From Mesohalobacter salilacus (GTDB lineage: Bacteria; Bacteroidota; Bacteroidia; Flavobacteriales; Flavobacteriaceae), in the NCBI GenBank assembly GCA_003931895.1, contig RRZV01000032.1, positions 1-64,000 on the forward strand: a stretch of DNA of 64,000 nt. Reading direction: 5' to 3'. The position numbers and the translations under genes are program-made. Below the pieces are notes generated by a model, which ran no database searches, had not been told where the DNA came from, and worked only from the letters and a program-made list of their open reading frames with translations. How positions within the stretch are numbered: position 1 is the stretch's first letter; each line of letters starts with the position of its first letter. Positions 1-64,000 of this stretch are shown piece after piece.

Positions 1-7
1 TAAGTTT

Positions 8-77
8 AAAAAAAAAGCAAGGCTGGATTTATTTAAGGGGGTGTGTATGAAAATAAATGTGCTAACCAACCTTGCTA
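8..77 (-). ncRNA. Putative small RNA, unit A (C-rich loop hairpin)
   Basis: Predicted transcript of about 70 nt. It would begin about 5 nt after the promoter element, at the first base of a stem, and end in a run of at least eight U. The lower stem pairs 66-76 with 16-26 (11 bp, including one G-U). An A/U upper stem pairs 51-58 with 27-34. The apical loop (35-50) reads on the minus strand as TCATACACACCCCCTT. There is no ATG on the minus strand, so it is probably non-coding. The hairpin is both the body and the intrinsic terminator. It matches no RNA family I recognise. A plain terminator of a longer upstream transcript is the main alternative, but the perfect promoter element immediately before the stem argues against that. 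Confidence 0.6.
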
Positions 78-80
78 TTA

Positions 81-138
81 CAAATGTAAGATGAATTAAA
101 CCTTTAGTGTTGAGGTTTAACCTCACTTATTGTTAAAG
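81..138 (-). promoter_or_regulatory. Promoter and palindromic operator of sRNA unit A
   Basis: On the minus strand, in order: CTTTAACA (131-138), 4 nt, the palindrome GTGAGGTTAAACCTCA (111-126), 22 nt, then TACATTTG (81-88), which fits the Bacteroidota -7 element TAnnTTTG. No TTG occurs at the expected -33 distance. The palindrome would be centred near -41, the usual place for an activator that contacts RNA polymerase. The same layout recurs at 305-362 and 3528-3585. The adjacent LuxR-type response regulator is the likely binder, by inference only. Confidence 0.7.
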
Positions 139-165
139 TTTTCAATAAAATCAAATTTTAAAAGA

Positions 166-301
166 ACATAAAAAATAAGACTGTTTTAAAATCTAATGCT
201 AGGGGTGTTTGATATGATTTTAAAACAGTCTTTAATAAGAAGCAAGGCTGGAATTATTTAAGGGGTGTGTATGAAAATAAATGTGCTAACCAACCTTGCT
301 T
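166..301 (-). ncRNA. Putative small RNA, unit B (one or two C-rich hairpins)
   Basis: Second copy of the small-RNA unit. The predicted start is around 300-301, at the first base of the stem. The first hairpin pairs 290-301 with 240-251. Its apical loop carries ACACCCCTTAA on the minus strand. The U-tract after this hairpin is weak (CTTCTTATT), so transcription may continue through the next hairpin (177-232), which ends in a better U-run. The product would then be about 130 nt with two ACACCCC loops. Alternatively the RNA ends near 235 at about 65 nt. It has no ATG on this strand. Confidence 0.55.
177..232 (-). terminator. Strong hairpin with ACACCCCTAG loop
   Basis: A perfect 17-bp stem pairs 177-193 with 216-232, around a 22-nt loop (194-215). 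It is followed on the minus strand by CTTATTTTTTATG, so it can terminate transcription. The stem is A/U-rich, but the loop holds ACACCCCTAG, sharing the C-rich motif of the loops in units A and B although the stem sequence is unrelated. It is likely both the terminator of the unit B transcript and a second loop of that RNA. Confidence 0.65.
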
Positions 302-304
302 AAA

Positions 305-362
305 CAAATATAAGATGAATTAAACCTTTACAATTGAGGTTTTACCTCACTTTTTGTTAAAG
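305..362 (-). promoter_or_regulatory. Promoter and palindromic operator of sRNA unit B
   Basis: On the minus strand: CTTTAACA (355-362), 4 nt, the palindrome GTGAGGTAAAACCTCA (335-350), 22 nt, and the promoter element TATATTTG (305-312). Spacing is identical to unit A. The 3' end of the response-regulator gene lies only a few bases upstream (stop at 367-369), so the operator begins in the immediate 3' flank of that gene. Confidence 0.7.
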
Positions 363-366
363 TATT

Positions 367-1023
367 TTATACTAAGCCTAACTCTCTGGCTTTATTTAAT
401 ATATCATCTTGAGACGATTTATCAATATCAAAATATTCTTTAATAGCTATTTTTCGTTTTTCTATAGCGCTTATACTGAGATCTATGTGTTTTGTTAAAT
501 CCTTAGTTTTTATGCCTTGTGCCAACAATAGAATGATTTTACGATTTATAGAATCTAAAAAGTTTGAATTTGAAGTAATAATATTTTTTGCTTTTACTAC
601 AGTTTCAGAATAATATGTTTCTCCGAGATATACTTTTTTAAACGCATCTAAAAGGTCTTCGCCATCAAAATCACTTTTAACTAATATGCCTCTTGGTTCG
701 ATACTTTGAAGTAACTCATATAAAATTAATCCTTCAAAATACGAAGTAATGATTATAATTCTGCTATCTGGTGAGTACGCTTTAATTAATAAGCCTAAAT
801 CTTCTCCTGAATTGATGTTTTTTTCCTCATATTTTGGCATGCCAATATCTAAGAAAACAATGTCGAATAACGGATACTTTTCAGGGTTTGTTATAATGTC
901 ATAGGCAGTTTTTGTATCAGTAGCTTTTGTTGCTTTGATACTTAAACCCATTTCATTATATTCTAAAATTGCTTTATACCCCTCTAATTGAGTTGGATGA
1001 TCATCAATCATAAGTACGTTCAT
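367..1023 (-). CDS. LuxR/NarL-type two-component response regulator
   Basis: 218-aa cytoplasmic transcription factor. The N-terminal receiver domain (about 1-130) has the acidic pair D7/D8 and a phospho-acceptor aspartate at D59 in FLDIGMP. The C-terminal helix-turn-helix (about 155-215) carries the LuxR-like stretch LLAQGIKTKDLTKHIDLSISA. It lies 43 nt after the histidine-kinase gene and is surely its partner. The ATG is preceded by CTAGGGGA, unusual in a genome with few Shine-Dalgarno sequences; that G-run is complementary to the C-rich loops of the small RNAs immediately downstream. Three copies of a palindrome with fixed promoter spacing flank the system and are its probable targets. The signal sensed is unknown. 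Confidence 0.9.
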   Translation of the reverse strand: MNVLMIDDHPTQLEGYKAILEYNEMGLSIKATKATDTKTAYDIITNPEKYPLFDIVFLDIGMPKYEEKNINSGEDLGLLIKAYSPDSRIIIITSYFEGLILYELLQSIEPRGILVKSDFDGEDLLDAFKKVYLGETYYSETVVKAKNIITSNSNFLDSINRKIILLLAQGIKTKDLTKHIDLSISAIEKRKIAIKEYFDIDKSSQDDILNKARELGLV

Positions 1024-1066
1024 TCCCCTAGATAATTTTATTTTCTTAGTAAAATTAGGACTAAAT

Positions 1067-3115
1067 TTACAAAGAAAAGTTTAATTCGACTTTAGTCCCT
1101 TTGTGATAATCGCTAAAAACTTTGAAATCGGCATTTATTTTTTTTGCTCTTGACATCATGTTTTTTAATCCAATACCTGAACTTTTTTGAGAAGTATCAA
1201 AGCCTACACCATTGTCTTCTATCACAAGATTTACTATGTTATTATAACGATTTATTTTGACATTCACAAGGTCTGCCTTAGCATATTTTCTAATATTTTG
1301 AAACGCCTCTTGAAATATCCTGTATATTTCAACTGTTATATTTGAGTCAATTTCATCCCAGTGTAAATTTTCATCAATTTCAATCTCGTAATCAAAATTA
1401 TTTGTTGAACTTTTTATATCTTCAATAAGTTCTTTAATAACTAGGTTGAAATCTCCATTTTGGTAGTGTATAGGTTTATTTAAATTATGCGAAATTTGCC
1501 TGATTTCTTGTTCTACTTCTTTTATTTTTTTAACATATGTCATGCTTTTTTCTATAACTTCTGGCGTTATTTTCTTTTTTAGAACAAATAAATTTAAACG
1601 AATGCTTGACAGCTTACCCATTATACCATCGTGAAGTTCTTGTGATATGCGGCGTTGTTCTTCAAGCTTACCTTGTTTAATTATTGATTGCTGTTTTAAT
1701 ATGAGCTCGTAAATTTCTTCTTTTGTTTTTTGTTGCTCTTGTTCAGCTTTTAAACGTTTGTTTTTAGATTTTTGAAATTTAAAGGAAAACCACAGGATTA
1801 AAATAAGTAAGCTAAATCCACTAGCTCCTATGATGAGCCATTTTTCATACTCCATTTGAGCTTTATCAGCTTTCATGATTTCATTCTGCATTTGAATTTG
1901 ATCAGTTTCATATTCTATTCGAGCAAACTTTCCCCTTTGACGCCGTTGATGATTGACCACAGAATCTTTGGTTTTGATATACTCTTCATAATATTTCTCA
2001 GTATTTTGCTGATCTGTTTGCGCTAAAAGTCTCAAGGCTTCAAGTTCAAATTCTATAAATTTTTTGCGTTTGGCAATCTCATATACAGATTGGGCATAAG
2101 TATTAGCTAATTGAGAGAGTTTCTCACTTTTGTAATATCTAGCTAAACGAGTTTGACTTTGGAGAACACCTTCAAAGTTGTTTAAACTATCGTTAGCTTT
2201 AATGGATTTTTCTAGGGATTTGACATAAGCTGAAGTATTTCCTCTCAGATAATTAAGTTGATTAAAATTATCGTGAAGTGCAAAGAAGGTTGCGGGAAAA
2301 TCTTCTTTTAATCCGTCTTGCTTTAGACCTTTTTTGAAATAGGTTTCACTCTCTTCGTATTGCCCGAGCTTTAATGCCACCCTACCTAAGTTGTTGTAAC
2401 TTTGGGCATAAAACCCATTTTCATAAACCTGATAATCTTCAGATAGATTTTTTATAGTATTAATTGCTTTTAAATGGTAGTCTTTAGATTTTTCGTATTG
2501 ATTAGCTTCCATCAATAATACCCCTATAAAGTTGTAGCACTCATATAAAAAACTACTATCTTCAGACAGTTGGGCTTTTTTTATCGCCTTGATACTCAAT
2601 TTTTCAGCATTGATGTAATCTTGAAGGTCTGTCAGTAAATAAGCTTTTTTTAATAATACTGTTCCGTGATTTAAAGGCTCATCAAGTTGTTTATAAATTT
2701 TTTCAGCAGCATTAAAATAATAATAACTGCTATCAACTCTATTGATATCATTAAAATAATCCCCGACATAAAGTTTGCCATAGGCAATATAAGAGCTGTC
2801 CTTAAGTCGTTTCGCATGGGAGATTAGTTTATGACTGACTTTATAATAATTCTTTAAATCGTTGAGGTAGTAATAGCGATTGGCAAGACGAACGATTTTT
2901 AAGGTTTTTAAACTATCATCTTGAAGACTGTAAATGTCTTTTTTGGCTCGGGCTAGAATGTTGGTTTTTTGACTTGAATTCAGTTGGTCCGAATAAACGG
3001 TGTCTAATAGCCGATCTATGGAGGCTAATTTTTTTGGCGTGTTGGTTTTATCTTGACAACTCAAAATTATCAACAGTAAACCAAAAGCAAATATTAAATA
3101 ATGGGAAGCCTTCAA
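1067..3115 (-). CDS. TPR-containing lipidated sensor histidine kinase
   Basis: 682-aa sensor kinase. It opens with a lipoprotein-type signal ending at LILSC (Cys20). A long helical TPR region (about 60-390) follows and should lie in the periplasm. A transmembrane segment at about 426-447 leads to a coiled coil and a HisKA_3 dimerisation domain with phospho-acceptor His495 (ELHDG). The C-terminal ATPase domain has the N-box region and the G-boxes DNGVGFD and GIGLKNM. HisKA_3 kinases pair with LuxR-type regulators, as here. The start is TTG at 3113-3115: an in-frame TGA lies two codons upstream, and no ATG occurs near the signal peptide. No clear promoter is seen between it and the upstream terminator, so expression by read-through is possible. 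Confidence 0.88.
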   Translation of the reverse strand: MKASHYLIFAFGLLLIILSCQDKTNTPKKLASIDRLLDTVYSDQLNSSQKTNILARAKKDIYSLQDDSLKTLKIVRLANRYYYLNDLKNYYKVSHKLISHAKRLKDSSYIAYGKLYVGDYFNDINRVDSSYYYFNAAEKIYKQLDEPLNHGTVLLKKAYLLTDLQDYINAEKLSIKAIKKAQLSEDSSFLYECYNFIGVLLMEANQYEKSKDYHLKAINTIKNLSEDYQVYENGFYAQSYNNLGRVALKLGQYEESETYFKKGLKQDGLKEDFPATFFALHDNFNQLNYLRGNTSAYVKSLEKSIKANDSLNNFEGVLQSQTRLARYYKSEKLSQLANTYAQSVYEIAKRKKFIEFELEALRLLAQTDQQNTEKYYEEYIKTKDSVVNHQRRQRGKFARIEYETDQIQMQNEIMKADKAQMEYEKWLIIGASGFSLLILILWFSFKFQKSKNKRLKAEQEQQKTKEEIYELILKQQSIIKQGKLEEQRRISQELHDGIMGKLSSIRLNLFVLKKKITPEVIEKSMTYVKKIKEVEQEIRQISHNLNKPIHYQNGDFNLVIKELIEDIKSSTNNFDYEIEIDENLHWDEIDSNITVEIYRIFQEAFQNIRKYAKADLVNVKINRYNNIVNLVIEDNGVGFDTSQKSSGIGLKNMMSRAKKINADFKVFSDYHKGTKVELNFSL

Positions 3116-3145
3116 AAGTCAGTGAGTTTTAGGCGATAAAAATAT

Positions 3146-3178
3146 AAAAAAGGACGGAACTTTCGAGAACCGTCCTTA
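3146..3178 (-). terminator. Terminator after the acidic lipoprotein gene
   Basis: Perfect 8-bp stem AAGGACGG/CCGTCCTT (3150-3157 with 3170-3177) followed on the minus strand by a run of U. It lies between the lipoprotein gene and the histidine-kinase gene on the same strand, so it should separate them or act as a partial terminator. Confidence 0.75.
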
Positions 3179-3248
3179 GAATAACAAATGCATTATGCAT
3201 TGGGGTAAAAGTAATAAAACAAGTTGTATTAATTATTTGGGGGTTGAA

Positions 3249-3476
3249 TTAATCTCTGTCTCTTTTAACGTTAATAATTGGGTCTTTTTTAGCTGTTGGA
3301 AAGTCCACTTCTTCATTATCTTCTGAAGGTTGTTCATCTACAATTTGAATAACTTCTGGCTCTTCAATATCTTTAACTTTGTAGTTGGTGTCTTCAACAA
3401 TGCCTTGGTTGGTACAAGCTATTGTTGTAAAAGCGGTTAATAATACGACTAAAGCAGTTTTGTTAAAAAATTTCAT
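3249..3476 (-). CDS. Small acidic lipoprotein, unknown function
   Basis: 75-aa protein. A basic, hydrophobic signal ends in TTIAC (Cys21), so it should be lipidated. The mature part is short and rich in Glu and Asp, with a basic tail (NVKRDRD); I recognise no domain. The promoter carries the same palindrome and 22-nt spacing as the two small-RNA units, which places it in the same regulon. Its 3' untranslated region contains two C-tracts (opposite G-runs at 3239-3243 and 3202-3205) before the terminator. It lies directly upstream of the sensor kinase and could be an accessory or feedback component of that system; this is inference from position and promoter alone. Confidence 0.75.
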   Translation of the reverse strand: MKFFNKTALVVLLTAFTTIACTNQGIVEDTNYKVKDIEEPEVIQIVDEQPSEDNEEVDFPTAKKDPIINVKRDRD

Positions 3477-3527
3477 AATTATTAAATTTAAGTTATACGT
3501 TAATGGTTTTAATTTTTAAACTTAAAA

Positions 3528-3585
3528 CAAATTTATAACTTATATTTCATTATGTATTAAGGTTTTACCTCACAAAATGTTAAAA
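3528..3585 (-). promoter_or_regulatory. Promoter and palindromic operator of the acidic lipoprotein gene
   Basis: On the minus strand: TTTTAACA (3578-3585), 4 nt, GTGAGGTAAAACCTTA (3558-3573), exactly 22 nt, then TAAATTTG (3528-3535). The sequence between palindrome and promoter element differs from that in the RNA units while the length is the same, so the spacing itself is conserved. The 5' leader would be about 45 nt. Confidence 0.7.
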
Positions 3586-3597
3586 CTTCAGCAATAA

Positions 3598-3628
3598 AAA
3601 AGCCTCATGATATGTTCGTGAGGCTTTA
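3598..3628 (-). terminator. Terminator downstream of the M1 peptidase gene
   Basis: Stem AAAGCCTCA/TGAGGCTTT (about 3599-3607 with 3619-3627), followed on the minus strand by six U. It is the first terminator after the minus-strand peptidase gene ending at 3811 and insulates it from the lipoprotein operator just beyond. On the plus strand the trailing sequence is weaker. Confidence 0.7.
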
Positions 3629-3678
3629 AATATTTTAATAAAATGAATAAACGTGAATAAACCAGTAAGGAGAATTTA

Positions 3679-3737
3679 TGTCACACTGAGCGCAGGCAAA
3701 GTGAAAACGCGAGCATTCGACTGCGCTCATGGGGACA
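3679..3737. repeat. Palindromic intergenic repeat (GAGCGCAG type)
   Basis: Imperfect inverted repeat: TGTCACACTGAGCGCAG at 3679-3695 against CTGCGCTCATGGGGACA at 3721-3737, with an internal loop. It is much richer in GC than its surroundings. Similar GAGCGCAG/CTGCGCTC palindromes are, to my knowledge, dispersed between genes in many Flavobacteriaceae. The rest of the 3477-3810 gap holds the operator/promoter and terminator listed separately; I see nothing coding there. Confidence 0.6.
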
Positions 3738-3810
3738 TTTTAGCTTATGATTTAGAGTAATCATTTATTATTGGTTTAATTACGTAAAACCAATTTTTAA
3801 TAAAATTAAA

Positions 3811-5745
3811 CTAGTCCTGAGCTTCCCAACGGTTATTTTCTGGCTTTACGTCTAATAAAATACGGTTAGGGTCAATCACAACTTTCTTAATATTTTTGTC
3901 TGTATTTATAGCTGTTGTCCATGTGTCGCCTCTCTGCCAAACTTCAACGGGCAATCGGTTTTCGTCTTTACTACCATCTTGATAGTAAACATTATAGACT
4001 ACAGGCATAGGCATACCTAGACTTTCAAATTGAATTTGATAGCCTTCTTTAGATTTTTCAACTTTATTGATGGCTAAATCAATATTGTCATTACCGTAAA
4101 ACCAGGCTTTAAAAAACCAATTTAAGTTTTCACCAGAGGCATTTTCCATAATATTAAAGAAGTCGCCAGGAGTTGGGTGTTTGTATGCCCAAGCATTTAT
4201 ATATGATTTAAAAGCAACATCAAAGCGTTCTGGACCGAGTATATATTCTCTTAAAATATATAAACCTAATGCGGGTTTGTAATAAGCTACAATACCGAGA
4301 TTTTGAGATTGAGCAACATCAGGATAAGTGTTTATAGATTCTCTGTTTGGACTTAAAAACCAAGGAATAAGATTTTGCTTAGCCATAAGCATACGATTAG
4401 GGTATTCTCCATCGTTAAAAGCGTCGGTAGAGTAGAGGTTGATGAAGGTGTTAAAGCCTTCGTCCATCCATGCATGTCGTCTTTCGTTACTTCCTACTAT
4501 CATAGGAAACCAAATGTGTCCAAATTCATGATCGGTAACGCCCCATAAACTTCCTGCTTTTGATTTGTAACCGCAAAATACAATACCAGGATACTCCATT
4601 CCACCGACATCAGCAGCAACATTAATTGCATTTTTATAAGGATAAGCAAACCATTTTTCGGAATAGTGCTCGATGGAAGCTTTTGTATATTCGGTAGAGC
4701 GTTCCCAGGCGTTATTACCATTACTTTCTTTAGGGTATGCTGATTGTGCTAGCGCTTTTTTACCATTTGGTAAATTGATTTTAGCGGCATCCCATATAAA
4801 AGCTTTGGAGGCTGCAAAGGCAACATCTCTAGAATTTTGCATTTTAAACCTCCAAGTAAAGCTATCGCCATCAGGCCTGATTTTATCAGTTTCACCGACC
4901 TCGTTGGGTTTGATAATGTATTGTGTTTTGTCTGATTGTCTAGCTTTCTCTATACGTTTTTGTTGTTTTTTAGTCAAGACTTCTTTTGGGTTTTGAAGCT
5001 CTCCTGAGCCAACTACAATATATTCTCTAGGAACTTTGACCGAATATTCAAAATTGCCATATTCTAAATAGAATTCGCCAGCTCCAAGATAAGGCATTAC
5101 GTTCCAACCATTAATATCATCAAAAGTTACCATCTTAGGGTACCATTGGGCTAAGGCGTAAATTACACCGTCTTCAACTTCTAGCCTTCCCATTCTATCC
5201 ATACCTTTTTGAGGGATTTTAAACTCAAAATCCATACTTATGGTAGCTTTTCCTCCATCTGCTTCTAGAGGTTCATTAAAAAATACTTGCATACGAGTAT
5301 CATTAATAATATGCTTTGAACTTGTATTACCATTAGTTGTAGCCTTGATGTTAGACAAGGTATACCCGCCATCTAAATCACCATTGTAACGATTACCTCC
5401 TAAGGGAGTTGTTAGCGTTCCTCTGGAATTTGGAGTAAATCTATCTTGTTCAAGAAACAACCAGGCATATTCTAAATTGAATGGGCTATTATTAATATAT
5501 TCGATTTCTACATGACCTATAATTTTGTGATTTTCAGGTTTTAAACTGACATCAATCTTATAGTTGGCTTGGTTTTGCCAGTAATCTGGGCCAGGCACAC
5601 CAGAAGCTGAGCGATAGCTGTTGCCTGTTCTATCCATAAACTCATTAAACAACTCCTGATTGTTTGGGTTTACATCTTGGCTGCGTAAAGTGTTTGTGAA
5701 AATTAATAACAAAAGGCAGCCCCACAATAAATATTTAGATTTCAT
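3811..5745 (-). CDS. M1 family metallopeptidase (secreted)
   Basis: 644-aa zinc peptidase with a cleavable-looking signal peptide (about 1-22). The catalytic motif HEFGH is at 406-410, and the third zinc ligand is Glu429 in MDEGF, the normal 18-residue gap for gluzincins. The N-terminal half (about 50-250) has the beta-sheet character of the M1 N-terminal domain. It should trim peptides in the periplasm or outside the cell. It is transcribed alone, between the yajC terminator and the terminator at 3598-3628. The exact substrate cannot be read from sequence. Confidence 0.9.
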   Translation of the reverse strand: MKSKYLLWGCLLLLIFTNTLRSQDVNPNNQELFNEFMDRTGNSYRSASGVPGPDYWQNQANYKIDVSLKPENHKIIGHVEIEYINNSPFNLEYAWLFLEQDRFTPNSRGTLTTPLGGNRYNGDLDGGYTLSNIKATTNGNTSSKHIINDTRMQVFFNEPLEADGGKATISMDFEFKIPQKGMDRMGRLEVEDGVIYALAQWYPKMVTFDDINGWNVMPYLGAGEFYLEYGNFEYSVKVPREYIVVGSGELQNPKEVLTKKQQKRIEKARQSDKTQYIIKPNEVGETDKIRPDGDSFTWRFKMQNSRDVAFAASKAFIWDAAKINLPNGKKALAQSAYPKESNGNNAWERSTEYTKASIEHYSEKWFAYPYKNAINVAADVGGMEYPGIVFCGYKSKAGSLWGVTDHEFGHIWFPMIVGSNERRHAWMDEGFNTFINLYSTDAFNDGEYPNRMLMAKQNLIPWFLSPNRESINTYPDVAQSQNLGIVAYYKPALGLYILREYILGPERFDVAFKSYINAWAYKHPTPGDFFNIMENASGENLNWFFKAWFYGNDNIDLAINKVEKSKEGYQIQFESLGMPMPVVYNVYYQDGSKDENRLPVEVWQRGDTWTTAINTDKNIKKVVIDPNRILLDVKPENNRWEAQD

Positions 5746-5763
5746 ACTTAATAAAATTTATAC

Positions 5764-5792
5764 AAAAAAAGCCGAGGATTAGCTCGGCTTTT
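5764..5792 (-). terminator. Terminator of the nusB-DUF1573-yajC operon
   Basis: Ten-base stem AAAAGCCGAG/CTCGGCTTTT (5767-5776 with 5783-5792) with a 6-nt loop and a U7 tail on the minus strand, 19 nt after the yajC stop codon. Confidence 0.85.
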
Positions 5793-5810
5793 AGTTGGGT
5801 TAAGAATTAA

Positions 5811-6107
5811 TTACTTCTTTTTTTCTTCTTTAGGTGCATTTATCTTTTGTGACATTTCTAAAGAAATAGAAGATTTGTCAAAAGTTATTTTGCCAGCTCC
5901 TGTTTCTATAATAACGGCATCAAGTTTTTCACTGAAATCAATAACTTTGCCGTGCATTCCACTTTTAGTGACAACTTTATCACCTTTTTTAAGATTAGCA
6001 CTAAATTGTTTTTCTTGTTTTTGCTTTTTCATTTGTGGCCTTATCATAAAGAAAAAGATAACCACAAAGATTAATAGCATTGGCAATAAGCTTCCTATAT
6101 CTCCCAT
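5811..6107 (-). CDS. yajC: Preprotein translocase accessory subunit YajC
   Basis: 98-aa protein with one N-terminal membrane helix (about 6-22) ending in the YajC hallmark IRPQMKKQKQ. A short beta-rich cytoplasmic domain follows (LKKGDKVVTKSGMHGKV, about 42-58), then a lysine-rich tail. It associates with SecDF and the SecYEG translocon. Third gene of a minus-strand operon, 6 nt after the DUF1573 lipoprotein; the nusB-DUF1573-yajC order is, as far as I recall, common in Flavobacteriia. Confidence 0.93.
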   Translation of the reverse strand: MGDIGSLLPMLLIFVVIFFFMIRPQMKKQKQEKQFSANLKKGDKVVTKSGMHGKVIDFSEKLDAVIIETGAGKITFDKSSISLEMSQKINAPKEEKKK

Positions 6108-6113
6108 CTAAAA

Positions 6114-6599
6114 TTATTTAACTTGAATTGGTGAGCCAGCATTAGCATTGTTTGCAGAAGGTGTTACAAAAGTTTTGATTTGTAATGTTTCTTTTCCACT
6201 TTGCGTATTGGCTGTGACTGTTACAGTCTTGTTTTGTTGATTTCTCTTACCTCTAGAATTAAATTTAACCAACATTTCACCTGTTTCTCCTGGTGCAATA
6301 GGCTCTTTAGTCCAAGAAGGAACAGTACATCCACAGCTTCCTCTAGCGTTTGTTATTACTAACGGTGCTTTGCCATTGTTGGTAAATGTAAAGGTGTGCT
6401 CAACGACATCGCCTTCATTGATTGTTCCAAAATCGTGAGTTTTTTTCTCAAAATCTAAGGTTGGGTAAACTACCTCTTGTGCATCTCTTTCGGTTGCGTT
6501 TTCAACATTTTCTGCTTTTACTTTATCAGCGGCATTGTCCTTACATGACATTAGTGATAAAGTTGAAATTGCGATTAAGCTTAAAATTAACTTCTTCAT
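6114..6599 (-). CDS. DUF1573 domain lipoprotein
   Basis: About 161 aa when started at the ATG at 6599 (MKKLILSLIAISTLS), which gives a clean lipoprotein signal ending in LMSC; a longer in-frame ATG at 6638 would put 13 extra residues before it. The body (about 55-140) is a DUF1573 immunoglobulin-like domain with the typical HDFGTI, FTNNGKAPLVI and SCGCTVP stretches. Such proteins are envelope-located and their role is poorly known. It sits between nusB and yajC. The CGC motif suggests metal or disulfide chemistry, but that is speculative. Confidence 0.85.
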   Translation of the reverse strand: MKKLILSLIAISTLSLMSCKDNAADKVKAENVENATERDAQEVVYPTLDFEKKTHDFGTINEGDVVEHTFTFTNNGKAPLVITNARGSCGCTVPSWTKEPIAPGETGEMLVKFNSRGKRNQQNKTVTVTANTQSGKETLQIKTFVTPSANNANAGSPIQVK

Positions 6600-6648
6600 A
6601 TTTACGTTTTTAAAATTAAATTTTTTCAAAAATATCATAAATAATTTA

Positions 6649-7590
6649 TTAAATCAAGCCTCTTCCAATTTTATTCAATCTATTTTCATTTTTGTATTGC
6701 TTCACAATTTTATCTAAAAGGCCATTAATGAAATTACTGCTTTTTGGCGTAGAATAGTCTTTGGCTATTTCAATATATTCATTTATGCTTACTTTAACTG
6801 GAATACTAGGAAATCTACTGAACTCACAACATGCCATAATCAGCATAATATAGTCTAAACTTGCAATTCTATCTTTATCCCAATTTTGGGTGTTTTTTAC
6901 AATATCATTACTGAATTCATCTTCGTTTAATAAGCTTTTTTGAAGTAGAAGCAAAGCAAATTCGTGATCGTCATCATTTTTAAATAAGTCAGGAAATTTT
7001 AAATCTTTTGCTTGATATGGGATGAATTTTAAAAAACGAACAATATTAGTGTTCACAATTGGCAGGTCATCAATCCAAGTTAATTTTTTATCTTCGTAAT
7101 ATTCATAAAGTTTGTCATTTGGGGCGATAACGTCTTGGTAAAGATTAATAATAAATGTTTTGTCATTATCGAAAGATCGGGTGTCGCTCTTAAGGTATGA
7201 TTTATACAACTCACTTGAGATTATTTCATCCCAAATTAAAGCTGGGTACTCATCATCAAAGTCCCATATATTTAATTTTCTTTGGTCGTTTATCTTTTTT
7301 AGCTGTTTTGAGTTTATTAATTTTTGCAGAAGCAAATTATCTACAAACTTGAGGTTTGGAGACTTATCTTCTTTTGTTGCTAAATGTTTCTTTTGACTTT
7401 TATTGTAATAAATTTTTGCGCGTTGGTGAATGCTTATCAACAAATTGAGATTGATTATAAATAAATCAAACATGTCTTGCATACTTTGTTTGAGAAATTT
7501 TTCCTCATTGTTTAAACTTTCCTTATTGCTATGTTTTGAAGCATAAATGCTTTGCATAACTTTGGTACGAATATGTCTTCTGGTCAACAT
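6649..7590 (-). CDS. nusB: Transcription antitermination factor NusB (long Bacteroidota form)
   Basis: 313 aa, about twice the length of the E. coli protein, which is normal in Bacteroidota because of a long N-terminal helical extension. The start MLTRRHIRTKVMQSIYA matches NusB, and the C-terminal half (about 190-300) has the conserved DYIMLIMACCEF, SINEYIEIAKDYS and FINGLLDKI segments. NusB binds boxA RNA with S10 in rRNA antitermination. First gene of the operon with the DUF1573 lipoprotein and yajC. Confidence 0.93.
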   Translation of the reverse strand: MLTRRHIRTKVMQSIYASKHSNKESLNNEEKFLKQSMQDMFDLFIINLNLLISIHQRAKIYYNKSQKKHLATKEDKSPNLKFVDNLLLQKLINSKQLKKINDQRKLNIWDFDDEYPALIWDEIISSELYKSYLKSDTRSFDNDKTFIINLYQDVIAPNDKLYEYYEDKKLTWIDDLPIVNTNIVRFLKFIPYQAKDLKFPDLFKNDDDHEFALLLLQKSLLNEDEFSNDIVKNTQNWDKDRIASLDYIMLIMACCEFSRFPSIPVKVSINEYIEIAKDYSTPKSSNFINGLLDKIVKQYKNENRLNKIGRGLI

Positions 7591-7691
7591 TTGTAAAGAA
7601 CATTAAATTTGAGTTCAAAATTAATTTTTTTTATCTAAATCCATTGATTTCATTTATATATTATACATTAGTTTTACAAAAAGCTTTAAAA

Positions 7692-8366
7692 ATGAAGAAA
7701 ATTTATACAGTTATAGTTTGTTTCAGTTTTATAATCTCGAGTTGCAAAACCGATAAGAAAAACTCAACTAATGTTAATAAAGAAACTCAGACACAAAACA
7801 TTTCAGATGATCAAAGGTTATTAAATTCTATACAAGAGGCTTATAATTTTTCAAAGTTTAAGAAAGAAAAGCAAGTTAAGTTCAATGTGAAATTGAGCGT
7901 GTCAGACACAATTTTATATAACGGTTTTTTGATTTTAAAACCAAACACTCCTGAAATTAGGGTTTTAGGTTCACAAATTGATACCATATTAAATGCAAAC
8001 TCAATAGAATCTGACTTTCATAAAACTTTATTTTTTATTGCTGAAAGTTATGCCTTACCATTTTGGTTAAAACCTGATACTTTTCAAAAAGAATCTAAAA
8101 ATGATAGTTTAGTAACCTCTGATTTTACATCTCATTTAACTAATTCTCATTTTAAAATTTCAACTCATCCAACCACTCATATTATAGAAAAAATAGCTTA
8201 TAAAACTGATATTAAAAATAAACCCTTTAATGAAGGGAAGTTGTATTATGACAAATATATCACTGTTAATCGCATACCTGTTGCCATGAAATGGTATTTA
8301 GAAGTAAATCAACAAGTTTCAGCTAGAGTAGAAATATCTAGAATAAGTTATCCTGATAAATTTTAG
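7692..8366 (+). CDS. Conserved lipoprotein, unknown function
   Basis: About 224 aa from the ATG at 7692, which gives the lipoprotein signal MKKIYTVIVCFSF ending in ISSC. An upstream in-frame ATG at 7644 adds 16 residues that fit a signal peptide poorly. The mature protein alternates beta strands with polar stretches and has no motif I can assign; the general look (paired strands, final KWYLEVN segment) recalls Bacteroidota proteins of the DUF6503 kind, but I am unsure. It stands alone, divergent from nusB and convergent with murB. Confidence 0.7.
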   Translation: MKKIYTVIVCFSFIISSCKTDKKNSTNVNKETQTQNISDDQRLLNSIQEAYNFSKFKKEKQVKFNVKLSVSDTILYNGFLILKPNTPEIRVLGSQIDTILNANSIESDFHKTLFFIAESYALPFWLKPDTFQKESKNDSLVTSDFTSHLTNSHFKISTHPTTHIIEKIAYKTDIKNKPFNEGKLYYDKYITVNRIPVAMKWYLEVNQQVSARVEISRISYPDKF

Positions 8367-8388
8367 TCTTAATCTTTGATTGTATAGA

Positions 8389-9402
8389 TTAAATAATGTT
8401 CACTTCAGCTTCTAAATCAATTCCAAAGTTTTGTTTGACTGTATCTTGAACTTTTTTAGAAAGGTTTAAAATATCTTGACCGCTAGCACTTCCATAATTG
8501 ACTAAAACAAGGGCTTGTTTTTTGTGAACACCTGCATCAGCTTTGCGATATCCCTTTAAACCACTTTGGTCAATGAGCCATCCCGCAGGAATTTTGATCA
8601 GGTTTTCATCAATTTTGTACGATGGTATATTAGGATGTTGTTGTTTTAGAGCTTGATATTTTGATACTGCAATAATAGGGTTTTTAAAAAAACTTCCTGA
8701 ATTACCTAGCTCTTTTGGGTCTGGCAATTTAGACTGTCTTATCTTGATAACAGCCCTGGAAATATCTCTCGGTCTAAGCTTGTCAATTTTTAAATTTTTT
8801 AGCTCATCTTTAATCGCTCCGTATTCAGTTTTTAAGTGATGGTTTTTAGTCGTAAGCTTGAAGCGGACTTTTGTGATGATATACTGGCCTTTTAGCTCAT
8901 TTTTAAATATTGATTGACGGTAACCAAATTTGCAATCTTCTTTTAAAAATGTTTTTTTATCTAAAGTCTGACGATGTATGGCTTCGCAGGATACAAATAC
9001 ATCTTTTAGCTCAACACCATAGGCTCCAATATTTTGGATTGGAGAGGTGCCTACATTTCCGGGTATAAGCGATAGATTTTCTAATCCACCCAAGCCATTA
9101 TCTAAAGTCCAACACACAAACTCATGCCAATTTTCACCTGCTTCTACGTCAACTATAGCTTGGTTATCATTATGCTCAACAATCCTTTTACCTTTTGTAT
9201 TGATATGCAGAACTGTTTTTGAAACATCTTGGGTTAAAAGCATATTGCTGCCTCCTCCAATTACAAATATCTCCTCGGTATAGAAGCGTTTAAGTACATG
9301 TTTTAATTCCTCAAAACTTTCAACACCTATAAATTGCTTGGCTTTAACATCAATACCAAATGTGTTGTAGTCTTTTAGAGAAAAATTAGTTTGTAATCTC
9401 AT
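8389..9402 (-). CDS. murB: UDP-N-acetylmuramate dehydrogenase
   Basis: 337-aa cytoplasmic flavoenzyme that reduces UDP-GlcNAc-enolpyruvate to UDP-MurNAc in peptidoglycan synthesis. It begins with the MurB signature NFSLKDYNTFGID. The FAD-binding region has VIGGGSNMLL (about 47-56) and SLIPGNVGTSPIQNIGAYG (about 112-130). GNSGSFFKNP (about 232-241) contains the catalytic serine. The C-terminal substrate domain has PAGWLIDQSGLKG. The length fits the type I enzyme. Its ATG directly follows the stop codon of the upstream aminotransferase gene, so the two are co-transcribed. Confidence 0.96.
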   Translation of the reverse strand: MRLQTNFSLKDYNTFGIDVKAKQFIGVESFEELKHVLKRFYTEEIFVIGGGSNMLLTQDVSKTVLHINTKGKRIVEHNDNQAIVDVEAGENWHEFVCWTLDNGLGGLENLSLIPGNVGTSPIQNIGAYGVELKDVFVSCEAIHRQTLDKKTFLKEDCKFGYRQSIFKNELKGQYIITKVRFKLTTKNHHLKTEYGAIKDELKNLKIDKLRPRDISRAVIKIRQSKLPDPKELGNSGSFFKNPIIAVSKYQALKQQHPNIPSYKIDENLIKIPAGWLIDQSGLKGYRKADAGVHKKQALVLVNYGSASGQDILNLSKKVQDTVKQNFGIDLEAEVNII

Positions 9403-10593
9403 CTATGCATTGTATTGCTTAAGGGCTTTTTCGAGTATATTAATAGACCGTTTTAAAGCTTTATCCTCAAGCACGTAAGCTAATCTAATTTGATTTAGTC
9501 CAGTATTTGGTGTGGAATAAAACCCAGAAGCCGGAGCCACCATAATGGTTTCGCCATCATCTTCAAAATCCTCAAGAAGCCATTGTGCAAATTTCTCTGT
9601 ATCATCAACAGGAAGTTGAGCCACACAATAAAATGCTCCTCTGGGTTCAGCAACTTTAACACCTTCAATTTGTTTAAGACCCTCAACTAAAATATTTCGT
9701 CTATGGGTATATTCTGCATTAACATCTTCAAAGTAAGAAACATCAACATCTAGTGCAGCTTCACTAGCTATTTGAGCTAAAGTTGGCGGACTTAATCGCG
9801 CTTGTGCAAATTTCATAGCGGTTTTTATAACCTCCTTATTCTTACTGACTAAGCAACCAATTCTAGCACCACACATCGAAAAGCGTTTAGAAACAGAATC
9901 TACCATAATAGCATGATTTTTTAAGCGCTCGACATTCATTATTGAATAGTGCTTAGCGCCGTCATAAGTAAATTCACGGTAGACTTCATCAGCTATGACA
10001 AAAATGTCATGTTTCAAAGCTAAATCAGCTATAGCTTCAATTTCATCTTTGGTATATAAATAACCTGTTGGGTTACCAGGATTACACAAAAGAATAGCTT
10101 TAGTTTTTGAAGTGATTTGGGCTTCAAAATCAGATACCGGTGGTAAGGCGAAATTATCGTCAAGTTTAGACGTAACAGGTTTAACATTAACACCGTATGC
10201 AGTTGAAAATCCGTTATAATTGGCATAAAAAGGCTCTGGGATGATAATTTCATCGCCAAAATCAGTAATGCTTCCCATAGCGAAAGATAAGGCTTCGCTA
10301 CCACCTGTACTCACTATGATTTCTGATAAGTCAATATTTATGTTGTTTTTTCCATAGTATTGAACAAGTTTATGGAGATAACTTTCAAACCCTTGAGACG
10401 GACTGTAAGATAAAATATCAATATTCATATGCTTGACAGCATCTAAAGCCTTCTTTGGGGTTTTAATATCTGGCTGACCGATATTTAGGTAATATATATG
10501 TTTTCCGGCTTTAATGGCAGTATCTGCATAAGGTTGAAGTTTTCGTATTGGTGAAGGCGGCATAGCCTGGCCTTTATTAGATATTTTTGGCAT
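9403..10593 (-). CDS. Pyridoxal-phosphate aminotransferase, aspartate/aromatic class I
   Basis: 396-aa fold-type I aminotransferase. It has the N-terminal IRKLQPYADTAIKAG, the cofactor-loop STGGSEALSFAM (about 91-102), LLCNPGNPTGYLY (about 168-180), the Asp of ADEVYREF, and the Schiff-base lysine in VDSVSKRFSMCGARIG (about 232-247). It should transaminate aspartate or related amino acids with 2-oxoglutarate; the exact substrate is not decidable here. First gene of a two-gene unit with murB. Confidence 0.9.
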   Translation of the reverse strand: MPKISNKGQAMPPSPIRKLQPYADTAIKAGKHIYYLNIGQPDIKTPKKALDAVKHMNIDILSYSPSQGFESYLHKLVQYYGKNNINIDLSEIIVSTGGSEALSFAMGSITDFGDEIIIPEPFYANYNGFSTAYGVNVKPVTSKLDDNFALPPVSDFEAQITSKTKAILLCNPGNPTGYLYTKDEIEAIADLALKHDIFVIADEVYREFTYDGAKHYSIMNVERLKNHAIMVDSVSKRFSMCGARIGCLVSKNKEVIKTAMKFAQARLSPPTLAQIASEAALDVDVSYFEDVNAEYTHRRNILVEGLKQIEGVKVAEPRGAFYCVAQLPVDDTEKFAQWLLEDFEDDGETIMVAPASGFYSTPNTGLNQIRLAYVLEDKALKRSINILEKALKQYNA

Positions 10594-10672
10594 AATAAAA
10601 ATTTTATAATTGCGAATTTATGGCTTTAATTTTGATGTTTTAAATTTTTTAAAAAATTTGTATATTACAAGT

Positions 10673-12004
10673 ATGTTAAAGTTAATAAAACTGGTATCTC
10701 TTTTCTTTTTTATTTGTGGATATCAATCCAAAGCACAAGATGTTGGTTTTGAATTTCATAGAGAAAATAAACGATCGTATAAAATCAATTTTGTCAATTT
10801 TAATAATTTAATAATTGTAAAGACTAAATTAAATGGACAACCAATGAATTTTTTATTGGATACAGGGGTTGATAAAACGGTTTTATTTGGTTTAAAAGAC
10901 AGGAATAAAATCGTAAAAAAAACCTCACAAAAAATTATTATAAAAGGAGTCTCTGGCCAGTATAAAACTTATGCTTACAAAGTAGAAAACAACTTGCTAG
11001 AGCTTCATAAATTTAAAGATAAATCTCATGATGTTTATGTAATATTTGATGCTAATTTTAATTTATCAGATAAAATAGGCTACCCAATTCAGGGTATATT
11101 AGGTTACGATTTTTTCAAAAATCACATTGTAAGAATTAATTATATACGTGACTTTGTAAAAGTATATAACCCTAAATATTTTAATAAATCTCTAAAATCT
11201 TATGATGCTTTTGATATGAGAATACACAAGAATAAGCCCTACATACAAGCTGCTCTCAAGCAAACAAAAGAGTGGCAAGACTATGTTTTTTTGTTGGATA
11301 CGGGCTCAGGAGATGCTATTTGGGTAAAACAACATGGTGACATTGACATACCACCCCAAAATTTTGCTGATATTTTAGGATACGGCTTTTCTGATATTAT
11401 AAAAGGAATAAGAGCTAAAGCCAAAGCCTTTGAAATAGGATCAACTACATTAAAATCGCCCAAAATTGCTTATCCTGATTCACTTTCTTATCAGGGTGTA
11501 AGTTTTACCTCAAAAAGCGGTATTATAGGCTCAGAAATTATGCGTCGATTTCATTGGTATTTTGATTATGAAAATAATAAGGTTTACATTAAACCCAACG
11601 CCGACCTTAATGAAGATTTTAATTACGATATGAGCGGCCTTGTTTTAAAATATGATGGTTTTCAAAGCATAGCGTTTTATAATAATATATTTCCAAACGT
11701 TAAAGTTCAAAATGATAACTCAGAAGGTTATAATAAAATCAATAATTCTCAGGAAATTCTTATTAAGCTCAGACCTATACTAAAAGTAGGAGCTGTAAGG
11801 CATAATTCATCAGCTTTTGAAGCCGGTTTTGTAGAAGATGATGTGATATTGGAAATCAATGGCCGTAAAAGTCATAAATATGATTTACAAGAAATCATGA
11901 AAATCTTAAGCTCTGAAGAAGGAAGAGAGATTAAATTTACAATAGAAAGAGGAGGAAGGGTTTACGAAAAATCTTTAACCTTAAAGAGTCGTCTTTCAGA
12001 ATAA
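10673..12004 (+). CDS. Secreted retropepsin-like aspartyl protease with PDZ domain
   Basis: 443 aa from the ATG at 10673, which opens a signal peptide (MLKLIKLVSLFFFICGYQSKA); an upstream ATG at 10610 adds 21 residues. Two pepsin-like catalytic motifs are visible, FLLDTGVDKT and FLLDTGSGD, one in each half, each followed by a hydrophobic G-[IL]-[IL]-G-type segment (GILGYDFF, GIIGSEIM). The single chain therefore contains two retropepsin-like lobes. A C-terminal PDZ domain (about 365-440, with SAFEAGFVEDDVILEING) should bind substrate tails. It likely acts in the periplasm. The family is common in Bacteroidota and poorly characterised. Confidence 0.85.
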   Translation: MLKLIKLVSLFFFICGYQSKAQDVGFEFHRENKRSYKINFVNFNNLIIVKTKLNGQPMNFLLDTGVDKTVLFGLKDRNKIVKKTSQKIIIKGVSGQYKTYAYKVENNLLELHKFKDKSHDVYVIFDANFNLSDKIGYPIQGILGYDFFKNHIVRINYIRDFVKVYNPKYFNKSLKSYDAFDMRIHKNKPYIQAALKQTKEWQDYVFLLDTGSGDAIWVKQHGDIDIPPQNFADILGYGFSDIIKGIRAKAKAFEIGSTTLKSPKIAYPDSLSYQGVSFTSKSGIIGSEIMRRFHWYFDYENNKVYIKPNADLNEDFNYDMSGLVLKYDGFQSIAFYNNIFPNVKVQNDNSEGYNKINNSQEILIKLRPILKVGAVRHNSSAFEAGFVEDDVILEINGRKSHKYDLQEIMKILSSEEGREIKFTIERGGRVYEKSLTLKSRLSE

Positions 12005-12006
12005 TT

Positions 12007-12387
12007 TTAGGGTTTAGGCAACACTCTGCCTTTTAATGATAAGGTATAAACACTTGGTTCGCCATCTGAAAAAATTGTTATCGTTTTTCTTATAGGTCCC
12101 TCATCATTAGTATCATAAATTACTATTAATTTGCCTTTTTGGTTTTTTAAAATTAAGCTGTCTGTTAACTTAAATGTTAGGCTTCTCGAGTTAGATTTTA
12201 CACTGTTAATCAACAAGTCTGACTTACCATTATTAGTAAAATTAAACTCACATTCAGCATATTCACCGTATTTAAGTGTCCCGTAATTACATACAGTATT
12301 ATCAAACACTAAACTTCCCTTGTCTTGAGCCATAGAGAACACAAAAGCAAGCAGAAGAGAACTGACTAAAATATATTTAAGTTTCAT
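12007..12387 (-). CDS. DUF1573 domain protein, secreted
   Basis: 126-aa protein with a cleavable signal peptide (MKLKYILVSSLLLAFVFSMA) followed by one DUF1573 immunoglobulin-like domain (NYGTLKYGEYAECEFNFTNNGKSDLLI). It lacks the lipobox and the CGC motif of the paralogue at 6114-6599. It overlaps nothing and converges on the aspartyl protease gene. A good TATATTTG promoter element lies 10 nt upstream of the ATG, so the leader is very short. Function unknown. Confidence 0.8.
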   Translation of the reverse strand: MKLKYILVSSLLLAFVFSMAQDKGSLVFDNTVCNYGTLKYGEYAECEFNFTNNGKSDLLINSVKSNSRSLTFKLTDSLILKNQKGKLIVIYDTNDEGPIRKTITIFSDGEPSVYTLSLKGRVLPKP

Positions 12388-12397
12388 AATTTAATGT

Positions 12398-12405
12398 CAA
12401 ATATA
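12398..12405 (-). promoter_or_regulatory. TAnnTTTG promoter of the DUF1573 gene
   Basis: Minus strand TATATTTG, with a TTTTG box 19 nt further upstream as a candidate -33 element. The predicted transcript starts only about 5 nt before the ATG. Confidence 0.55.
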
Positions 12406-12477
12406 GCTTTAAATTTTTCAAAATCAAAATCTGTAATATTATCATACAATTAAGTTAACAATTATCGTGCTAATCTG

Positions 12478-12485
12478 TATTTTTG
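12478..12485 (+). promoter_or_regulatory. TAnnTTTG promoter of valS
   Basis: TATTTTTG, 20 nt upstream of the valS ATG. No clear -33 TTG box is seen. Confidence 0.5.
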
Positions 12486-12505
12486 CAACTTAAAATAAAT
12501 AATTT

Positions 12506-15154
12506 ATGGGCATCACATCGTCTTATCAGCCTCTAGAAGTTGAACAGAAGTGGTATAAATACTGGATGAAACACAATTTTTTTCATTCAGAAATTAATGA
12601 AAAACCTTCATATACTATTGTTATTCCACCACCAAACGTTACCGGCGTTTTGCACATGGGGCATATGCTCAACAACACCATTCAAGATGTTTTGATAAGA
12701 CGAGCCAGACTCAAAGGATATAACGCTTGTTGGGTTCCAGGGACTGATCACGCTTCCATAGCTACTGAAGCTAAAGTAGTAGCAAAGCTCAAAAATGAAG
12801 GCATTCAAAAATCTGACTTAAGTCGAGATGAATTTTTAAAACACGCCTGGGACTGGACACACGATTACGGTGGTCAAATTTTAGCTCAGCTGAAACGCCT
12901 AGGGGCTTCATGTGATTGGGATCGCCTTAAGTTTACGATGGATGATGACATGTACCAATCGGTTATTCAAGTGTTTGTCTATTTATACGAAAAAGATCTG
13001 ATTTACAAAGGCTACCGAATGGTGAATTGGGATCCTGAAGCCAAAACAACACTTTCTGACGAAGAGGTCATCTATGAAGAGCAACAAGGTTTATTATATT
13101 ATGTGAAATACCCCGTAGTTGGTAGTGATGAAGTTTTGCAAATTGCCACAACACGTCCAGAAACTATTTTTGGTGACACAGCCATTTGTATCAATCCTAA
13201 TGACGAACGTTTTACTCATTTAAAAGGAAGGAAAGCCATTGTGCCAATAGTTAACCGCGAGATACCAATCATTTTTGATGAGTACGTGGATATGGAATTT
13301 GGAACAGGTTGCCTAAAAATAACGCCAGCTCATGATGAAAATGACAAGATTATAGGAGAGAAGCATAATCTAGAAATTATAGATATTTTTAATGATGATG
13401 CTACACTAAATGCTCACGGTCTAGATTATCAGGGTCAAGATCGATTTGTGGCCAGAAAAACATTTAGTAATACTTTAAAAGCAGAAGGATTTTTAATCAA
13501 AACTGAAAATTATACCAATAAAATTGGCCTTTCAGAACGTACCAAAGCAGTTATAGAACCTAGGCTTTCTGAACAATGGTTTTTAAAAATGAAAGATTTA
13601 GCCAAGCCAGCTTTAGAAGCCGTCATGAAAGATGAAACCGTTAAACTATTTCCTTCTAAATTTAAAAACACCTATAAACATTGGCTCGAAAATGTGAGAG
13701 ATTGGAATATTTCACGTCAATTGTGGTGGGGTCATCAAATTCCAGCCTACTATTTAAAAAACACTGAAGGTATAGATCGATCAAAGTTTGTTGTTGCTAA
13801 AACCATAGACGATGCTGTGAAATTTGCTCAAGACAAATTTGACAACTCAAAACTTACAAAAAATGATTTAATACAAGATGAAGACAGTTTAGATACTTGG
13901 TTTTCATCTTGGTTATGGCCCATTTCTGTATTTGATGGCATAAGACATCCTGAAAACGAAGAGTTTAAATATTACTACCCAACCAAAGATTTAGTAACTG
14001 GTCCAGATATTTTATTCTTTTGGGTGGCTAGAATGATTATGGCAGGGTATGAATTTGCTGATCAAAAACCTTTTGATAGTGTTTATTTAACCGGTTTGGT
14101 TAGAGATAAACAAGGTCGAAAGATGTCAAAATCTCTCGGTAATTCACCAGATGCCATTGGTTTAATAGAAGAGTTTGGAGCAGATGGCGTACGCGTAGGT
14201 TTGTTATTGAGCAGTGCAGCAGGTAACGACTTGTTGTTTGACGAAGCACTTTGCCAACAAGGAAAATCTTTTGCCAATAAAATTTGGAACGCCTATCGCT
14301 TAATTGAATCTTGGGAAGTCGATGATAGTTTGGGGCAACCAGAAGCAGCTAAAATTGGACTCAATTGGTATTTAAATAAATTTCAAAAATGTCTTCATGA
14401 GATAGAAGACCATTACTCAAAATACAGAATTTCAGACGTGTTGATGAGTTGTTACAAACTGGTTTGGAATGACTTTTGTTCCTGGCTTTTAGAAATATTA
14501 AAACCTGCATACCAGCAACCTATTGATGCTAAAACAAAAGCCACTTGTATTCAATTATTTGAAGATAACCTTAAAATTTTGCATCCATTTATGCCGTTTA
14601 TTACTGAAGAATTATGGCAGAGCATAAAACAACGAAATGCTGAAGAGGCCTTAATTATTTCACAATGGCCTAAACAAAAATCTTTTGATAAAAGTATAAT
14701 TAAAAGCTTTGATTTATCGGCTGAAGTTATAACTCAGGTGCGTTCAATACGAAAATCAAAAAATATACCTTTTAAAACCTCAATTGATTTAAAAATAGAA
14801 AACAAAGAAAACTTTTCAGACAGTTTTGACTGCGTGATAAAGAAATTAGGACATATAGACAACTTAAGTTACGTTAAAGAACAACAAGATGCCGCATTAT
14901 CTTTTAGTGTAAAATCTAATGTTTATTATATTCCTGTAGAAGGTTCGATTGATATTGAAGCTGAAAAAGAAAAAATCCAAAAAGATTTAGACTACTATCA
15001 AGGGTTTTTAAAATCGGTTGACAAAAAGTTGTCTAATAAGCGTTTTGTAGATAACGCACCTGAACAAGTTGTCAATAAAGAAAAACAAAAACAGGCTGAT
15101 GCTTTAGCTAAAATTGAAACCTTAAAAGAAAGTCTTCAGAATCTACAAAATTAG
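12506..15154 (+). CDS. valS: Valyl-tRNA synthetase
   Basis: 882-aa class I aminoacyl-tRNA synthetase that charges tRNA-Val. The HIGH motif appears as HMGHM (about 51-55) after the PPPNVTGVL segment, and the KMSKS loop as RKMSKSLGNSPD (about 538-549). The CP1 editing domain lies between (about 190-340, with TTRPETIFGDTA), and the anticodon-binding helical domain starts near 590. The C-terminal 70 residues form a coiled coil (IEAEKEKIQKDL onwards), as usual for ValRS. Single gene with its own promoter. Confidence 0.97.
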   Translation: MGITSSYQPLEVEQKWYKYWMKHNFFHSEINEKPSYTIVIPPPNVTGVLHMGHMLNNTIQDVLIRRARLKGYNACWVPGTDHASIATEAKVVAKLKNEGIQKSDLSRDEFLKHAWDWTHDYGGQILAQLKRLGASCDWDRLKFTMDDDMYQSVIQVFVYLYEKDLIYKGYRMVNWDPEAKTTLSDEEVIYEEQQGLLYYVKYPVVGSDEVLQIATTRPETIFGDTAICINPNDERFTHLKGRKAIVPIVNREIPIIFDEYVDMEFGTGCLKITPAHDENDKIIGEKHNLEIIDIFNDDATLNAHGLDYQGQDRFVARKTFSNTLKAEGFLIKTENYTNKIGLSERTKAVIEPRLSEQWFLKMKDLAKPALEAVMKDETVKLFPSKFKNTYKHWLENVRDWNISRQLWWGHQIPAYYLKNTEGIDRSKFVVAKTIDDAVKFAQDKFDNSKLTKNDLIQDEDSLDTWFSSWLWPISVFDGIRHPENEEFKYYYPTKDLVTGPDILFFWVARMIMAGYEFADQKPFDSVYLTGLVRDKQGRKMSKSLGNSPDAIGLIEEFGADGVRVGLLLSSAAGNDLLFDEALCQQGKSFANKIWNAYRLIESWEVDDSLGQPEAAKIGLNWYLNKFQKCLHEIEDHYSKYRISDVLMSCYKLVWNDFCSWLLEILKPAYQQPIDAKTKATCIQLFEDNLKILHPFMPFITEELWQSIKQRNAEEALIISQWPKQKSFDKSIIKSFDLSAEVITQVRSIRKSKNIPFKTSIDLKIENKENFSDSFDCVIKKLGHIDNLSYVKEQQDAALSFSVKSNVYYIPVEGSIDIEAEKEKIQKDLDYYQGFLKSVDKKLSNKRFVDNAPEQVVNKEKQKQADALAKIETLKESLQNLQN

Positions 15155-15192
15155 TTTGAAGTATAGAATTTATTGAAACTTAAATTAAGTTT

Positions 15193-15213
15193 GAATAAGA
15201 CTTTATTCTTTTC
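15193..15213 (+). terminator. Weak hairpin terminator after valS
   Basis: Stem GAATAA/TTATTC (15193-15198 with 15203-15208), 4-nt loop, followed by TTTTC, 38 nt after the valS stop. It is A/U-rich and short, so weak. A palindrome AAACTTAAATTAAGTTT immediately precedes it. Confidence 0.35.
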
Positions 15214-15287
15214 ATTTAAAAAATGTATTAAACAGAAAATAGAGTTGCTTTTTTAAATATTTCACTAATTAAACATGGTAAAAAAAA

Positions 15288-15597
15288 CAAGCCTATAAGC
15301 CGGATTCTGTTTCCACCGAAGTGAACTCTTATCATTTATCTAGCCCCAATATTACTATCGGGATCAAGCTACCAACCCTCCAAGATCAAGCGTGCCGCTT
15401 TCAAGCCTTGGTTTACATGGTATTGCACCGCATAGAGTTTACCTGATTTCACTACAGCCTAACTGTACTTGCTTTCTGTTGCACTGGTCCAATCCCAATT
15501 ATTTATCAGGATGACGGGCGTTACCCGCTATGCTGCACTATGGTGTCCGGACTTTCCTCCCATGACGGTAAATGTCAGGACGATAAGACGGCTTGTT
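15288..15597 (-). ncRNA. rnpB: RNase P RNA component
   Basis: Catalytic RNA of ribonuclease P, which matures tRNA 5' ends. On the minus strand it has the conserved 5' core GGGAGGAAAGTCCGGAC (around 15542-15563) and the matching 3' core with ACAGAATCCGGCTTATAG (around 15293-15312). AACAAGCC near the 5' end pairs with GGCTTGTT near the 3' end to form P1. An eight-base U tract on the minus strand (15280-15287) ends it. The ends are estimated to a few bases. The gene follows a small membrane-protein gene by about 18 nt on the same strand, and no TAnnTTTG element lies at its 5' end. Confidence 0.93.
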
Positions 15598-15615
15598 TTA
15601 TGGTGAAGAAATATT

Positions 15616-15792
15616 TTAAGCCGATTCTTGCTCTTGTTCTTCCTTACGTTTTTTATTTTCTTTTAAGCGTTCTATTAATGATCCGCCGATCCAATACGGT
15701 AATATTGCTGTTAAGAAAATTAATAGCCAAAACCCTATAGTAAGGATGCTTAAAAACATAATAAAGCCAAGAAACTGATCAAACTCAAACAT
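15616..15792 (-). CDS. Small membrane protein upstream of rnpB
   Basis: 58 aa from the ATG at 15792 (MFEFDQFLGFIMF); a longer reading would use a TTG. One long hydrophobic stretch, perhaps two helices (about 8-40), is followed by a charged tail rich in Lys, Glu and Arg that resembles a coiled coil. No known domain. A perfect TATATTTG element sits 18 nt upstream of the ATG. Because rnpB follows 18 nt downstream with no promoter of its own, this gene may be the first part of the rnpB precursor transcript. Confidence 0.65.
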   Translation of the reverse strand: MFEFDQFLGFIMFLSILTIGFWLLIFLTAILPYWIGGSLIERLKENKKRKEEQEQESA

Positions 15793-15810
15793 GATTGCTA
15801 AAATTTGATA

Positions 15811-15818
15811 CAAATATA
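15811..15818 (-). promoter_or_regulatory. TAnnTTTG promoter for the small membrane protein and perhaps rnpB
   Basis: Minus strand TATATTTG; the transcript start would lie about 13 nt before the ATG at 15792. It is the only good promoter element seen upstream of rnpB. Confidence 0.55.
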
Positions 15819-15919
15819 AGTTTTTTTAATAAATATCAAGCTTTTACCAGCTCACAAAATTTCTATTTTTTCAAACTTATATTTTTGTGAACATTCCTAA
15901 GTTTTAAGTTGACTTTAGT

Positions 15920-15927
15920 TAAATTTG
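15920..15927 (+). promoter_or_regulatory. TAnnTTTG promoter of fumC
   Basis: TAAATTTG, 19 nt upstream of the fumC ATG. A -33 box is not clear. Confidence 0.5.
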
Positions 15928-15946
15928 TGAAACAAAATATAACCAT

Positions 15947-17353
15947 ATGGATTACCGAATAGAAAAAGATACAATAGGTGAAGTTAAAGTTCCTAAAGAT
16001 AAGCTCTGGGGTGCACAAACAGAGCGTTCGCGTAACAATTTTAAAATTGGCCCTCAAGCTTCAATGCCTTTGGATATTGTTTATGGTTTTGCATATCTCA
16101 AAAAAGCTGCGGCTTATACTAATGCAGAATTAGGTGTTTTAAGTGAAGACAAAAGAGACTTAATTGCTCAAGTTTGCGATGAAATTCTAGACGGTCAACA
16201 CGATGACCAATTCCCATTGGTGATATGGCAGACTGGTTCAGGCACCCAAAGCAATATGAATGTCAACGAAGTTGTAGCTAATCGCGCTCATATCATTGCA
16301 GGAAAAACACTTGGTGAAGGTGAAAAAACCTTACAGCCCAATGACGATGTCAATAAATCTCAATCGTCTAACGATACGTTTCCTACTGGAATGCATATTG
16401 CGATTTATAAAAAAATTATTGAAAATACCATTCCAGGTGTTCAACATCTTAGAAATGTACTGGACGAAAAAGCAAAAGCTTTAAAACACGTCGTTAAAAT
16501 AGGTAGAACCCATTTTATGGATGCTACACCTTTAACTTTAGGCCAAGAGTTTAGCGGTTATGTCGCTCAATTAGATTTCGGGTTAAAAGCGCTTAAAAAC
16601 ACACTACCACATCTTCAAGAGTTGGCTCTTGGTGGCACCGCCGTCGGCACAGGATTAAATACACCGGATGGATACGACGTCAAAGTTGCAGAATACATTT
16701 CAAAATTTACAGGCTTTAAATTTAAAACCGCACAAAATAAATTTGAAGCTCTTGCAGCTCATGATGCTTTAGTAGAAACGCATGGCGCTTTAAAACAATT
16801 GGCTGTCTCCTTGAATAAAATCGGCAATGATATTAGAATGCTATCGTCTGGCCCTCGAAGCGGAATAGGTGAAATTAATATTCCTGCCAACGAACCTGGA
16901 TCGTCTATTATGCCTGGAAAAGTCAATCCGACGCAGTGCGAAGCTTTAACCATGGTTAGTGCCCAAGTTATTGGTAATGACGCCGCAGTAAGTGTCGGTG
17001 GGATGCAAGGCCAATTTGAACTTAATGTCTTTAAACCAGTGATGGCAGCTAATTTGCTTCAAAGTGCTGAATTGATTGGCGATGCGTGTGTGTCTTTTGC
17101 AGATAACTGTGCAGCTGGCATTGAAGCTAACCAAGAACGTATTGACGAACTACTCAACAACAGTTTGATGTTGGTGACAGCACTAAACACAAAAATAGGC
17201 TATTACAAAGCTGCTGAAATTGCCAATAAAGCTCATGAAGACGGTACAACTTTAAAAGAAGCCGCCGTTAAACTTGGTCACTTAAGCGCAGAAGAGTTTG
17301 ATGAATGGGTTAAACCAGAAAACATGATTGGAGATTTAAACAAGACATTTTAG
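15947..17353 (+). CDS. fumC: Fumarate hydratase class II
   Basis: 468-aa iron-independent fumarase that interconverts fumarate and malate in the TCA cycle. Superfamily regions are all present: [14 protein letters not shown] (about 97-110), [19 protein letters not shown] (about 185-203), and the signature [11 protein letters not shown] (about 317-327) with the catalytic serine on the mobile loop. The C-terminal [12 protein letters not shown]-type segment is also typical of fumarase rather than aspartase. Its stop is 1 nt before the next gene, so they form an operon. Confidence 0.96.
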
Positions 17354-17354
17354 A

Positions 17355-18269
17355 ATGAAAAATTATTTAATTCTTTTTACATTATCCGTGTTTTCTATTG
17401 GCATAATTTCATGTAAAAAAAGTAAACCTTCAAAACCTATGGCTTTAAAATCATATACATTCGACTTACAAGGCCATCGAGGAGCAAGAGGAATTTTGCC
17501 AGAAAACAGTCTTCAAGCTTTTCAAAAAGCGATAGATTTAGGGGTCAATACCTTAGAATTGGATGTTGTGGTGTCTAAAGATTCTTTAATTGTAGTTTCT
17601 CACGATCCTTACATGAATCCTAAGATTTGTTTGAATCCTCAAGGTCAAAAAATTTCGGATAAACCTGAGTTTAATCTCTATAAAATGACTTATGATGAGA
17701 TTCAATCTTTTGATTGTGGGAGTCAGCAACATTCAGGTTTTCCTAAACAAAAGACAATGACAACTTACAAGCCTTTATTATCAGAGGTCATTCAAATGAC
17801 TACAGATAATCTAAGGGAAAAAGGACGTCGGGTTTCACTTAATATCGAACTTAAATCTTCACCTGATACAGATCATGTTTATCATCCAAAACCTGATGTA
17901 TTTGTAGATTTAGTGATGAAAACAATAAAAAGTGAGTTGATTCCTTTAAATAAAATCAATATTCAGAGTTTTGATAAACGCATTATTCAATATGTTATTG
18001 ATCAATACCCGAGAATTTCTACAGCTTATTTGGTTGAAGAAGGCAATTTCTATGATAATTTAGAAGATCTAGGGCGAACACCTCAAATATACAGTCCAAT
18101 TTATACCAATGTAGATAGTCTTGACATAAAGCGCGCTCATGATAGTGGTGTGAAAGTCATTCCATGGACGGTTAATGAAATTTCAGACATGCAAAACTTA
18201 CTTGAACTTGGCGTTGACGGGATTATAACAGATTATCCTAACCGCGCTAAAGCTTTGCATAAATCTTAG
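17355..18269 (+). CDS. Glycerophosphodiester phosphodiesterase family lipoprotein
   Basis: 304 aa with a lipoprotein signal ending in GIISC. A TIM-barrel GDPD domain follows, with the catalytic HRGARGILPENS (about 39-50), the metal-binding TLELDVVVSKD (about 65-75) and SHDP. The C-terminal strand carries PWTVNE and GVDGIITDYP, typical of GDPD. It should hydrolyse glycerophosphodiesters from phospholipids in the periplasm to sn-glycerol-3-phosphate and an alcohol. It is the second gene after fumC, 1 nt apart, although the two have no obvious metabolic link. Confidence 0.92.
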   Translation: MKNYLILFTLSVFSIGIISCKKSKPSKPMALKSYTFDLQGHRGARGILPENSLQAFQKAIDLGVNTLELDVVVSKDSLIVVSHDPYMNPKICLNPQGQKISDKPEFNLYKMTYDEIQSFDCGSQQHSGFPKQKTMTTYKPLLSEVIQMTTDNLREKGRRVSLNIELKSSPDTDHVYHPKPDVFVDLVMKTIKSELIPLNKINIQSFDKRIIQYVIDQYPRISTAYLVEEGNFYDNLEDLGRTPQIYSPIYTNVDSLDIKRAHDSGVKVIPWTVNEISDMQNLLELGVDGIITDYPNRAKALHKS

Positions 18270-18275
18270 TTGATA

Positions 18276-20912
18276 TTAATTGTCGTTGTCTTTCTTTTTC
18301 TTCTTTTTTCCACCAAGCAAACCGCCAAGGACATTTTTTACAGTTTCTTCTACGTTGTTATTATTAGTAGATGTTGAGTCTGAAGCTTTGTCATCTTTAG
18401 AATTACCACCGAGTAAATTTGTGAGCTCTTCTCCAGCTTTTCCAATAAGCTCATCTTTTTGCTGCTCAATAATTTGATTGGTTAGATTAGAAATCGCTGA
18501 TTTCATATCAATATTGATATTAGGCTGTTTTATATTTCCACTTATATTAATAGGTAAATCCACCTTCATAGTATTCATTTCTGTATTGCTCAGTTTGGCT
18601 AATTGACCACCAATTTCATCTCCAAAATATTTGGCAGGTAACTTGAGATTTGCAGTGTAGTCCATGACATTATTTAAGCTGTGGCTTCCTTGTAAATTAA
18701 CGCCAATATCATCAATTTTAAAATTGACAGGATTTACATTAACGGCACCATTTTTAAACTGAAATGTAGTAACAACATCTTGTAATTTTAAATTATTGAA
18801 ATCAATTACATTCAGCTGACTGTTTAGCGAACTGGTAAGCGGCATTTGAGAAGGTTCAACTCTGGCTTGAATAATATTAGCTAAACCACTACCGCCTAAA
18901 GTTGATAGAATAGGAGATAAGCCCTTCGTCATATCACCTGCAAAATCAAATTCAGTAGTGAGTTTACCGACCAAAGATTTTAAAATGGGAGTAAAGCCTT
19001 TAAGCATTTCTACATCTTGCATTGATGAGGCGATATCAATGTTTTGTAGTTTTAGCTTCATGCCAAAAGTTGGCGTTTTAGACTTTGTGCTCACATTGCC
19101 ATCAACAAAAACTTGACCGCCAAATAAATCGGCTTGAATTTTATTAAGACTCGCTTTTTGGTCTTTTATAGTCAATTGACCTTTGGCATTTTTGAGGTTA
19201 TAATTATCATAAACCACTTCTTTGGCAGTAAAGTCTAAACTTAAATCTAATTGACTTGGAATTTTTATAGCTTCTTCTTCCGCTTTTTCATTTTCATTAG
19301 GTGTTTTGTTTTTTGAATCAGGAGATTTTGTGTCTTCTTCAGTTGAAGCTGTCATAAAATCGTTGACATTAAATCTATTTGAGCTGGCTTTGAATTGCCC
19401 TTTCAAATCTTCATCAGAAAACAAATAACCCATCAAATTTTTTAATTGTCCTTGAGCTTGTAGGTCAGTTTGACCTGTTTTCATTTTAAACTCAGATAAT
19501 TCGGCATTACCGCCTTTAAAATTAACCGAAGCTGTTTGAATTTCAAACGGATTAGCTAATTCGTCTGAGGCATACTTAAAATTACTTAATTGCAATTGGC
19601 CTTTGCTTTTTACATTTTGATATTGTTCTTTTTCAATGCTGTTCATATCAAAATGGGTTTCAAAATCTGCATTTAAAACACCATTTAAATCCAATTTGGC
19701 ATCAATAGGATAGGCTTGACTTAAGTTACTTAAATTAATTTTGCCCTTAGCAGCCATATCAACTTTCATATTTTCGGTTAAGTCTTTAAAGTTTGCAGAG
19801 CCTGAAAACCGATCTTGATCAATTTTAAAATCTATAGTATTGATATCTATTGAAGTATCTTCAACCAATCCAGATTCGTTTAAAAGTTTAAGATCTATAT
19901 TGATATTTTCAACTTTTTTTGGTAGGTCTTTATATTGAAATTCAGCATTTTGGCTACTTAAAGCAATATTAATCTTAGGAATATGTTTATCGTCAATCAC
20001 ACCATATAAACGCCCATCAAGATTAAATTCGCCTTGAGTGGACATACCGTCAAGATTTCCAGCGTATTCTTCAGGCACTAAAGCCAATAGGTTTTTAAAA
20101 TCAGAATTAGGTGTTGTAAAATTGATGTCTAACTCTTGGTTGTTGTCATTGACTTGCACAAAACCATCAAATTTTAATGGCAATTGATTGACCAAAGCTT
20201 TGTTGTCTTTAAACGTAAAACGCATTTGGTCTAAGTCCACGTCCACATCGGCATCTAAAACTATATTGTTTTGACTGAGGTAAGCCGTGCTGTCGTAAAC
20301 AAAAGAAACTTTTGAATCTGTATGTGTTGATAACACAAACGTGTTTTTAGAAAAATCGCCTTGTCCCGAGTGATTAAATTGTTCTAAAGTCAACTTCATG
20401 GCGTCAGCATCTTGATAAATAATTTTAGAATCTTTGATGTCGTAGGCGCTGAGCTCTAAACTAAAAGCTTCTTTTGGGTTAGAATTGTTTGTCGATTCAC
20501 CTGTTTTGGTTTCAGAGGCTTTTTGAATATCGTAATTGGCAACACCTTCTTTGTTGGTTTTGATGTTGACAACGGCTTTGTTAATTGAAATACCATCAAC
20601 TTTTAAATTACTTGTATCAAATATTTCGAACAAACCCATTTTCAATTCAAAATTTTGAGCATAAAACAAGGTGTCACCTTCAAAAGGCTTGTTGTTGATG
20701 ACGGAAATATTCTCTAAACCCACTTTAGCATTAGGAAAGTTGGATAATAAACTCAAGTTAAGCGCTGACCATTCCACTTGAGCGTTGACATTTTTGTTGA
20801 TGCTTTTTTTAATACTTTGCTCGATTTGGTCTTGAAATAAAAATGGGACAATTGCCAAGATTAAAATCAAAACAATTATAATGATACCAAATATTTTAAG
20901 TGCTTTTTTCAT
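18276..20912 (-). CDS. AsmA-like family envelope protein
   Basis: 878 aa. One N-terminal membrane helix (about 7-25) is followed by an AsmA-type N-terminal segment (VEWSALNLSLLSNFPNAKVGLENISV). A very long repetitive beta region follows, of the kind now thought to form hydrophobic-groove bridges that move phospholipids between membranes. The C-terminal AsmA_2-like part has residues such as FDFAGDMTKGLSP and a low-complexity Ser/Asn/Lys tail ending in KKKKKKDNDN. It is transcribed alone, convergent with the glycerophosphodiesterase gene (7 nt apart). Confidence 0.82.
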   Translation of the reverse strand: MKKALKIFGIIIIVLILILAIVPFLFQDQIEQSIKKSINKNVNAQVEWSALNLSLLSNFPNAKVGLENISVINNKPFEGDTLFYAQNFELKMGLFEIFDTSNLKVDGISINKAVVNIKTNKEGVANYDIQKASETKTGESTNNSNPKEAFSLELSAYDIKDSKIIYQDADAMKLTLEQFNHSGQGDFSKNTFVLSTHTDSKVSFVYDSTAYLSQNNIVLDADVDVDLDQMRFTFKDNKALVNQLPLKFDGFVQVNDNNQELDINFTTPNSDFKNLLALVPEEYAGNLDGMSTQGEFNLDGRLYGVIDDKHIPKINIALSSQNAEFQYKDLPKKVENINIDLKLLNESGLVEDTSIDINTIDFKIDQDRFSGSANFKDLTENMKVDMAAKGKINLSNLSQAYPIDAKLDLNGVLNADFETHFDMNSIEKEQYQNVKSKGQLQLSNFKYASDELANPFEIQTASVNFKGGNAELSEFKMKTGQTDLQAQGQLKNLMGYLFSDEDLKGQFKASSNRFNVNDFMTASTEEDTKSPDSKNKTPNENEKAEEEAIKIPSQLDLSLDFTAKEVVYDNYNLKNAKGQLTIKDQKASLNKIQADLFGGQVFVDGNVSTKSKTPTFGMKLKLQNIDIASSMQDVEMLKGFTPILKSLVGKLTTEFDFAGDMTKGLSPILSTLGGSGLANIIQARVEPSQMPLTSSLNSQLNVIDFNNLKLQDVVTTFQFKNGAVNVNPVNFKIDDIGVNLQGSHSLNNVMDYTANLKLPAKYFGDEIGGQLAKLSNTEMNTMKVDLPINISGNIKQPNINIDMKSAISNLTNQIIEQQKDELIGKAGEELTNLLGGNSKDDKASDSTSTNNNNVEETVKNVLGGLLGGKKKKKKDNDN

Positions 20913-20938
20913 AATTATAAGTTGAAAATTTCTTCCTA

Positions 20939-20990
20939 AAACCTCACAGGTTATAACTTGTCCGCCTTTGGCGGAAAACCTGTGAGGTTT
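20939..20990. repeat. Nested palindromic intergenic repeat
   Basis: Outer 14-bp inverted repeat (20939-20952 with 20977-20990, AACCTGTGAGGTTT arm) encloses a perfect smaller palindrome TCCGCC-TTT-GGCGGA (20961-20975). It is more GC-rich than the flanks. It lies in the 277-bp gap between the divergent AsmA and photolyase genes and looks like a dispersed Flavobacteriaceae intergenic repeat. The rest of the gap is A/T-rich with no feature I can support. Confidence 0.6.
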
Positions 20991-21189
20991 GATATTGTGA
21001 TGTTTTTATAAGTATTTAATTAAAGTTCTTTAAAAACTTAATACAAATATCGATGATTGAATTTTAAATTTTATTTATATGATGTTAATAGTCGGATAAA
21101 TATCTTCAAAACTTCATAAAAATTTACTTAATTACGCATAGGTTTAGAATAATGATTTTAATTAAAAATAAATTTATCAAAAAATATCA

Positions 21190-22725
21190 ATGAAAACCCT
21201 TCGATTTATACTTGGCGATCAATTGAATTACAAACACTCTTGGTTTGATCATATAGACGAAAATACCATTTTTTTTATAGCCGAAACGCTTGAAGAAACG
21301 GGTTATGTCAATCATCATATCCAAAAAATCATTGGATTTTTTATGAGTATGCGTTCCTTAGCTGATCATCTTAAAAATGAAGGTCATCAGGTTATCTATT
21401 ACAAAATTGATGACGATCAAAACCAACACAATCTTGAAGACAATTTAAACCAGATCATTACCAACGAAAACATACAAAAATTTGAATATCAATATCCTGA
21501 CGAATACCGTTTAGACCAAAAACTGAAAAATTTTTGCGATGAATTGAATATCGAGACTCAAGCATTTGATACGGAACATTTTTATACGAGTAGGGAAGAC
21601 GTGGCTGAATTTTTTAAAGGAAAAAAGACAATGGTAATGGAATATTTCTATCGCAATATGCGTAAAAAATACGACATTTTGATGGAAAGCGACAAACAAC
21701 CTGAAGGTGGTGATTGGAATTTTGATAAATCTAATCGTAAAGTATGGAAAGGGCAACACGAGATTCCTGAAGCTAAGACTTTCAGCCATGATGTCTCTGA
21801 AATTTATGAAGTGATTTGCAACAAAGACATAACATTTATTGGTCGAATACAACCCAAATCATTTGAATGGCCAATCAACCGAGAAGAGTGTTTAGAAGTT
21901 CTAAATTATTTCTGCAATCATCTATTGATTCATTTTGGCGATTACGAAGATGCCATGCATACCGAGCAAAAAATGCTGTTTCATTCGCGTTTATCCTTCG
22001 CCATGAACACCAAAATGCTATCGCCCAAAGAAATCATTAACAAAGCCATTGAAACCTATTACAACAGAAAAGATGAAATTGATATCTCTGAAATAGAAGG
22101 CTTTGTAAGACAAATTTTAGGTTGGCGGGAATATATGCGAGGGATTTATTGGAAAGAAATGCCCAAATATGAAAAATTAAATACCTTAGAAAACACCAAT
22201 AAACTCCCAGATTTTTACTGGACAGGCAAAACCAAAATGAATTGCATGAGTCATGCCATCAACCAAAGTCTTGACCATGCTTATGCGCACCACATTCAGC
22301 GCTTAATGATTACAGGAAATTTTGCTCTTTTGAATATGACCAATCCCGATGAGGTTGATGCTTGGTATCTCGGCGTTTATATGGATGCCATTCAGTGGGT
22401 TGAGTTGACTAATACCAGAGGTATGAGCCAATTTGCTGATGGCGGAATTGTCGCCACAAAACCTTATGTGTCTAGTGGAAGTTATATCAATAAAATGAGC
22501 AATTACTGTAAATCTTGCCATTACAAAGTCTCAAAAAAAGAAGGCGAAGATGCTTGTCCATTTAATAATCTATATTGGAATTTTTTACACAAAAAGAAGG
22601 CATATTTTAAAGACAACCCCAGAATGAATATGATGTTGAGTGTTTTAAATAAAATGAATAAAGACACCTTAGAATATCATATCAAAAGGGCAGAAGACAT
22701 CATTGAAAATCCAGAAAAATATTAA
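21190..22725 (+). CDS. FeS-type bacterial photolyase (FeS-BCP / PhrB-like 6-4 photolyase)
   Basis: 511 aa in the cryptochrome/photolyase superfamily, in the prokaryotic iron-sulfur clade. It opens with TLRFILGDQLNYKHSWF, typical of this clade. Four cysteines fit the 4Fe-4S ligands: C352 (MNCMSHA), C440 and C443 (YCKSC), and C456 (DACPFN). The FAD-binding helical domain includes FVRQILGWREYMRGIYW. Members repair UV-induced (6-4) photoproducts and carry a ribolumazine antenna; the antenna precursor is made by RibH, also encoded in this window at 62134-62640. It faces a Cry-DASH gene and shares a 4-bp stop-codon overlap with the DUF2452 gene. Confidence 0.93.
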   Translation: MKTLRFILGDQLNYKHSWFDHIDENTIFFIAETLEETGYVNHHIQKIIGFFMSMRSLADHLKNEGHQVIYYKIDDDQNQHNLEDNLNQIITNENIQKFEYQYPDEYRLDQKLKNFCDELNIETQAFDTEHFYTSREDVAEFFKGKKTMVMEYFYRNMRKKYDILMESDKQPEGGDWNFDKSNRKVWKGQHEIPEAKTFSHDVSEIYEVICNKDITFIGRIQPKSFEWPINREECLEVLNYFCNHLLIHFGDYEDAMHTEQKMLFHSRLSFAMNTKMLSPKEIINKAIETYYNRKDEIDISEIEGFVRQILGWREYMRGIYWKEMPKYEKLNTLENTNKLPDFYWTGKTKMNCMSHAINQSLDHAYAHHIQRLMITGNFALLNMTNPDEVDAWYLGVYMDAIQWVELTNTRGMSQFADGGIVATKPYVSSGSYINKMSNYCKSCHYKVSKKEGEDACPFNNLYWNFLHKKKAYFKDNPRMNMMLSVLNKMNKDTLEYHIKRAEDIIENPEKY

Positions 22726-23129
22726 TCGTTATCAACGCGTTCCCAGATTTTGTCATCATTAAGTTTAAAACTGCCTTTGTGTTTAAACGCACACTCGTCA
22801 GGATGAATGATAGACAAAAAACTTTGGTTGTTTTCTTTGAGATATAAGTGATAGGTTTGACCAACAATGGGTTCAAAACTAAATTCGGCGTTGTAAATCA
22901 GCTTGTTGTATTCATATTGTTGTATCAAATCATCGTAGGCCGATTTGAGTTTGTCGTATTCTGTTTTAATTTGATGATTGGCTTTATGGATATTAGTGTT
23001 TTTCCAACCTGTTAAATCATCTGAAGTGATTTTAGGGGCTGATGCATTAGTCGCATAGGGTAATAAACCAGCGTCATACTTTTCGTCTTCTTCGTTATAT
23101 ACAACTTGGTCTGGCTTTTTATCAGACAT
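22722..23129 (-). CDS. DUF2452 domain protein
   Basis: About 135 aa starting at the ATG at 23129 (MSDKKPDQVVYNEED); the longer frame would need a TTG. It is soluble, acidic and without signal, with a helical middle (HQIKTEYDKLKSAYDDLIQQYEY) and a C-terminal strand pattern (VGQTYHLYLKENN ... KIWERVDND) that I associate with DUF2452. Function unknown. Its 3' end overlaps the photolyase stop and it follows Cry-DASH by about 95 nt on the same strand, so it belongs to the photobiology neighbourhood. Confidence 0.75.
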   Translation of the reverse strand: MSDKKPDQVVYNEEDEKYDAGLLPYATNASAPKITSDDLTGWKNTNIHKANHQIKTEYDKLKSAYDDLIQQYEYNKLIYNAEFSFEPIVGQTYHLYLKENNQSFLSIIHPDECAFKHKGSFKLNDDKIWERVDND

Positions 23130-23223
23130 AATATAAAGTTTATTCAAATTTAAAAGAATTTATAGACACCATCTTTGAATGCTTAAAGTTTTAACCTGTT
23201 TTTAGGCTTGTTATGCGTTTGAT

Positions 23224-24531
23224 TTAAAATAATTTGTCTTGTAACCAAGTTCTTCGGTATTGTCCTGAGCTGTCGTAGCGTTTAGCTTGTAATTGAGTAT
23301 TAAATTTTCGGTCTCTGGGGTCATTACCAACACCAGAATTATACATCCAGTTGCCCCAATTGCTGTGCACATCATAGTCAATGAGCAAAGCTTCAAAATA
23401 AGCAGCACCAATACGCCAATCTTGTTTGAGGGTTTTAGACCAATAACTTGCTACATTTTGCCGCCCGCGGTTACTCATGAACCCCGTTTGTTTTAGCTCT
23501 ATCATGTTAGCGTTGACAAAGTCGTCTTTGGTTTTTCCTTCAGACCATGCTTTAAAAGCTGCTTTGTTGCGATGCCAGTCGTAATCTTTTTGAAGTATAC
23601 CGCCAATTTTAAAAATAGCATTGCCGTATTTTAAAGACACATATTTAAAATAATCTCGCCATATCAATTCAAAAATTAACCAATACGTATCTTGATTCTT
23701 TTTGACTTGCTTTTCAAATTGTTTGACTTGCCAATAAATTTGTTTAGGCGAAATACAACCATGCGCCAACCAACCTGAAAATTTTGAACTGTAGTCTTTG
23801 CCTAACAAACCATTACGCGTTTTTTTATAATATTTCAACTTTTCGGTTTCCCAAAAATAATAATTCAAACGTTGCCATGCAGCCGTTTCTCCGCCTTGAA
23901 ATGGAAATGCTGAGCGGACGTCTTTTTTAAATTCTGACAAATCTAAATCTGATAAACTCGGTGTGTAATCATCAAAATTTACAAAATTTTCTCTAATTTG
24001 GGGTTCAGGTTGTTCAATACATTTTCTGACCTGAATATTCTTTTGACATTGTTTTCTAAAATTGGTAAACACCTGTGGAATGATAGAATAATCATCAAAA
24101 GGAATATCTTCGGGATGGAATAAAAACTGCCCAAAATAACTTTTAAATTTAATTTCAGTAAAAGTTTGTTTCAACTCATTTTCTACTTTAACTTCTTCTG
24201 AAGTCCATTCTTTTTGATAGAAAACAGATTTGATTTCAAATTCATCAACAATTGATTTAAAGGCTTCAGTAGGGCTTTCTAAGGAAATTTTCAAACCTAT
24301 ATTTAAAGTTTCTAAATTAGATTTTAAATCTTCAACAGCTTCAATAATAAATTGAGCGCGAAAGGATTCTGTTTTTTTAACACCGTAAAAATAGTTATCA
24401 TATAATCTTGGCTCAAAGCAATACAAACCTATAACCGGAATGTCTGACTTTAAACCTTCTGCCATAGCTGGATTATCCTTTATTCTTAAATCGTTTCTGA
24501 ACCAAATGATATTTACTTGTTTCTTCTGCAT
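23224..24531 (-). CDS. Cryptochrome DASH / photolyase family protein
   Basis: 435 aa, the usual length for Cry-DASH. The N-terminal Rossmann-like domain starts with [18 protein letters not shown], a photolyase hallmark. The FAD-binding domain has [19 protein letters not shown] and [20 protein letters not shown] (about 340-359), the latter diagnostic of DASH. The C-terminal [20 protein letters not shown] also matches. DASH proteins bind FAD and MTHF and repair cyclobutane dimers, mainly in single-stranded DNA; a photoreceptor role is also possible. The start overlaps the end of the upstream DUF2256 gene, implying translational coupling. Confidence 0.93.
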
Positions 24532-24647
24532 TTTTCGCTACAATATTTAACGTCTTTCCAATTATTTTTCCATTTTTTTCGCCAGGTGAATGGTTTTCCA
24601 CACACTTCACATATTTTTTCAGGCAGATTTACTTTTTGATGAGCCAT
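24513..24647 (-). CDS. DUF2256 family small zinc-binding protein
   Basis: 44-aa protein, read directly from the sequence. It starts [20 protein letters not shown] and ends [11 protein letters not shown]. Four cysteines (C13, C16, C36, C40) form a CxxC...CxxxC zinc ribbon, and the middle has [11 protein letters not shown], diagnostic of DUF2256. It overlaps the Cry-DASH start by about 19 nt. DUF2256 genes are often next to cryptochrome/photolyase genes, to my knowledge. Function unknown, perhaps RNA- or DNA-binding or assisting the photolyase. Confidence 0.88.
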
Positions 24648-24660
24648 AATCTTAAAATTA

Positions 24661-25296
24661 TCACGACTTACTATTTAATTCTTTACCAACTTCAGCATAT
24701 TCAAATCGATTTAATATAGTTGCTTTAAAGTAAGCATCTGTGCCAATACAACCAACACTTTCGGATTTAGTTAAATCTACAAAACCGTCTAAATTTTGAA
24801 TGCCTTCATCAAAATAGATATCTGTTATTTTTCCAATAATCAGCCTGCAAGCATTTTCTTGTATTTTATACTCATTTTGATATTCACAGGCGATTTTGAT
24901 TGGTGAAGTTTTGACAAAAGGAGCTTTAAAATCGTCTAAAAATTCCTTTTCTAAATTCACAACCTCAAATTCAGAAATACTTTTTTCATATTTAGCTGAA
25001 GTTTGATGCGCTTGAGCTATCATTTTCGGATGAATATGGTTGATTGTAAACACATTAGTTTCAAAGATATTTTCATAAGTATGTCGCTCTACCGTTGTTG
25101 GTCTTAAGATAAATCCCAACAATGCTGGATGACTTCCTATGTGCATCACAGAATTAAAAATAGCCAAATTGGTCTGCCCGCTTTTTGAAATACTTCCAAT
25201 AAGATTTGCAGATTTTAAACCACCAATGGAATTGATGAGCTGAGCACGTTTTCGGCTTGGAAGTTCTTTAACAGAGTTATGGCTTAAATGCATCAT
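24661..25296 (-). CDS. Flavin reductase family protein (FMN-binding)
   Basis: 211-aa cytoplasmic protein with the split-barrel FMN-binding fold. It has [38 protein letters not shown] in pieces (about 29-67), and [16 protein letters not shown]. Members are NAD(P)H:flavin reductases or flavin-binding proteins. It lies 13 nt upstream of the DUF2256 and Cry-DASH genes on the same strand. Supplying reduced flavin to the flavin-dependent photolyases is a plausible role but is inferred only from position. The start is the first of two adjacent ATGs. Confidence 0.83.
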
Positions 25297-25437
25297 TCTC
25301 CAAAATTAAGGGTAATGCTAAGCTACAAGTGTTAAGAGATTGGGAAAATTTAATTTAAATCTATTGGAAATTCAATTTCATAGAATACCAGAGGATTTGT
25401 GGTAAATTAAAGTAGTTAATTGGTGAAAAAATAATCA

Positions 25438-26391
25438 CTATTTACGCCCAATCACTTTTTCCGCCTTTTCAACAATCGCTGCTGAATTCAAACCGTATTT
25501 TTCCATCAATTGTGCAGGCGTACCACTTTCGCCAAAAGTATCTTGTGTAGCGACAAACTCTTGTGGTGTTGGATGGTGCTGAGCTAAAGTTCGAGCAACA
25601 CTTTCGCCTAATCCACCAAGAAAATTGTGTTCTTCGGCTGTAACCATACATCCTGTTTTTTTGGCTGAAGTAACAATTGCCTCTTCATCTAAAGGTTTGA
25701 TGGTATGAATATTAATTACTTCTGCTGAAATACCCTTTTCATTAAGTGTTTTTGCAGCTTCTAAAGCTTCCCAGACCAAATGTCCTGTGGCAACAATAGT
25801 AACGTCTTTACCTTCTTGTAGTTTTACCGCTTTACCTATTTCAAAAGATTGATTTTCAGGTGTAAAATTGGCTACTTTTGGACGTCCAAATCTCAAATAA
25901 ACTGGTCCGTCATGATCAGCAATAGCTATGGTTGCTGCTTTGGTTTGGTTAAAATCGCAGGTGTTAATCACGGTCATACCTGGCAACATTTTCATCAAAC
26001 CCAAATCTTCTAATATTTGATGAGTAGCGCCGTCTTCTCCAAGGGTTAAACCTGCGTGAGAAGCACATATTTTCACATTCTTGCCAGAATAGGCAATGCT
26101 TTGACGGATTTGGTCATAAACACGACCTGTTGAAAAATTAGCAAATGTTCCTGTAAATGGAATTTTCCCACCAATAGTCATTCCTGCAGCAATCCCCATC
26201 ATATTGGCTTCGGCAATACCGATTTGAAAAAAGCGATCGGGATGTTGGTTCTTAAATGCATCCATTTTTAATGAGCCTGTCAAATCTGCACAAAGGGCTA
26301 CAACATCAGGATTGCTGTTTCCCAATTCTTCCAAGCCAGCACCAAAGCCAGAACGCGTATCTATATTTCCTGTATTTTCGTATGTTTTCAT
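25438..26391 (-). CDS. Transketolase, C-terminal subunit
   Basis: About 317 aa from the ATG at 26391 (MKTYENTGNIDTRSGFGAGL). An alternative ATG at 26412 adds seven residues and lies in the loop of a small hairpin (26405-26421). The protein holds the pyrimidine-binding and C-terminal transketolase domains, with GLTLGEDGATHQILEDLGLM (about 116-135) and the conserved Glu of IGIAEANMMGIAAGM. It works with the separately encoded N-terminal subunit just upstream to transfer two-carbon units in the pentose phosphate pathway. Two-gene transketolases are normal in many bacteria. Confidence 0.92.
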   Translation of the reverse strand: MKTYENTGNIDTRSGFGAGLEELGNSNPDVVALCADLTGSLKMDAFKNQHPDRFFQIGIAEANMMGIAAGMTIGGKIPFTGTFANFSTGRVYDQIRQSIAYSGKNVKICASHAGLTLGEDGATHQILEDLGLMKMLPGMTVINTCDFNQTKAATIAIADHDGPVYLRFGRPKVANFTPENQSFEIGKAVKLQEGKDVTIVATGHLVWEALEAAKTLNEKGISAEVINIHTIKPLDEEAIVTSAKKTGCMVTAEEHNFLGGLGESVARTLAQHHPTPQEFVATQDTFGESGTPAQLMEKYGLNSAAIVEKAEKVIGRK

Positions 26392-26513
26392 AGGCCTACC
26401 CAAACCCTTCATAAGGAAGGGCTTTTTAGTTTTAATTATTAATATTTAATTTTAACATTGCTAACTTTTTCTGAATTATATCTTACCTTTAGGGAAAGAT
26501 TTAGAATAAACTT

Positions 26514-27359
26514 TTAATAGTCTCCTAAAGTTTCAGGGTTTTGGTTTAATCCGATTTCCAATTGCTCATCATTTGGCGCTTTACCGTGCCAAGCGTGTGT
26601 ATGCATCATAAAATCAACACCGTTACCCATCACGGTTTTAAGTAAAATGACAACCGGTTGTCCTTGTCCAGTTTTTGATTTTGCTTCTTTTAAAATATTT
26701 CTAACAGCATCGATATCGTTGCCCTTGTCTTCTTCTAAAACCAACCACCCAAAGGCTTCAAATTTAGCTTTTAAATCACCCATAGGCAAAACATCATCTG
26801 TCGACCCATCAATTTGTTGACCGTTATAATCAACCGTAGCAATGAGGTTATCTACTTTTTTTCCAGAAGCATACATAATGGCTTCCCAATTTTGACCTTC
26901 TTGCAATTCGCCATCGCCGTGAAGCGAATACACTAAATGCTTGTCTTTGTTTAATTTTTTAGTTAAAGCGGCTCCAATGGCAACAGACATACCTTGACCA
27001 AGTGACCCAGAAGCAATTCTTACGCCTGGCAATCCTTCGTGCGTTGTAGGGTGACCTTGAAGGCGTGAATTAATGTGTCTAAAAGTGTTGAGTTCCTCGA
27101 AAGGGAAATATCCAGAACGAGCTAAAACACTATAGTACACAGGAGAAATATGGCCATTTGATAGAAAAAACAAATCTTCATCTTCCCCGTTCATATTAAA
27201 CTCGTCTTTGGTCTCTAAAACTTCTTTGAATAATACCGAAAAAAATTCAGCACAACCTAAAGAGCCACCAGGGTGACCAGAATTAACTTTATGAACTTGT
27301 CTAAGTATATCACGTCTTACTTGCGTGACAAAATCTTGAAGATTTGATGATGTTGACAT
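26514..27359 (-). CDS. Transketolase, N-terminal (thiamine-diphosphate) subunit
   Basis: About 281 aa from the ATG at 27359 (MSTSSNLQDFV); a longer frame adds 14 poorly fitting residues. It is the TPP-binding domain, with the N-terminal VNSGHPGGSLGCAEF, HGDGELQEGQNWEA (about 146-159) holding the GDG of the TPP motif, and the AWHGKAPN motif near the end. The C-terminal subunit follows after 122 nt on the same strand. A TATTTTTG promoter element lies 17 nt upstream of the start, back to back with that of tgt. Confidence 0.93.
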   Translation of the reverse strand: MSTSSNLQDFVTQVRRDILRQVHKVNSGHPGGSLGCAEFFSVLFKEVLETKDEFNMNGEDEDLFFLSNGHISPVYYSVLARSGYFPFEELNTFRHINSRLQGHPTTHEGLPGVRIASGSLGQGMSVAIGAALTKKLNKDKHLVYSLHGDGELQEGQNWEAIMYASGKKVDNLIATVDYNGQQIDGSTDDVLPMGDLKAKFEAFGWLVLEEDKGNDIDAVRNILKEAKSKTGQGQPVVILLKTVMGNGVDFMMHTHAWHGKAPNDEQLEIGLNQNPETLGDY

Positions 27360-27376
27360 CTTTAAATAATTTTTAG

Positions 27377-27384
27377 CAAAAATA
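27377..27384 (-). promoter_or_regulatory. TAnnTTTG promoter of the transketolase genes
   Basis: Minus strand TATTTTTG, 17 nt upstream of the ATG at 27359. It faces away from the tgt promoter about 115 bp away. Confidence 0.5.
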
Positions 27385-27498
27385 AACGAATAAAATCGCA
27401 ACGAAAACCTTTTTTGAAGCAGTTATTAACGAACTTATTAAAATAATTTTTGAGTTTAATGAAATGATAAACTTTGTTTTAAATGCCAAAGAGATAAC

Positions 27499-27506
27499 TA
27501 TATTTG
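27499..27506 (+). promoter_or_regulatory. TAnnTTTG promoter of tgt-lptG
   Basis: TATATTTG with a TTTG box 22 nt upstream, ending 19 nt before the tgt ATG. This is a good match to the Bacteroidota -33/-7 promoter. Confidence 0.6.
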
Positions 27507-27525
27507 TGACCTTTAAATTTATTTC

Positions 27526-28656
27526 ATGACATTTGACATTCATTCTAAGGATGAAAACTCTAAAGCCCGAACTGGTGTTATCAACACAGACAACGGAAAA
27601 ATCACCACGCCTATATTCATGCCCGTAGGGACTATTGCTACGGTAAAATCGGTTCACCAAAGAGAGTTGCTCAACGATATTAAAGCCGATATTATTCTTG
27701 GCAATACTTATCATTTATACTTAAGGCCGGAAACTGATATACTGGAAAAAGCTGGTGGTCTACATCAATTCATGAATTGGCCTAAAAATATTTTGACAGA
27801 TAGTGGTGGTTATCAAGTCTATTCCTTGTCTGAGCGTCGAAAAATCACAGAAGAAGGCGTAAAATTTAAATCGCATATCGACGGCTCAATGCACTGGTTT
27901 TCACCAGAAAATGTTATGGATACCCAACGTAAAATTGGTGCTGATATTATGATGGCTTTTGATGAATGTCCACCTTATCCTTCTGATTACCAATACGCCA
28001 AACGTTCTATGCATATGACACATCGATGGCTGGAGAGATGCATAAAACGATTTAACGAAACCGAGGATTTATACGGACATCAACAACATTTATTTCCTAT
28101 TTTGCAAGGCAGCACTTACAAAGATTTAAGGCAAGAGTCTGCAAAATATATAGCTGACAAAGATTTGCCTGGCAACGCTATTGGCGGTTTATCTGTTGGG
28201 GAACCCAATGAAGAAATGTACGAAATGACCGATATTGTAACGGATATTTTGCCTAAAGACAAACCGCGATATCTTATGGGTGTTGGCACACCTATTGATT
28301 TGCTTGAAAATATTGCACTCGGTATTGATATGTTTGATTGTGTTATGCCAACACGAAATGCCAGAAATGGGATGATTTTTACCAGTGGAGGCAGTATTAA
28401 TATCAAAAATTTAAAGTGGAAAGACGATTTTTCTCCACTTGATAAAGACGGTACAACTTGGGTAGATCACGATTATAGTAGAGCCTACGTCCGTCATTTA
28501 TTTACTGTTAATGAGTTGTTGGCTAAACAAATTTGCAGTATTCATAATTTAGGCTTTTATTTGAAGTTAGTAAGGCAAGCCGCTGATCATATTAAAGCTG
28601 GAGATTTTATGGCATGGAAAAATAAAATGGTTCAGCAAATGCAAAATAGACTATAG
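27526..28656 (+). CDS. tgt: Queuine tRNA-ribosyltransferase
   Basis: 376 aa. It exchanges guanine at tRNA position 34 for a queuosine precursor. The TIM-barrel has LTDSGGYQVYSLSE (about 88-101) with the catalytic Asp, the substrate loop LQGSTYKDLR and GGLSVGEPNEEM, and DCVMPTRNARNG (about 268-279). The zinc-site region is odd: where the E. coli enzyme has CxCxxC before YSRAY, this protein has GTTWVDHDYSRAY, with no cysteine; the histidine of SIHNL remains. I believe this is a general Bacteroidota variant. The stop overlaps the start of lptG by 1 nt. Confidence 0.94.
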   Translation: MTFDIHSKDENSKARTGVINTDNGKITTPIFMPVGTIATVKSVHQRELLNDIKADIILGNTYHLYLRPETDILEKAGGLHQFMNWPKNILTDSGGYQVYSLSERRKITEEGVKFKSHIDGSMHWFSPENVMDTQRKIGADIMMAFDECPPYPSDYQYAKRSMHMTHRWLERCIKRFNETEDLYGHQQHLFPILQGSTYKDLRQESAKYIADKDLPGNAIGGLSVGEPNEEMYEMTDIVTDILPKDKPRYLMGVGTPIDLLENIALGIDMFDCVMPTRNARNGMIFTSGGSINIKNLKWKDDFSPLDKDGTTWVDHDYSRAYVRHLFTVNELLAKQICSIHNLGFYLKLVRQAADHIKAGDFMAWKNKMVQQMQNRL

Positions 28657-29732
28657 TGAAAATTTTAGATTGGTACATCCTCAAACGCTATTTGATAAGC
28701 TTTCTTATCATGCTTATCATGTTTGTGCCTATAGGAATTATCATAAATCTTTCAGAAAAAGTAGATAATCTCACAGAAAATAAAGTTCCACTGGATGAGA
28801 TATTATATTTCTATGTCAATTTTGTGATTCACTTTGCTAATTTATTATTTCCTATACTTTTGTTTCTGTCTGTGATTTGGTTTACTTCAAAGTTGGCAAA
28901 CAACTCTGAAATTATTGCTTTTTTAAGTTCAGGGGTTTCTTTTATGCGTTTTTTGAGGCCTTATTTCTTTGGTGCTACTATAGTATTTTTAATTGCTTTA
29001 AGTTTTAGTATGTACATTTACCCTAACTCTAGTGAAGATTATAATACATTTTATTATAAATATTTAAAAAACAATAAATCTGTACGAGACACTAAAGATA
29101 TCTACCGCCAAATTAATGACAACGAATATATTTATGCTTCAAGTTACAGCCCTAAAAATCAAACGGCCTACAATTTTACTTTAGAGCATTTTGAAGGTGA
29201 ACGCATGACATATAAAATTACAGCCAATCAAATTAAATTCAATCAAGATTCTTTAAATTATACATTAAAACCTTATATCAAACGAACGATAACTGAACGA
29301 GAAGATATTATTACTAAAGAGGCTTCTTTTGATACCATTTTGCCATTTGAACTTGATGAGCTTACACCTACGATTTATGCTGCAGAAACAAAAAATTACT
29401 TTGAGTTATTAGATTTTATTGAAGAAGAAAAACGCCGCGGTTCACCATATATTAATCTATATATGATTGATTTGTACAAGCGTTGGAGCGTACCTGTATC
29501 TACATTTATTCTTACAATTATTGCGGTAGCGGTATCATCGTTTAAAAAGCGTGGCGGCATGGGAGTTAACTTAGCCATAGGAATAGTTATTGCTTTTGGC
29601 TATGTTTTTTTAGATAAAGTTTTTGGTGTTTTTGCTGAAAAATCAAACTTTTCTCCCATAATAGCAGTTTGGGCATCTAATGTTATTTTTGGTATTTTGG
29701 CTATCTTTTTACTCCAAAAAGCAAAACGTTAG
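28656..29732 (+). CDS. lptG: LPS export permease, LptF/LptG family
   Basis: 358-aa inner-membrane protein with a GTG start that overlaps the tgt stop by 1 nt. It has the YjgP/YjgQ layout: three N-terminal membrane helices (about 12-118), a periplasmic beta-jellyroll domain (about 120-270), and three C-terminal helices. The start MKILDWYILKRYLISF is typical. With LptB, whose gene is at 34402-35163, it extracts lipopolysaccharide from the inner membrane. LptF versus LptG cannot be told with certainty; coupling with tgt fits what I know of Bacteroidota. Confidence 0.88.
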   Translation: MKILDWYILKRYLISFLIMLIMFVPIGIIINLSEKVDNLTENKVPLDEILYFYVNFVIHFANLLFPILLFLSVIWFTSKLANNSEIIAFLSSGVSFMRFLRPYFFGATIVFLIALSFSMYIYPNSSEDYNTFYYKYLKNNKSVRDTKDIYRQINDNEYIYASSYSPKNQTAYNFTLEHFEGERMTYKITANQIKFNQDSLNYTLKPYIKRTITEREDIITKEASFDTILPFELDELTPTIYAAETKNYFELLDFIEEEKRRGSPYINLYMIDLYKRWSVPVSTFILTIIAVAVSSFKKRGGMGVNLAIGIVIAFGYVFLDKVFGVFAEKSNFSPIIAVWASNVIFGILAIFLLQKAKR

Positions 29733-29771
29733 TTTTTAAGTTTTTGACGCTTTTAATTTAAAACTTGTCTT

Positions 29772-29779
29772 TATATTTG
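29772..29779 (+). promoter_or_regulatory. TAnnTTTG promoter of the unknown gene and accA
   Basis: TATATTTG, ending 13 nt before the ATG at 29793. Confidence 0.5.
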
Positions 29780-29792
29780 TTTAAAATTTGGT

Positions 29793-30413
29793 ATGGAATT
29801 TAATCCAAAACAAGATAAAATAGCAGTTGTTGTAAAGTCATTTACACTCAAGCGCAAGTCTGAATTTTTTTTAGACCGATTCAGTGAGCCCTATATTGTT
29901 TCAATGGCTATAGATGAACATGGCGCTTATGAAACCACAATTGATTTTAATATTTTATCTTTTCCAAATGTTAGAAAAGACGAAACAGTAAGTTTTGACG
30001 GACAAGGTCATTTGATTTACGGTCCTAAAAACCCTGGACATTTTTTAGCTTATTCTATTTTGTTTATGGAAAGCGATAAAGATGTTAGAGATTTTGGTCA
30101 ACTTATGGAAGACATCTTAAAATCAGAAGCCATTAACCTTGGAGCTAAAGCCTTATTAAAAGCCGCACCAACCTATTCAACAGCAATTAATTTACTTCAA
30201 AACTTGACTGATTTAATTGCCAAACAACTTCAAAAAAATAAAGACGACGAGCTATTTAGAAGAAACGGTACCTTATTAAGGGATGTTAAACCACCCTATG
30301 ATATCTTGAGAAGCTACGATAGTGAAAACGATTTTATAAAAACTAAAACCTCAGTTATACCGCTGAATGTTTCCAATAAAATGGGGGCACAAACTAAAGT
30401 CATAAAACTTTAA
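29793..30413 (+). CDS. Conserved hypothetical protein
   Basis: 206-aa soluble protein with no signal peptide or membrane helix; I do not recognise it. The first 100 residues look like a beta-sandwich (VVVKSFTLKRKSEFFLDRFSEPYIVSMAIDE and similar strands), which could be a C2-like fold. A helical part follows (DVRDFGQLMEDILKSEAINLGAKALLKAAP). It has its own promoter and ends 12 nt before accA, so it may be co-transcribed with fatty-acid synthesis. C2-like membrane or calcium binding is only a guess. Confidence 0.6.
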   Translation: MEFNPKQDKIAVVVKSFTLKRKSEFFLDRFSEPYIVSMAIDEHGAYETTIDFNILSFPNVRKDETVSFDGQGHLIYGPKNPGHFLAYSILFMESDKDVRDFGQLMEDILKSEAINLGAKALLKAAPTYSTAINLLQNLTDLIAKQLQKNKDDELFRRNGTLLRDVKPPYDILRSYDSENDFIKTKTSVIPLNVSNKMGAQTKVIKL

Positions 30414-30425
30414 AAATTTTTTTAA

Positions 30426-31382
30426 ATGGAATATTTAGATTTTGAATTACCGATAAAAGAACTTCAAGAAAAATACGAACAAGCTTGTGATATAGGAGTA
30501 GAAAGCGATGTAGATGTTTCTGACACTTGTAAACAGATAGAAAAAAAACTCAACCAAGCTAAAAAAGATATTTATAAAAATCTCAATGCTTGGCAAAGAG
30601 TACAACTCTCAAGGCATCCTAACCGCCCTTATACTTTAGATTATATCAATAACATTTGTAAAGAATCATTTTTAGAATTGCACGGCGATCGAAATTTTGG
30701 AGATGACAAAGCCATGATTGGCGGTTTAGGCAAAATTAAAGACCAAAGTTTTATGTTCATCGGTCAGCAAAAAGGCTTTAATACTAAAACAAGACAATAT
30801 AGAAACTTTGGAATGGCCAATCCTGAAGGCTATAGAAAAGCTTTGAGGTTAATGAAAAAAGCAGAAAAGTTCAATATTCCTGTAGTGTGTTTTGTCGATA
30901 CGCCTGGTGCATTTCCTGGCCTTGAAGCTGAAGAGCGTGGTCAAGGCGAAGCCATAGCCAGAAATATTTTTGAAATGACCCAACTGGAAGTTCCAATAAT
31001 TGTGGTTATAATTGGAGAAGGTGCCAGTGGTGGTGCTTTAGGTATTGGTGTTGGTGATCGCGTATTGATGCTTGAAAATACTTGGTATTCTGTTATTTCA
31101 CCTGAATCTTGTTCATCTATTTTATGGCGAAGCTGGGAACATAAAGAAACCGCTGCAGAAGCCTTAAAATTGACTGCAGATGATATGAAATCTTTAAAGC
31201 TTATTGATAAAATAGTTAAAGAACCCATCGGCGGCGCACATAGCGATAAGGAGAAAACCTACAAAATTGTCAGTAAAACTATTTTTGAGACTTTTGAAGA
31301 ACTTAAAAACTTATCACCAGAAGAATTGGTAGAAAAACGCATTGAAAAATACGTTGGAATGGGTGAATTTAAAGAACGCTAA
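30426..31382 (+). CDS. accA: Acetyl-CoA carboxylase carboxyltransferase subunit alpha
   Basis: 318-aa subunit of the carboxyltransferase that makes malonyl-CoA, the first step of fatty-acid synthesis. The start [14 protein letters not shown] is typical. The crotonase-like core has [16 protein letters not shown] (about 127-142), [19 protein letters not shown] (about 157-175) and [15 protein letters not shown]. It has the N-terminal HGDRNFGDD motif. Follows the unknown gene at 29793 by 12 nt. Subunit beta is not in this window. Confidence 0.97.
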
Positions 31383-31437
31383 ATCTTAATTCTTCACAGC
31401 CAATTATTTATAATTTTTTTCTCTCACAGAGATTAGG

Positions 31438-31493
31438 TTATCAACATTTTTTTATGACTTATCAACAGCAAATTGTTGATGAAGTGTTGATGA
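31438..31493. promoter_or_regulatory. Cluster of DnaA-box-like nonamers upstream of dnaB
   Basis: Within 56 bp there are two TTATCAACA (31438-31446 and 31459-31467) and two inverted TCATCAACA (31474-31482 and 31485-31493). They differ from the classical DnaA box TTATCCACA by one or two bases. They sit in the accA-dnaB gap of 163 bp, about 50 bp before dnaB. They may bind DnaA or another regulator. Confidence 0.4.
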
Positions 31494-31545
31494 CGAAATC
31501 CATTTAAATCTGGATTAGTCTTAACAATTTGTTTACATTCGCCGT

Positions 31546-33048
31546 ATGGAAAACCAAAAATCATTCAGCAATAATAATACAAAGAAAGGTAATGTTATCA
31601 GTCTGCAAAAAGGCAAAATACCACCACAAGCTGTTGATTTAGAAGAAGTTGTGTTAGGTGCAATGCTGATTGATAAAAAAGGAGTAGATGAAGTTATTGA
31701 TATTTTAAAACCTGAAGCTTTTTATAAAGAAAGCCATCAGCATATTTTTTCAGCCATCAAAACTTTGTTTGAAGAAGGTCAACCTATAGACTTATTAACG
31801 GTTTCCAGTCATTTAAAGAAAGAAAAAAAGTTAGAATCTATTGGCGGTGATTTTTATCTCATTCAGCTCACCCAAAAAGTCTCTTCTTCAGCTCATATTG
31901 AGTACCATTCTCGTATTGTTCTTCAGAAATTTATTCAGCGGAGTTTGATTCAGATTTCAAGTGAAATCATAGAAGAAGCTTACGACGAATCTACAGATGT
32001 ATTTGATTTATTAGACAATGCAGAATCTAAACTCTACGAAGTTACACAAGGCAATATCAACAAATCTTCTGAAACCGCACAGAGTTTGGTCATTCAAGCT
32101 AAAAAAAGAATAGAAGAAATTGCTAATCAAAAAGGTTTAAGCGGAATTCCATCTGGTTTTGATGAATTAGATGAGTTAACTTCTGGTTGGCAACCCAGTG
32201 ATTTAATTATAGTTGCGGCTCGTCCTGGTATGGGTAAAACGGCACTGACACTTTCTATGGCGAGAAATATCACTGTTGAGCAAAATGTGCCTGTGGCTTT
32301 TTTCTCTCTTGAAATGTCTGCAGTACAGTTGATTACAAGATTAATTTCTTCAGAAACTCAACTTTCTTCTGAAAAATTAAGAACCGGAAAGTTAGAACAA
32401 TACGAATGGGAGCAACTCAACGTCAAAGTCAAAGCTTTAGAAAAAGCGCCGCTATTTATTGACGATACACCTTCACTTTCCATATTTGACTTGCGAGCTA
32501 AAGCGAGGCGATTATCTTCTCAACACGGCATAAAGCTGATTGTTGTTGACTATTTACAGTTAATGACCAGCGGGTCGAACAATAAGTCTGGAAACAGAGA
32601 ACAAGAAATTTCAAGTATTTCAAGAAACTTAAAAGCTTTAGCCAAAGAACTCAACGTACCGGTTATCGCCCTTTCTCAATTATCTCGTGCTGTTGAAACT
32701 CGTGGTGGCACTAAAAGACCATTGCTTAGCGATTTGAGAGAATCTGGAGCAATTGAACAAGATGCTGATATTGTTTCCTTTATCTACAGACCAGAATATT
32801 ACGGTATAGAAGAATGGGATGATGAAGCCGCTTCGCCTACTAAAAATGAAGCTGAATTTATAGTGGCTAAGCACCGAAATGGTGGGTTAGATAACATCAA
32901 ACTTAAGTTTATAGGACAATTCGGTCGTTTTGAAAACATCAACATGGAAACCATTACGGAAGTCAATTCTAAAATTAATGATGGTGGTTTACCCAAGCCT
33001 TCTCAGTTTGATGATATGAATAACTCTGATGAGGATATGCCTTACTAA
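31546..33048 (+). CDS. dnaB: Replicative DNA helicase DnaB
   Basis: 500 aa. The hexameric helicase unwinds DNA at the replication fork. The N-terminal helical domain (about 25-170) has PPQAVDLEEVVLGAMLID. The RecA-like domain has Walker A in AARPGMGKTAL (about 225-235), Walker B in IVVDYLQLM, and the DnaB-typical LSRAVETRGG and SDLRESGAIEQDAD. The C-terminal tail is acidic. No intein is present. A row of DnaA-box-like nonamers lies in its upstream region. Confidence 0.97.
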   Translation: MENQKSFSNNNTKKGNVISLQKGKIPPQAVDLEEVVLGAMLIDKKGVDEVIDILKPEAFYKESHQHIFSAIKTLFEEGQPIDLLTVSSHLKKEKKLESIGGDFYLIQLTQKVSSSAHIEYHSRIVLQKFIQRSLIQISSEIIEEAYDESTDVFDLLDNAESKLYEVTQGNINKSSETAQSLVIQAKKRIEEIANQKGLSGIPSGFDELDELTSGWQPSDLIIVAARPGMGKTALTLSMARNITVEQNVPVAFFSLEMSAVQLITRLISSETQLSSEKLRTGKLEQYEWEQLNVKVKALEKAPLFIDDTPSLSIFDLRAKARRLSSQHGIKLIVVDYLQLMTSGSNNKSGNREQEISSISRNLKALAKELNVPVIALSQLSRAVETRGGTKRPLLSDLRESGAIEQDADIVSFIYRPEYYGIEEWDDEAASPTKNEAEFIVAKHRNGGLDNIKLKFIGQFGRFENINMETITEVNSKINDGGLPKPSQFDDMNNSDEDMPY

Positions 33049-33112
33049 TTCTCATTTTAGTCTTCTTATGCGATTTTATTAGAGTATTAAGACTTTACAT
33101 CTTTAATTCCAT

Positions 33113-33120
33113 TAAATTTG
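33113..33120 (+). promoter_or_regulatory. TAnnTTTG promoter of the secreted protein gene
   Basis: TAAATTTG, 19 nt before the ATG at 33140. Confidence 0.5.
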
Positions 33121-33139
33121 TTTTTAAAATTTTTTATTT

Positions 33140-34405
33140 ATGTTCATAAAAAAAATAGGTTTAATTCTAATATTCACTTTAGTCAGCTTAAGTATGAAAG
33201 CTTCATTTGTGCTGATTCCAATGGATGTAGATTCTCAAAATGACCATCTTAAAGCGTATGGTATTACCTATTGGGTGTTAAGCAATGGACAAAAAGCACA
33301 ATGGCTACTGAATTACAGAGGTGGCTCTTTTTTAATTCCCGACTCAGAACGACTTCGACAAGAATGTACCATACGTGGTGTAACTTACGAAGTGATTAGT
33401 AATGCTGAAGCCACTAAAATATTATCAGACATTGATAGTCCAAGTCAAAACCAAGAATCAGTGTTGTTAGAAAAAGCACCTAAAATTGCAGTTTATACGC
33501 CAAGTGGCAAAAAACCCTGGGATGATGCCGTCACTTTAGTTTTGACCTATGCTGAAATACCTTACGAAACAGTTTATGACAAGTCAGTTTTAGACGACGA
33601 GCTTCTGCTTTACGATTGGCTACATTTACATCACGAAGATTTTACAGGTCAATACGGTAAATTTTACCGCGCCTACCGTGCTGCACCTTGGTATATTCAG
33701 GAAAAGAAAGAAGCCGAAGAATTAGCTAAATCTTTGGGCTATAACAAAGTTTCTCAAGAAAAATTAGCTGTAGCTAAAAAGATAAGAGACTATGTTATAG
33801 GCGGCGGTTTTATGTTTGCGATGTGCAGTGCTACTGATAGTTTTGATATAGCCTTATCAGCTGAAGGTGTTGATATTTGTGAGTCTATGTTTGATGGCGA
33901 CCCCAGTGAACCAGGCTATCAAAATAAGATTGACTATCAAAAAACATTTGCCTTTAAAGATTATATTTTAGAAAAAAGCCCCATGGTTTATGAGTTTTCT
34001 AGTATTGATATGACAAGAAAACGACGTGTGCCAAAAGAGCAAGACTATTTCACTTTGATGGATTTTTCAGCCAAATGGGATCCTATTCCAACCATGCTAA
34101 ATCAAAATCATACGGCTATTGTAAAAGGCTTTATGGGGCAAACTACCGCTTTTGATGCTTCACAAGTTAAATCAAATGTGTTAATCTTGGGCGAAACCCG
34201 ACTCAATGAAGAAGCCAAGTATATTCACGGTATAAAAGGCAAAGGTTTCTTTACGTTTTACGGTGGCCACGATCCTGAAGATTATCAACATCGGGTTGGA
34301 GATCCTAAAACAGAATTGGAATTGCATCCAAATTCTCCTGGTTATAGATTAATTTTAAATAATATTTTATTTCCAGCAGCGGAGAAAAAGAAACATAAAA
34401 CTTAA
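33140..34405 (+). CDS. Secreted conserved protein (often labelled asparagine synthetase B)
   Basis: 421 aa with a signal peptide (about 1-20). It has no similarity that I can see to true asparagine synthetase: no N-terminal catalytic cysteine and no PPi-loop motif. The central part (about 110-380) has a Rossmann-like run ([23 protein letters not shown]) and a glutamine-amidotransferase-like turn [15 protein letters not shown], and resembles class I GATase or ThuA-like domains. Databases often carry the asparagine synthetase label for these Flavobacteriia proteins, to my memory. The actual role is unknown. Its stop overlaps the lptB stop by 4 bp. Confidence 0.72.
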
Positions 34406-35163
34406 TCAAATAGTTTTTTCTTTCTCAGTTCAAAGTTCTGACCGAGATAGACTTTTCTCACCATTTCATCTTCTGCTAATTCTTCGGGTTGACCGTGTTT
34501 TAAAATACCGCCTTGAAACATTAAGTAAGTTCTATCAGTAATGGCAAGGGTTTCCTGAACGTTGTGGTCAGTAATTAAAATCCCAATATTGCGGTGTTTG
34601 AGTTGGGCAACTATCTTTTGAATATCTTCAACGGCTACAGGGTCAACACCTGCAAAAGGTTCATCGAGTAAAATAAATTTTGGATCTGTTGCTAATGCAC
34701 GAGCAATTTCAGTTCGCCGACGTTCTCCGCCTGAAAGCAAGTCTCCACGGTTTTTTCTGATATGGGTTAAGCCAAACTCTTCTAAAAGTTTTTCTGTTTT
34801 TTCAGTGCGTTCTTTTTTATTAAGTTTGGTTAATTCTAATACACTTTTAATGTTGTCTTCTACACTTAATTTTCTAAATACTGATGCTTCCTGAGCTAAA
34901 TATCCAATTCCATTTTGAGCTCTTTTATACATCGGATATTTAGTAATATTTTGACCTTCAAGAAATATTTGACCTTTATTGGGTTTGATAATGCCAACAA
35001 TCATATAAAATGTGGTCGTTTTCCCAGCACCATTTGGCCCCAGAAGACCTACAATTTCACCTTGATTAACTTCGAGTGAAACTTCTTTAACTACCCGTTT
35101 ACCACTGTAAGATTTTACAAGTTTTTCTGCGCGAAGTTTTACTTTTTTAGGCTCTGACATCAA
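34402..35163 (-). CDS. lptB: LPS export ABC transporter ATP-binding protein LptB
   Basis: 253-aa cytoplasmic ATPase that powers LPS extraction with LptFG. Walker A is [13 protein letters not shown] (about 39-51), the signature is [16 protein letters not shown], and Walker B is [13 protein letters not shown] followed by the switch His of [10 protein letters not shown]. It lies at the end of the kdsD-tatC-AhpD-membrane protein-lptB operon, overlapping the upstream gene by 4 nt. KdsD makes the Kdo precursor for LPS, so the operon joins LPS synthesis with export. Confidence 0.94.
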
Positions 35164-35765
35164 TTAATAATTTTATCTTGCTTTACAAATATAAATAATT
35201 CAACAACAGCAATAAGAATCATCATATAAGCTACCAATTCAACACTTTCTTCAGAGGCTCTTTCTACACTGTAAAGGTATTTATCGCTCATAATGTTGCG
35301 CCAATTAGAGGGTTTTCCATATATACGGGTGAAAACGTGAAGATTAGCTAGAGAAATTAATAATATTCCAAATCCCAATGTGTTGTTGAGAGACTTAATT
35401 TGACTGAGAAATGATTTGAATTTTTTAATTAAAATAGTTAACATAATTATGGCAAGTAAAACAACAAAAGGAAACCATCCTAAACTCGGAAACTGTGTAT
35501 CAAACCAAGCATCAAATTCACGTACTAAATGCATGGCTATAAACAAGCTTAGAACAGACATAAAGACTTTATATTGTGATGAATACGCTAAAGACATAAA
35601 GCCAATTAAAATAGTGACCAATAAAATACTTTGTTGTGCAAATTCAATAGCGTTCGATTCGTTGGCTTGACCGATTAAAAAATCAGCCTCTATAGGTATA
35701 GTGCATAAAAAGAAAAGCCCTGAATAAAAGACTAATCTAAGAAATGGTTTAAGTAATACTTTCAT
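35160..35765 (-). CDS. Multi-spanning membrane protein, unknown function
   Basis: 201 aa with about five hydrophobic helices: near 8-25, 45-60, 62-84, 95-113 and 130-150, and another at the end (about 178-195). Few charged residues lie inside them. No catalytic motif or family that I recognise. It starts 6 nt after the AhpD-like gene and overlaps lptB by 4 nt, so it is translationally coupled to the LPS exporter ATPase. A role in envelope biogenesis is suggested by position only. Confidence 0.75.
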
Positions 35766-35771
35766 ATTATA

Positions 35772-36125
35772 TTAATTTTCATATTTTTCTTCAATGGCTT
35801 CCCAAAACTCGTGTGCTCGTCTTAAATGAGGAATGACAATTGTACCGCCAACTAAAGTCCCAATACTTAAAGCTTCCATGACTTGACTTCGACTCCAACC
35901 TGATTTATAAGATGACTCTAAATGATATTTTACACAATCATCACATCTCAAAACCAATGAAGCCACTAAACCCAATAATTCTTTGGTTTTTTTATCTAAG
36001 CTACCTTCAGCAAAAGAATTTGTATCTAAATTAAAAATTCGTTTGATGACTTTATTGTTTTCTTGGATGAGTTTATCATTCATCTTTGCCCGATAGGCTT
36101 CAAACTCGTCAACTTTATCTATCAT
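35772..36125 (-). CDS. Carboxymuconolactone decarboxylase / AhpD-like protein
   Basis: 117-aa small helical protein. The redox motif CDDCVKYHLESSYKSGWSRS is the AhpD-type CxxC with the following histidine (ExxxH-like pattern). The C-terminal half has VMEALSIGTLVGGT, typical of the family. Members are peroxidase partners or alkylhydroperoxidase-like thiol oxidoreductases; the substrate is open. It overlaps tatC by 4 nt in the operon. Confidence 0.88.
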   Translation of the reverse strand: MIDKVDEFEAYRAKMNDKLIQENNKVIKRIFNLDTNSFAEGSLDKKTKELLGLVASLVLRCDDCVKYHLESSYKSGWSRSQVMEALSIGTLVGGTIVIPHLRRAHEFWEAIEEKYEN

Positions 36126-36943
36126 TTTATTTCTTTTTTGAGTTGTTTTTTATAAATAACTTTGGTAATGATAATGCTAATTTCATACAAAATCACAACC
36201 GGTATAGAGACAATAAATTGACTGGCTATATCTGGTGGTGTAATGATAGCAGAAACTATTAATATAAGTACCAAAGCGTACTTTCTATTTGTTTTTAAAA
36301 ATTCTGGGGTGACCAATCCCCATTTAGCTAAAAAATAAATGATAATGGGTAGTTCAAACATCAAACCTGATGCTAAGGCCGAAGTTTTGACAAGCCCAAT
36401 ATAACTATCTAAATCGAAGTCGTTAAAAACTTCTGAACTTACTTGATAACTACCTAAAAAACGTATAGATAGTGGAGATATAACGTAGTAGCCAAATAAA
36501 ACACCTAAGAAAAACAGGAACGAAGTAATAAATATGAACCATTTAGCACTGCGTTTTTCTTTTGTATATAAGGCCGGCGAAACAAATGACCACATTTGAT
36601 AAATGATATATGGAAAAGCCACAATAAAACCAGCAGTAATTGAAGTCCACATATGTGCACTAAATTGAGCTGCCACTTTTCTACTTTGAATTCTAAAGGG
36701 CAATTCGTCAAAACAAAAACTTTGGTCTAGACCTAATATTTTTGAAAGATTACATAATATTTCATAAGTAGGGAAAGTGGAATGTTTTGGACCCAATAGA
36801 ACTACATCAAAAACAAATCCTTTAAACATAAAGGCTACAATACCGCAGATTACAATTGCAAGCAATGCTCTAATGATGTGCCATCTCAAGTCTTCAAGAT
36901 GATCTAAAAAAGACATCTTATTTTTATGTATTGCTTTTGCCAT
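36122..36943 (-). CDS. tatC: Sec-independent protein translocase subunit TatC
   Basis: 273-aa inner-membrane protein with six helices, the receptor for twin-arginine signal peptides. The N-terminal MSFLDHLEDLRWHIIRALLAI (in the first 35 residues) is the TatC hallmark, and YIIYQMWSFVSPALYTKEKR (about 111-130) and FELPIIIYFLAKWGLV are also conserved. It overlaps kdsD by 1 nt (TAATG). TatA/TatB genes are not in the window. Confidence 0.95.
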   Translation of the reverse strand: MAKAIHKNKMSFLDHLEDLRWHIIRALLAIVICGIVAFMFKGFVFDVVLLGPKHSTFPTYEILCNLSKILGLDQSFCFDELPFRIQSRKVAAQFSAHMWTSITAGFIVAFPYIIYQMWSFVSPALYTKEKRSAKWFIFITSFLFFLGVLFGYYVISPLSIRFLGSYQVSSEVFNDFDLDSYIGLVKTSALASGLMFELPIIIYFLAKWGLVTPEFLKTNRKYALVLILIVSAIITPPDIASQFIVSIPVVILYEISIIITKVIYKKQLKKEIK

Positions 36944-37905
36944 TAAATTATGCCTTCTTTAATTAAGTTATGTAAATGAACAATGCCTTTATATTTTCCA
37001 TTTTGTTCAGCAATAAGCTGAGTAATGTTATTGTTTTCTAAAACTTCAAGTGCATCAACAGCCATAGCATCATTATCAATAGTTTTAGGGTTTTGACTCA
37101 TTATATCTTTAGCGGTAATTTGTCGTAAATCATCATATTTTGTAAGCATTCGTCTTAAATCACCATCCGTGATAATTCCTATGATTTTTTCTTTATCTAA
37201 AACTGGTGTAACCCCAAGCATATTTTTAGAAATTTCAATAATTACATCTTTCATGAGTGTTTCTGGTTGAACCTGAGGTTTCAAATTATCATTTGTTATA
37301 TCACTCACTCTTAAGTATAAAGCTTTGCCTAAAGCACCACCAGGATGATATTTGGCAAAATCTTTTTTTGAAAAACCTTTAATTTTTAGCAAAGTTACCG
37401 CTAAAGCATCACCCATAACTAGCTGAGCTGTGGTACTTGTTGTTGGCGCTAAATTATTAGGGCAAGCTTCTTGTTTAACTGGTGTAAGGAGATTAAAATC
37501 AGAATGTTGAGCTAAATAAGAACTCGCATTACCTGTTAACCCAATGAGTTTATTTTTAAAATTTTTAATTAAAGGAACAAGGACTTTGATTTCTGGCGTG
37601 TTTCCACTTTTAGAAATACAAATAACGATATCATCCTTCAAGATGGTCCCTAAGTCACCGTGTATGGCATCAGCAGCATGCATAAAAACAGCAGGTGTGC
37701 CTGTAGAATTCATAGTAGCAACAATTTTTTGTGCAATAATGGCACTTTTACCAATACCAGTAATGACGACACGCCCTTTAGATTTTACAATAAGTTTGAT
37801 GACTTCTTCAAAATCTTCATTTATATATTGGTTCAAATCATCAATAGCTTGTGCCTGCATTTTTATGCTATCTTTTGCGAAATTTTTTATTTGAGAAAAA
37901 TCCAT
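36943..37905 (-). CDS. kdsD: D-arabinose 5-phosphate isomerase, KpsF/GutQ family
   Basis: 320 aa. An N-terminal SIS domain (about 38-165) has GIGKSAIIAQKIVATMNSTG and the AxAIHGDLG-like ADAIHGDLG, and two C-terminal CBS domains (about 205-260 and 270-320) have VSDITNDN and DIMSQNPKTI. It converts ribulose 5-phosphate to arabinose 5-phosphate, the first step to Kdo for LPS. First gene of the operon that ends in lptB, and divergent from recQ across 76 bp. Confidence 0.93.
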   Translation of the reverse strand: MDFSQIKNFAKDSIKMQAQAIDDLNQYINEDFEEVIKLIVKSKGRVVITGIGKSAIIAQKIVATMNSTGTPAVFMHAADAIHGDLGTILKDDIVICISKSGNTPEIKVLVPLIKNFKNKLIGLTGNASSYLAQHSDFNLLTPVKQEACPNNLAPTTSTTAQLVMGDALAVTLLKIKGFSKKDFAKYHPGGALGKALYLRVSDITNDNLKPQVQPETLMKDVIIEISKNMLGVTPVLDKEKIIGIITDGDLRRMLTKYDDLRQITAKDIMSQNPKTIDNDAMAVDALEVLENNNITQLIAEQNGKYKGIVHLHNLIKEGII

Positions 37906-37981
37906 AATTTTATAATTGACTTGCAGACTTTAAAATATTGCGTATATTTAGGTTTGCAAATGTAAGTAAAACAAAAATAAA

Positions 37982-40165
37982 TTGGAGTCAAAAGTATTAC
38001 ACCAACAATTAAAAAAAATATTCGGGTTTTCAGAATTTAAAGGTCTTCAAGAAGATGTCATAAAAAGTATACTTAGCAATCAAAATACATTTGTTATTAT
38101 GCCTACAGGTGGTGGCAAATCTTTATGCTATCAGCTTCCTGCACTAATTTCAGAAGGTACTGCTATAGTTATTTCTCCATTAATTGCGTTGATGAAAAAT
38201 CAGGTCGATACCTTGAGAAATCTATCTGACAACGAAAGCGTCGCTCACGTATTAAATTCATCTTTAAATAAAACTCAAATCCGTCAAGTCAAGCAAGATA
38301 TATCAGACGGACACACAAAATTACTCTACGTCGCACCAGAGTCTTTAACTAAAGAGGAGTATGTAGACTTTTTAAAAACTCAAAAAATTTCTTTCTTAGC
38401 CATTGATGAAGCGCATTGTATTTCTGAATGGGGTCACGATTTTAGACCAGAATACAGAAATATCAAAAAAATATTAAATCGTATTGGTGATGATATTACC
38501 ATAATAGGCTTAACAGCTACGGCAACACCAAAAGTTCAAGAAGATATTCTTAAAAATTTAAGGATGCCAGATGCTAATGTCTTTAAAGCGTCATTTAATA
38601 GACCTAATCTTTATTATGAAATAAGGCATAAAACAGCTAATGTAGATAGTGATATTATCAAATTTGTCAAGCAAAATGAGGGTAAAAGCGGAATCATTTA
38701 CTGTTTAAGTCGAAAACGCGTAAGTCAACTCGCTCAAACTTTACAAGTTAATGGTGTAAAAGCTGTGCCATATCACGCTGGACTTGACGCCAAAACGCGT
38801 TCTAGACATCAGGATATGTTTTTGATGGAAGATATCGATGTTGTTGTTGCAACAATTGCTTTTGGTATGGGTATAGATAAACCAGATGTACGTTTTGTTA
38901 TTCACAATGACATTCCAAAAAGTATTGAAAGTTATTATCAAGAAACAGGTCGTGCAGGTCGTGATGGCGGAGAAGGCCATTGTTTAGCTTACTACAGCTA
39001 TAAAGATATTGAAAAGCTTGAAAAATTTATGAGCAATAAGCCTCTTGCTGAGCAGGAAATTGGCTATGCACTTCTTCAGGATGTTGTTGCTTTTGCAGAA
39101 TCACCTATATCTAGGCGAAAGTTTATTTTACATTATTTTGGTGAAGAGTTTGATAATAAAACTGGTGATGGTGGTGATATGGATGATAATGTGAGATACC
39201 CAAAGAAAACAGTAGAAGCCAAAGATGAAGCTGCTTTGCTGATCAAAACTGTTAAAGAAACAGGTGAGCTTTATAAAATGAAAGAGTTAGTTAATATCTT
39301 AATAGGCGTTTCTAATGCTTTAATTAAATCTCATAAAACCGATGAAGCTGAAATTTTTGGACAAGGCAAAGATAAATCAAAAGAATTCTGGAAAGCCTTA
39401 GTTAGACAAGTGCTTGTTAACGGCTATTTGCATAAAGAAATTGAAACCTATGGTGTTGTTAAATTAACAGAGAAAGGAGAGAAGTTCTTAGCAAAACCTG
39501 AATCTTTTATGATGGCCGAAGATCACGACTATTCTGATCAAAAACCAACTCCTAACGTTAATACTAGTGGAGGAAGCGATCCTAAGCTACTCAAAATGCT
39601 GAAAGATTTGCGTAAAAAAGTGGCCAAACAAAAAGAAGTACCACCATTTGTCATTTTTCAAGATCCATCCTTAGAAGATATGGCTCTTAAGTATCCTATT
39701 AATACTGAAGAGTTGAGCTATATACACGGTGTAGGCGAAAGCAAAGCCAAAAAATTCGGAAAGAAATTTATAGACTTAATTCAAAGATATGTTGAAGATA
39801 ATGACATTATTAGGCCAGATGATTTGGTTGTGAAATCTACTGGTGCAAATAGTGCCAATAAACTTTATATTATCCAGAATGTAGATCGAAAACTACCTTT
39901 AGTTGATATTGCAAGCTCAAAAGGTCTGGAAATGAATGAACTGATTAAAGAAATGGAAGCCATAGTCTATAGCGGAACTAAACTTAATATTTCTTATTGG
40001 ATTGACGATATGCTTGACGAAGATCAGCAAGAAGAAATTCACGAGTATTTCCTTGAAGCTGAAACTGATAGTATTGAAGAAGCTATTGAAGAATTTGATG
40101 GCGATTATGAAGAAGACGAAATGAGACTATATAGAATAAAATTTATTAGTGAGGTAGCTAATTAA
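37982..40165 (+). CDS. recQ: ATP-dependent DNA helicase RecQ
   Basis: 727 aa, longer than E. coli RecQ. Walker A is PTGGGKSLCYQLP (about 41-53); DEAHCISEWGHDFRPEY (about 140-156) is the DEAH and aromatic loop. The helicase C domain has YYQETGRAGRDG. A zinc-binding region is not evident: the usual four cysteines after the helicase domain are not found, as far as I can read. An HRDC-like helical region (about 525-600) and a C-terminal helical tail follow. The start is TTG at 37982; no ATG is available. Divergent from kdsD. Confidence 0.92.
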   Translation: MESKVLHQQLKKIFGFSEFKGLQEDVIKSILSNQNTFVIMPTGGGKSLCYQLPALISEGTAIVISPLIALMKNQVDTLRNLSDNESVAHVLNSSLNKTQIRQVKQDISDGHTKLLYVAPESLTKEEYVDFLKTQKISFLAIDEAHCISEWGHDFRPEYRNIKKILNRIGDDITIIGLTATATPKVQEDILKNLRMPDANVFKASFNRPNLYYEIRHKTANVDSDIIKFVKQNEGKSGIIYCLSRKRVSQLAQTLQVNGVKAVPYHAGLDAKTRSRHQDMFLMEDIDVVVATIAFGMGIDKPDVRFVIHNDIPKSIESYYQETGRAGRDGGEGHCLAYYSYKDIEKLEKFMSNKPLAEQEIGYALLQDVVAFAESPISRRKFILHYFGEEFDNKTGDGGDMDDNVRYPKKTVEAKDEAALLIKTVKETGELYKMKELVNILIGVSNALIKSHKTDEAEIFGQGKDKSKEFWKALVRQVLVNGYLHKEIETYGVVKLTEKGEKFLAKPESFMMAEDHDYSDQKPTPNVNTSGGSDPKLLKMLKDLRKKVAKQKEVPPFVIFQDPSLEDMALKYPINTEELSYIHGVGESKAKKFGKKFIDLIQRYVEDNDIIRPDDLVVKSTGANSANKLYIIQNVDRKLPLVDIASSKGLEMNELIKEMEAIVYSGTKLNISYWIDDMLDEDQQEEIHEYFLEAETDSIEEAIEEFDGDYEEDEMRLYRIKFISEVAN

Positions 40166-40689
40166 TTCCAACGTTCATCAAAATCTAAATCTTCAAAACT
40201 GTCTATATCTAAACCGTCATTTTCAAGTTCATCACTAAATTCATCGCTAAATTGATCAAATAAGTCAGCTTCAAACTTTTTTTCAGGTGGATTTTCAGGG
40301 AGTTGGCCTTGAGCGAAGAGTAAATCAGGATAATTTCGACTTGATTCGGGTTCGGTAATGTCTGCTAATTCCACATAAAACATCCACATATTTAAAAAAT
40401 CATAAACGTAAATCAGTTTGGTTTGCTTTTCTGATAAAATATCTTCTAAATAGGTTTCGTTCATCATTTTAAGACCAGCTTGACCATCACTCATATCTTC
40501 TAAAGCAATTTCTTCACCTTGATTCCATTCATTATCAGCTTTATAAAACGATGCAATTTCTTGACCTTCAAAACCAAAAGCTTGAATTATGGCAAAATGC
40601 AAATCTTCAAATGTGTCGGTTTTACGAATCGCAATATCTCTAAATACATCATCTAATACATCAAGTGTAACTCTAAATTTATAAATCAT
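40162..40689 (-). CDS. Plasmid pRiA4b ORF-3-like protein
   Basis: 175-aa acidic cytoplasmic protein. The N-terminal two thirds match the pRiA4b ORF-3/IS1096 TnpR-like family: IYKFRVTLDVLDDVFRDIAI, TFEDLHFAIIQAFGF, and YVYDFLNMWMFYVEL (the family's YDFGDxW analogue). The C-terminal tail is strongly acidic. Although the family name comes from mobile elements, there is no transposase or repeat here; it looks like a stable chromosomal gene in a unit with ctaA. Function unknown. Its 3' end overlaps the recQ stop by 4 bp. Confidence 0.8.
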   Translation of the reverse strand: MIYKFRVTLDVLDDVFRDIAIRKTDTFEDLHFAIIQAFGFEGQEIASFYKADNEWNQGEEIALEDMSDGQAGLKMMNETYLEDILSEKQTKLIYVYDFLNMWMFYVELADITEPESSRNYPDLLFAQGQLPENPPEKKFEADLFDQFSDEFSDELENDGLDIDSFEDLDFDERWN

Positions 40690-41714
40690 ACTATATTAAT
40701 TTGTTTTGAGTTTTTTCGTATTTTAACGAAGATATAAAATTGTAAACTAAACATCAAAGCAGCAATAATTAAATGTAAAGGCTGCGTGAGGAAAGGAAAG
40801 TCAAAATAGTACATCAATATGCCTGTTAAAATTTCAGCGCCAATAGCAAGTAATAATCCATTTGTTAGTTGGTCGAGATTGTAGCGATATTTTTTGTTCA
40901 TAAACCAAATCAACACATTGATCAATAGCACTAAAACTGAAAATGTACGATGAATGTAGAATTTTATATCAGGATTGTCTAACCACAATTGCTTTTCATT
41001 GTAACCTACAGCTCTAACTGCTTCATCAACAAATTGACGGACTTGTGTGCCTAAACCAATTTGAATAAGCGATAAAAATAAACTAAAAATGACAAGATAC
41101 TTAAAAGTAGAAGTGGTTTCAATCTGGTCAGTTTTGGGTTTAGAAATATGAATAATGTACAACAATAAAGCAACAATAACTAATGCAACTATCATGTGGA
41201 TTGTAATTCTTGCAGGAAGCAAGTTAGAATACACTACAGTGGCACCAAGCCAAGCTTGAAACAACAACAAAACTAAAGTAATAAAAGACCATATAATTAG
41301 TTTTGGTTTAGATTTTCTATGCCAAATGGAGCTGATAAACATCAGTAATACAAAAACACCAGATAAAGCGCCAAAAAGCCTATTAATATATTCAATCCAA
41401 GTATGCCAAACATTAAATTCAGCATAGTCGTGTTTATCGTAATTATTCCAATTATTTTGATTAAAATTACGGTCTGAAGAAAACTTGTTTTTAGCTACTT
41501 TTAAACTTTCGTTGACGATAATGACTTGTCCTTTAAAATAGTCATGTTGCGGTTTCCATTCAAGTTGTTCACGTTCAGTAGGAGGGATGAGATAGCCAAA
41601 GCATTTTGGCCAGTCCGGACAACCCATACCGCTTCCTGTCATTCTAACTATAGCACCAGCTATAATAACAAGGTAGATAACGATAAGAGAAATTTTAGCA
41701 AATTTTCTAAACAT
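40686..41714 (-). CDS. ctaA: Heme A synthase, COX15/CtaA family
   Basis: 342-aa multi-spanning membrane enzyme that oxidises heme O to heme A for aa3-type cytochrome oxidase. The signature VRMTGSGMGCPDWPKC (about 23-38) is the COX15/CtaA N-terminal motif, and conserved histidines occur in NVWHTWIEYINRLFG, ARITIHMIVALV, YIHRTFSVL and PLHLIIAAL. About eight membrane helices. The -7 element is only 5 nt from the ATG, so the mRNA may be leaderless. Overlaps the downstream ORF-3-like gene by 4 nt. Confidence 0.94.
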   Translation of the reverse strand: MFRKFAKISLIVIYLVIIAGAIVRMTGSGMGCPDWPKCFGYLIPPTEREQLEWKPQHDYFKGQVIIVNESLKVAKNKFSSDRNFNQNNWNNYDKHDYAEFNVWHTWIEYINRLFGALSGVFVLLMFISSIWHRKSKPKLIIWSFITLVLLLFQAWLGATVVYSNLLPARITIHMIVALVIVALLLYIIHISKPKTDQIETTSTFKYLVIFSLFLSLIQIGLGTQVRQFVDEAVRAVGYNEKQLWLDNPDIKFYIHRTFSVLVLLINVLIWFMNKKYRYNLDQLTNGLLLAIGAEILTGILMYYFDFPFLTQPLHLIIAALMFSLQFYIFVKIRKNSKQINIV

Positions 41715-41719
41715 ACTTG

Positions 41720-41727
41720 CAAAGATA
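41720..41727 (-). promoter_or_regulatory. TAnnTTTG promoter of ctaA (leaderless?)
   Basis: Minus strand TATCTTTG, ending 5 nt before the ATG. Transcription would begin at or next to the start codon. Confidence 0.45.
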
Positions 41728-41803
41728 ATCTAAGCAATTCAAGGCGCCTGTTAGAAAGCTATTGAATTCAATAAAAATTAACGAAGTTAAAAGTGTTTTT
41801 AGG

Positions 41804-42922
41804 TTAATTACCCAGCATTACAGGCATGACCAACATAGTAACTTGTTCACCATCTTCAAGGCCATCAACTGGCGTAAGAATACCAGCCCTGTTTGGCATA
41901 CTCATGGCTAATTGTACTTCTTTAGAAGTTAAATTGCTCAACATTTCAATTAAGAAACGAGAGTTAAAACCAATTTCCATATCATCACCGTTGTATTGGC
42001 AATCAAGGCGTTCTTCTCCAGAGTTAGAATAATCTACATCTTGAGCTGATATTTTGAGTTCAGCACCATTCAATTTGAGTTTAATCTGATGTGTAGTTTT
42101 ATTAGCGAAAATAGAAATACGCTTTACCGTATTTAAAAATTGATTACGGTCTATAATGAGTTTATTCGGATTTTCAGAAGGAATAACCGCTTCGTAATTT
42201 GGATATTTACCATCAATCAATCGACAGTTAAGTTCAAAATCTTCAAAAGAAAATTTAGCATTAGTTTCATTGAATTCAATATTGACATCCTCTTCGCTTC
42301 CACTTAAAATGCTTTTAAGAAGATTAAGCGGTTTTTTAGGCATGATAAACTCAGCTTGCTTGTCACTTTGAATATCGTCTCTAGTGTATTTTACCAATTT
42401 ATGGGCGTCTGTTCCTACAAACCTTGTGTCATTTTCTAAAAATTGAAAAAACACACCATTCATAACAGGTCTCAAACTATCATTTCCAGTAGCAAAAATT
42501 GTATTTGTAATTGCTGTTGCTAAGGTATCTGCAATTATTTTAGAAGTACTAGCATCTTCAACTTCTACAGTGTTTGGGAAATCTTCAGGATTGACGTAAG
42601 CCAACTCAGACTTTCCACCCTGATAGCTAATCTCTACAGTATTATTATCTTTAATTTTAAAGGCTAAAGGCTGTTCAGGAAATGTTTTTAAAGTATCTAA
42701 TAAAATTTTTGCGGGTATGGCAAAATTAATTTTAGACTCAGATTCTACATTAAGATTGACAGAAATGGTTGACTCTAAGTCTGAGGCAGATACTCTCAAG
42801 GTATTATGGTCAAGCTCAAACAAAAAATTGTCAAGAATGGCTAAAGTATTTGAATTGTTTATTATCCCGCCTAAAACCTGGAGTTTTTGCGACATATAAG
42901 AGCTAGATACAATAAAATTCAT
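41804..42922 (-). CDS. dnaN: DNA polymerase III beta sliding clamp
   Basis: 372 aa forming a ring clamp that gives processivity to the replicative polymerase. Three repeated clamp domains are visible; MNFIVSSSYMSQKLQVLGGIINNSNT opens the first, and the C-terminus has the conserved LVMPVMLGN pocket tail (family MPMR/ML type). It stands alone rather than beside dnaA, as is common in Bacteroidota. recF is 20 kb away in this window. Confidence 0.95.
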   Translation of the reverse strand: MNFIVSSSYMSQKLQVLGGIINNSNTLAILDNFLFELDHNTLRVSASDLESTISVNLNVESESKINFAIPAKILLDTLKTFPEQPLAFKIKDNNTVEISYQGGKSELAYVNPEDFPNTVEVEDASTSKIIADTLATAITNTIFATGNDSLRPVMNGVFFQFLENDTRFVGTDAHKLVKYTRDDIQSDKQAEFIMPKKPLNLLKSILSGSEEDVNIEFNETNAKFSFEDFELNCRLIDGKYPNYEAVIPSENPNKLIIDRNQFLNTVKRISIFANKTTHQIKLKLNGAELKISAQDVDYSNSGEERLDCQYNGDDMEIGFNSRFLIEMLSNLTSKEVQLAMSMPNRAGILTPVDGLEDGEQVTMLVMPVMLGN

Positions 42923-42942
42923 ATTTTAACTTTTTTAAAAAA

Positions 42943-42950
42943 CAAATATA
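42943..42950 (-). promoter_or_regulatory. TAnnTTTG promoter of dnaN
   Basis: Minus strand TATATTTG, 20 nt upstream of the dnaN ATG. Confidence 0.55.
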
Positions 42951-43005
42951 TTTTAAATATTGCTAAATTGCTTAAAATTATATCATATTTATCAAATATA
43001 TCTTT

Positions 43006-45945
43006 ATGAGTTTTAAGAATCAACTAGTTTTCATATTAATTTTTACTTTCACCTTTCAATCATTTTCTCAAACTAAAGAGGAAAGAAGTAAAATAGTTTC
43101 AAGCTATAATCTTGAGTTTTTAGATGAGTTATCTGAAGAATTTTCAAAAGCTTATAAAAAAGAAAAAAGAGAAGCGCTTCTATATGCATCAGCCAATAAC
43201 ATTGAAGTTGTTAAGCAACAAGAAAATGGTGGTATATCAGTTTTAGAAAGAGTTATGGATGATGGTACGCTTATATATATAACAACATTTAACTCTGGAG
43301 CTGCTGAAACTATAAATACAAATTTATTATATCCTAATGCTGCCTTAGGGTTGTCATTAAATGGTCAAGGCATAACATTAGGAATATGGGATGGTGGAAT
43401 AGTGAGGTCTTCTCATCAAGAATTATTCAATAGAGTGACTCAGTTGGATAACCCTAATGGTTTGAGTAGTCATGCAACCCATGTTGCAGGAACTATGATT
43501 GCATCTGGTGTAAATCCCAACGCCAAAGGTATGGCTTTTGGAGCCGACCTCTCAGCTTATGATTTTGGAAATGATTTATCAGAAATGACCAATGAAGCTT
43601 CAAATGGAATGCTTGTTTCTAATCATTCTTATGGATTAAGCCCTGCAGCTATTCCCGATGCATTTTTTGGAGCTTACCTCGGTTTTGCAGCTAATTTAGA
43701 TCAATTGGTATTTAATGCACCACATTATTTACCTGTTATTTCAGCAGGCAATAGTAGAAATGTTCCACCATCACAGGGTGGTCCTTTTAATGCTTCAAAA
43801 AATGGTTTTGACTTAATATCTGGTCAAAATTTATCTAAAAATATACTTACAGTAGCTAATGTATTAGAAGTTAATAATTACGTAGATGAATCTAGTGTAG
43901 TGATGTCAAGTTCTAGTAGTTGGGGTCCTACAGACGATGGTAGAATAAAACCAGATATTTCTGCAAAAGGAACCAACACATTATCAAGTGTAGCAAATTC
44001 TGATAGTGGTTACGCAAATTTTTCTGGTACATCAATGTCAGCACCAAGTGTTAGTGGAAGTATTGGTTTATTGCACCAACATCACAATAATATGTATAAT
44101 GAGTTTCTGACTGCTGCATCAATGAGGGGCTTGGTTATTCATACGGCAAGAGAAGCAGGTAATGCTCCTGGTCCAGATTACAAATTTGGTTGGGGCTTAA
44201 TGGATACCGCTGAAGCGGCTAGTATAATTTCTAATAAAAATTTTACGAGTATCATAGAAGAAAACACGATTAATCAAAATGAAACGTACTCCATTACTGT
44301 TAATGCTGTTGATTCTAATACACCTTTAGTTGCAACAATTGCTTGGACTGATCCAGCTGGAACTCCTCAAGATGTTTCGATAGTTGATGATTCTACGCCA
44401 AAATTAGTCAACGACTTAGATATAAAAATTACAGCTCCAGATGGATTTACTGAATTTTTGCCCTGGACTCTTGATGTAGCCTCACCTAACTCAGCAGCAA
44501 CTAGTGGAGATAATATTGTGGATAATGTTGAAAAGATTGAAATAGGAAATGCAGTTGGACAATATACTATTGAAATTTCTCACAAAGGTGTTTTACAAAA
44601 TTTATCTCAAGATTACTCTTTAATTATAAGTGGTATTGCTGAATCGAGTTTTGCTGTACAAACCGATATCCCTGACCGTTCGTTTTGTGCTGATGAAACA
44701 GCTTTTTTTGACTTAGAAGTTAATTCTATAAGCTCTTTTAATGGGAATATAAGTCTTAGTGTTAATGGCTTGCCACCAAGTCTAACTTCCTCATTTTCGC
44801 CATCTACAGTTAGTAATCAAGGTGATACCACTTTAAGTATAGGTAATTTATCATCAGTTCCAGTAGGTGATTATCCATTTACAGTATTAGCTACTTCTTC
44901 TGGAGAGAGTTTTAACTTTGATTTAAACCTTAACATAGAGTCTGCATCTGCTTTACCTTCTTTAGTTCTTAACGGACCGAATACTACTGATTTGACAGGT
45001 TTGTCACCAGTTTTAAATTGGAATGCTATTGCTGAAGCAACTTCTTATGAGGTTCAACTTTCAACTTCATCAAACTTTGATACGTTGTTATTTAGTTTGA
45101 TAACTGAAAATACTCAAGTAAATATACCAGAATTAGATTCTGATCAACAATATTATTGGAGAGTAAGGCCTTTAAGTAATTGTGTAACTGGATTATTTAC
45201 CAATAGTGATTTTAGCACTAAAGTTCTAGAATGTATACCTTTAGCCTTTTCTTCTGACACACCAGTAAACATAATAAGTACAGGCCCTAATACAACACAA
45301 TCAACGTTAAATATTTCAGGAATACCTCAAGGTAATTCCATAGAAGATATTAATGTAAATTTTGAACTTACACACACCTGGCTGGCCGATTTAGTGGTGA
45401 TATTAACAAGTCCTGCGGGTACAACTATTACTTTGCTTGATCAGCCTTGTGATGATTTAGATAATGTAGATGTTACTTTTGATGATAAAGGCACTTCTCA
45501 GAGTTGTAGTGACTTAATTCCTCCGGCCTTATTTGGTGTGGTTAAAGCTGAAGATAAATTATCATCTTTTGTTGGAGAAGACCCAAATGGAGATTGGGTT
45601 TTAACAGTTCAAGATATGTTTCCAGGTGATGGTGGAAGCATAGATAGTTTTGGAGTAGAAATATGTTATGAACAAACTCTATCTGTAAAGGATGTTTTAT
45701 TATCAGATTTTAAAGTTTACCCCAATCCAACCACAGGACGAGTAGAACTGAGTTTTAATCAAAATATCGATCAAGAATTTAAAGTTAATGTGATTGATCT
45801 TAATGGTAAAATTTTAAAGACTTTTGATATTAAAAGTTCTTCAAACCAGTTCAATTTTAATTTAAGCGATTTAAGTTCAGGTATTTATTTTGTAAGTATA
45901 AAATCAGCAAATAAAACTGCTGTCAAAAAATTGATTTTAAAATAA
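43006..45945 (+). CDS. S8 family serine peptidase with T9SS sorting domain
   Basis: 979-aa secreted subtilase. Signal peptide (about 1-21), then an S8 domain with Asp129 (GIWDGG), His156 (SHATHVAG) and Ser343 (GTSMSAP). A beta-sandwich and fibronectin-like region (about 420-730) follows, then a proprotein-convertase P-like domain (about 755-885, with DINVNFELTHTWLADLVVIL). The last 75 residues begin FKVYPNPTTGRVEL and end in KKLILK, a type A T9SS sorting domain, so it is exported through the gliding/type IX machinery and attached or released outside. It has no partner genes nearby. Confidence 0.93.
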   Translation: MSFKNQLVFILIFTFTFQSFSQTKEERSKIVSSYNLEFLDELSEEFSKAYKKEKREALLYASANNIEVVKQQENGGISVLERVMDDGTLIYITTFNSGAAETINTNLLYPNAALGLSLNGQGITLGIWDGGIVRSSHQELFNRVTQLDNPNGLSSHATHVAGTMIASGVNPNAKGMAFGADLSAYDFGNDLSEMTNEASNGMLVSNHSYGLSPAAIPDAFFGAYLGFAANLDQLVFNAPHYLPVISAGNSRNVPPSQGGPFNASKNGFDLISGQNLSKNILTVANVLEVNNYVDESSVVMSSSSSWGPTDDGRIKPDISAKGTNTLSSVANSDSGYANFSGTSMSAPSVSGSIGLLHQHHNNMYNEFLTAASMRGLVIHTAREAGNAPGPDYKFGWGLMDTAEAASIISNKNFTSIIEENTINQNETYSITVNAVDSNTPLVATIAWTDPAGTPQDVSIVDDSTPKLVNDLDIKITAPDGFTEFLPWTLDVASPNSAATSGDNIVDNVEKIEIGNAVGQYTIEISHKGVLQNLSQDYSLIISGIAESSFAVQTDIPDRSFCADETAFFDLEVNSISSFNGNISLSVNGLPPSLTSSFSPSTVSNQGDTTLSIGNLSSVPVGDYPFTVLATSSGESFNFDLNLNIESASALPSLVLNGPNTTDLTGLSPVLNWNAIAEATSYEVQLSTSSNFDTLLFSLITENTQVNIPELDSDQQYYWRVRPLSNCVTGLFTNSDFSTKVLECIPLAFSSDTPVNIISTGPNTTQSTLNISGIPQGNSIEDINVNFELTHTWLADLVVILTSPAGTTITLLDQPCDDLDNVDVTFDDKGTSQSCSDLIPPALFGVVKAEDKLSSFVGEDPNGDWVLTVQDMFPGDGGSIDSFGVEICYEQTLSVKDVLLSDFKVYPNPTTGRVELSFNQNIDQEFKVNVIDLNGKILKTFDIKSSSNQFNFNLSDLSSGIYFVSIKSANKTAVKKLILK

Positions 45946-45960
45946 TATCTCAATTTTTGA

Positions 45961-48423
45961 ATGACTAATATGAACTATTATGCTGATGTAATTTTACCTT
46001 TAAATATCCAAAATCTATTAACCTACAGTCTATCTGAAGAAATACACCAACAGTGTCAAATTGGTTCGAGAGTAGCGGTTCCTTTAGGTAAAAATAAACT
46101 GTATACAGCTGTTGTTGTTAATATTCACAGCAATCAACCCTTGCATTATGAAGCAAAACCTGTAAAGGAAATCTTAGACTATTTTCCTATCATCACGATT
46201 AACCAACTGAAACTGTTCAAATGGGTTAAAAATTATTATTTATCCTCTTTTGGTTTAATTCTCAAAGCTTGCTTACCAAGCGCTTTGCTGATTCAGAGTG
46301 AAACTTTAATTCAACGTAATGAAGACGTTGATTATGCTGAAAAAGATTTGTCTGATGATGAATTTCTTCTTCTTGAAGCCATTGATAAACAGACGCAAAT
46401 CAAAATGAGTGATGCTCAAAAAATTTTGGGAAAAACCTCAGGATTGAAGGTTGTAAATGAATTGATCAATCAAAATTTAATTCACATAGATAGGCAGATT
46501 AAACGCCAATACAAGCCAAAACTTAAATCTTATATCAGAATAGCTGAACACTACAAGTCTTCAGAAAACTTAAAACAATTATTAGACGATTTAGGTCGTG
46601 CAGAAAAACAAAAAGAAGTGGTTCTTCACTATTTTAAATTACAAGCTAAATCTAATAAACCTCTTTCTAAAAAAGACTTTAAATCGCAAATTGATGCCAG
46701 TGATTCAGTTTTAAAAGCCTTGGTTGATAAAGCTGTTTTAGAAGAATACAGGGTTCAAGAAGATCGCATTAAAAATGACCAGAAACCAGAAGCTAACAAG
46801 CTTTTATTATCATCTGCACAAGACAAAGCCTATCAAGAAATAAAGTCACATTTTAAAACCAATGAAGTCGTTTTGTTTAAAGGTGTAACTTCTTCTGGAA
46901 AAACAGAAATTTATCTCAAACTGATAGAAGAACTTTTAGCGAAACAACAACAAATCTTGTATTTGTTGCCTGAAATAGCTTTAACGACCCAACTCATCCA
47001 GCGTATTAAGAACCAATTTGCCAACCGGGTTTTAGTCTATCACAGTAAATATTCAGCTAACGAACGTGTAGAAATTTATAAAGAAGTTTTAAGTCCTGTT
47101 TCAGGTCAAATTATAGTTGGGACACGGTCTGCTATTTTTCTGCCATTTCAAGACTTAAAACTGATCATTGTAGACGAATCTCACGAAAATAGCTTTAAAC
47201 AATTTGATCCTTCACCGCGTTATCACGCACGTGATACTGCTGTAGTTTTAGGACAGATCCACCAAGCAAAAGTTTTAATGGGTTCGGCAACGCCAAGTTT
47301 AGAGAGTTTTTACAATGTAAAAACGGGTAAGTATAAATATGTAGAACTTAATAAGCGTTTTGGCGATGTTAAACCCCCTGTAATTAAAACCATAGATTTA
47401 AAGGAAAAATACAAGCGAAAAAAAATGAAAGGTCACTTTTCTGATGAGCTCATTGAGCGTATTACAGAGACTTTAGATCGTGGTAAACAAGTTATTATTT
47501 TTCAAAACCGTAGAGGCTATTCACCTGTCATTGAGTGTTTAACTTGTGGTCATTCGCCCCAATGTCCGCATTGTGATGTGAGTTTAACGTTGCACAAAGC
47601 CAATAACACTTTAAGGTGTCATTATTGTGGCTATAGAATGGCCGTTCAAAACAAGTGTTTGTCATGCGGAGGACAAGACCTCACAGCTATGGGATTTGGT
47701 ACAGAACAAATCGAACACGAAGCCAAAGATTTGTTTTCCAAAGCCAAAATCAAACGAATGGACTTGGATACTACCAGAGGCAAATACGATTTTGAAAAGC
47801 TTATTTCAGGGTTTGAAAATTTAGAAATTGATATCTTGATTGGGACTCAAATGTTGACTAAAGGACTGGATTTTAGAAATGTAGATTTAGTTGCCGTAAT
47901 GCACGCTGACGGTTTATTTAATTTTCCAAATTTTAGAGCTTTTGAAAAAAGTTATCAACTACTAACACAAGTGGCGGGTCGTGCAGGTCGAACAAAAGAG
48001 CAAGGCGAAGTCTTGATTCAAACCTTTCAGCCTCAGCATCGTGTAATTCAAGATGTGATTACTGAAAACTACACCAATCTCTACAAGCAAGAAATGGAAC
48101 AGCGCTCTGATTTTCATTATCCGCCTTATTACAAAATGATAAAATTGGTTTTCAAATCTAGAGATTACAATCGCCTAAACGAAGCTGCAGAGTGGATGGC
48201 GGTTTACCTTAAACAAATTTTTAATCAAAACGTTTTAGGACCAGAATTTCCTGGAATTGCAAGAATACGTAATCAATACATCAAACATATTATTATTAAA
48301 ATACCACCTGATCAATCCATAAGTAAAACCAAAGCTTATTTGCTCAAAGGTATTGAGCGTTATGATACAATATCAAAATTTAAAAGCGTTCGTCTCAATA
48401 TTGATGTTGACCCTTACGCATAA
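45961..48423 (+). CDS. priA: Primosomal protein N' (replication restart helicase)
   Basis: 820 aa. It reloads DnaB at stalled forks. The N-terminal 3' DNA-binding domain has YADVILPLNIQNLLTYSL. Walker A is GVTSSGKTEIYL (about 304-315), the DEAH variant is IIVDESHENSFKQ. Zinc-binding cysteines appear in CLTCGHSPQCPHCDVSLTLH and CHYCGY...CLSCGG (about 526-575). Motif VI has QVAGRAGR. The first of two ATGs, three codons apart, is used here; the second (45970) is equally plausible. A hairpin terminator follows. Confidence 0.96.
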   Translation: MTNMNYYADVILPLNIQNLLTYSLSEEIHQQCQIGSRVAVPLGKNKLYTAVVVNIHSNQPLHYEAKPVKEILDYFPIITINQLKLFKWVKNYYLSSFGLILKACLPSALLIQSETLIQRNEDVDYAEKDLSDDEFLLLEAIDKQTQIKMSDAQKILGKTSGLKVVNELINQNLIHIDRQIKRQYKPKLKSYIRIAEHYKSSENLKQLLDDLGRAEKQKEVVLHYFKLQAKSNKPLSKKDFKSQIDASDSVLKALVDKAVLEEYRVQEDRIKNDQKPEANKLLLSSAQDKAYQEIKSHFKTNEVVLFKGVTSSGKTEIYLKLIEELLAKQQQILYLLPEIALTTQLIQRIKNQFANRVLVYHSKYSANERVEIYKEVLSPVSGQIIVGTRSAIFLPFQDLKLIIVDESHENSFKQFDPSPRYHARDTAVVLGQIHQAKVLMGSATPSLESFYNVKTGKYKYVELNKRFGDVKPPVIKTIDLKEKYKRKKMKGHFSDELIERITETLDRGKQVIIFQNRRGYSPVIECLTCGHSPQCPHCDVSLTLHKANNTLRCHYCGYRMAVQNKCLSCGGQDLTAMGFGTEQIEHEAKDLFSKAKIKRMDLDTTRGKYDFEKLISGFENLEIDILIGTQMLTKGLDFRNVDLVAVMHADGLFNFPNFRAFEKSYQLLTQVAGRAGRTKEQGEVLIQTFQPQHRVIQDVITENYTNLYKQEMEQRSDFHYPPYYKMIKLVFKSRDYNRLNEAAEWMAVYLKQIFNQNVLGPEFPGIARIRNQYIKHIIIKIPPDQSISKTKAYLLKGIERYDTISKFKSVRLNIDVDPYA

Positions 48424-48424
48424 A

Positions 48425-48455
48425 AAAAAGGCCACTCAAACTGAGCAGCCTTTTT
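48425..48455. terminator. Bidirectional terminator between priA and the next gene
   Basis: Imperfect stem AAAAAGGC..CTCA/TGAG..GCCTTTTT with a short mismatch and 3-nt loop, U-runs on both strands. It lies between convergent genes priA and the minus-strand secreted protein. Confidence 0.75.
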
Positions 48456-48477
48456 AAAACTAAACCTAACACAGTTA

Positions 48478-49059
48478 CTATTTGATACTTATCAATTTTG
48501 TGAATGACTTTTTACCACATTTTACTTGAACAGTGTATTCACCTTTAGGTAATCTTTTGGTATTAAAAGTTTTTTTCACAAACAGTTCATTAAGGTTTTT
48601 AATTTCAGTCAATTCAAAACCATTAGAATCTGTAATATTCATAATCACATTTTTAAGTTGTGGGTTTGTTAACCCAACACTTAAATAATCTCCTTCTTGA
48701 TTAATCATTGGCTTAAAGCTAACTTGATTAAAATTTGAAGTTACTAAAGTATTGTTTTCTTTCTTCACAATTACGGCAGTATTAATTTTGCTGTCGTTTT
48801 CATACTCTACAAAATACTTTCCATTAGGCAATGTAGATAAGGTGAAAGTCTTCTGATAGCTATCTCCATTTATTCTTTCAAAGAATAATACAGTGCCTTC
48901 CTCGTCAAAAATTCTGATAATTTCTTGACCTGAAGTTTTTTGAGCTTCTATTATTACTTCAGAAGTACCATTACTTCTAATCTGAATGTCAGAAATTGCA
49001 AATACTTGAACAGAAAGTAAAATTGCAACTGCTGTAATTAATTGTTTCATAGTTTTCAT
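48478..49059 (-). CDS. Secreted beta-rich protein, unknown function
   Basis: 193 aa with a signal peptide (MKTMKQLITAVAILLSVQVFA). The mature part has two similar beta-sandwich segments (about 30-95 and 110-190), each like the T9SS sorting-domain fold (LSTLPNGKYFVEYEND and RLPKGEYTVQVKCGKKSF), with YTVQV-type ends. It therefore looks like two CTD-like repeats with no catalytic domain. Function unknown. Either ATG, at 49059 or 49050, could be used. A TATATTTG promoter lies just upstream. Confidence 0.72.
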   Translation of the reverse strand: MKTMKQLITAVAILLSVQVFAISDIQIRSNGTSEVIIEAQKTSGQEIIRIFDEEGTVLFFERINGDSYQKTFTLSTLPNGKYFVEYENDSKINTAVIVKKENNTLVTSNFNQVSFKPMINQEGDYLSVGLTNPQLKNVIMNITDSNGFELTEIKNLNELFVKKTFNTKRLPKGEYTVQVKCGKKSFTKLISIK

Positions 49060-49084
49060 AACATTTGTTTTTAAAATTACAATG

Positions 49085-49092
49085 CAAATATA
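49085..49092 (-). promoter_or_regulatory. TAnnTTTG promoter of the secreted beta-rich protein
   Basis: Minus strand TATATTTG, 25 nt upstream of the ATG at 49059. Confidence 0.5.
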
Positions 49093-49249
49093 AGTTCAGT
49101 TTTAGCTTAATGCTTCATCAAAAATAACCATTGATAATGCTAAATTAACATTATTGTCAATTTAACATTTATTTATAATTAATATATCATCATATTGTGA
49201 TATATTTCAAATAAAATATTAATTTAGTATTATATAAAGTTAATATAGT

Positions 49250-50122
49250 ATGAGTTTAGTAAAACCTGAATTTGAAAAAATAGAACCTCCCTTTGGAAGC
49301 TCTATAGTTTATAAGCGATTTTCAAAACACGTAGAAAATGTAAAACCCTTTTGGCATTACCATCCCGAACTTGAAATTGTTTATGTCAATGGCGGCACAG
49401 GTAGAAGACAAATAGGAAGTCATGTGTCTTATTACAGAAATGGCGATTTGATTTTTATTGGTTCAAATTTACCTCACTGTGGATTAACAGAGAAATTAAC
49501 CAATAACAAACGTGAAACCGTGCTTCAAATGTCACCTGATTTGCTCAATCAGGCTTTTTTTGATATTGCTGAAATGTCTTTTATGTCTGGACTGCTGGAG
49601 CGCGCAAAACGCGGTTTGGTTTTTCATGGAGATTCCAAGCGAAATATTGGTCAGATGATAGAAGATATGAACGATATGAATTACTTTGAGCGTATTGTTG
49701 CCATGCTTAAAGTTTTTAAAGCTATGGATGAGGCAGAAGATTATACTATTCTTAATGTACAAGAATTTACTTTAGAAACTTCTACTAAAGAAAGTGAGAA
49801 AATTAATATGATATTTAATTATGTGAAAGAGCATTATACTAAAAATATTAGTCTTGAAGAAATAGCCGATGTTGCTAGCATGACGGTGCCAGCGTTTTGT
49901 CGATATTTTAAAAAAATGACTCGAAAAACCTTTACGGAATTTGTCAATGAATACCGCATTGCTCACGCGGCTAAACTTTTGCACGAAAAACAAATAAGTA
50001 TTTCTGAAGTGTGTTATGACAGCGGTTTCAACAATTTATCGCATTTCAATAAGCTTTTTAAAGCTTTTTTTGGAAAAACGCCTTCAGTTTATCGTGAAGA
50101 ACTCAAATATTTAGTGACTTAA
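49250..50122 (+). CDS. AraC family transcriptional regulator with cupin-like sensor
   Basis: 290 aa. The N-terminal cupin-like part (about 20-120) has FWHYHPELEIVYVNGGTGRRQIG and FIGSNLPH. Two C-terminal HTH motifs of the AraC domain (about 188-288) include SLEEIADVASMTVPAFCRYFKKMT and the signature SISEVCYDSGFNNLSHFNKLFK...FGKTPSVYR. It may sense a small ligand. Stands 50 nt upstream of the ABC exporter genes and so may control them. Confidence 0.9.
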   Translation: MSLVKPEFEKIEPPFGSSIVYKRFSKHVENVKPFWHYHPELEIVYVNGGTGRRQIGSHVSYYRNGDLIFIGSNLPHCGLTEKLTNNKRETVLQMSPDLLNQAFFDIAEMSFMSGLLERAKRGLVFHGDSKRNIGQMIEDMNDMNYFERIVAMLKVFKAMDEAEDYTILNVQEFTLETSTKESEKINMIFNYVKEHYTKNISLEEIADVASMTVPAFCRYFKKMTRKTFTEFVNEYRIAHAAKLLHEKQISISEVCYDSGFNNLSHFNKLFKAFFGKTPSVYREELKYLVT

Positions 50123-50172
50123 ACTGTAACAATTTTGATATATTAAACACCTATTAATCAAATCTACAAATT

Positions 50173-51069
50173 ATGCAAAAACTAAAACTTTCTCAAGTAT
50201 CAAAAACATATTCTAACGGTGTAAAAGCCTTAGACGACATCAGTATAGAAATAGAACCAGGAATGTTTGGTTTGTTAGGCCCAAATGGAGCTGGAAAATC
50301 TACTTTAATGCGAACCATTGCTACTTTGCAAGAACCCGATGATGGCGAATTGCATCTCGGCGATATTAATATTCTTGAAGATAAAATGGCATTGAGAAAA
50401 GTTTTAGGTTATTTGCCACAAGATTTTGGGGTTTATCCAAAATTATCTGCAGAAAAATTATTGCATTATTTTGCTCAACTTAAAGGTGTTGATAGTCAAA
50501 AAGATCGCCAAAAAATTGTTGATTTTGCTTTAGAAATTACTAATTTAAGTGATGTTAGAAAAAAATCCGTCGCAGGATATTCTGGTGGAATGAAACAGCG
50601 TTTTGGTATAGCTCAACTTTTACTTAACGATCCGCACCTCATAATTGTTGATGAACCAACTGCCGGACTTGACCCAGCTGAACGTCACCGATTTTTGAAT
50701 GTTTTACGCGATATTGGCACCAATCATATTGTCATACTTTCAACCCATATTGTTGACGATGTGAAAGAACTTTGCACAGATATGGCGATTTTAAATGGTG
50801 GGAAACTTCTAAACCACCACAAACCTACAGACGCTATAGAGAATTTAAAAGGTCAAATTTGGAATAAAATCATTGATAAAGACGAATTAGAATCTTACAC
50901 CAATCAATACAATGTCATTTCAAGAAACTATAACCAAGACCACTCATTGAATATTAGAGTGCTTAGTGAAATTAAACCTGCTGATGGCTTTAATGTCATT
51001 GAGCCTGACTTGAGTGACGTGTATTTTGTCAGTCTTAAACAAGATGAAAACCAAATGTCTAACGCTTAA
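50173..51069 (+). CDS. ABC transporter ATP-binding protein
   Basis: 298 aa. Walker A is [16 protein letters not shown] (about 32-47), the Q-loop is in YLPQDFGVYP, the signature is GYSGGMKQRFGIAQLL, Walker B is LIIVDEPTAGLDPAERH, and the switch His is in LSTHIVDDV. It is an ABC-2/CcmA-type exporter ATPase. It lies 10 nt upstream of the permease-peptidase gene and clearly pairs with it. The cargo is unknown. Confidence 0.92.
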   Translation: MQKLKLSQVSKTYSNGVKALDDISIEIEPGMFGLLGPNGAGKSTLMRTIATLQEPDDGELHLGDINILEDKMALRKVLGYLPQDFGVYPKLSAEKLLHYFAQLKGVDSQKDRQKIVDFALEITNLSDVRKKSVAGYSGGMKQRFGIAQLLLNDPHLIIVDEPTAGLDPAERHRFLNVLRDIGTNHIVILSTHIVDDVKELCTDMAILNGGKLLNHHKPTDAIENLKGQIWNKIIDKDELESYTNQYNVISRNYNQDHSLNIRVLSEIKPADGFNVIEPDLSDVYFVSLKQDENQMSNA

Positions 51070-51079
51070 TTCTTAAAAG

Positions 51080-54000
51080 ATGTTTTCAAAAATATTTCGA
51101 TTTGAGTTTAAATCTTGGTTTAAACTGCCTATTTTTTACGTGTACTCTTCTATTTTATTTTTACTGGCCTTATTTATAATGGCTTCAGCCGCTGGCTTGT
51201 TTGATAATGTAACAGCCACAACAACTTCGGCAACTTATGTCAATAATGCCATTAATATTACAGCTATTATCAGCTCAATTAGCGTGTTTTTGTATTTTAT
51301 GTTGCCATCAATTATTGGGGCTTCTATCAACAAAGACTTTAAGCATAATGTGCATCACATTCTTTATGCCTATCCTATGCGAAAGTCAAGCTATTTATGG
51401 GCAAAGTTTTTAAGTTCATTTTGTGTAGTACTGCTTATTATTTTCTTGATTTACTTAGGTATTTTTATAGGAACTATTTTTCCTTTTACCAATCCCGACT
51501 TGGTTACAGATTTTAATTTTTTATACTATTTGCAGTCATTTTTATATGTGGTCTTACCCAATGTATTATTTTTTGGGGCAGTTGTGTTTGCGATAGTTAC
51601 TTTTAGTCGAAATATTTTTGCGGGTTTTATTACGGTTTTGATTTTAGTGGTTTTACAATCTTTTACAGAAATCTTATCTAATTATGAGGATTATAAAATT
51701 CTGGCAGCTTATCTCGACCCACTTGGCTTTGCAGCGTTGGGTTTAGATACAGAATATTGGACGGTCTTTGAACAAAATAATAATTATTTGCCTTTTAATG
51801 GCTATCTGCTTTATAATCGTTTGGTTTGGTTGGGCGTGAGTTTTTTAATTTTTGCAGGTATATATTTTAAATTTAACTTTAATCAACAAGGCATAGTTAT
51901 CAATTGGTTTAAAAGAAAAGGCCAACGACTGGTAAAATCTAATTTCAATTATTTTATCAATGTTAAAATCCCTGAGGTCAAAACTTCGCTGAAAGCTTCT
52001 ACACTTTGGAGGTTTGCCCTTAAGCAAAGTGTTTTTGATTACAAATACGTGATTAAAAACAAGATATTTATTGGCTTTATGTTGATTGTTATTTTGATTG
52101 CTCTATCCGTTTTATCGGTAAGAAATCAAATATCTGGAACACCAACATATCCTGTAACAAGAGAAATGGCTCAGTTGGTTATTGGGATTTCTGGCTTTTT
52201 TATGATCATTATGACCTTTTTGTTTTCTGGGATGTTAATCAACCGGTCTAAAATTTCAAATATGGATCAGTTGGTTAATGCCACACCATTCCCCAACTGG
52301 ACATTCACCTTGTCCAAATTTATAGCAATGTTTTGGGTACAAGCTACATTTTATATTTTATTGATTTTATTAGCCATTGGTGTTCAGGTTTACCAAGGCT
52401 ATTATAAACTTGAAATTGGTCATTATTTGTTTAGTGCATTTGTAATCAATTATTTATCGATTTTAGTTTGGACGGCACTTTCATTTTTTACCCATCAAAT
52501 TTTTAAAAATTATATTGTGGGATTTGTGGTGTTGTTAGGTTTTTATATTCTTTTAGGCTTTTTACCCAGATTTGGTATAGAACAATCTATCTTTAGATTT
52601 AATTCTGTTACCAGCGTATCTTATTCAGATATGGTCGGGTGGAATGATTCAATATCAGAATTTTTTACATACCGTTTGTATTGGTTTGGTTTAGCTGTAG
52701 TTCTATACATTTTGAGTTTACAGTTTTACCGTCGCGTAATGATGTATTCTGCTAAAGAAAGACTTCAAAAAGCCTTTAAAAAACTCAATACGCCAAAACT
52801 AATTGGTTTAATCCTTGGTTTGGTAATTTTTATAAGCTTAGGTAGTTGGATTTATTATCACGATAATGTCAAGAATGAAAGATATACGGGAATTGAACGC
52901 GAAAAGCAAAGCGTTAAATTTGAAAATACTTATAAAAAATACGCCGATTTGCCGCATCCAAGAATTACAGATGTGTCTATTGAATTAGATTTATATCCTA
53001 AAGAACGCAATTATAAAGCTAAAGGCGAATTTGTTTTAAAAAATAAAACCAATCAGCCTATAGATTCAATACTCTTGAACACCAGAGATGATGTTGAAAA
53101 TTATCAATTCTCAAAACCAGGCAAAGTGGTTTTAAATGACACGTTCTATAACATTGATGTCTACCATTTTGATAAACAACTTATGCCAGGTGACTCGATG
53201 ACATTTGTTTTTGAAATGAAAAACGAACCCAACACTATTTTAGAAAGGAGCTCGCCTATACGTTCAAATGGCACTTTTCTTAATAACAGAATGCTACCCA
53301 ATTTTGGTTATGCTGATTTTAGAGAAATTAGCAATAGCAAAGTGAGAGAAAAATACGACTTACCACCCAAAGAACGTATGAAGTCGCCTTATGATTCTAC
53401 AGCCTTAGGCAACACATATATTTCAAAAGATGCGGACTGGATAAATTTTGAAGCTAAAATCACAACCTCATCTGATCAAATAGCCATTGCTCCAGGCTAT
53501 CTTGTAGATGAAAGTAAAGGCAACGGTAGACACTATTTCCACTATAAAATGGATAAGCCTATTCTCAATTTTTATAATGTCATGTCTGCCGATTATGAAG
53601 TTTATGAAGAAAAACACGATGGTATCAACATTCAGATTTTTTATCATGAACCACACGATTTTAATATTGAGCGTATGATGAAAGGCGCTAAGGCAGCTTT
53701 AGATTATTATGAAGAAAACTTTAGTCCGTATCAATTTAGACAATTACGAATTATGGAGTTTCCTTCTTTCTCAGGTCGTTTTGCGCAATCTTTTGCCAAC
53801 ACCGTTCCATTTTCAGAAACCATTGGTTTTATTGCTAAGGTAGATGATGAAGATGAAGAAAGTGTTGATTATCCTTTTAGTGTAACTGCACACGAAGTAG
53901 CACATCAATGGTGGGCACATCAGGTGATAGGCGCTGACGTTCGTGGTGCAACTTTACTTTCTGAAAGTATGTCAGAATACAGCTCGCTTAAGGTTTTAGA

Positions 54001-54727
54001 AGAGGAATACGGCGCCAGCCAAATGCGACGCTTCTTAAAAGATGCTTTAGATAGCTATTTGCGTGGCAGAACTTTTGAGAGTCAAAAAGAATTGCCTTTA
54101 ATGCTCAATGAAAATCAGCAATATATTCACTACAACAAGGGTTCGCTGGTTTTATATGCTATGAGTGATTATCTTGGGGAAAATAAATTCAATACTATAT
54201 TGAGTGAATATATAGATAAAGTTGCCTTTCAGGAGCCACCTTATACCACCTCAATTGAATTTGTAAAGCATCTTGAAAAAAACACACCAGACAGTTTAAA
54301 ATATTTGGTTGAAGATATGTTTAAAACCATTACGCTATACGACAATTATATCGAAAAAGCGGAATATACTACCAATGCCGACAGCACCTATACCGTTAAT
54401 ATTGAAGCTGTTATAAGTAAATATAAATCTAACAATAAAGGCAAGCGATTATACGCCAAAGACCAAGACAGTTTAATGCATATTATAGAAAACGATACCA
54501 TTAAATCTTGGCCGATGAAAGATTATATTGAAGTTGGTATTTTCACAGAATCTACCAAAGATGGAAAAACTGTTGAAGAGCCGCTTTATCTTAAAAAAGT
54601 ATTTATAGATAGCATTTACAATACATTTAAAATTAAAGTGAACCAAAAGCCCACTGAAGTTGGTATTGACCCTTACAATAAATTGATTGATACAAACTCG
54701 AGTGATAATAGGAAATCTTTAAATTGA
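51080..54727 (+). CDS. ABC-2 permease fused to an M1 family metallopeptidase
   Basis: 1215 aa. The N-terminal half (about 1-590) has two sets of ABC-2-type helices, roughly six each. The C-terminal part (about 600-1190) is an M1 aminopeptidase-like domain with HEVAHQWW (H938, E939, H942) and a following acidic residue at E962 in LLSESMSEY, so the zinc site looks intact. It would place a peptidase domain in the periplasm on an export channel. The pairing with the 298-aa ATPase just upstream is clear. Such fusions occur in Bacteroidota; function is unknown. Confidence 0.9.
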   Translation: MFSKIFRFEFKSWFKLPIFYVYSSILFLLALFIMASAAGLFDNVTATTTSATYVNNAINITAIISSISVFLYFMLPSIIGASINKDFKHNVHHILYAYPMRKSSYLWAKFLSSFCVVLLIIFLIYLGIFIGTIFPFTNPDLVTDFNFLYYLQSFLYVVLPNVLFFGAVVFAIVTFSRNIFAGFITVLILVVLQSFTEILSNYEDYKILAAYLDPLGFAALGLDTEYWTVFEQNNNYLPFNGYLLYNRLVWLGVSFLIFAGIYFKFNFNQQGIVINWFKRKGQRLVKSNFNYFINVKIPEVKTSLKASTLWRFALKQSVFDYKYVIKNKIFIGFMLIVILIALSVLSVRNQISGTPTYPVTREMAQLVIGISGFFMIIMTFLFSGMLINRSKISNMDQLVNATPFPNWTFTLSKFIAMFWVQATFYILLILLAIGVQVYQGYYKLEIGHYLFSAFVINYLSILVWTALSFFTHQIFKNYIVGFVVLLGFYILLGFLPRFGIEQSIFRFNSVTSVSYSDMVGWNDSISEFFTYRLYWFGLAVVLYILSLQFYRRVMMYSAKERLQKAFKKLNTPKLIGLILGLVIFISLGSWIYYHDNVKNERYTGIEREKQSVKFENTYKKYADLPHPRITDVSIELDLYPKERNYKAKGEFVLKNKTNQPIDSILLNTRDDVENYQFSKPGKVVLNDTFYNIDVYHFDKQLMPGDSMTFVFEMKNEPNTILERSSPIRSNGTFLNNRMLPNFGYADFREISNSKVREKYDLPPKERMKSPYDSTALGNTYISKDADWINFEAKITTSSDQIAIAPGYLVDESKGNGRHYFHYKMDKPILNFYNVMSADYEVYEEKHDGINIQIFYHEPHDFNIERMMKGAKAALDYYEENFSPYQFRQLRIMEFPSFSGRFAQSFANTVPFSETIGFIAKVDDEDEESVDYPFSVTAHEVAHQWWAHQVIGADVRGATLLSESMSEYSSLKVLEEEYGASQMRRFLKDALDSYLRGRTFESQKELPLMLNENQQYIHYNKGSLVLYAMSDYLGENKFNTILSEYIDKVAFQEPPYTTSIEFVKHLEKNTPDSLKYLVEDMFKTITLYDNYIEKAEYTTNADSTYTVNIEAVISKYKSNNKGKRLYAKDQDSLMHIIENDTIKSWPMKDYIEVGIFTESTKDGKTVEEPLYLKKVFIDSIYNTFKIKVNQKPTEVGIDPYNKLIDTNSSDNRKSLN

Positions 54728-54752
54728 AAATATAGTTTTGATTAGAAATAAA

Positions 54753-54785
54753 TTTCCCGCCTTAAATTAAGACGGGAATTTTTTA
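54753..54785 (+). terminator. Terminator after the ABC/M1 gene
   Basis: Stem TTCCCG-C-CTT/AAG-A-CGGGAA (54754-54763 with 54769-54778), 5-nt loop, followed by T6 on the plus strand. It separates the ABC operon from lon, which converges here. Confidence 0.75.
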
Positions 54786-54810
54786 ATTAAGATATTATCA
54801 AACGTTATTA

Positions 54811-57261
54811 CTATAAAACTTTAGCATCTTTAACCTTTTGATTGGTAATGGCTATGTCTAAAACTTCAGACATATCTGAAACGTAATGGAATCGTAAACC
54901 TTTCAAGTATTCAGCTTTTATTTCTTCGATATCTCGTTTGTTCTCTTCACAAAGAATTATGTCTTTAATCTTAGCACGCTTGGCAGCCAAGATTTTCTCT
55001 TTAATCCCGCCTACTGGTAGCACCTTACCTCTTAGAGTAATTTCACCAGTCATGGCTAGTTTTTGTTTGACTTTCTTTTGTGTAAACAGCGAAACCAGGC
55101 TGGTTAACATAGTAACACCAGCACTAGGGCCATCTTTAGGTGTTGCTCCTTCTGGAACGTGAATGTGGACATTATATTTATCAAATATTTCTGAATTTAT
55201 ACCAAAGTTTTCAGCATGAGATTTGATATACTCCATGGCAATTGTTGCTGACTCTTTCATCACTTTACCAAGGTTTCCAGTAATATTGAGCTGACCTTTG
55301 CCTTTAGATACAGTAGATTCTATAAACAAGATGTCACCACCAACAGATGTCCATGCTAACCCTGTAACCACTCCAGCAACTTGGTTGTTTTCATAAACAT
55401 TAGCCTTGAGTTTTGGTGCGCCGAGAATTTCTATGATGTCGTTTTCCTTAAGTAAAGGTTTGTAGTCTTCTTCAAGTGCAATTTTTTTAGCAACACCTCT
55501 TACTACTTTAGCAATTTGCTTTTCTAAACCACGTACACCAGACTCTCTGGTATAACCTTCAATAATGCTTTGTATTTCATTCTTGTGCAGTTTAATATCA
55601 TTTTTCGTTAAGCCATGCTCTTTTATTTGTTTAGGAATAAGGTGCTTTTTGGCAATTTGAATTTTTTCTTCAACGGTATAACCTGTTACATTAATAATTT
55701 CCATTCTATCTCTTAATGCAGGTTGTATAGTTGATAAGTTATTAGCCGTAGCTATAAACATGACTTTAGATAAGTCATACCCTAATTCTAAAAAGTTATC
55801 GTAAAAGGAGTTATTTTGTTCAGGATCTAAAACTTCAAGTAGGGCAGAAGAAGGATCGCCTTGAAGACCGTGAGATAGTTTATCAATTTCATCTAACACA
55901 AAAACTGGATTTGAAGTACCAGCTTTTTTGATGTTTTGAATAATACGACCTGGCATTGCACCGATATAGGTTTTTCGGTGTCCTCTAATTTCAGCTTCAT
56001 CACGTAACCCACCTAAAGAAACTCTAACATATTCTCTTCCTATGGCTTCAGCTACCGATTTACCAAGTGAAGTTTTTCCGACACCTGGTGGACCATAAAG
56101 ACATAAAATAGGAGATTTCATGTCATTTCTAAGTTTTAATACAGCTAAATATTCGATTATTCTTCGTTTAACATCTTCTAACCCATAATGGTCACGATCG
56201 AGAACTTTTTGTGCTTTTTTAAGATCAAACTTATCTTGGCTAAAACTATCCCAAGGTAAATCCAAAAATAGCTCTAAATAGTTCCTCTGAATTGAATGTT
56301 CTGGCACTTGAGGATTCATACGTTGCAGCTTGGCCAATTCTTTTTTAAAGTGCTCACCAACGTCTTTAGACCATTTTTTTGATTTTGCCTTTTTACGCAT
56401 GTTTTCAATCTCATTTTCTTGAGATACACCGCCTAATTCCTCTTGGATGGTTTTCATTTGTTGGTGAAGAAAATATTCGCGTTGCTGTTGACTGATGTCA
56501 CTTTGCACACGTGATTGAATATCGTTTCTCAACTCAAGCTTTTGGTACTCTAAGTTCATATGTCTCAAAGTAGCCAGTGCACGTTCCTTGAGGTTTGAAA
56601 TTTCAAGTAGTTTTTGTTTTTCCTTAACCTCCAAACTCATATTTGATGAGATAAAGTTGATCAAGAAAGAAGAGCTTTCAATGTTCTTTACAGCAAAAGA
56701 AGCCTCAGAAGGAATATTAGGACTTTCTTTTATAATTCTTAAAGCCAGTGTTTTTATCTCTTCTATAATTGTTGAAAACTCTTCAGTCATCACATCCTTA
56801 AGATTTTCTGAAAATTCTGATACAGTACATCTTATGTAAGGATTATCAGTAATAGCTTGCTCTGCTCTAAATCGTTTTTTACCCTGAATAATTACTGTGG
56901 TATTACCATCGGGCATTTTAAGCACTCTTAGAATTTTAGCTACAACACCAATTTTGTTAATGCCTTCAAAACCTGGATCTTCATCGTCTTCGTTGATTTG
57001 AGAAACAACTCCAATAACTTTATTAGAATTATTGGCATCGTTAATGAGTTTGATGGATTTGTCTCTTCCTGCAGTAATAGGTATTACAACCCCTGGAAAT
57101 AACACTGTGTTTTTTAAAGGTAAAACCGAAAGATCATCAGGTAAAGTTTCTGAATTGATTTCTTCTTCATCTTCAGTGGTCATCAATGGAATTAATTCTG
57201 CATCCTCATCAAATTCTTGAGATGACAAATTGTCAAGGTTAAATATTTTTGATCTACTCAT
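54811..57261 (-). CDS. lon: ATP-dependent protease Lon
   Basis: 816-aa AAA+ serine protease that degrades damaged and regulatory proteins. The N-terminal LON domain (about 40-235, [19 protein letters not shown]) is preceded by an acidic extension. The AAA+ module has Walker [13 protein letters not shown] (about 389-400) and [11 protein letters not shown]. The protease domain carries the Ser713/Lys756 dyad in KDGPSAGV and GGIKEK. Single gene on the minus strand, convergent with the ABC operon; a 154-bp gap to mfd lies upstream. Confidence 0.97.
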
Positions 57262-57415
57262 AGTTTAATTTTAGTCATGATGTCACATCAAACTGCTTAA
57301 AAACCATCACTAATCTTGTTTTCTTTAGCTTGATGTGCTTTTCTTAATTGAATACTTATGTAATCCAATTCTTATGCCAAAAGACTATTGGTTTAGAATT
57401 AAACCTAAAGTCAAT

Positions 57416-60400
57416 CTAGGCTAATGTATTGATTTTGGCTAAGGCTTGGTTGATGGAGCTTGCTTCCCCAAACTTTAAAATCAACCTTAAACCATTTCTT
57501 GTTTTCTTTTCTTTTAATTCAAATTGACTCGGCTGTTGTTGAACTTTAGTCAATATAGTTTTGAATGTTTCGCTTTGATAAAACCTTGACTCTTGATTAG
57601 CTACAAAATAACCAAGCAATTGATTTTGTTTTAAGATTAGTTTTTCGAGTCCAAGTTTTGATGCAATCCATTTTAATTTTATACTATCAAGCAAGTCTAT
57701 AGCTTGAAGTGGCAAATCTCCAAACCTATCTAATAATTCGGCACGAAATACTTCGAGTTCTTTTTCATTTTTTAAATCGTTGAGCTTGGTATAGAGGTTA
57801 AGCCGTTCAGTTATGTTATTGATGTAATCATCAGGGAAAAGTGTTTCAAAATCTGTATCTATTTGAACGTCTTTTACAAAGTTTTTTTCTGTGTTGCCTG
57901 AAGGCTTATCTTTATAAAGGTTTGAAAATTCTTTTTCTTTAAGCTCTTCAATAGCTTCATTGAGTATTTTTTGATAAGTATCAAAGCCTATTTCATTTAT
58001 AAAACCACTTTGTTCACCACCTAATAAATCGCCAGCACCCCTTATTTCAAGATCTTTCATGGCAATTTTTATTCCGCTGCCAAGATCAGAAAACTGCTCT
58101 AAGGCTGTGATACGTTTTCGGGCATCTGGTGTCATGTGAATCAATGCGGGTGTGATAAGGTAACAAAATGCTTTTTTATTACTTCGCCCAACCCGTCCTC
58201 GCATCTGGTGAAGATCTGAAATGCCAAAATAATTAGCATTGTTAATAATGATGGTGTTAGCATTAGTAATATCAAGTCCGCTTTCAATTATAGTTGTGGA
58301 AACCAAAACATCAAATTTGTTATTCATAAAGTCTAACATCAAACTTTCTAATTTTTTACCATCCATTTGACCATGACCGATACCGATTCTAGCATCTGGC
58401 ACTAAGCGTTGAAGCAAGCCTGCCACTTCTTTGATGTTTTCTATTCTGTTATTGATAAAAAAGACCTGACCGCCACGCTGTATTTCGTAGCTTATAGCAT
58501 CTCTAATGAGTTCTTCAGAAAAACGAATAACGTGGGTTTCAATTGGGTAACGATTTGGTGGTGGTGTACTAATGGTCGATAAATCTCTTGCTGCCATCAA
58601 ACTAAACTGAAGCGTTCGGGGTATTGGCGTTGCCGTTAAGGTAAGCGTATCAACATTTGTTTTAATTGTTTTGAGTTTATCTTTAACGGAGACACCAAAC
58701 TTTTGTTCTTCATCTATTACGAGCAAACCTAAATCTTTAAAGTGTTCAGCTTTATTGACTAACTGATGGGTTCCAATAATAATATCTAACTGACCGTTTT
58801 TTAGAGCCTCTAAGGTTTCTCTTTTCTCTTTAGCAGTTTTAAACCTATTGATATAGTCGATAGTTACTGGAAAATCTTTTAAACGTTCAGAAAAGGTTTT
58901 GTGGTGCTGAAAAGCTAATATCGTTGTTGGCACTAAAACCGCTACCTGTTTTCCATTATCAACTGCTTTAAAGGCGGCTCTGATCGCCACTTCAGTTTTG
59001 CCAAAACCAACATCACCACAGACCAATCTATCCATAGGTTGTTCGCTCTCCATATCTTTTTTGACCGCTTCTGTCGCTGTACTCTGATCTGGTGTGTCTT
59101 CATAAATAAAAGAAGCTTCTAATTCGTGTTGTAAATAAGTGTCTGGTCCAAACTGAAACCCTTTTTTTAGCTTTCGCTTAGCGTAAAGTTTTATCAGATC
59201 AAACGCAATTTTTTTGACTCTAGTTTTTGTTTTTTGCTTTAGGTTTTTCCAGGCCTTACTTCCTAATTTATAAATTTTTGGAGGCTGGCTGTCTTTACCA
59301 TTGTATTTAGAAATTTTGTGCAAAGCATGGATACTCAGATACAACACGTCACCTTCGCCATATACCAGTTTAATGGCTTCCTGGGTGTTGCCATCAACAT
59401 CTATTTTTTGTAAACCTCCAAATTTTCCAATACCGTGATCGATGTGAGTCACAAAATCACCGCGCTCAAGTTGGGTCAATTCTTTAAGCGTTATGGCTTG
59501 TTGTTTAGAAAACTTATTTTTGAGTTTAAATTTATGATACCGCTCAAAAATTTGATGATCGGTATAACAAACCAATTTACTTTTATGATCTATAAATCCT
59601 TCATGCAGGCCTAAAACTAGAGTCTGATAGTTTTTAAACTGCATGTCTTCAAAAATGTCATGAAAACGTTGGGCTTGTTGTTGATTAAGACAGCATATTA
59701 AATTGGTATATTCTGCTTTGTGGTGTTGATTTAAGTCTTCGATCAGAAGATCAAACTTTTTATTGAAAGCGGGTTGAGGCTCTATATTGCATTCAAAAAT
59801 ATAATTTTCAGGGGCTTTTAAAAAATTTTGCCGATCAAACTGAATACAATTATACTTACTTAGTTGATTTCCGATGCTTTCACCATCACAAAACAAGTCT
59901 TCTGGTGAAGAATATTTTACATTTTTTGATAGATTTTCAAAATTTGACTTTGCTTTTTTAAACAAACTATCTAGGTCTGCTTTGAGTAATTCTGTGTTTT
60001 CAAGTAATAGCAAACTTTGGTTCTTGATATACTCTAAAAACCCTTGTCGCTTTTCCTGTACATGTTTGTTTTCTACATTCGGCATAATTGAAGCCTGTCG
60101 AAGGGTTTCGGTAGAGAGCTGAGTTTCAATATCAAAACATCTTATGCTTTCTACTTCATCATCAAAAAATTCGATTCGATAAGGTTCTTCATGACTATAT
60201 GAGTAAATGTCTACAATACCACCTCTAACTGAAAATTCACCGGGTTCTGTAACAAAATCTACTCGTTTAAATTCATACTCAAAAAGGGTTTCGTTAATAA
60301 ATTCAATATCAAGTTTGTCAGCTTTTGAAATTTTTAAAGTATTGCGGTCTAGTTCACTTTTTGTTACTACCTTTTCAAATAAAGCCTGTGGATAAGTAAC

Positions 60401-60766
60401 AATAATTACAGGCTTTTTTCTCGAGTTTAATCGATTTAAAACTTCTGCTCTAAGCAAGACATTGGCATTGTCTGTTTCTTCTATTTCATATGGACGACGA
60501 TAACTTCCCGGATAAAACAAGACGTGTTCTTTGCCTAAAAAATCTTCTAATTCGTTAAGATGATAAGCTGCAGTTTCCTTGTCTTTTAAAATAAAAATAA
60601 AAGGGCGTTTACTCTGTTTAAAGAGTTGAACGGTGTAAAGTGTTTTTGAAGATCCAACAAGATTTTTAACATGGAAACTTTTGACTTTATTGTCATCAAT
60701 TTTAGTCAATAAGGGTTGAACCGAATTGGCTTTTGAAAATAAACTTAAGAGTTCAGACTTATTCAT
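57416..60766 (-). CDS. mfd: Transcription-repair coupling factor Mfd
   Basis: 1116 aa. It removes stalled RNA polymerase and recruits UvrA. The UvrB-homology N-terminus has GSSKTLYTVQLF and YPGSYRRPYE. The CarD-like RNAP-binding domain is at about 435-500 (LERGDFVTHIDHGIGKFGGL). The translocase has Walker A CGDVGFGKTEVAI (about 581-593), DEEQ in LVIDEEQKFGV, TATPIPRTLQ and QMRGRVGRS. C-terminal TRCF domain at about 970-1070. A TATTTTTG promoter lies 17 nt upstream. Confidence 0.97.
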   Translation of the reverse strand: MNKSELLSLFSKANSVQPLLTKIDDNKVKSFHVKNLVGSSKTLYTVQLFKQSKRPFIFILKDKETAAYHLNELEDFLGKEHVLFYPGSYRRPYEIEETDNANVLLRAEVLNRLNSRKKPVIIVTYPQALFEKVVTKSELDRNTLKISKADKLDIEFINETLFEYEFKRVDFVTEPGEFSVRGGIVDIYSYSHEEPYRIEFFDDEVESIRCFDIETQLSTETLRQASIMPNVENKHVQEKRQGFLEYIKNQSLLLLENTELLKADLDSLFKKAKSNFENLSKNVKYSSPEDLFCDGESIGNQLSKYNCIQFDRQNFLKAPENYIFECNIEPQPAFNKKFDLLIEDLNQHHKAEYTNLICCLNQQQAQRFHDIFEDMQFKNYQTLVLGLHEGFIDHKSKLVCYTDHQIFERYHKFKLKNKFSKQQAITLKELTQLERGDFVTHIDHGIGKFGGLQKIDVDGNTQEAIKLVYGEGDVLYLSIHALHKISKYNGKDSQPPKIYKLGSKAWKNLKQKTKTRVKKIAFDLIKLYAKRKLKKGFQFGPDTYLQHELEASFIYEDTPDQSTATEAVKKDMESEQPMDRLVCGDVGFGKTEVAIRAAFKAVDNGKQVAVLVPTTILAFQHHKTFSERLKDFPVTIDYINRFKTAKEKRETLEALKNGQLDIIIGTHQLVNKAEHFKDLGLLVIDEEQKFGVSVKDKLKTIKTNVDTLTLTATPIPRTLQFSLMAARDLSTISTPPPNRYPIETHVIRFSEELIRDAISYEIQRGGQVFFINNRIENIKEVAGLLQRLVPDARIGIGHGQMDGKKLESLMLDFMNNKFDVLVSTTIIESGLDITNANTIIINNANYFGISDLHQMRGRVGRSNKKAFCYLITPALIHMTPDARKRITALEQFSDLGSGIKIAMKDLEIRGAGDLLGGEQSGFINEIGFDTYQKILNEAIEELKEKEFSNLYKDKPSGNTEKNFVKDVQIDTDFETLFPDDYINNITERLNLYTKLNDLKNEKELEVFRAELLDRFGDLPLQAIDLLDSIKLKWIASKLGLEKLILKQNQLLGYFVANQESRFYQSETFKTILTKVQQQPSQFELKEKKTRNGLRLILKFGEASSINQALAKINTLA

Positions 60767-60783
60767 ACAAGCAAATAGGATGG

Positions 60784-60791
60784 CAAAAATA
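60784..60791 (-). promoter_or_regulatory. TAnnTTTG promoter of mfd
   Basis: Minus strand TATTTTTG, 17 nt upstream of the mfd ATG. Confidence 0.5.
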
Positions 60792-60885
60792 AATTATAAT
60801 TCTAGAAATCTAATGCTTGAAAGTATTTATTAAAATTTATATAAGAAATGATAATATAAAATCATTTAAAAACCCTATCAAGATA

Positions 60886-62130
60886 CTATTTTGAAGGCCT
60901 TAATTTTAAATTCTTCACCCGCTGAAGCAAACTGGGATGTGAATAATGCACCTTTACATATAAAGGGTGAGGCGTTAAATTACTTAAACTTTTTTGAGAT
61001 AACTTTTTAAGGGAACTGATAAGATATTTACCTGCATAAGTATTTTTAGCAAAATTGTCGGCTTGGTATTCAAATTTTCTTGATAAAATATTCATCAGAA
61101 AACCTGTGAGTGTTGAAATAGGCGAGTAGAGTAATCCAAAGGCAATAAGTCCTATATGAAAACCTTGTTGTTCTACACCTAGCGCCTGATAGAGTAGAGG
61201 ATTGCCAACCATAAGTGAAAGCAACCATAAAGTTAGACCAGTACTGATAATAGAAAGCGTGAGATTATAAACAATATGTTTGTGTTTGTAATGTCCAACT
61301 TCATGAGCTAAAACCGCAACAATCTCTTCGTCGTCTAAATCTTTAATTAAAGTGTCATAAAGTGTGATACGTTTTTGAGAGCCAAAGCCTGAAAAATAAG
61401 CATTAGCTTTTGTGCTGCGTTTTGAGCCATCAATCACATAAATATTATCAAGTTTAAATCCAACTTTGTTAGCATAAGCTTCTATTTTTTCTCTTAGGCT
61501 TCCATCTTCAAGTGGTGTTTGTTTATTAAATAGCGGTACAATGAGTTTAGCATAAAACATATTGATAAACAAACTAAATACGCTGATGAGGATCCAAGCG
61601 TAAATCCAAAAAGTGTTTGGAAATTGCAAATAAAACCAAATAATAAGACTCAGCAAAGCACCGCCAATGAGTGCACCTAACAGCCAACCTTTTAATTTGT
61701 CAAGCCAGAAGATTTTTGGTGTCATTTTATTAAAACCATACTTTTCTTCAATCACAAAAGTAGAATAGTAACTGAAAGGGGTTGAAATAATATCACTGGC
61801 CAACATCAGGATACCGAAAAAAATCAAAGCAATTGTAATCGGGTGACTTGCCCAGTCTCTTGCAATATCATCAACAAATGCAAAACCATCTAAAAACAAA
61901 AAAACCAATATTCCAACAAATGATACCCAATCGCTGATCAAGCTTAATTTGTTTTTATCGGTTTTATAATTTTGAGATTTTTGATATTCATCATCGTCAT
62001 ACACATCACTGAGTTCATCTGGAATAGGGTCGTTAAAGTGTTTAGTGTTGAGGTAGTCTAAAACCTGATCAAAAATAAAGCTGACAATCACTATGCCTAT
62101 GATTATATAAAACAGCAACTGTGCAGACAT
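60886..62130 (-). CDS. M48 family metallopeptidase (Ste24-like)
   Basis: 414-aa membrane zinc protease. Six or seven hydrophobic helices surround the active site HEVGH (276-280) and a third ligand in RKFEYQADNFA (about 350-360). The architecture and length match CAAX prenyl protease 1 (Ste24) homologues. In bacteria it probably cleaves misfolded or membrane proteins rather than prenylated ones. Third gene of an operon after the TPR protein and ribH, 3 nt after ribH. Confidence 0.92.
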   Translation of the reverse strand: MSAQLLFYIIIGIVIVSFIFDQVLDYLNTKHFNDPIPDELSDVYDDDEYQKSQNYKTDKNKLSLISDWVSFVGILVFLFLDGFAFVDDIARDWASHPITIALIFFGILMLASDIISTPFSYYSTFVIEEKYGFNKMTPKIFWLDKLKGWLLGALIGGALLSLIIWFYLQFPNTFWIYAWILISVFSLFINMFYAKLIVPLFNKQTPLEDGSLREKIEAYANKVGFKLDNIYVIDGSKRSTKANAYFSGFGSQKRITLYDTLIKDLDDEEIVAVLAHEVGHYKHKHIVYNLTLSIISTGLTLWLLSLMVGNPLLYQALGVEQQGFHIGLIAFGLLYSPISTLTGFLMNILSRKFEYQADNFAKNTYAGKYLISSLKKLSQKSLSNLTPHPLYVKVHYSHPSLLQRVKNLKLRPSK

Positions 62131-62133
62131 ATT

Positions 62134-62640
62134 TTAAGGTTTGTAAAATTTAGCGTCTTGTCTTAACTGAGCCATTTTAATAGCTGCAATGGCAGCTTCT
62201 GTGCCTTTGTTGCCGTGCTTGCCACCAGAACGATCAATAGATTGTTGTTTATTTTGGTCAGTTAAAACGCAAAAAATCACAGGAATATCAAGGTTAATAT
62301 TGAGTTGAGCCACACCGTTTGAAACACCTTGACAAACAAAATCAAAATGTTTGGTTTCGCCTTCTATAACAGAGCCAACCACGATAATGACATCAAGCAT
62401 ATCAAAGCTTTCTGCCATTTTTTTGGCCCCGTAAATCAATTCAAAACTTCCAGGAACATTCCAGCGTACAATATTTTCTTTTACAGTTCCGTGAGCCATG
62501 AAAGCATCAAACGCGCCTTGAAAAAGGTTTTGGGTGATGTCTGCATTCCATTCAGAAACCACTATACCAAACTTGAAAGTTTTGGCGTTTGGAACGCTAT
62601 CTGCATCGTATTCTGATAGATTGTTTCCCGCAGTGGCCAT
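62134..62640 (-). CDS. ribH: 6,7-dimethyl-8-ribityllumazine synthase
   Basis: 168 aa, within the usual 150-170. It condenses 5-amino-6-ribitylaminouracil with dihydroxybutanone phosphate in the riboflavin pathway. It has VSEWNADITQNLFQGA (about 28-43), the substrate loop VPGSFELIYGAKKMAE (about 64-79), GSVIEGETKHFDFV (about 88-101), and the C-terminal KGTEAAIAAIKMA. Its product is also the antenna of FeS-type photolyases, one of which is encoded at 21190-22725. Gene spacing of 3 nt on each side indicates an operon. Confidence 0.96.
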   Translation of the reverse strand: MATAGNNLSEYDADSVPNAKTFKFGIVVSEWNADITQNLFQGAFDAFMAHGTVKENIVRWNVPGSFELIYGAKKMAESFDMLDVIIVVGSVIEGETKHFDFVCQGVSNGVAQLNINLDIPVIFCVLTDQNKQQSIDRSGGKHGNKGTEAAIAAIKMAQLRQDAKFYKP

Positions 62641-62643
62641 AAC

Positions 62644-63420
62644 TTAAGATTTCATGGCTTGGGCTTTACCTAAGTAAGGCGCCAATTTTTTGGCTTCTTC
62701 TGAATCGGGGTATTTCTCTTCGATAGTTTTTAAATATTCTACAGCTTTATCTGCTTTTTCAAGTTGAATCGCCGTAAGCGCAGCTTTAAACAAATATTTC
62801 GGTGTTGTATAATTATTATCTCTGCGATTTGCTGCTTTTTCAAAATAACCTAAGGCATCTTCAGGTTGTTCAAGTTGAAGAAATGCATCACCAATTGCAC
62901 CAATAGCAAAAGTGGCGATAATTTCATCATCAGCGCTAAAGTTTTCAAGATATTCTATCGCTTTTTGATATTCACCGATATTTAGGTAAGAAATACCAGC
63001 ATAATAATTGGCTAAATCCCCAGCTTTAGTTGAACTGTATTCTTGCGCAATATCAACAAAGCCAAACTTACCTTGTGCTCCGTTTATGGCTATACTAAAT
63101 AAAGAATCTCGTTCTTGTGAGGTTGTGGCTTCCAGAGCGGAGTCAAAATAAATTTGAGATTGATTTAATTCATTTGAAGCTTCTTCTTGTTGAGGTTGAA
63201 TGATAAATTTATTATAACCTAAGTATCCAAGTACAACAATAATAATTAGGACAATTACACCAACAATAATGTTTTGATATTTAGAAACAAACTGCTCGGT
63301 TTTTGAAGCCTTTTCATCTAATGTGTTAAAGACCTCTGCAGTTGTTGATTCCTCTTCAACCTTATCTTGTTTTTCCTTCTTAGTTTTGGGTTTACCACCG
63401 CGTTTCTGATATGTAGCCAT
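62644..63420 (-). CDS. Membrane-anchored tetratricopeptide repeat protein (YfgM-like)
   Basis: 258 aa. A basic, charged N-terminus (about 1-45) is followed by a single helix (about 48-72, IIVGVIVLIIIVVLGYLGY), which puts the TPR region outside the cytoplasm. At least three TPR units (about 120-250) are visible, such as NYYAGISYLNIGEYQKAIEYLENF and AIGDAFLQLEQPEDALGYFEKAA. It resembles YfgM, which works with periplasmic chaperones at the Sec translocon. First gene of the operon with ribH and the M48 protease. Confidence 0.83.
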   Translation of the reverse strand: MATYQKRGGKPKTKKEKQDKVEEESTTAEVFNTLDEKASKTEQFVSKYQNIIVGVIVLIIIVVLGYLGYNKFIIQPQQEEASNELNQSQIYFDSALEATTSQERDSLFSIAINGAQGKFGFVDIAQEYSSTKAGDLANYYAGISYLNIGEYQKAIEYLENFSADDEIIATFAIGAIGDAFLQLEQPEDALGYFEKAANRRDNNYTTPKYLFKAALTAIQLEKADKAVEYLKTIEEKYPDSEEAKKLAPYLGKAQAMKS

Positions 63421-63441
63421 TTCTTAATTTTATTCGAGTTG

Positions 63442-63449
63442 CAAAAGTA
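63442..63449 (-). promoter_or_regulatory. TAnnTTTG promoter of the TPR-ribH-M48 operon
   Basis: Minus strand TACTTTTG, 21 nt upstream of the ATG at 63420; divergent from recF. Confidence 0.5.
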
Positions 63450-63552
63450 TAATTTTTATTGATAACCTTAGCCTAATTTTTCAAAATTTGAAATCTCAAT
63501 TGAAATTGAATGTGTAATTTTGAATAAATTATTTTAAATACTAAGGCTTTCT

Positions 63553-64000
63553 ATGATTTTAAAATCTTTGTCTTTACTGCACTACAAAAACTTTGATGCT
63601 TTTGAATATAAATTTGATTCCAAAATTAATTGCATTGTTGGCGAAAACGGAAAAGGCAAAACTAATATTTTAGATAGCATTTATCATTTGGCTTATACCA
63701 AGAGTTATTTTAATCCGATTACGAGTCAAAATATACAACACGGCCAAGACTTTTTTGTTGTTGATGGTCAGTTTGAACGTCAATCTAAAACTGAAAACAT
63801 CATTGTGTCTTTTAAAAAAGGACAAAAAAAAATTGTAAAACGCAATGCCAAAGCTTATGACAAATTGAGTGAGCATGTTGGTTTTATTCCTGTAGTTATC
63901 ATTTCGCCGACCGACAGAGATTTGATTTTAGAGGGCAGCGATGTACGCCGAAAATTTATGGACAGCGTGATTTCTCAAGTTGACAAAAAGTACTTGAACA
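63553..64000 (+). CDS. recF: DNA replication and repair protein RecF (partial, runs off the window)
   Basis: First 149 codons of recF, read from the sequence from the ATG at 63553 ([14 protein letters not shown]). The SMC-like ATPase head has Walker [19 protein letters not shown] (about 35-52), and the following segment has [25 protein letters not shown], typical of RecF. The gene continues past 64000. RecF loads RecA at gaps and is usually about 360 aa. Its neighbour is the divergent TPR-ribH operon. Confidence 0.93.

What the first reader, a model, noticed from the sequence alone, without database searches (positions are those of the whole stretch)
81..3585. Three promoters share an identical palindrome and a fixed 22-nt spacing around a LuxR-type two-component system
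At 81-138, 305-362 and 3528-3585 (all minus strand) the order is TTTAACA-type box, 4 nt, GTGAGGTWAAACCTYA, exactly 22 nt, TAnnTTTG. In the third copy the 22-nt spacer has a different sequence but the same length, so spacing is under constraint. None has a -33 TTG at the usual place. The palindrome centre falls near -41, which is the position for an activator replacing a -33 contact. The response regulator (367-1023) and its kinase (1067-3115) sit between these promoters. The simplest reading is an autogenous regulon made of two small RNAs and one lipoprotein.
Basis: partly seen in the sequence, partly recalled or inferred. Interest (0 to 1): 0.85.

Follow-up and report, generated by a model that had tools for sequence, protein, structure and literature searches.

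The report
Sensor kinase module switching on small RNAs
A bacterial sensing module made of a small surface protein, a sensor kinase and a DNA-binding partner appears to switch on its own first gene and a set of tiny RNAs through one rigid promoter design, and several related groups of flavobacteria use the same design with different RNAs.

Summary
Three 15-bp palindromes stand exactly 22 nt before TAnnTTTG around a TPR histidine kinase and a LuxR/NarL-type regulator; nothing else in the window fits. Homologous loci use the design with other letters (TGAGG-N5-CCTCA here; TAAGG, TACGG elsewhere). Among 151 palindromes in fetched loci, 27 have full TAnnTTTG at 22 nt and 18 at 44 nt; other distances have at most 2. 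A composite stands by 31 of 65 regulators examined; beside 34 none was seen, including the window regulator's nearest relatives. Behind many sites lie small RNAs that differ by clade: sRNA-A here, sRNA-B in 17 of 119 relatives, sRNA-C in 9 own-genus genomes; no Rfam match. A small exported (lipo)protein precedes a kinase-sized gene in 30 of 33 operons. Best reading: the regulator activates the lipoprotein and sRNA promoters, replacing the missing -33 contact. Against it: Mesohalobacter halotolerans keeps site and sRNA-A without such a regulator. RNA function is unknown; target searches found nothing clear. All evidence is comparative.

The parts
111..125 (-). palindromic site 1, TGAGGTTAAACCTCA, 22 nt before the -7 box at 81-88
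81..88 (-). -7 box TACATTTG of sRNA-A copy 1
12..76 (-). sRNA-A copy 1: hairpin RNA, 11-bp outer stem, loop with ACACCCCC, followed by a run of U (terminator-like)
   Evidence: (z -4.47)
177..232 (-). second hairpin behind sRNA-A copy 2 (17-bp stem, loop with ACACCCC), followed by AUUUUUUA
   Evidence: (z -8.21)
240..304 (-). sRNA-A copy 2: hairpin RNA, loop with ACACCCC; no U run directly behind it, so its transcript probably runs on through the second hairpin
   Evidence: (z -4.22)
305..312 (-). -7 box TATATTTG of sRNA-A copy 2
335..349 (-). palindromic site 2, TGAGGTAAAACCTCA
367..1023 (-). LuxR/NarL-type response regulator, 218 aa; proposed binder of the three sites
   Evidence: receiver; family profile matches RcsB, NarL, VraR over receiver and C-terminal part
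1067..3115 (-). TPR sensor histidine kinase, 682 aa (HisKA_3 + HATPase_c)
3150..3177 (-). terminator-like hairpin between lipoprotein gene and kinase gene
   Evidence: z -3.10; not listed by the consensus scan
3249..3476 (-). small lipoprotein, 75 aa, first gene of the cassette
   Evidence: no Pfam or NCBIfam family
3528..3535 (-). -7 box TAAATTTG of the lipoprotein gene
3558..3572 (-). palindromic site 3, TGAGGTAAAACCTTA

Best explanation
The locus is an autoregulated two-component module whose main output is small RNA. The kinase, with TPR repeats in its N-terminal part (probably periplasmic; inferred), phosphorylates the LuxR/NarL-type regulator. A dimer of the regulator binds the 15-bp palindrome, centred about 42 bp before the transcription start, and contacts RNA polymerase at promoters that have the -7 box TAnnTTTG but no -33 element. 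This turns on (a) the small lipoprotein gene that heads the operon, with some read-through into kinase and regulator past a terminator-like hairpin, and (b) two or more hairpin RNAs behind the regulator. Several other flavobacterial clades use the same design with diverged half-sites and different sRNAs. Shown by sequence: sites, spacing, gene order, conservation, co-occurrence. Inferred: that this regulator binds these sites, that it activates, and that the RNAs are made and act in trans.
For: Three exact sites, all at this locus. Fixed spacing: with full TAnnTTTG, 27 at 22 nt and 18 at 44 nt, every other distance from 5 to 49 nt at most 2 (151 palindrome places); tandem palindromes at a 22-bp step in 27 of 28 pairs. 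Site letters follow regulator clade: mostly TACGG/TGCGG in the sRNA-B and sRNA-C clades, TAAGG in the G045/G070 clade. All 25 genomes with TACGGTTWWWCCGTA have a regulator match, as do 75 of 119 overall (G077 only weakly, 1.8e-8); 99 strand matches, palindromic ones counted on both strands, against 8 for the reversed pattern. sRNA-B: 17 strong hits in 119 genomes, one per genome, all just behind the regulator; 16 of the 17 were the model's own rows, G066 was not. sRNA-C: 9 strong hits, all within the 10 own-genus genomes of one regulator clade, none in the other 16 own-genus relatives (Fisher p 3e-6); three members found by RNA model alone (G001, G008, G015) also carry tandem palindromes at 22 nt. 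A small exported (lipo)protein precedes a kinase-sized frame in 30 of 33 operons (judged by eye).
Against: G011 (Mesohalobacter halotolerans, 99% complete) has TGAGGTAAAACCTCA-N22-TAAATTTG plus sRNA-A between the M1 peptidase gene and crcB, but no member of the regulator family by single sequence or profile: a recent loss, or another binder. No composite was seen beside 34 of 65 regulators (38, less four whose composite lies in stretches fetched later). These include the rows that group with the window regulator in the tree, G002, G006, G012, G014 and the own truncated C95 copy, mostly long branches. Of 151 palindrome places, 78 have no TAnnTTT at 22 or 44 nt. The window regulator is only 29-39% identical to the 16 relatives aligned, and the exact composite with its TGAGG site is known from two genomes only. 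Many loci were fetched because they hold palindromes, and orthologous loci are not independent. A terminator-like hairpin between lipoprotein and kinase weakens autoregulation of kinase and regulator. No clear sRNA target was found. No footprint, expression or deletion data.
Confidence: 0.72

Rival explanations
1. Another transcription factor, not the neighbouring regulator, recognises TGAGG-N5-CCTCA; the two-component genes merely lie between its targets.
For: G011 keeps the site and sRNA without the regulator, and its spacer has diverged while the palindrome has not. The nearest relatives of the window regulator show no such site.
Against: In several other regulator clades variant palindromes with the same 22-nt spacing stand at the regulator's own operon or directly behind it, and site letters and sRNAs track the regulator clade. 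In G011 the GerE search finds HTHs only in 931- and 948-residue frames, but that model does not find the window regulator either, so this is a weak test.
Confidence: 0.17
2. The palindromes are repressor operators: the protein bound upstream of the -7 box blocks rather than recruits RNA polymerase.
For: Palindromic sites near promoters are common for repressors too (general knowledge).
Against: The site is centred near -42 at promoters without -33 enrichment (5 of 42 with TTG, 3.7 expected), and spacing is fixed to the base with a second copy one 22-bp step upstream in many cases, which is activator geometry.
Confidence: 0.07
3. The hairpins are not regulatory RNAs but terminators or repeat elements that happen to carry a copied promoter.
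For: Copies 1 and 2 lie in a tandem duplication; sRNA-A is known from two genomes only (two further hits of 18-21 bases at E 0.005-0.01 set aside).
Against: sRNA-B has a conserved unpaired stretch (ATTAATTAATCCCTC), invariant AATAGCA and a covarying terminator in 16 sequences, sits in one place per genome, and sRNA-C is a separate conserved RNA behind the same promoter design.
Confidence: 0.08

Closest known systems
RcsB/NarL-type response regulators (RcsB with sRNA RprA as the functional parallel)
   Same: receiver plus C-terminal part of the family profile match RcsB, VraR and NarL; short palindromic sites; RcsB activates an sRNA gene (recalled, not checked in a paper)
   Different: different phylum and promoter type (TAnnTTTG without -33), TPR kinase, small lipoprotein as first gene; scores lie far below the NCBIfam cut-offs
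agr/RNAIII, LuxO/Qrr, GacA/RsmYZ, CiaR/csRNA (two-component systems with sRNA output)
   Same: regulator controlling one or several small RNAs; autoregulation; in agr a small exported product, kinase, regulator and an RNA output (all recalled)
   Different: no sequence relation tested; a processing enzyme was not looked for; RNA families differ and the target mechanism is unknown
Rfp18 of Flavobacterium psychrophilum (PMC9723704; abstract, outline and found passages seen)
   Same: a conserved flavobacterial sRNA

Membership tests
LuxR/NarL (FixJ) family response regulators | receiver domain with phosphoacceptor Asp | tested here: met
   PF00072, 3.1e-9; invariant D59
LuxR/NarL (FixJ) family response regulators | C-terminal LuxR-type helix-turn-helix | tested here: met
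   no Pfam GerE hit on the window protein; NCBIfam NarL, UvrY and RcsB models match through residue 187-192 but far below their cut-offs; the family profile matches RcsB 3-196 and NarL 7-193
HisKA_3 (DesK/NarX-type) sensor kinases | HisKA_3 dimerisation domain plus HATPase_c | tested here: met
two-component systems with sRNA output (functional class) | the regulator directly activates sRNA promoters | not testable with these tools
   only comparative support
agr-type peptide signalling | a processed exported peptide activates the kinase | not testable with these tools
   a small exported (lipo)protein precedes the kinase-sized frame in 30 of 33 operons; no processing enzyme was searched for
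any described structured RNA family | match to an Rfam covariance model at its gathering score | tested here: not met
   (window, 19 and 16 loci that hold sRNA-A, -B, -C and element D regions): the only hit is RNase P in the window

The most novel reading that the evidence does not exclude
Flavobacteria possess a widespread agr-like signalling system: the small exported (lipo)protein made from the first gene, or a fragment of it, is the signal read by the TPR sensor kinase; the regulator then amplifies the signal gene and fires clade-specific small RNAs, so that the RNA output has been exchanged repeatedly while the sensing cassette and, in several clades, a base-exact promoter design stayed fixed.
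Probability: 0.13. Interest if true: 0.88.

Novelty: new variant of a known kind. Interest (0 to 1): 0.62.

Why it matters
Little seems to be known about sRNA control in flavobacteria (one study found in my searches). This gives a testable regulon with a precise operator and spacing, at least three RNA families without an Rfam entry, and a conserved small lipoprotein, unnamed in the libraries searched, tied to a sensor kinase. It also suggests how an activator can replace the -33 contact at the Bacteroidota -7 box, and that the RNA output of one sensing module can be swapped between clades.

Tried and rejected
Targets: the complement of the sRNA-A loop looks like a translation start (AAGGRGGTGTRTGAAAAT). 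With up to 3 mismatches it has 14 matches in G000 and 6 in G011, against 9 and 6 for the reversed pattern; the sRNA loci are among them, and I did not inspect the others one by one. The complement of the sRNA-B loop, GAGGGATTAATT, has 22 matches in 17 genomes (reversed pattern 4): 13 are sRNA-B itself and the 9 others show no common gene start. A plus-strand peptide gene was not adopted: MKINVLTNLA can be read opposite sRNA-A, but -7 box, palindrome and the U run behind copy 1 point to the minus strand.

A peak of palindrome-to-box distances at 20 nt (24 cases with TAnnTTT) falls to 2 with the full TAnnTTTG; most of the 24 come from the opposite strand of tandem sites. The palindromes as terminators were rejected: the consensus scan lists sites 1 and 2 on the plus strand, but their T tracts are poor and the same sites recur in promoters. 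A palindrome at 22 nt in G012 (L093/L231) without GG/CC was set aside as likely chance. Weak hits of model R1 (G068, G008) and R2 (E 1e-4 and worse) were not counted. No structure prediction was run.

Print: searches listed no description of this module; they cover open-licence PubMed Central papers only. PMC9723704 was seen as abstract, outline and found passages; the other papers only as search listings.

Full report
What is there. On the minus strand the order is: site 3, a 75-aa lipoprotein gene (3249-3476), a TPR histidine kinase (1067-3115), a LuxR/NarL-type response regulator (367-1023), site 2, a hairpin RNA (304-240) followed by a second hairpin (232-177), site 1, and a second copy of the hairpin RNA (76-12). 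The three sites match GTGAGGTWAAACCTYA exactly, and each stands 22 nt before TAnnTTTG. The window starts at a contig end inside this array, and a further, slightly different sRNA-A copy lies at the end of contig C54 in front of crcB, so the array probably has at least three copies.

Specificity. With one mismatch allowed, the own genome has one more copy of the palindrome, at C15:84550, in what I read as a transporter gene. The relaxed composite occurs three times in the 64-kb window, these three.

The promoter design recurs. The regulator has matches in 75 of 119 relatives, many of them weak. Around many of the better matches the site reads TnnGG-N5-CCnnA with clade-specific letters. Over the loci held (L001-L231), 302 palindromes counted on both strands, that is 151 places, the distance to a full TAnnTTTG is 22 nt in 27 cases and 44 nt in 18; every other distance from 5 to 49 nt has at most 2. 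With the looser TAnnTTT, 73 of 151 places have a box at 22 or 44 nt and 78 have none. Tandem palindromes lie 22 bp apart in 27 of 28 pairs. Many loci are orthologous and many were fetched because they hold a palindrome; one (L161) was fetched with the box in the pattern and repeats the G011 site already held. A TTG at 17-21 nt before the box is found in 5 of 42 sites, against 3.7 expected from composition. So a -33 element is not visible, and the palindrome centre falls near -42.

How far it reaches. Of 65 distinct regulators, 27 have a composite in their first fetched loci and four more (G001, G008, G015, G024) in stretches fetched later: 31 of 65. They fall in the sRNA-B clade, the own-genus sRNA-C clade, the TAAGG clade, one pair in another family (G087) and the window itself. 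Beside the other 34 none was seen, although about 3 kb on each side was held for most of them. The rows that group with the window regulator (G002, G006, G012, G014 and the truncated own copy on C95; mostly long branches) are among these 34.

The outputs are RNAs. Behind the regulator of one clade stands sRNA-B: a CAACA/TGTTG stem, an unpaired ATTAATTAATCCCTC, AATAGCA and a covarying terminator (16 sequences). Model R1 finds it strongly (E 6.9e-8 or better) in 17 of 119 genomes, one per genome, each time just behind the regulator; two weak hits (G068, G008) are elsewhere. Sixteen of the 17 built the model; G066 did not. The 17 regulators form one clade. In the own genus, TACGG sites precede another RNA, sRNA-C, with boxes mostly of the form nATATTTG (one GTTATTTG), so these are mostly outside the TAnnTTTG counts. 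Model R2 finds it strongly (E 3.1e-12 or better) in 9 of 119 genomes: 9 of the 10 own-genus genomes in one regulator clade and 0 of the other 16; 36 further genomes have only weak hits of 1e-4 or worse. Three of the nine (G001, G008, G015) were found by the RNA model alone, and all three have tandem palindromes exactly 22 nt before nATATTTG. A further structured element, D, stands behind some own-genus palindromes at 32 nt (L192, L197, L198, L206). The loci scanned gave no Rfam match except RNase P in the window.

sRNA-A itself. Its ends pair over 11-12 bp and close a large loop (10 bp in the cut C54 copy). ACACCCC occurs exactly three times on both strands of 64 kb, and all three are in the loops of the three hairpins here. 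In G011 the same place reads ACACCUCC. This points to the loop as the working part, by base pairing or protein binding; I found no clear target.

The cassette. Of 41 distinct regulator loci with enough upstream sequence, 33 have a kinase-sized frame (350 residues or more) directly upstream, and in 30 of these a small exported protein of 49-79 aa comes first (28 with a cysteine at the end of the signal peptide, judged by eye). The window lipoprotein has no Pfam or NCBIfam match; four relatives scanned with NCBIfam and five with Pfam gave at best hits below the curated cut-offs. Composite sites stand in front of it in the window, in 8 of the 10 own-genus clade genomes and in two loci of one genome of another family. 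In G045 and G070 regulators without a neighbouring kinase have the site in front of themselves, and in G045 further sites stand before genes whose products begin like exported proteins (by eye).

How it most likely works. The regulator binds its palindrome and recruits RNA polymerase to -33-less promoters of the lipoprotein gene and of the RNAs. Site letters changing with the regulator clade and co-occurrence of sites and regulator (all 25 genomes with the TACGG site have a regulator match, G077 only a weak one) support the link. The strongest result against it is G011, which has site and sRNA-A but no family member; the GerE search there is a weak test because it misses the window regulator too. 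That case is unexplained.

Known or new. Control of several small RNAs by a two-component system is a known kind (agr, Qrr, RsmYZ, csRNAs, RprA; all recalled). Searches of the open literature listed no description of this module. The one flavobacterial sRNA study opened is that of Rfp18 (PMC9723704; abstract, outline and passages), whose sequence I could not compare. I file it as a new variant of a known kind.

Noticed in passing
L058:2138-2719 (own genome C95): A second regulator copy, with no kinase seen beside it, whose C-terminal HTH is truncated or out of frame.
   Followed up: partly
L106 (G087:C107): A regulator of this family lies beside several small GG-leader-like peptides; one resembles daptide-type RiPP precursors below the curated cut-off.
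   Followed up: partly
L192, L197, L198, L206 (perhaps related: L203, L207, L208, L194): A structured RNA element with two stem-loops behind palindromes, in the first four at 32 nt (22 plus one helical turn).
   Followed up: partly
L190 and L111 (G050): Two small exported peptides of one genome both end in P[ST]GEQ: one precedes the kinase, the other stands behind a distant palindrome.
   Followed up: no
L114 (G004): The small lipoprotein gene is duplicated in tandem in front of the kinase.
   Followed up: no
window 1 and G000:C54 end: The assembly breaks inside the sRNA-A array, so the copy number is unknown.
   Followed up: partly
L074 (G011): The sRNA-A loop there reads CACCUCCUU, like the 3' end of 16S rRNA (recalled).
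   Followed up: no
window 15280-15599 minus: RNase P RNA, bacterial class A.
   Followed up: no
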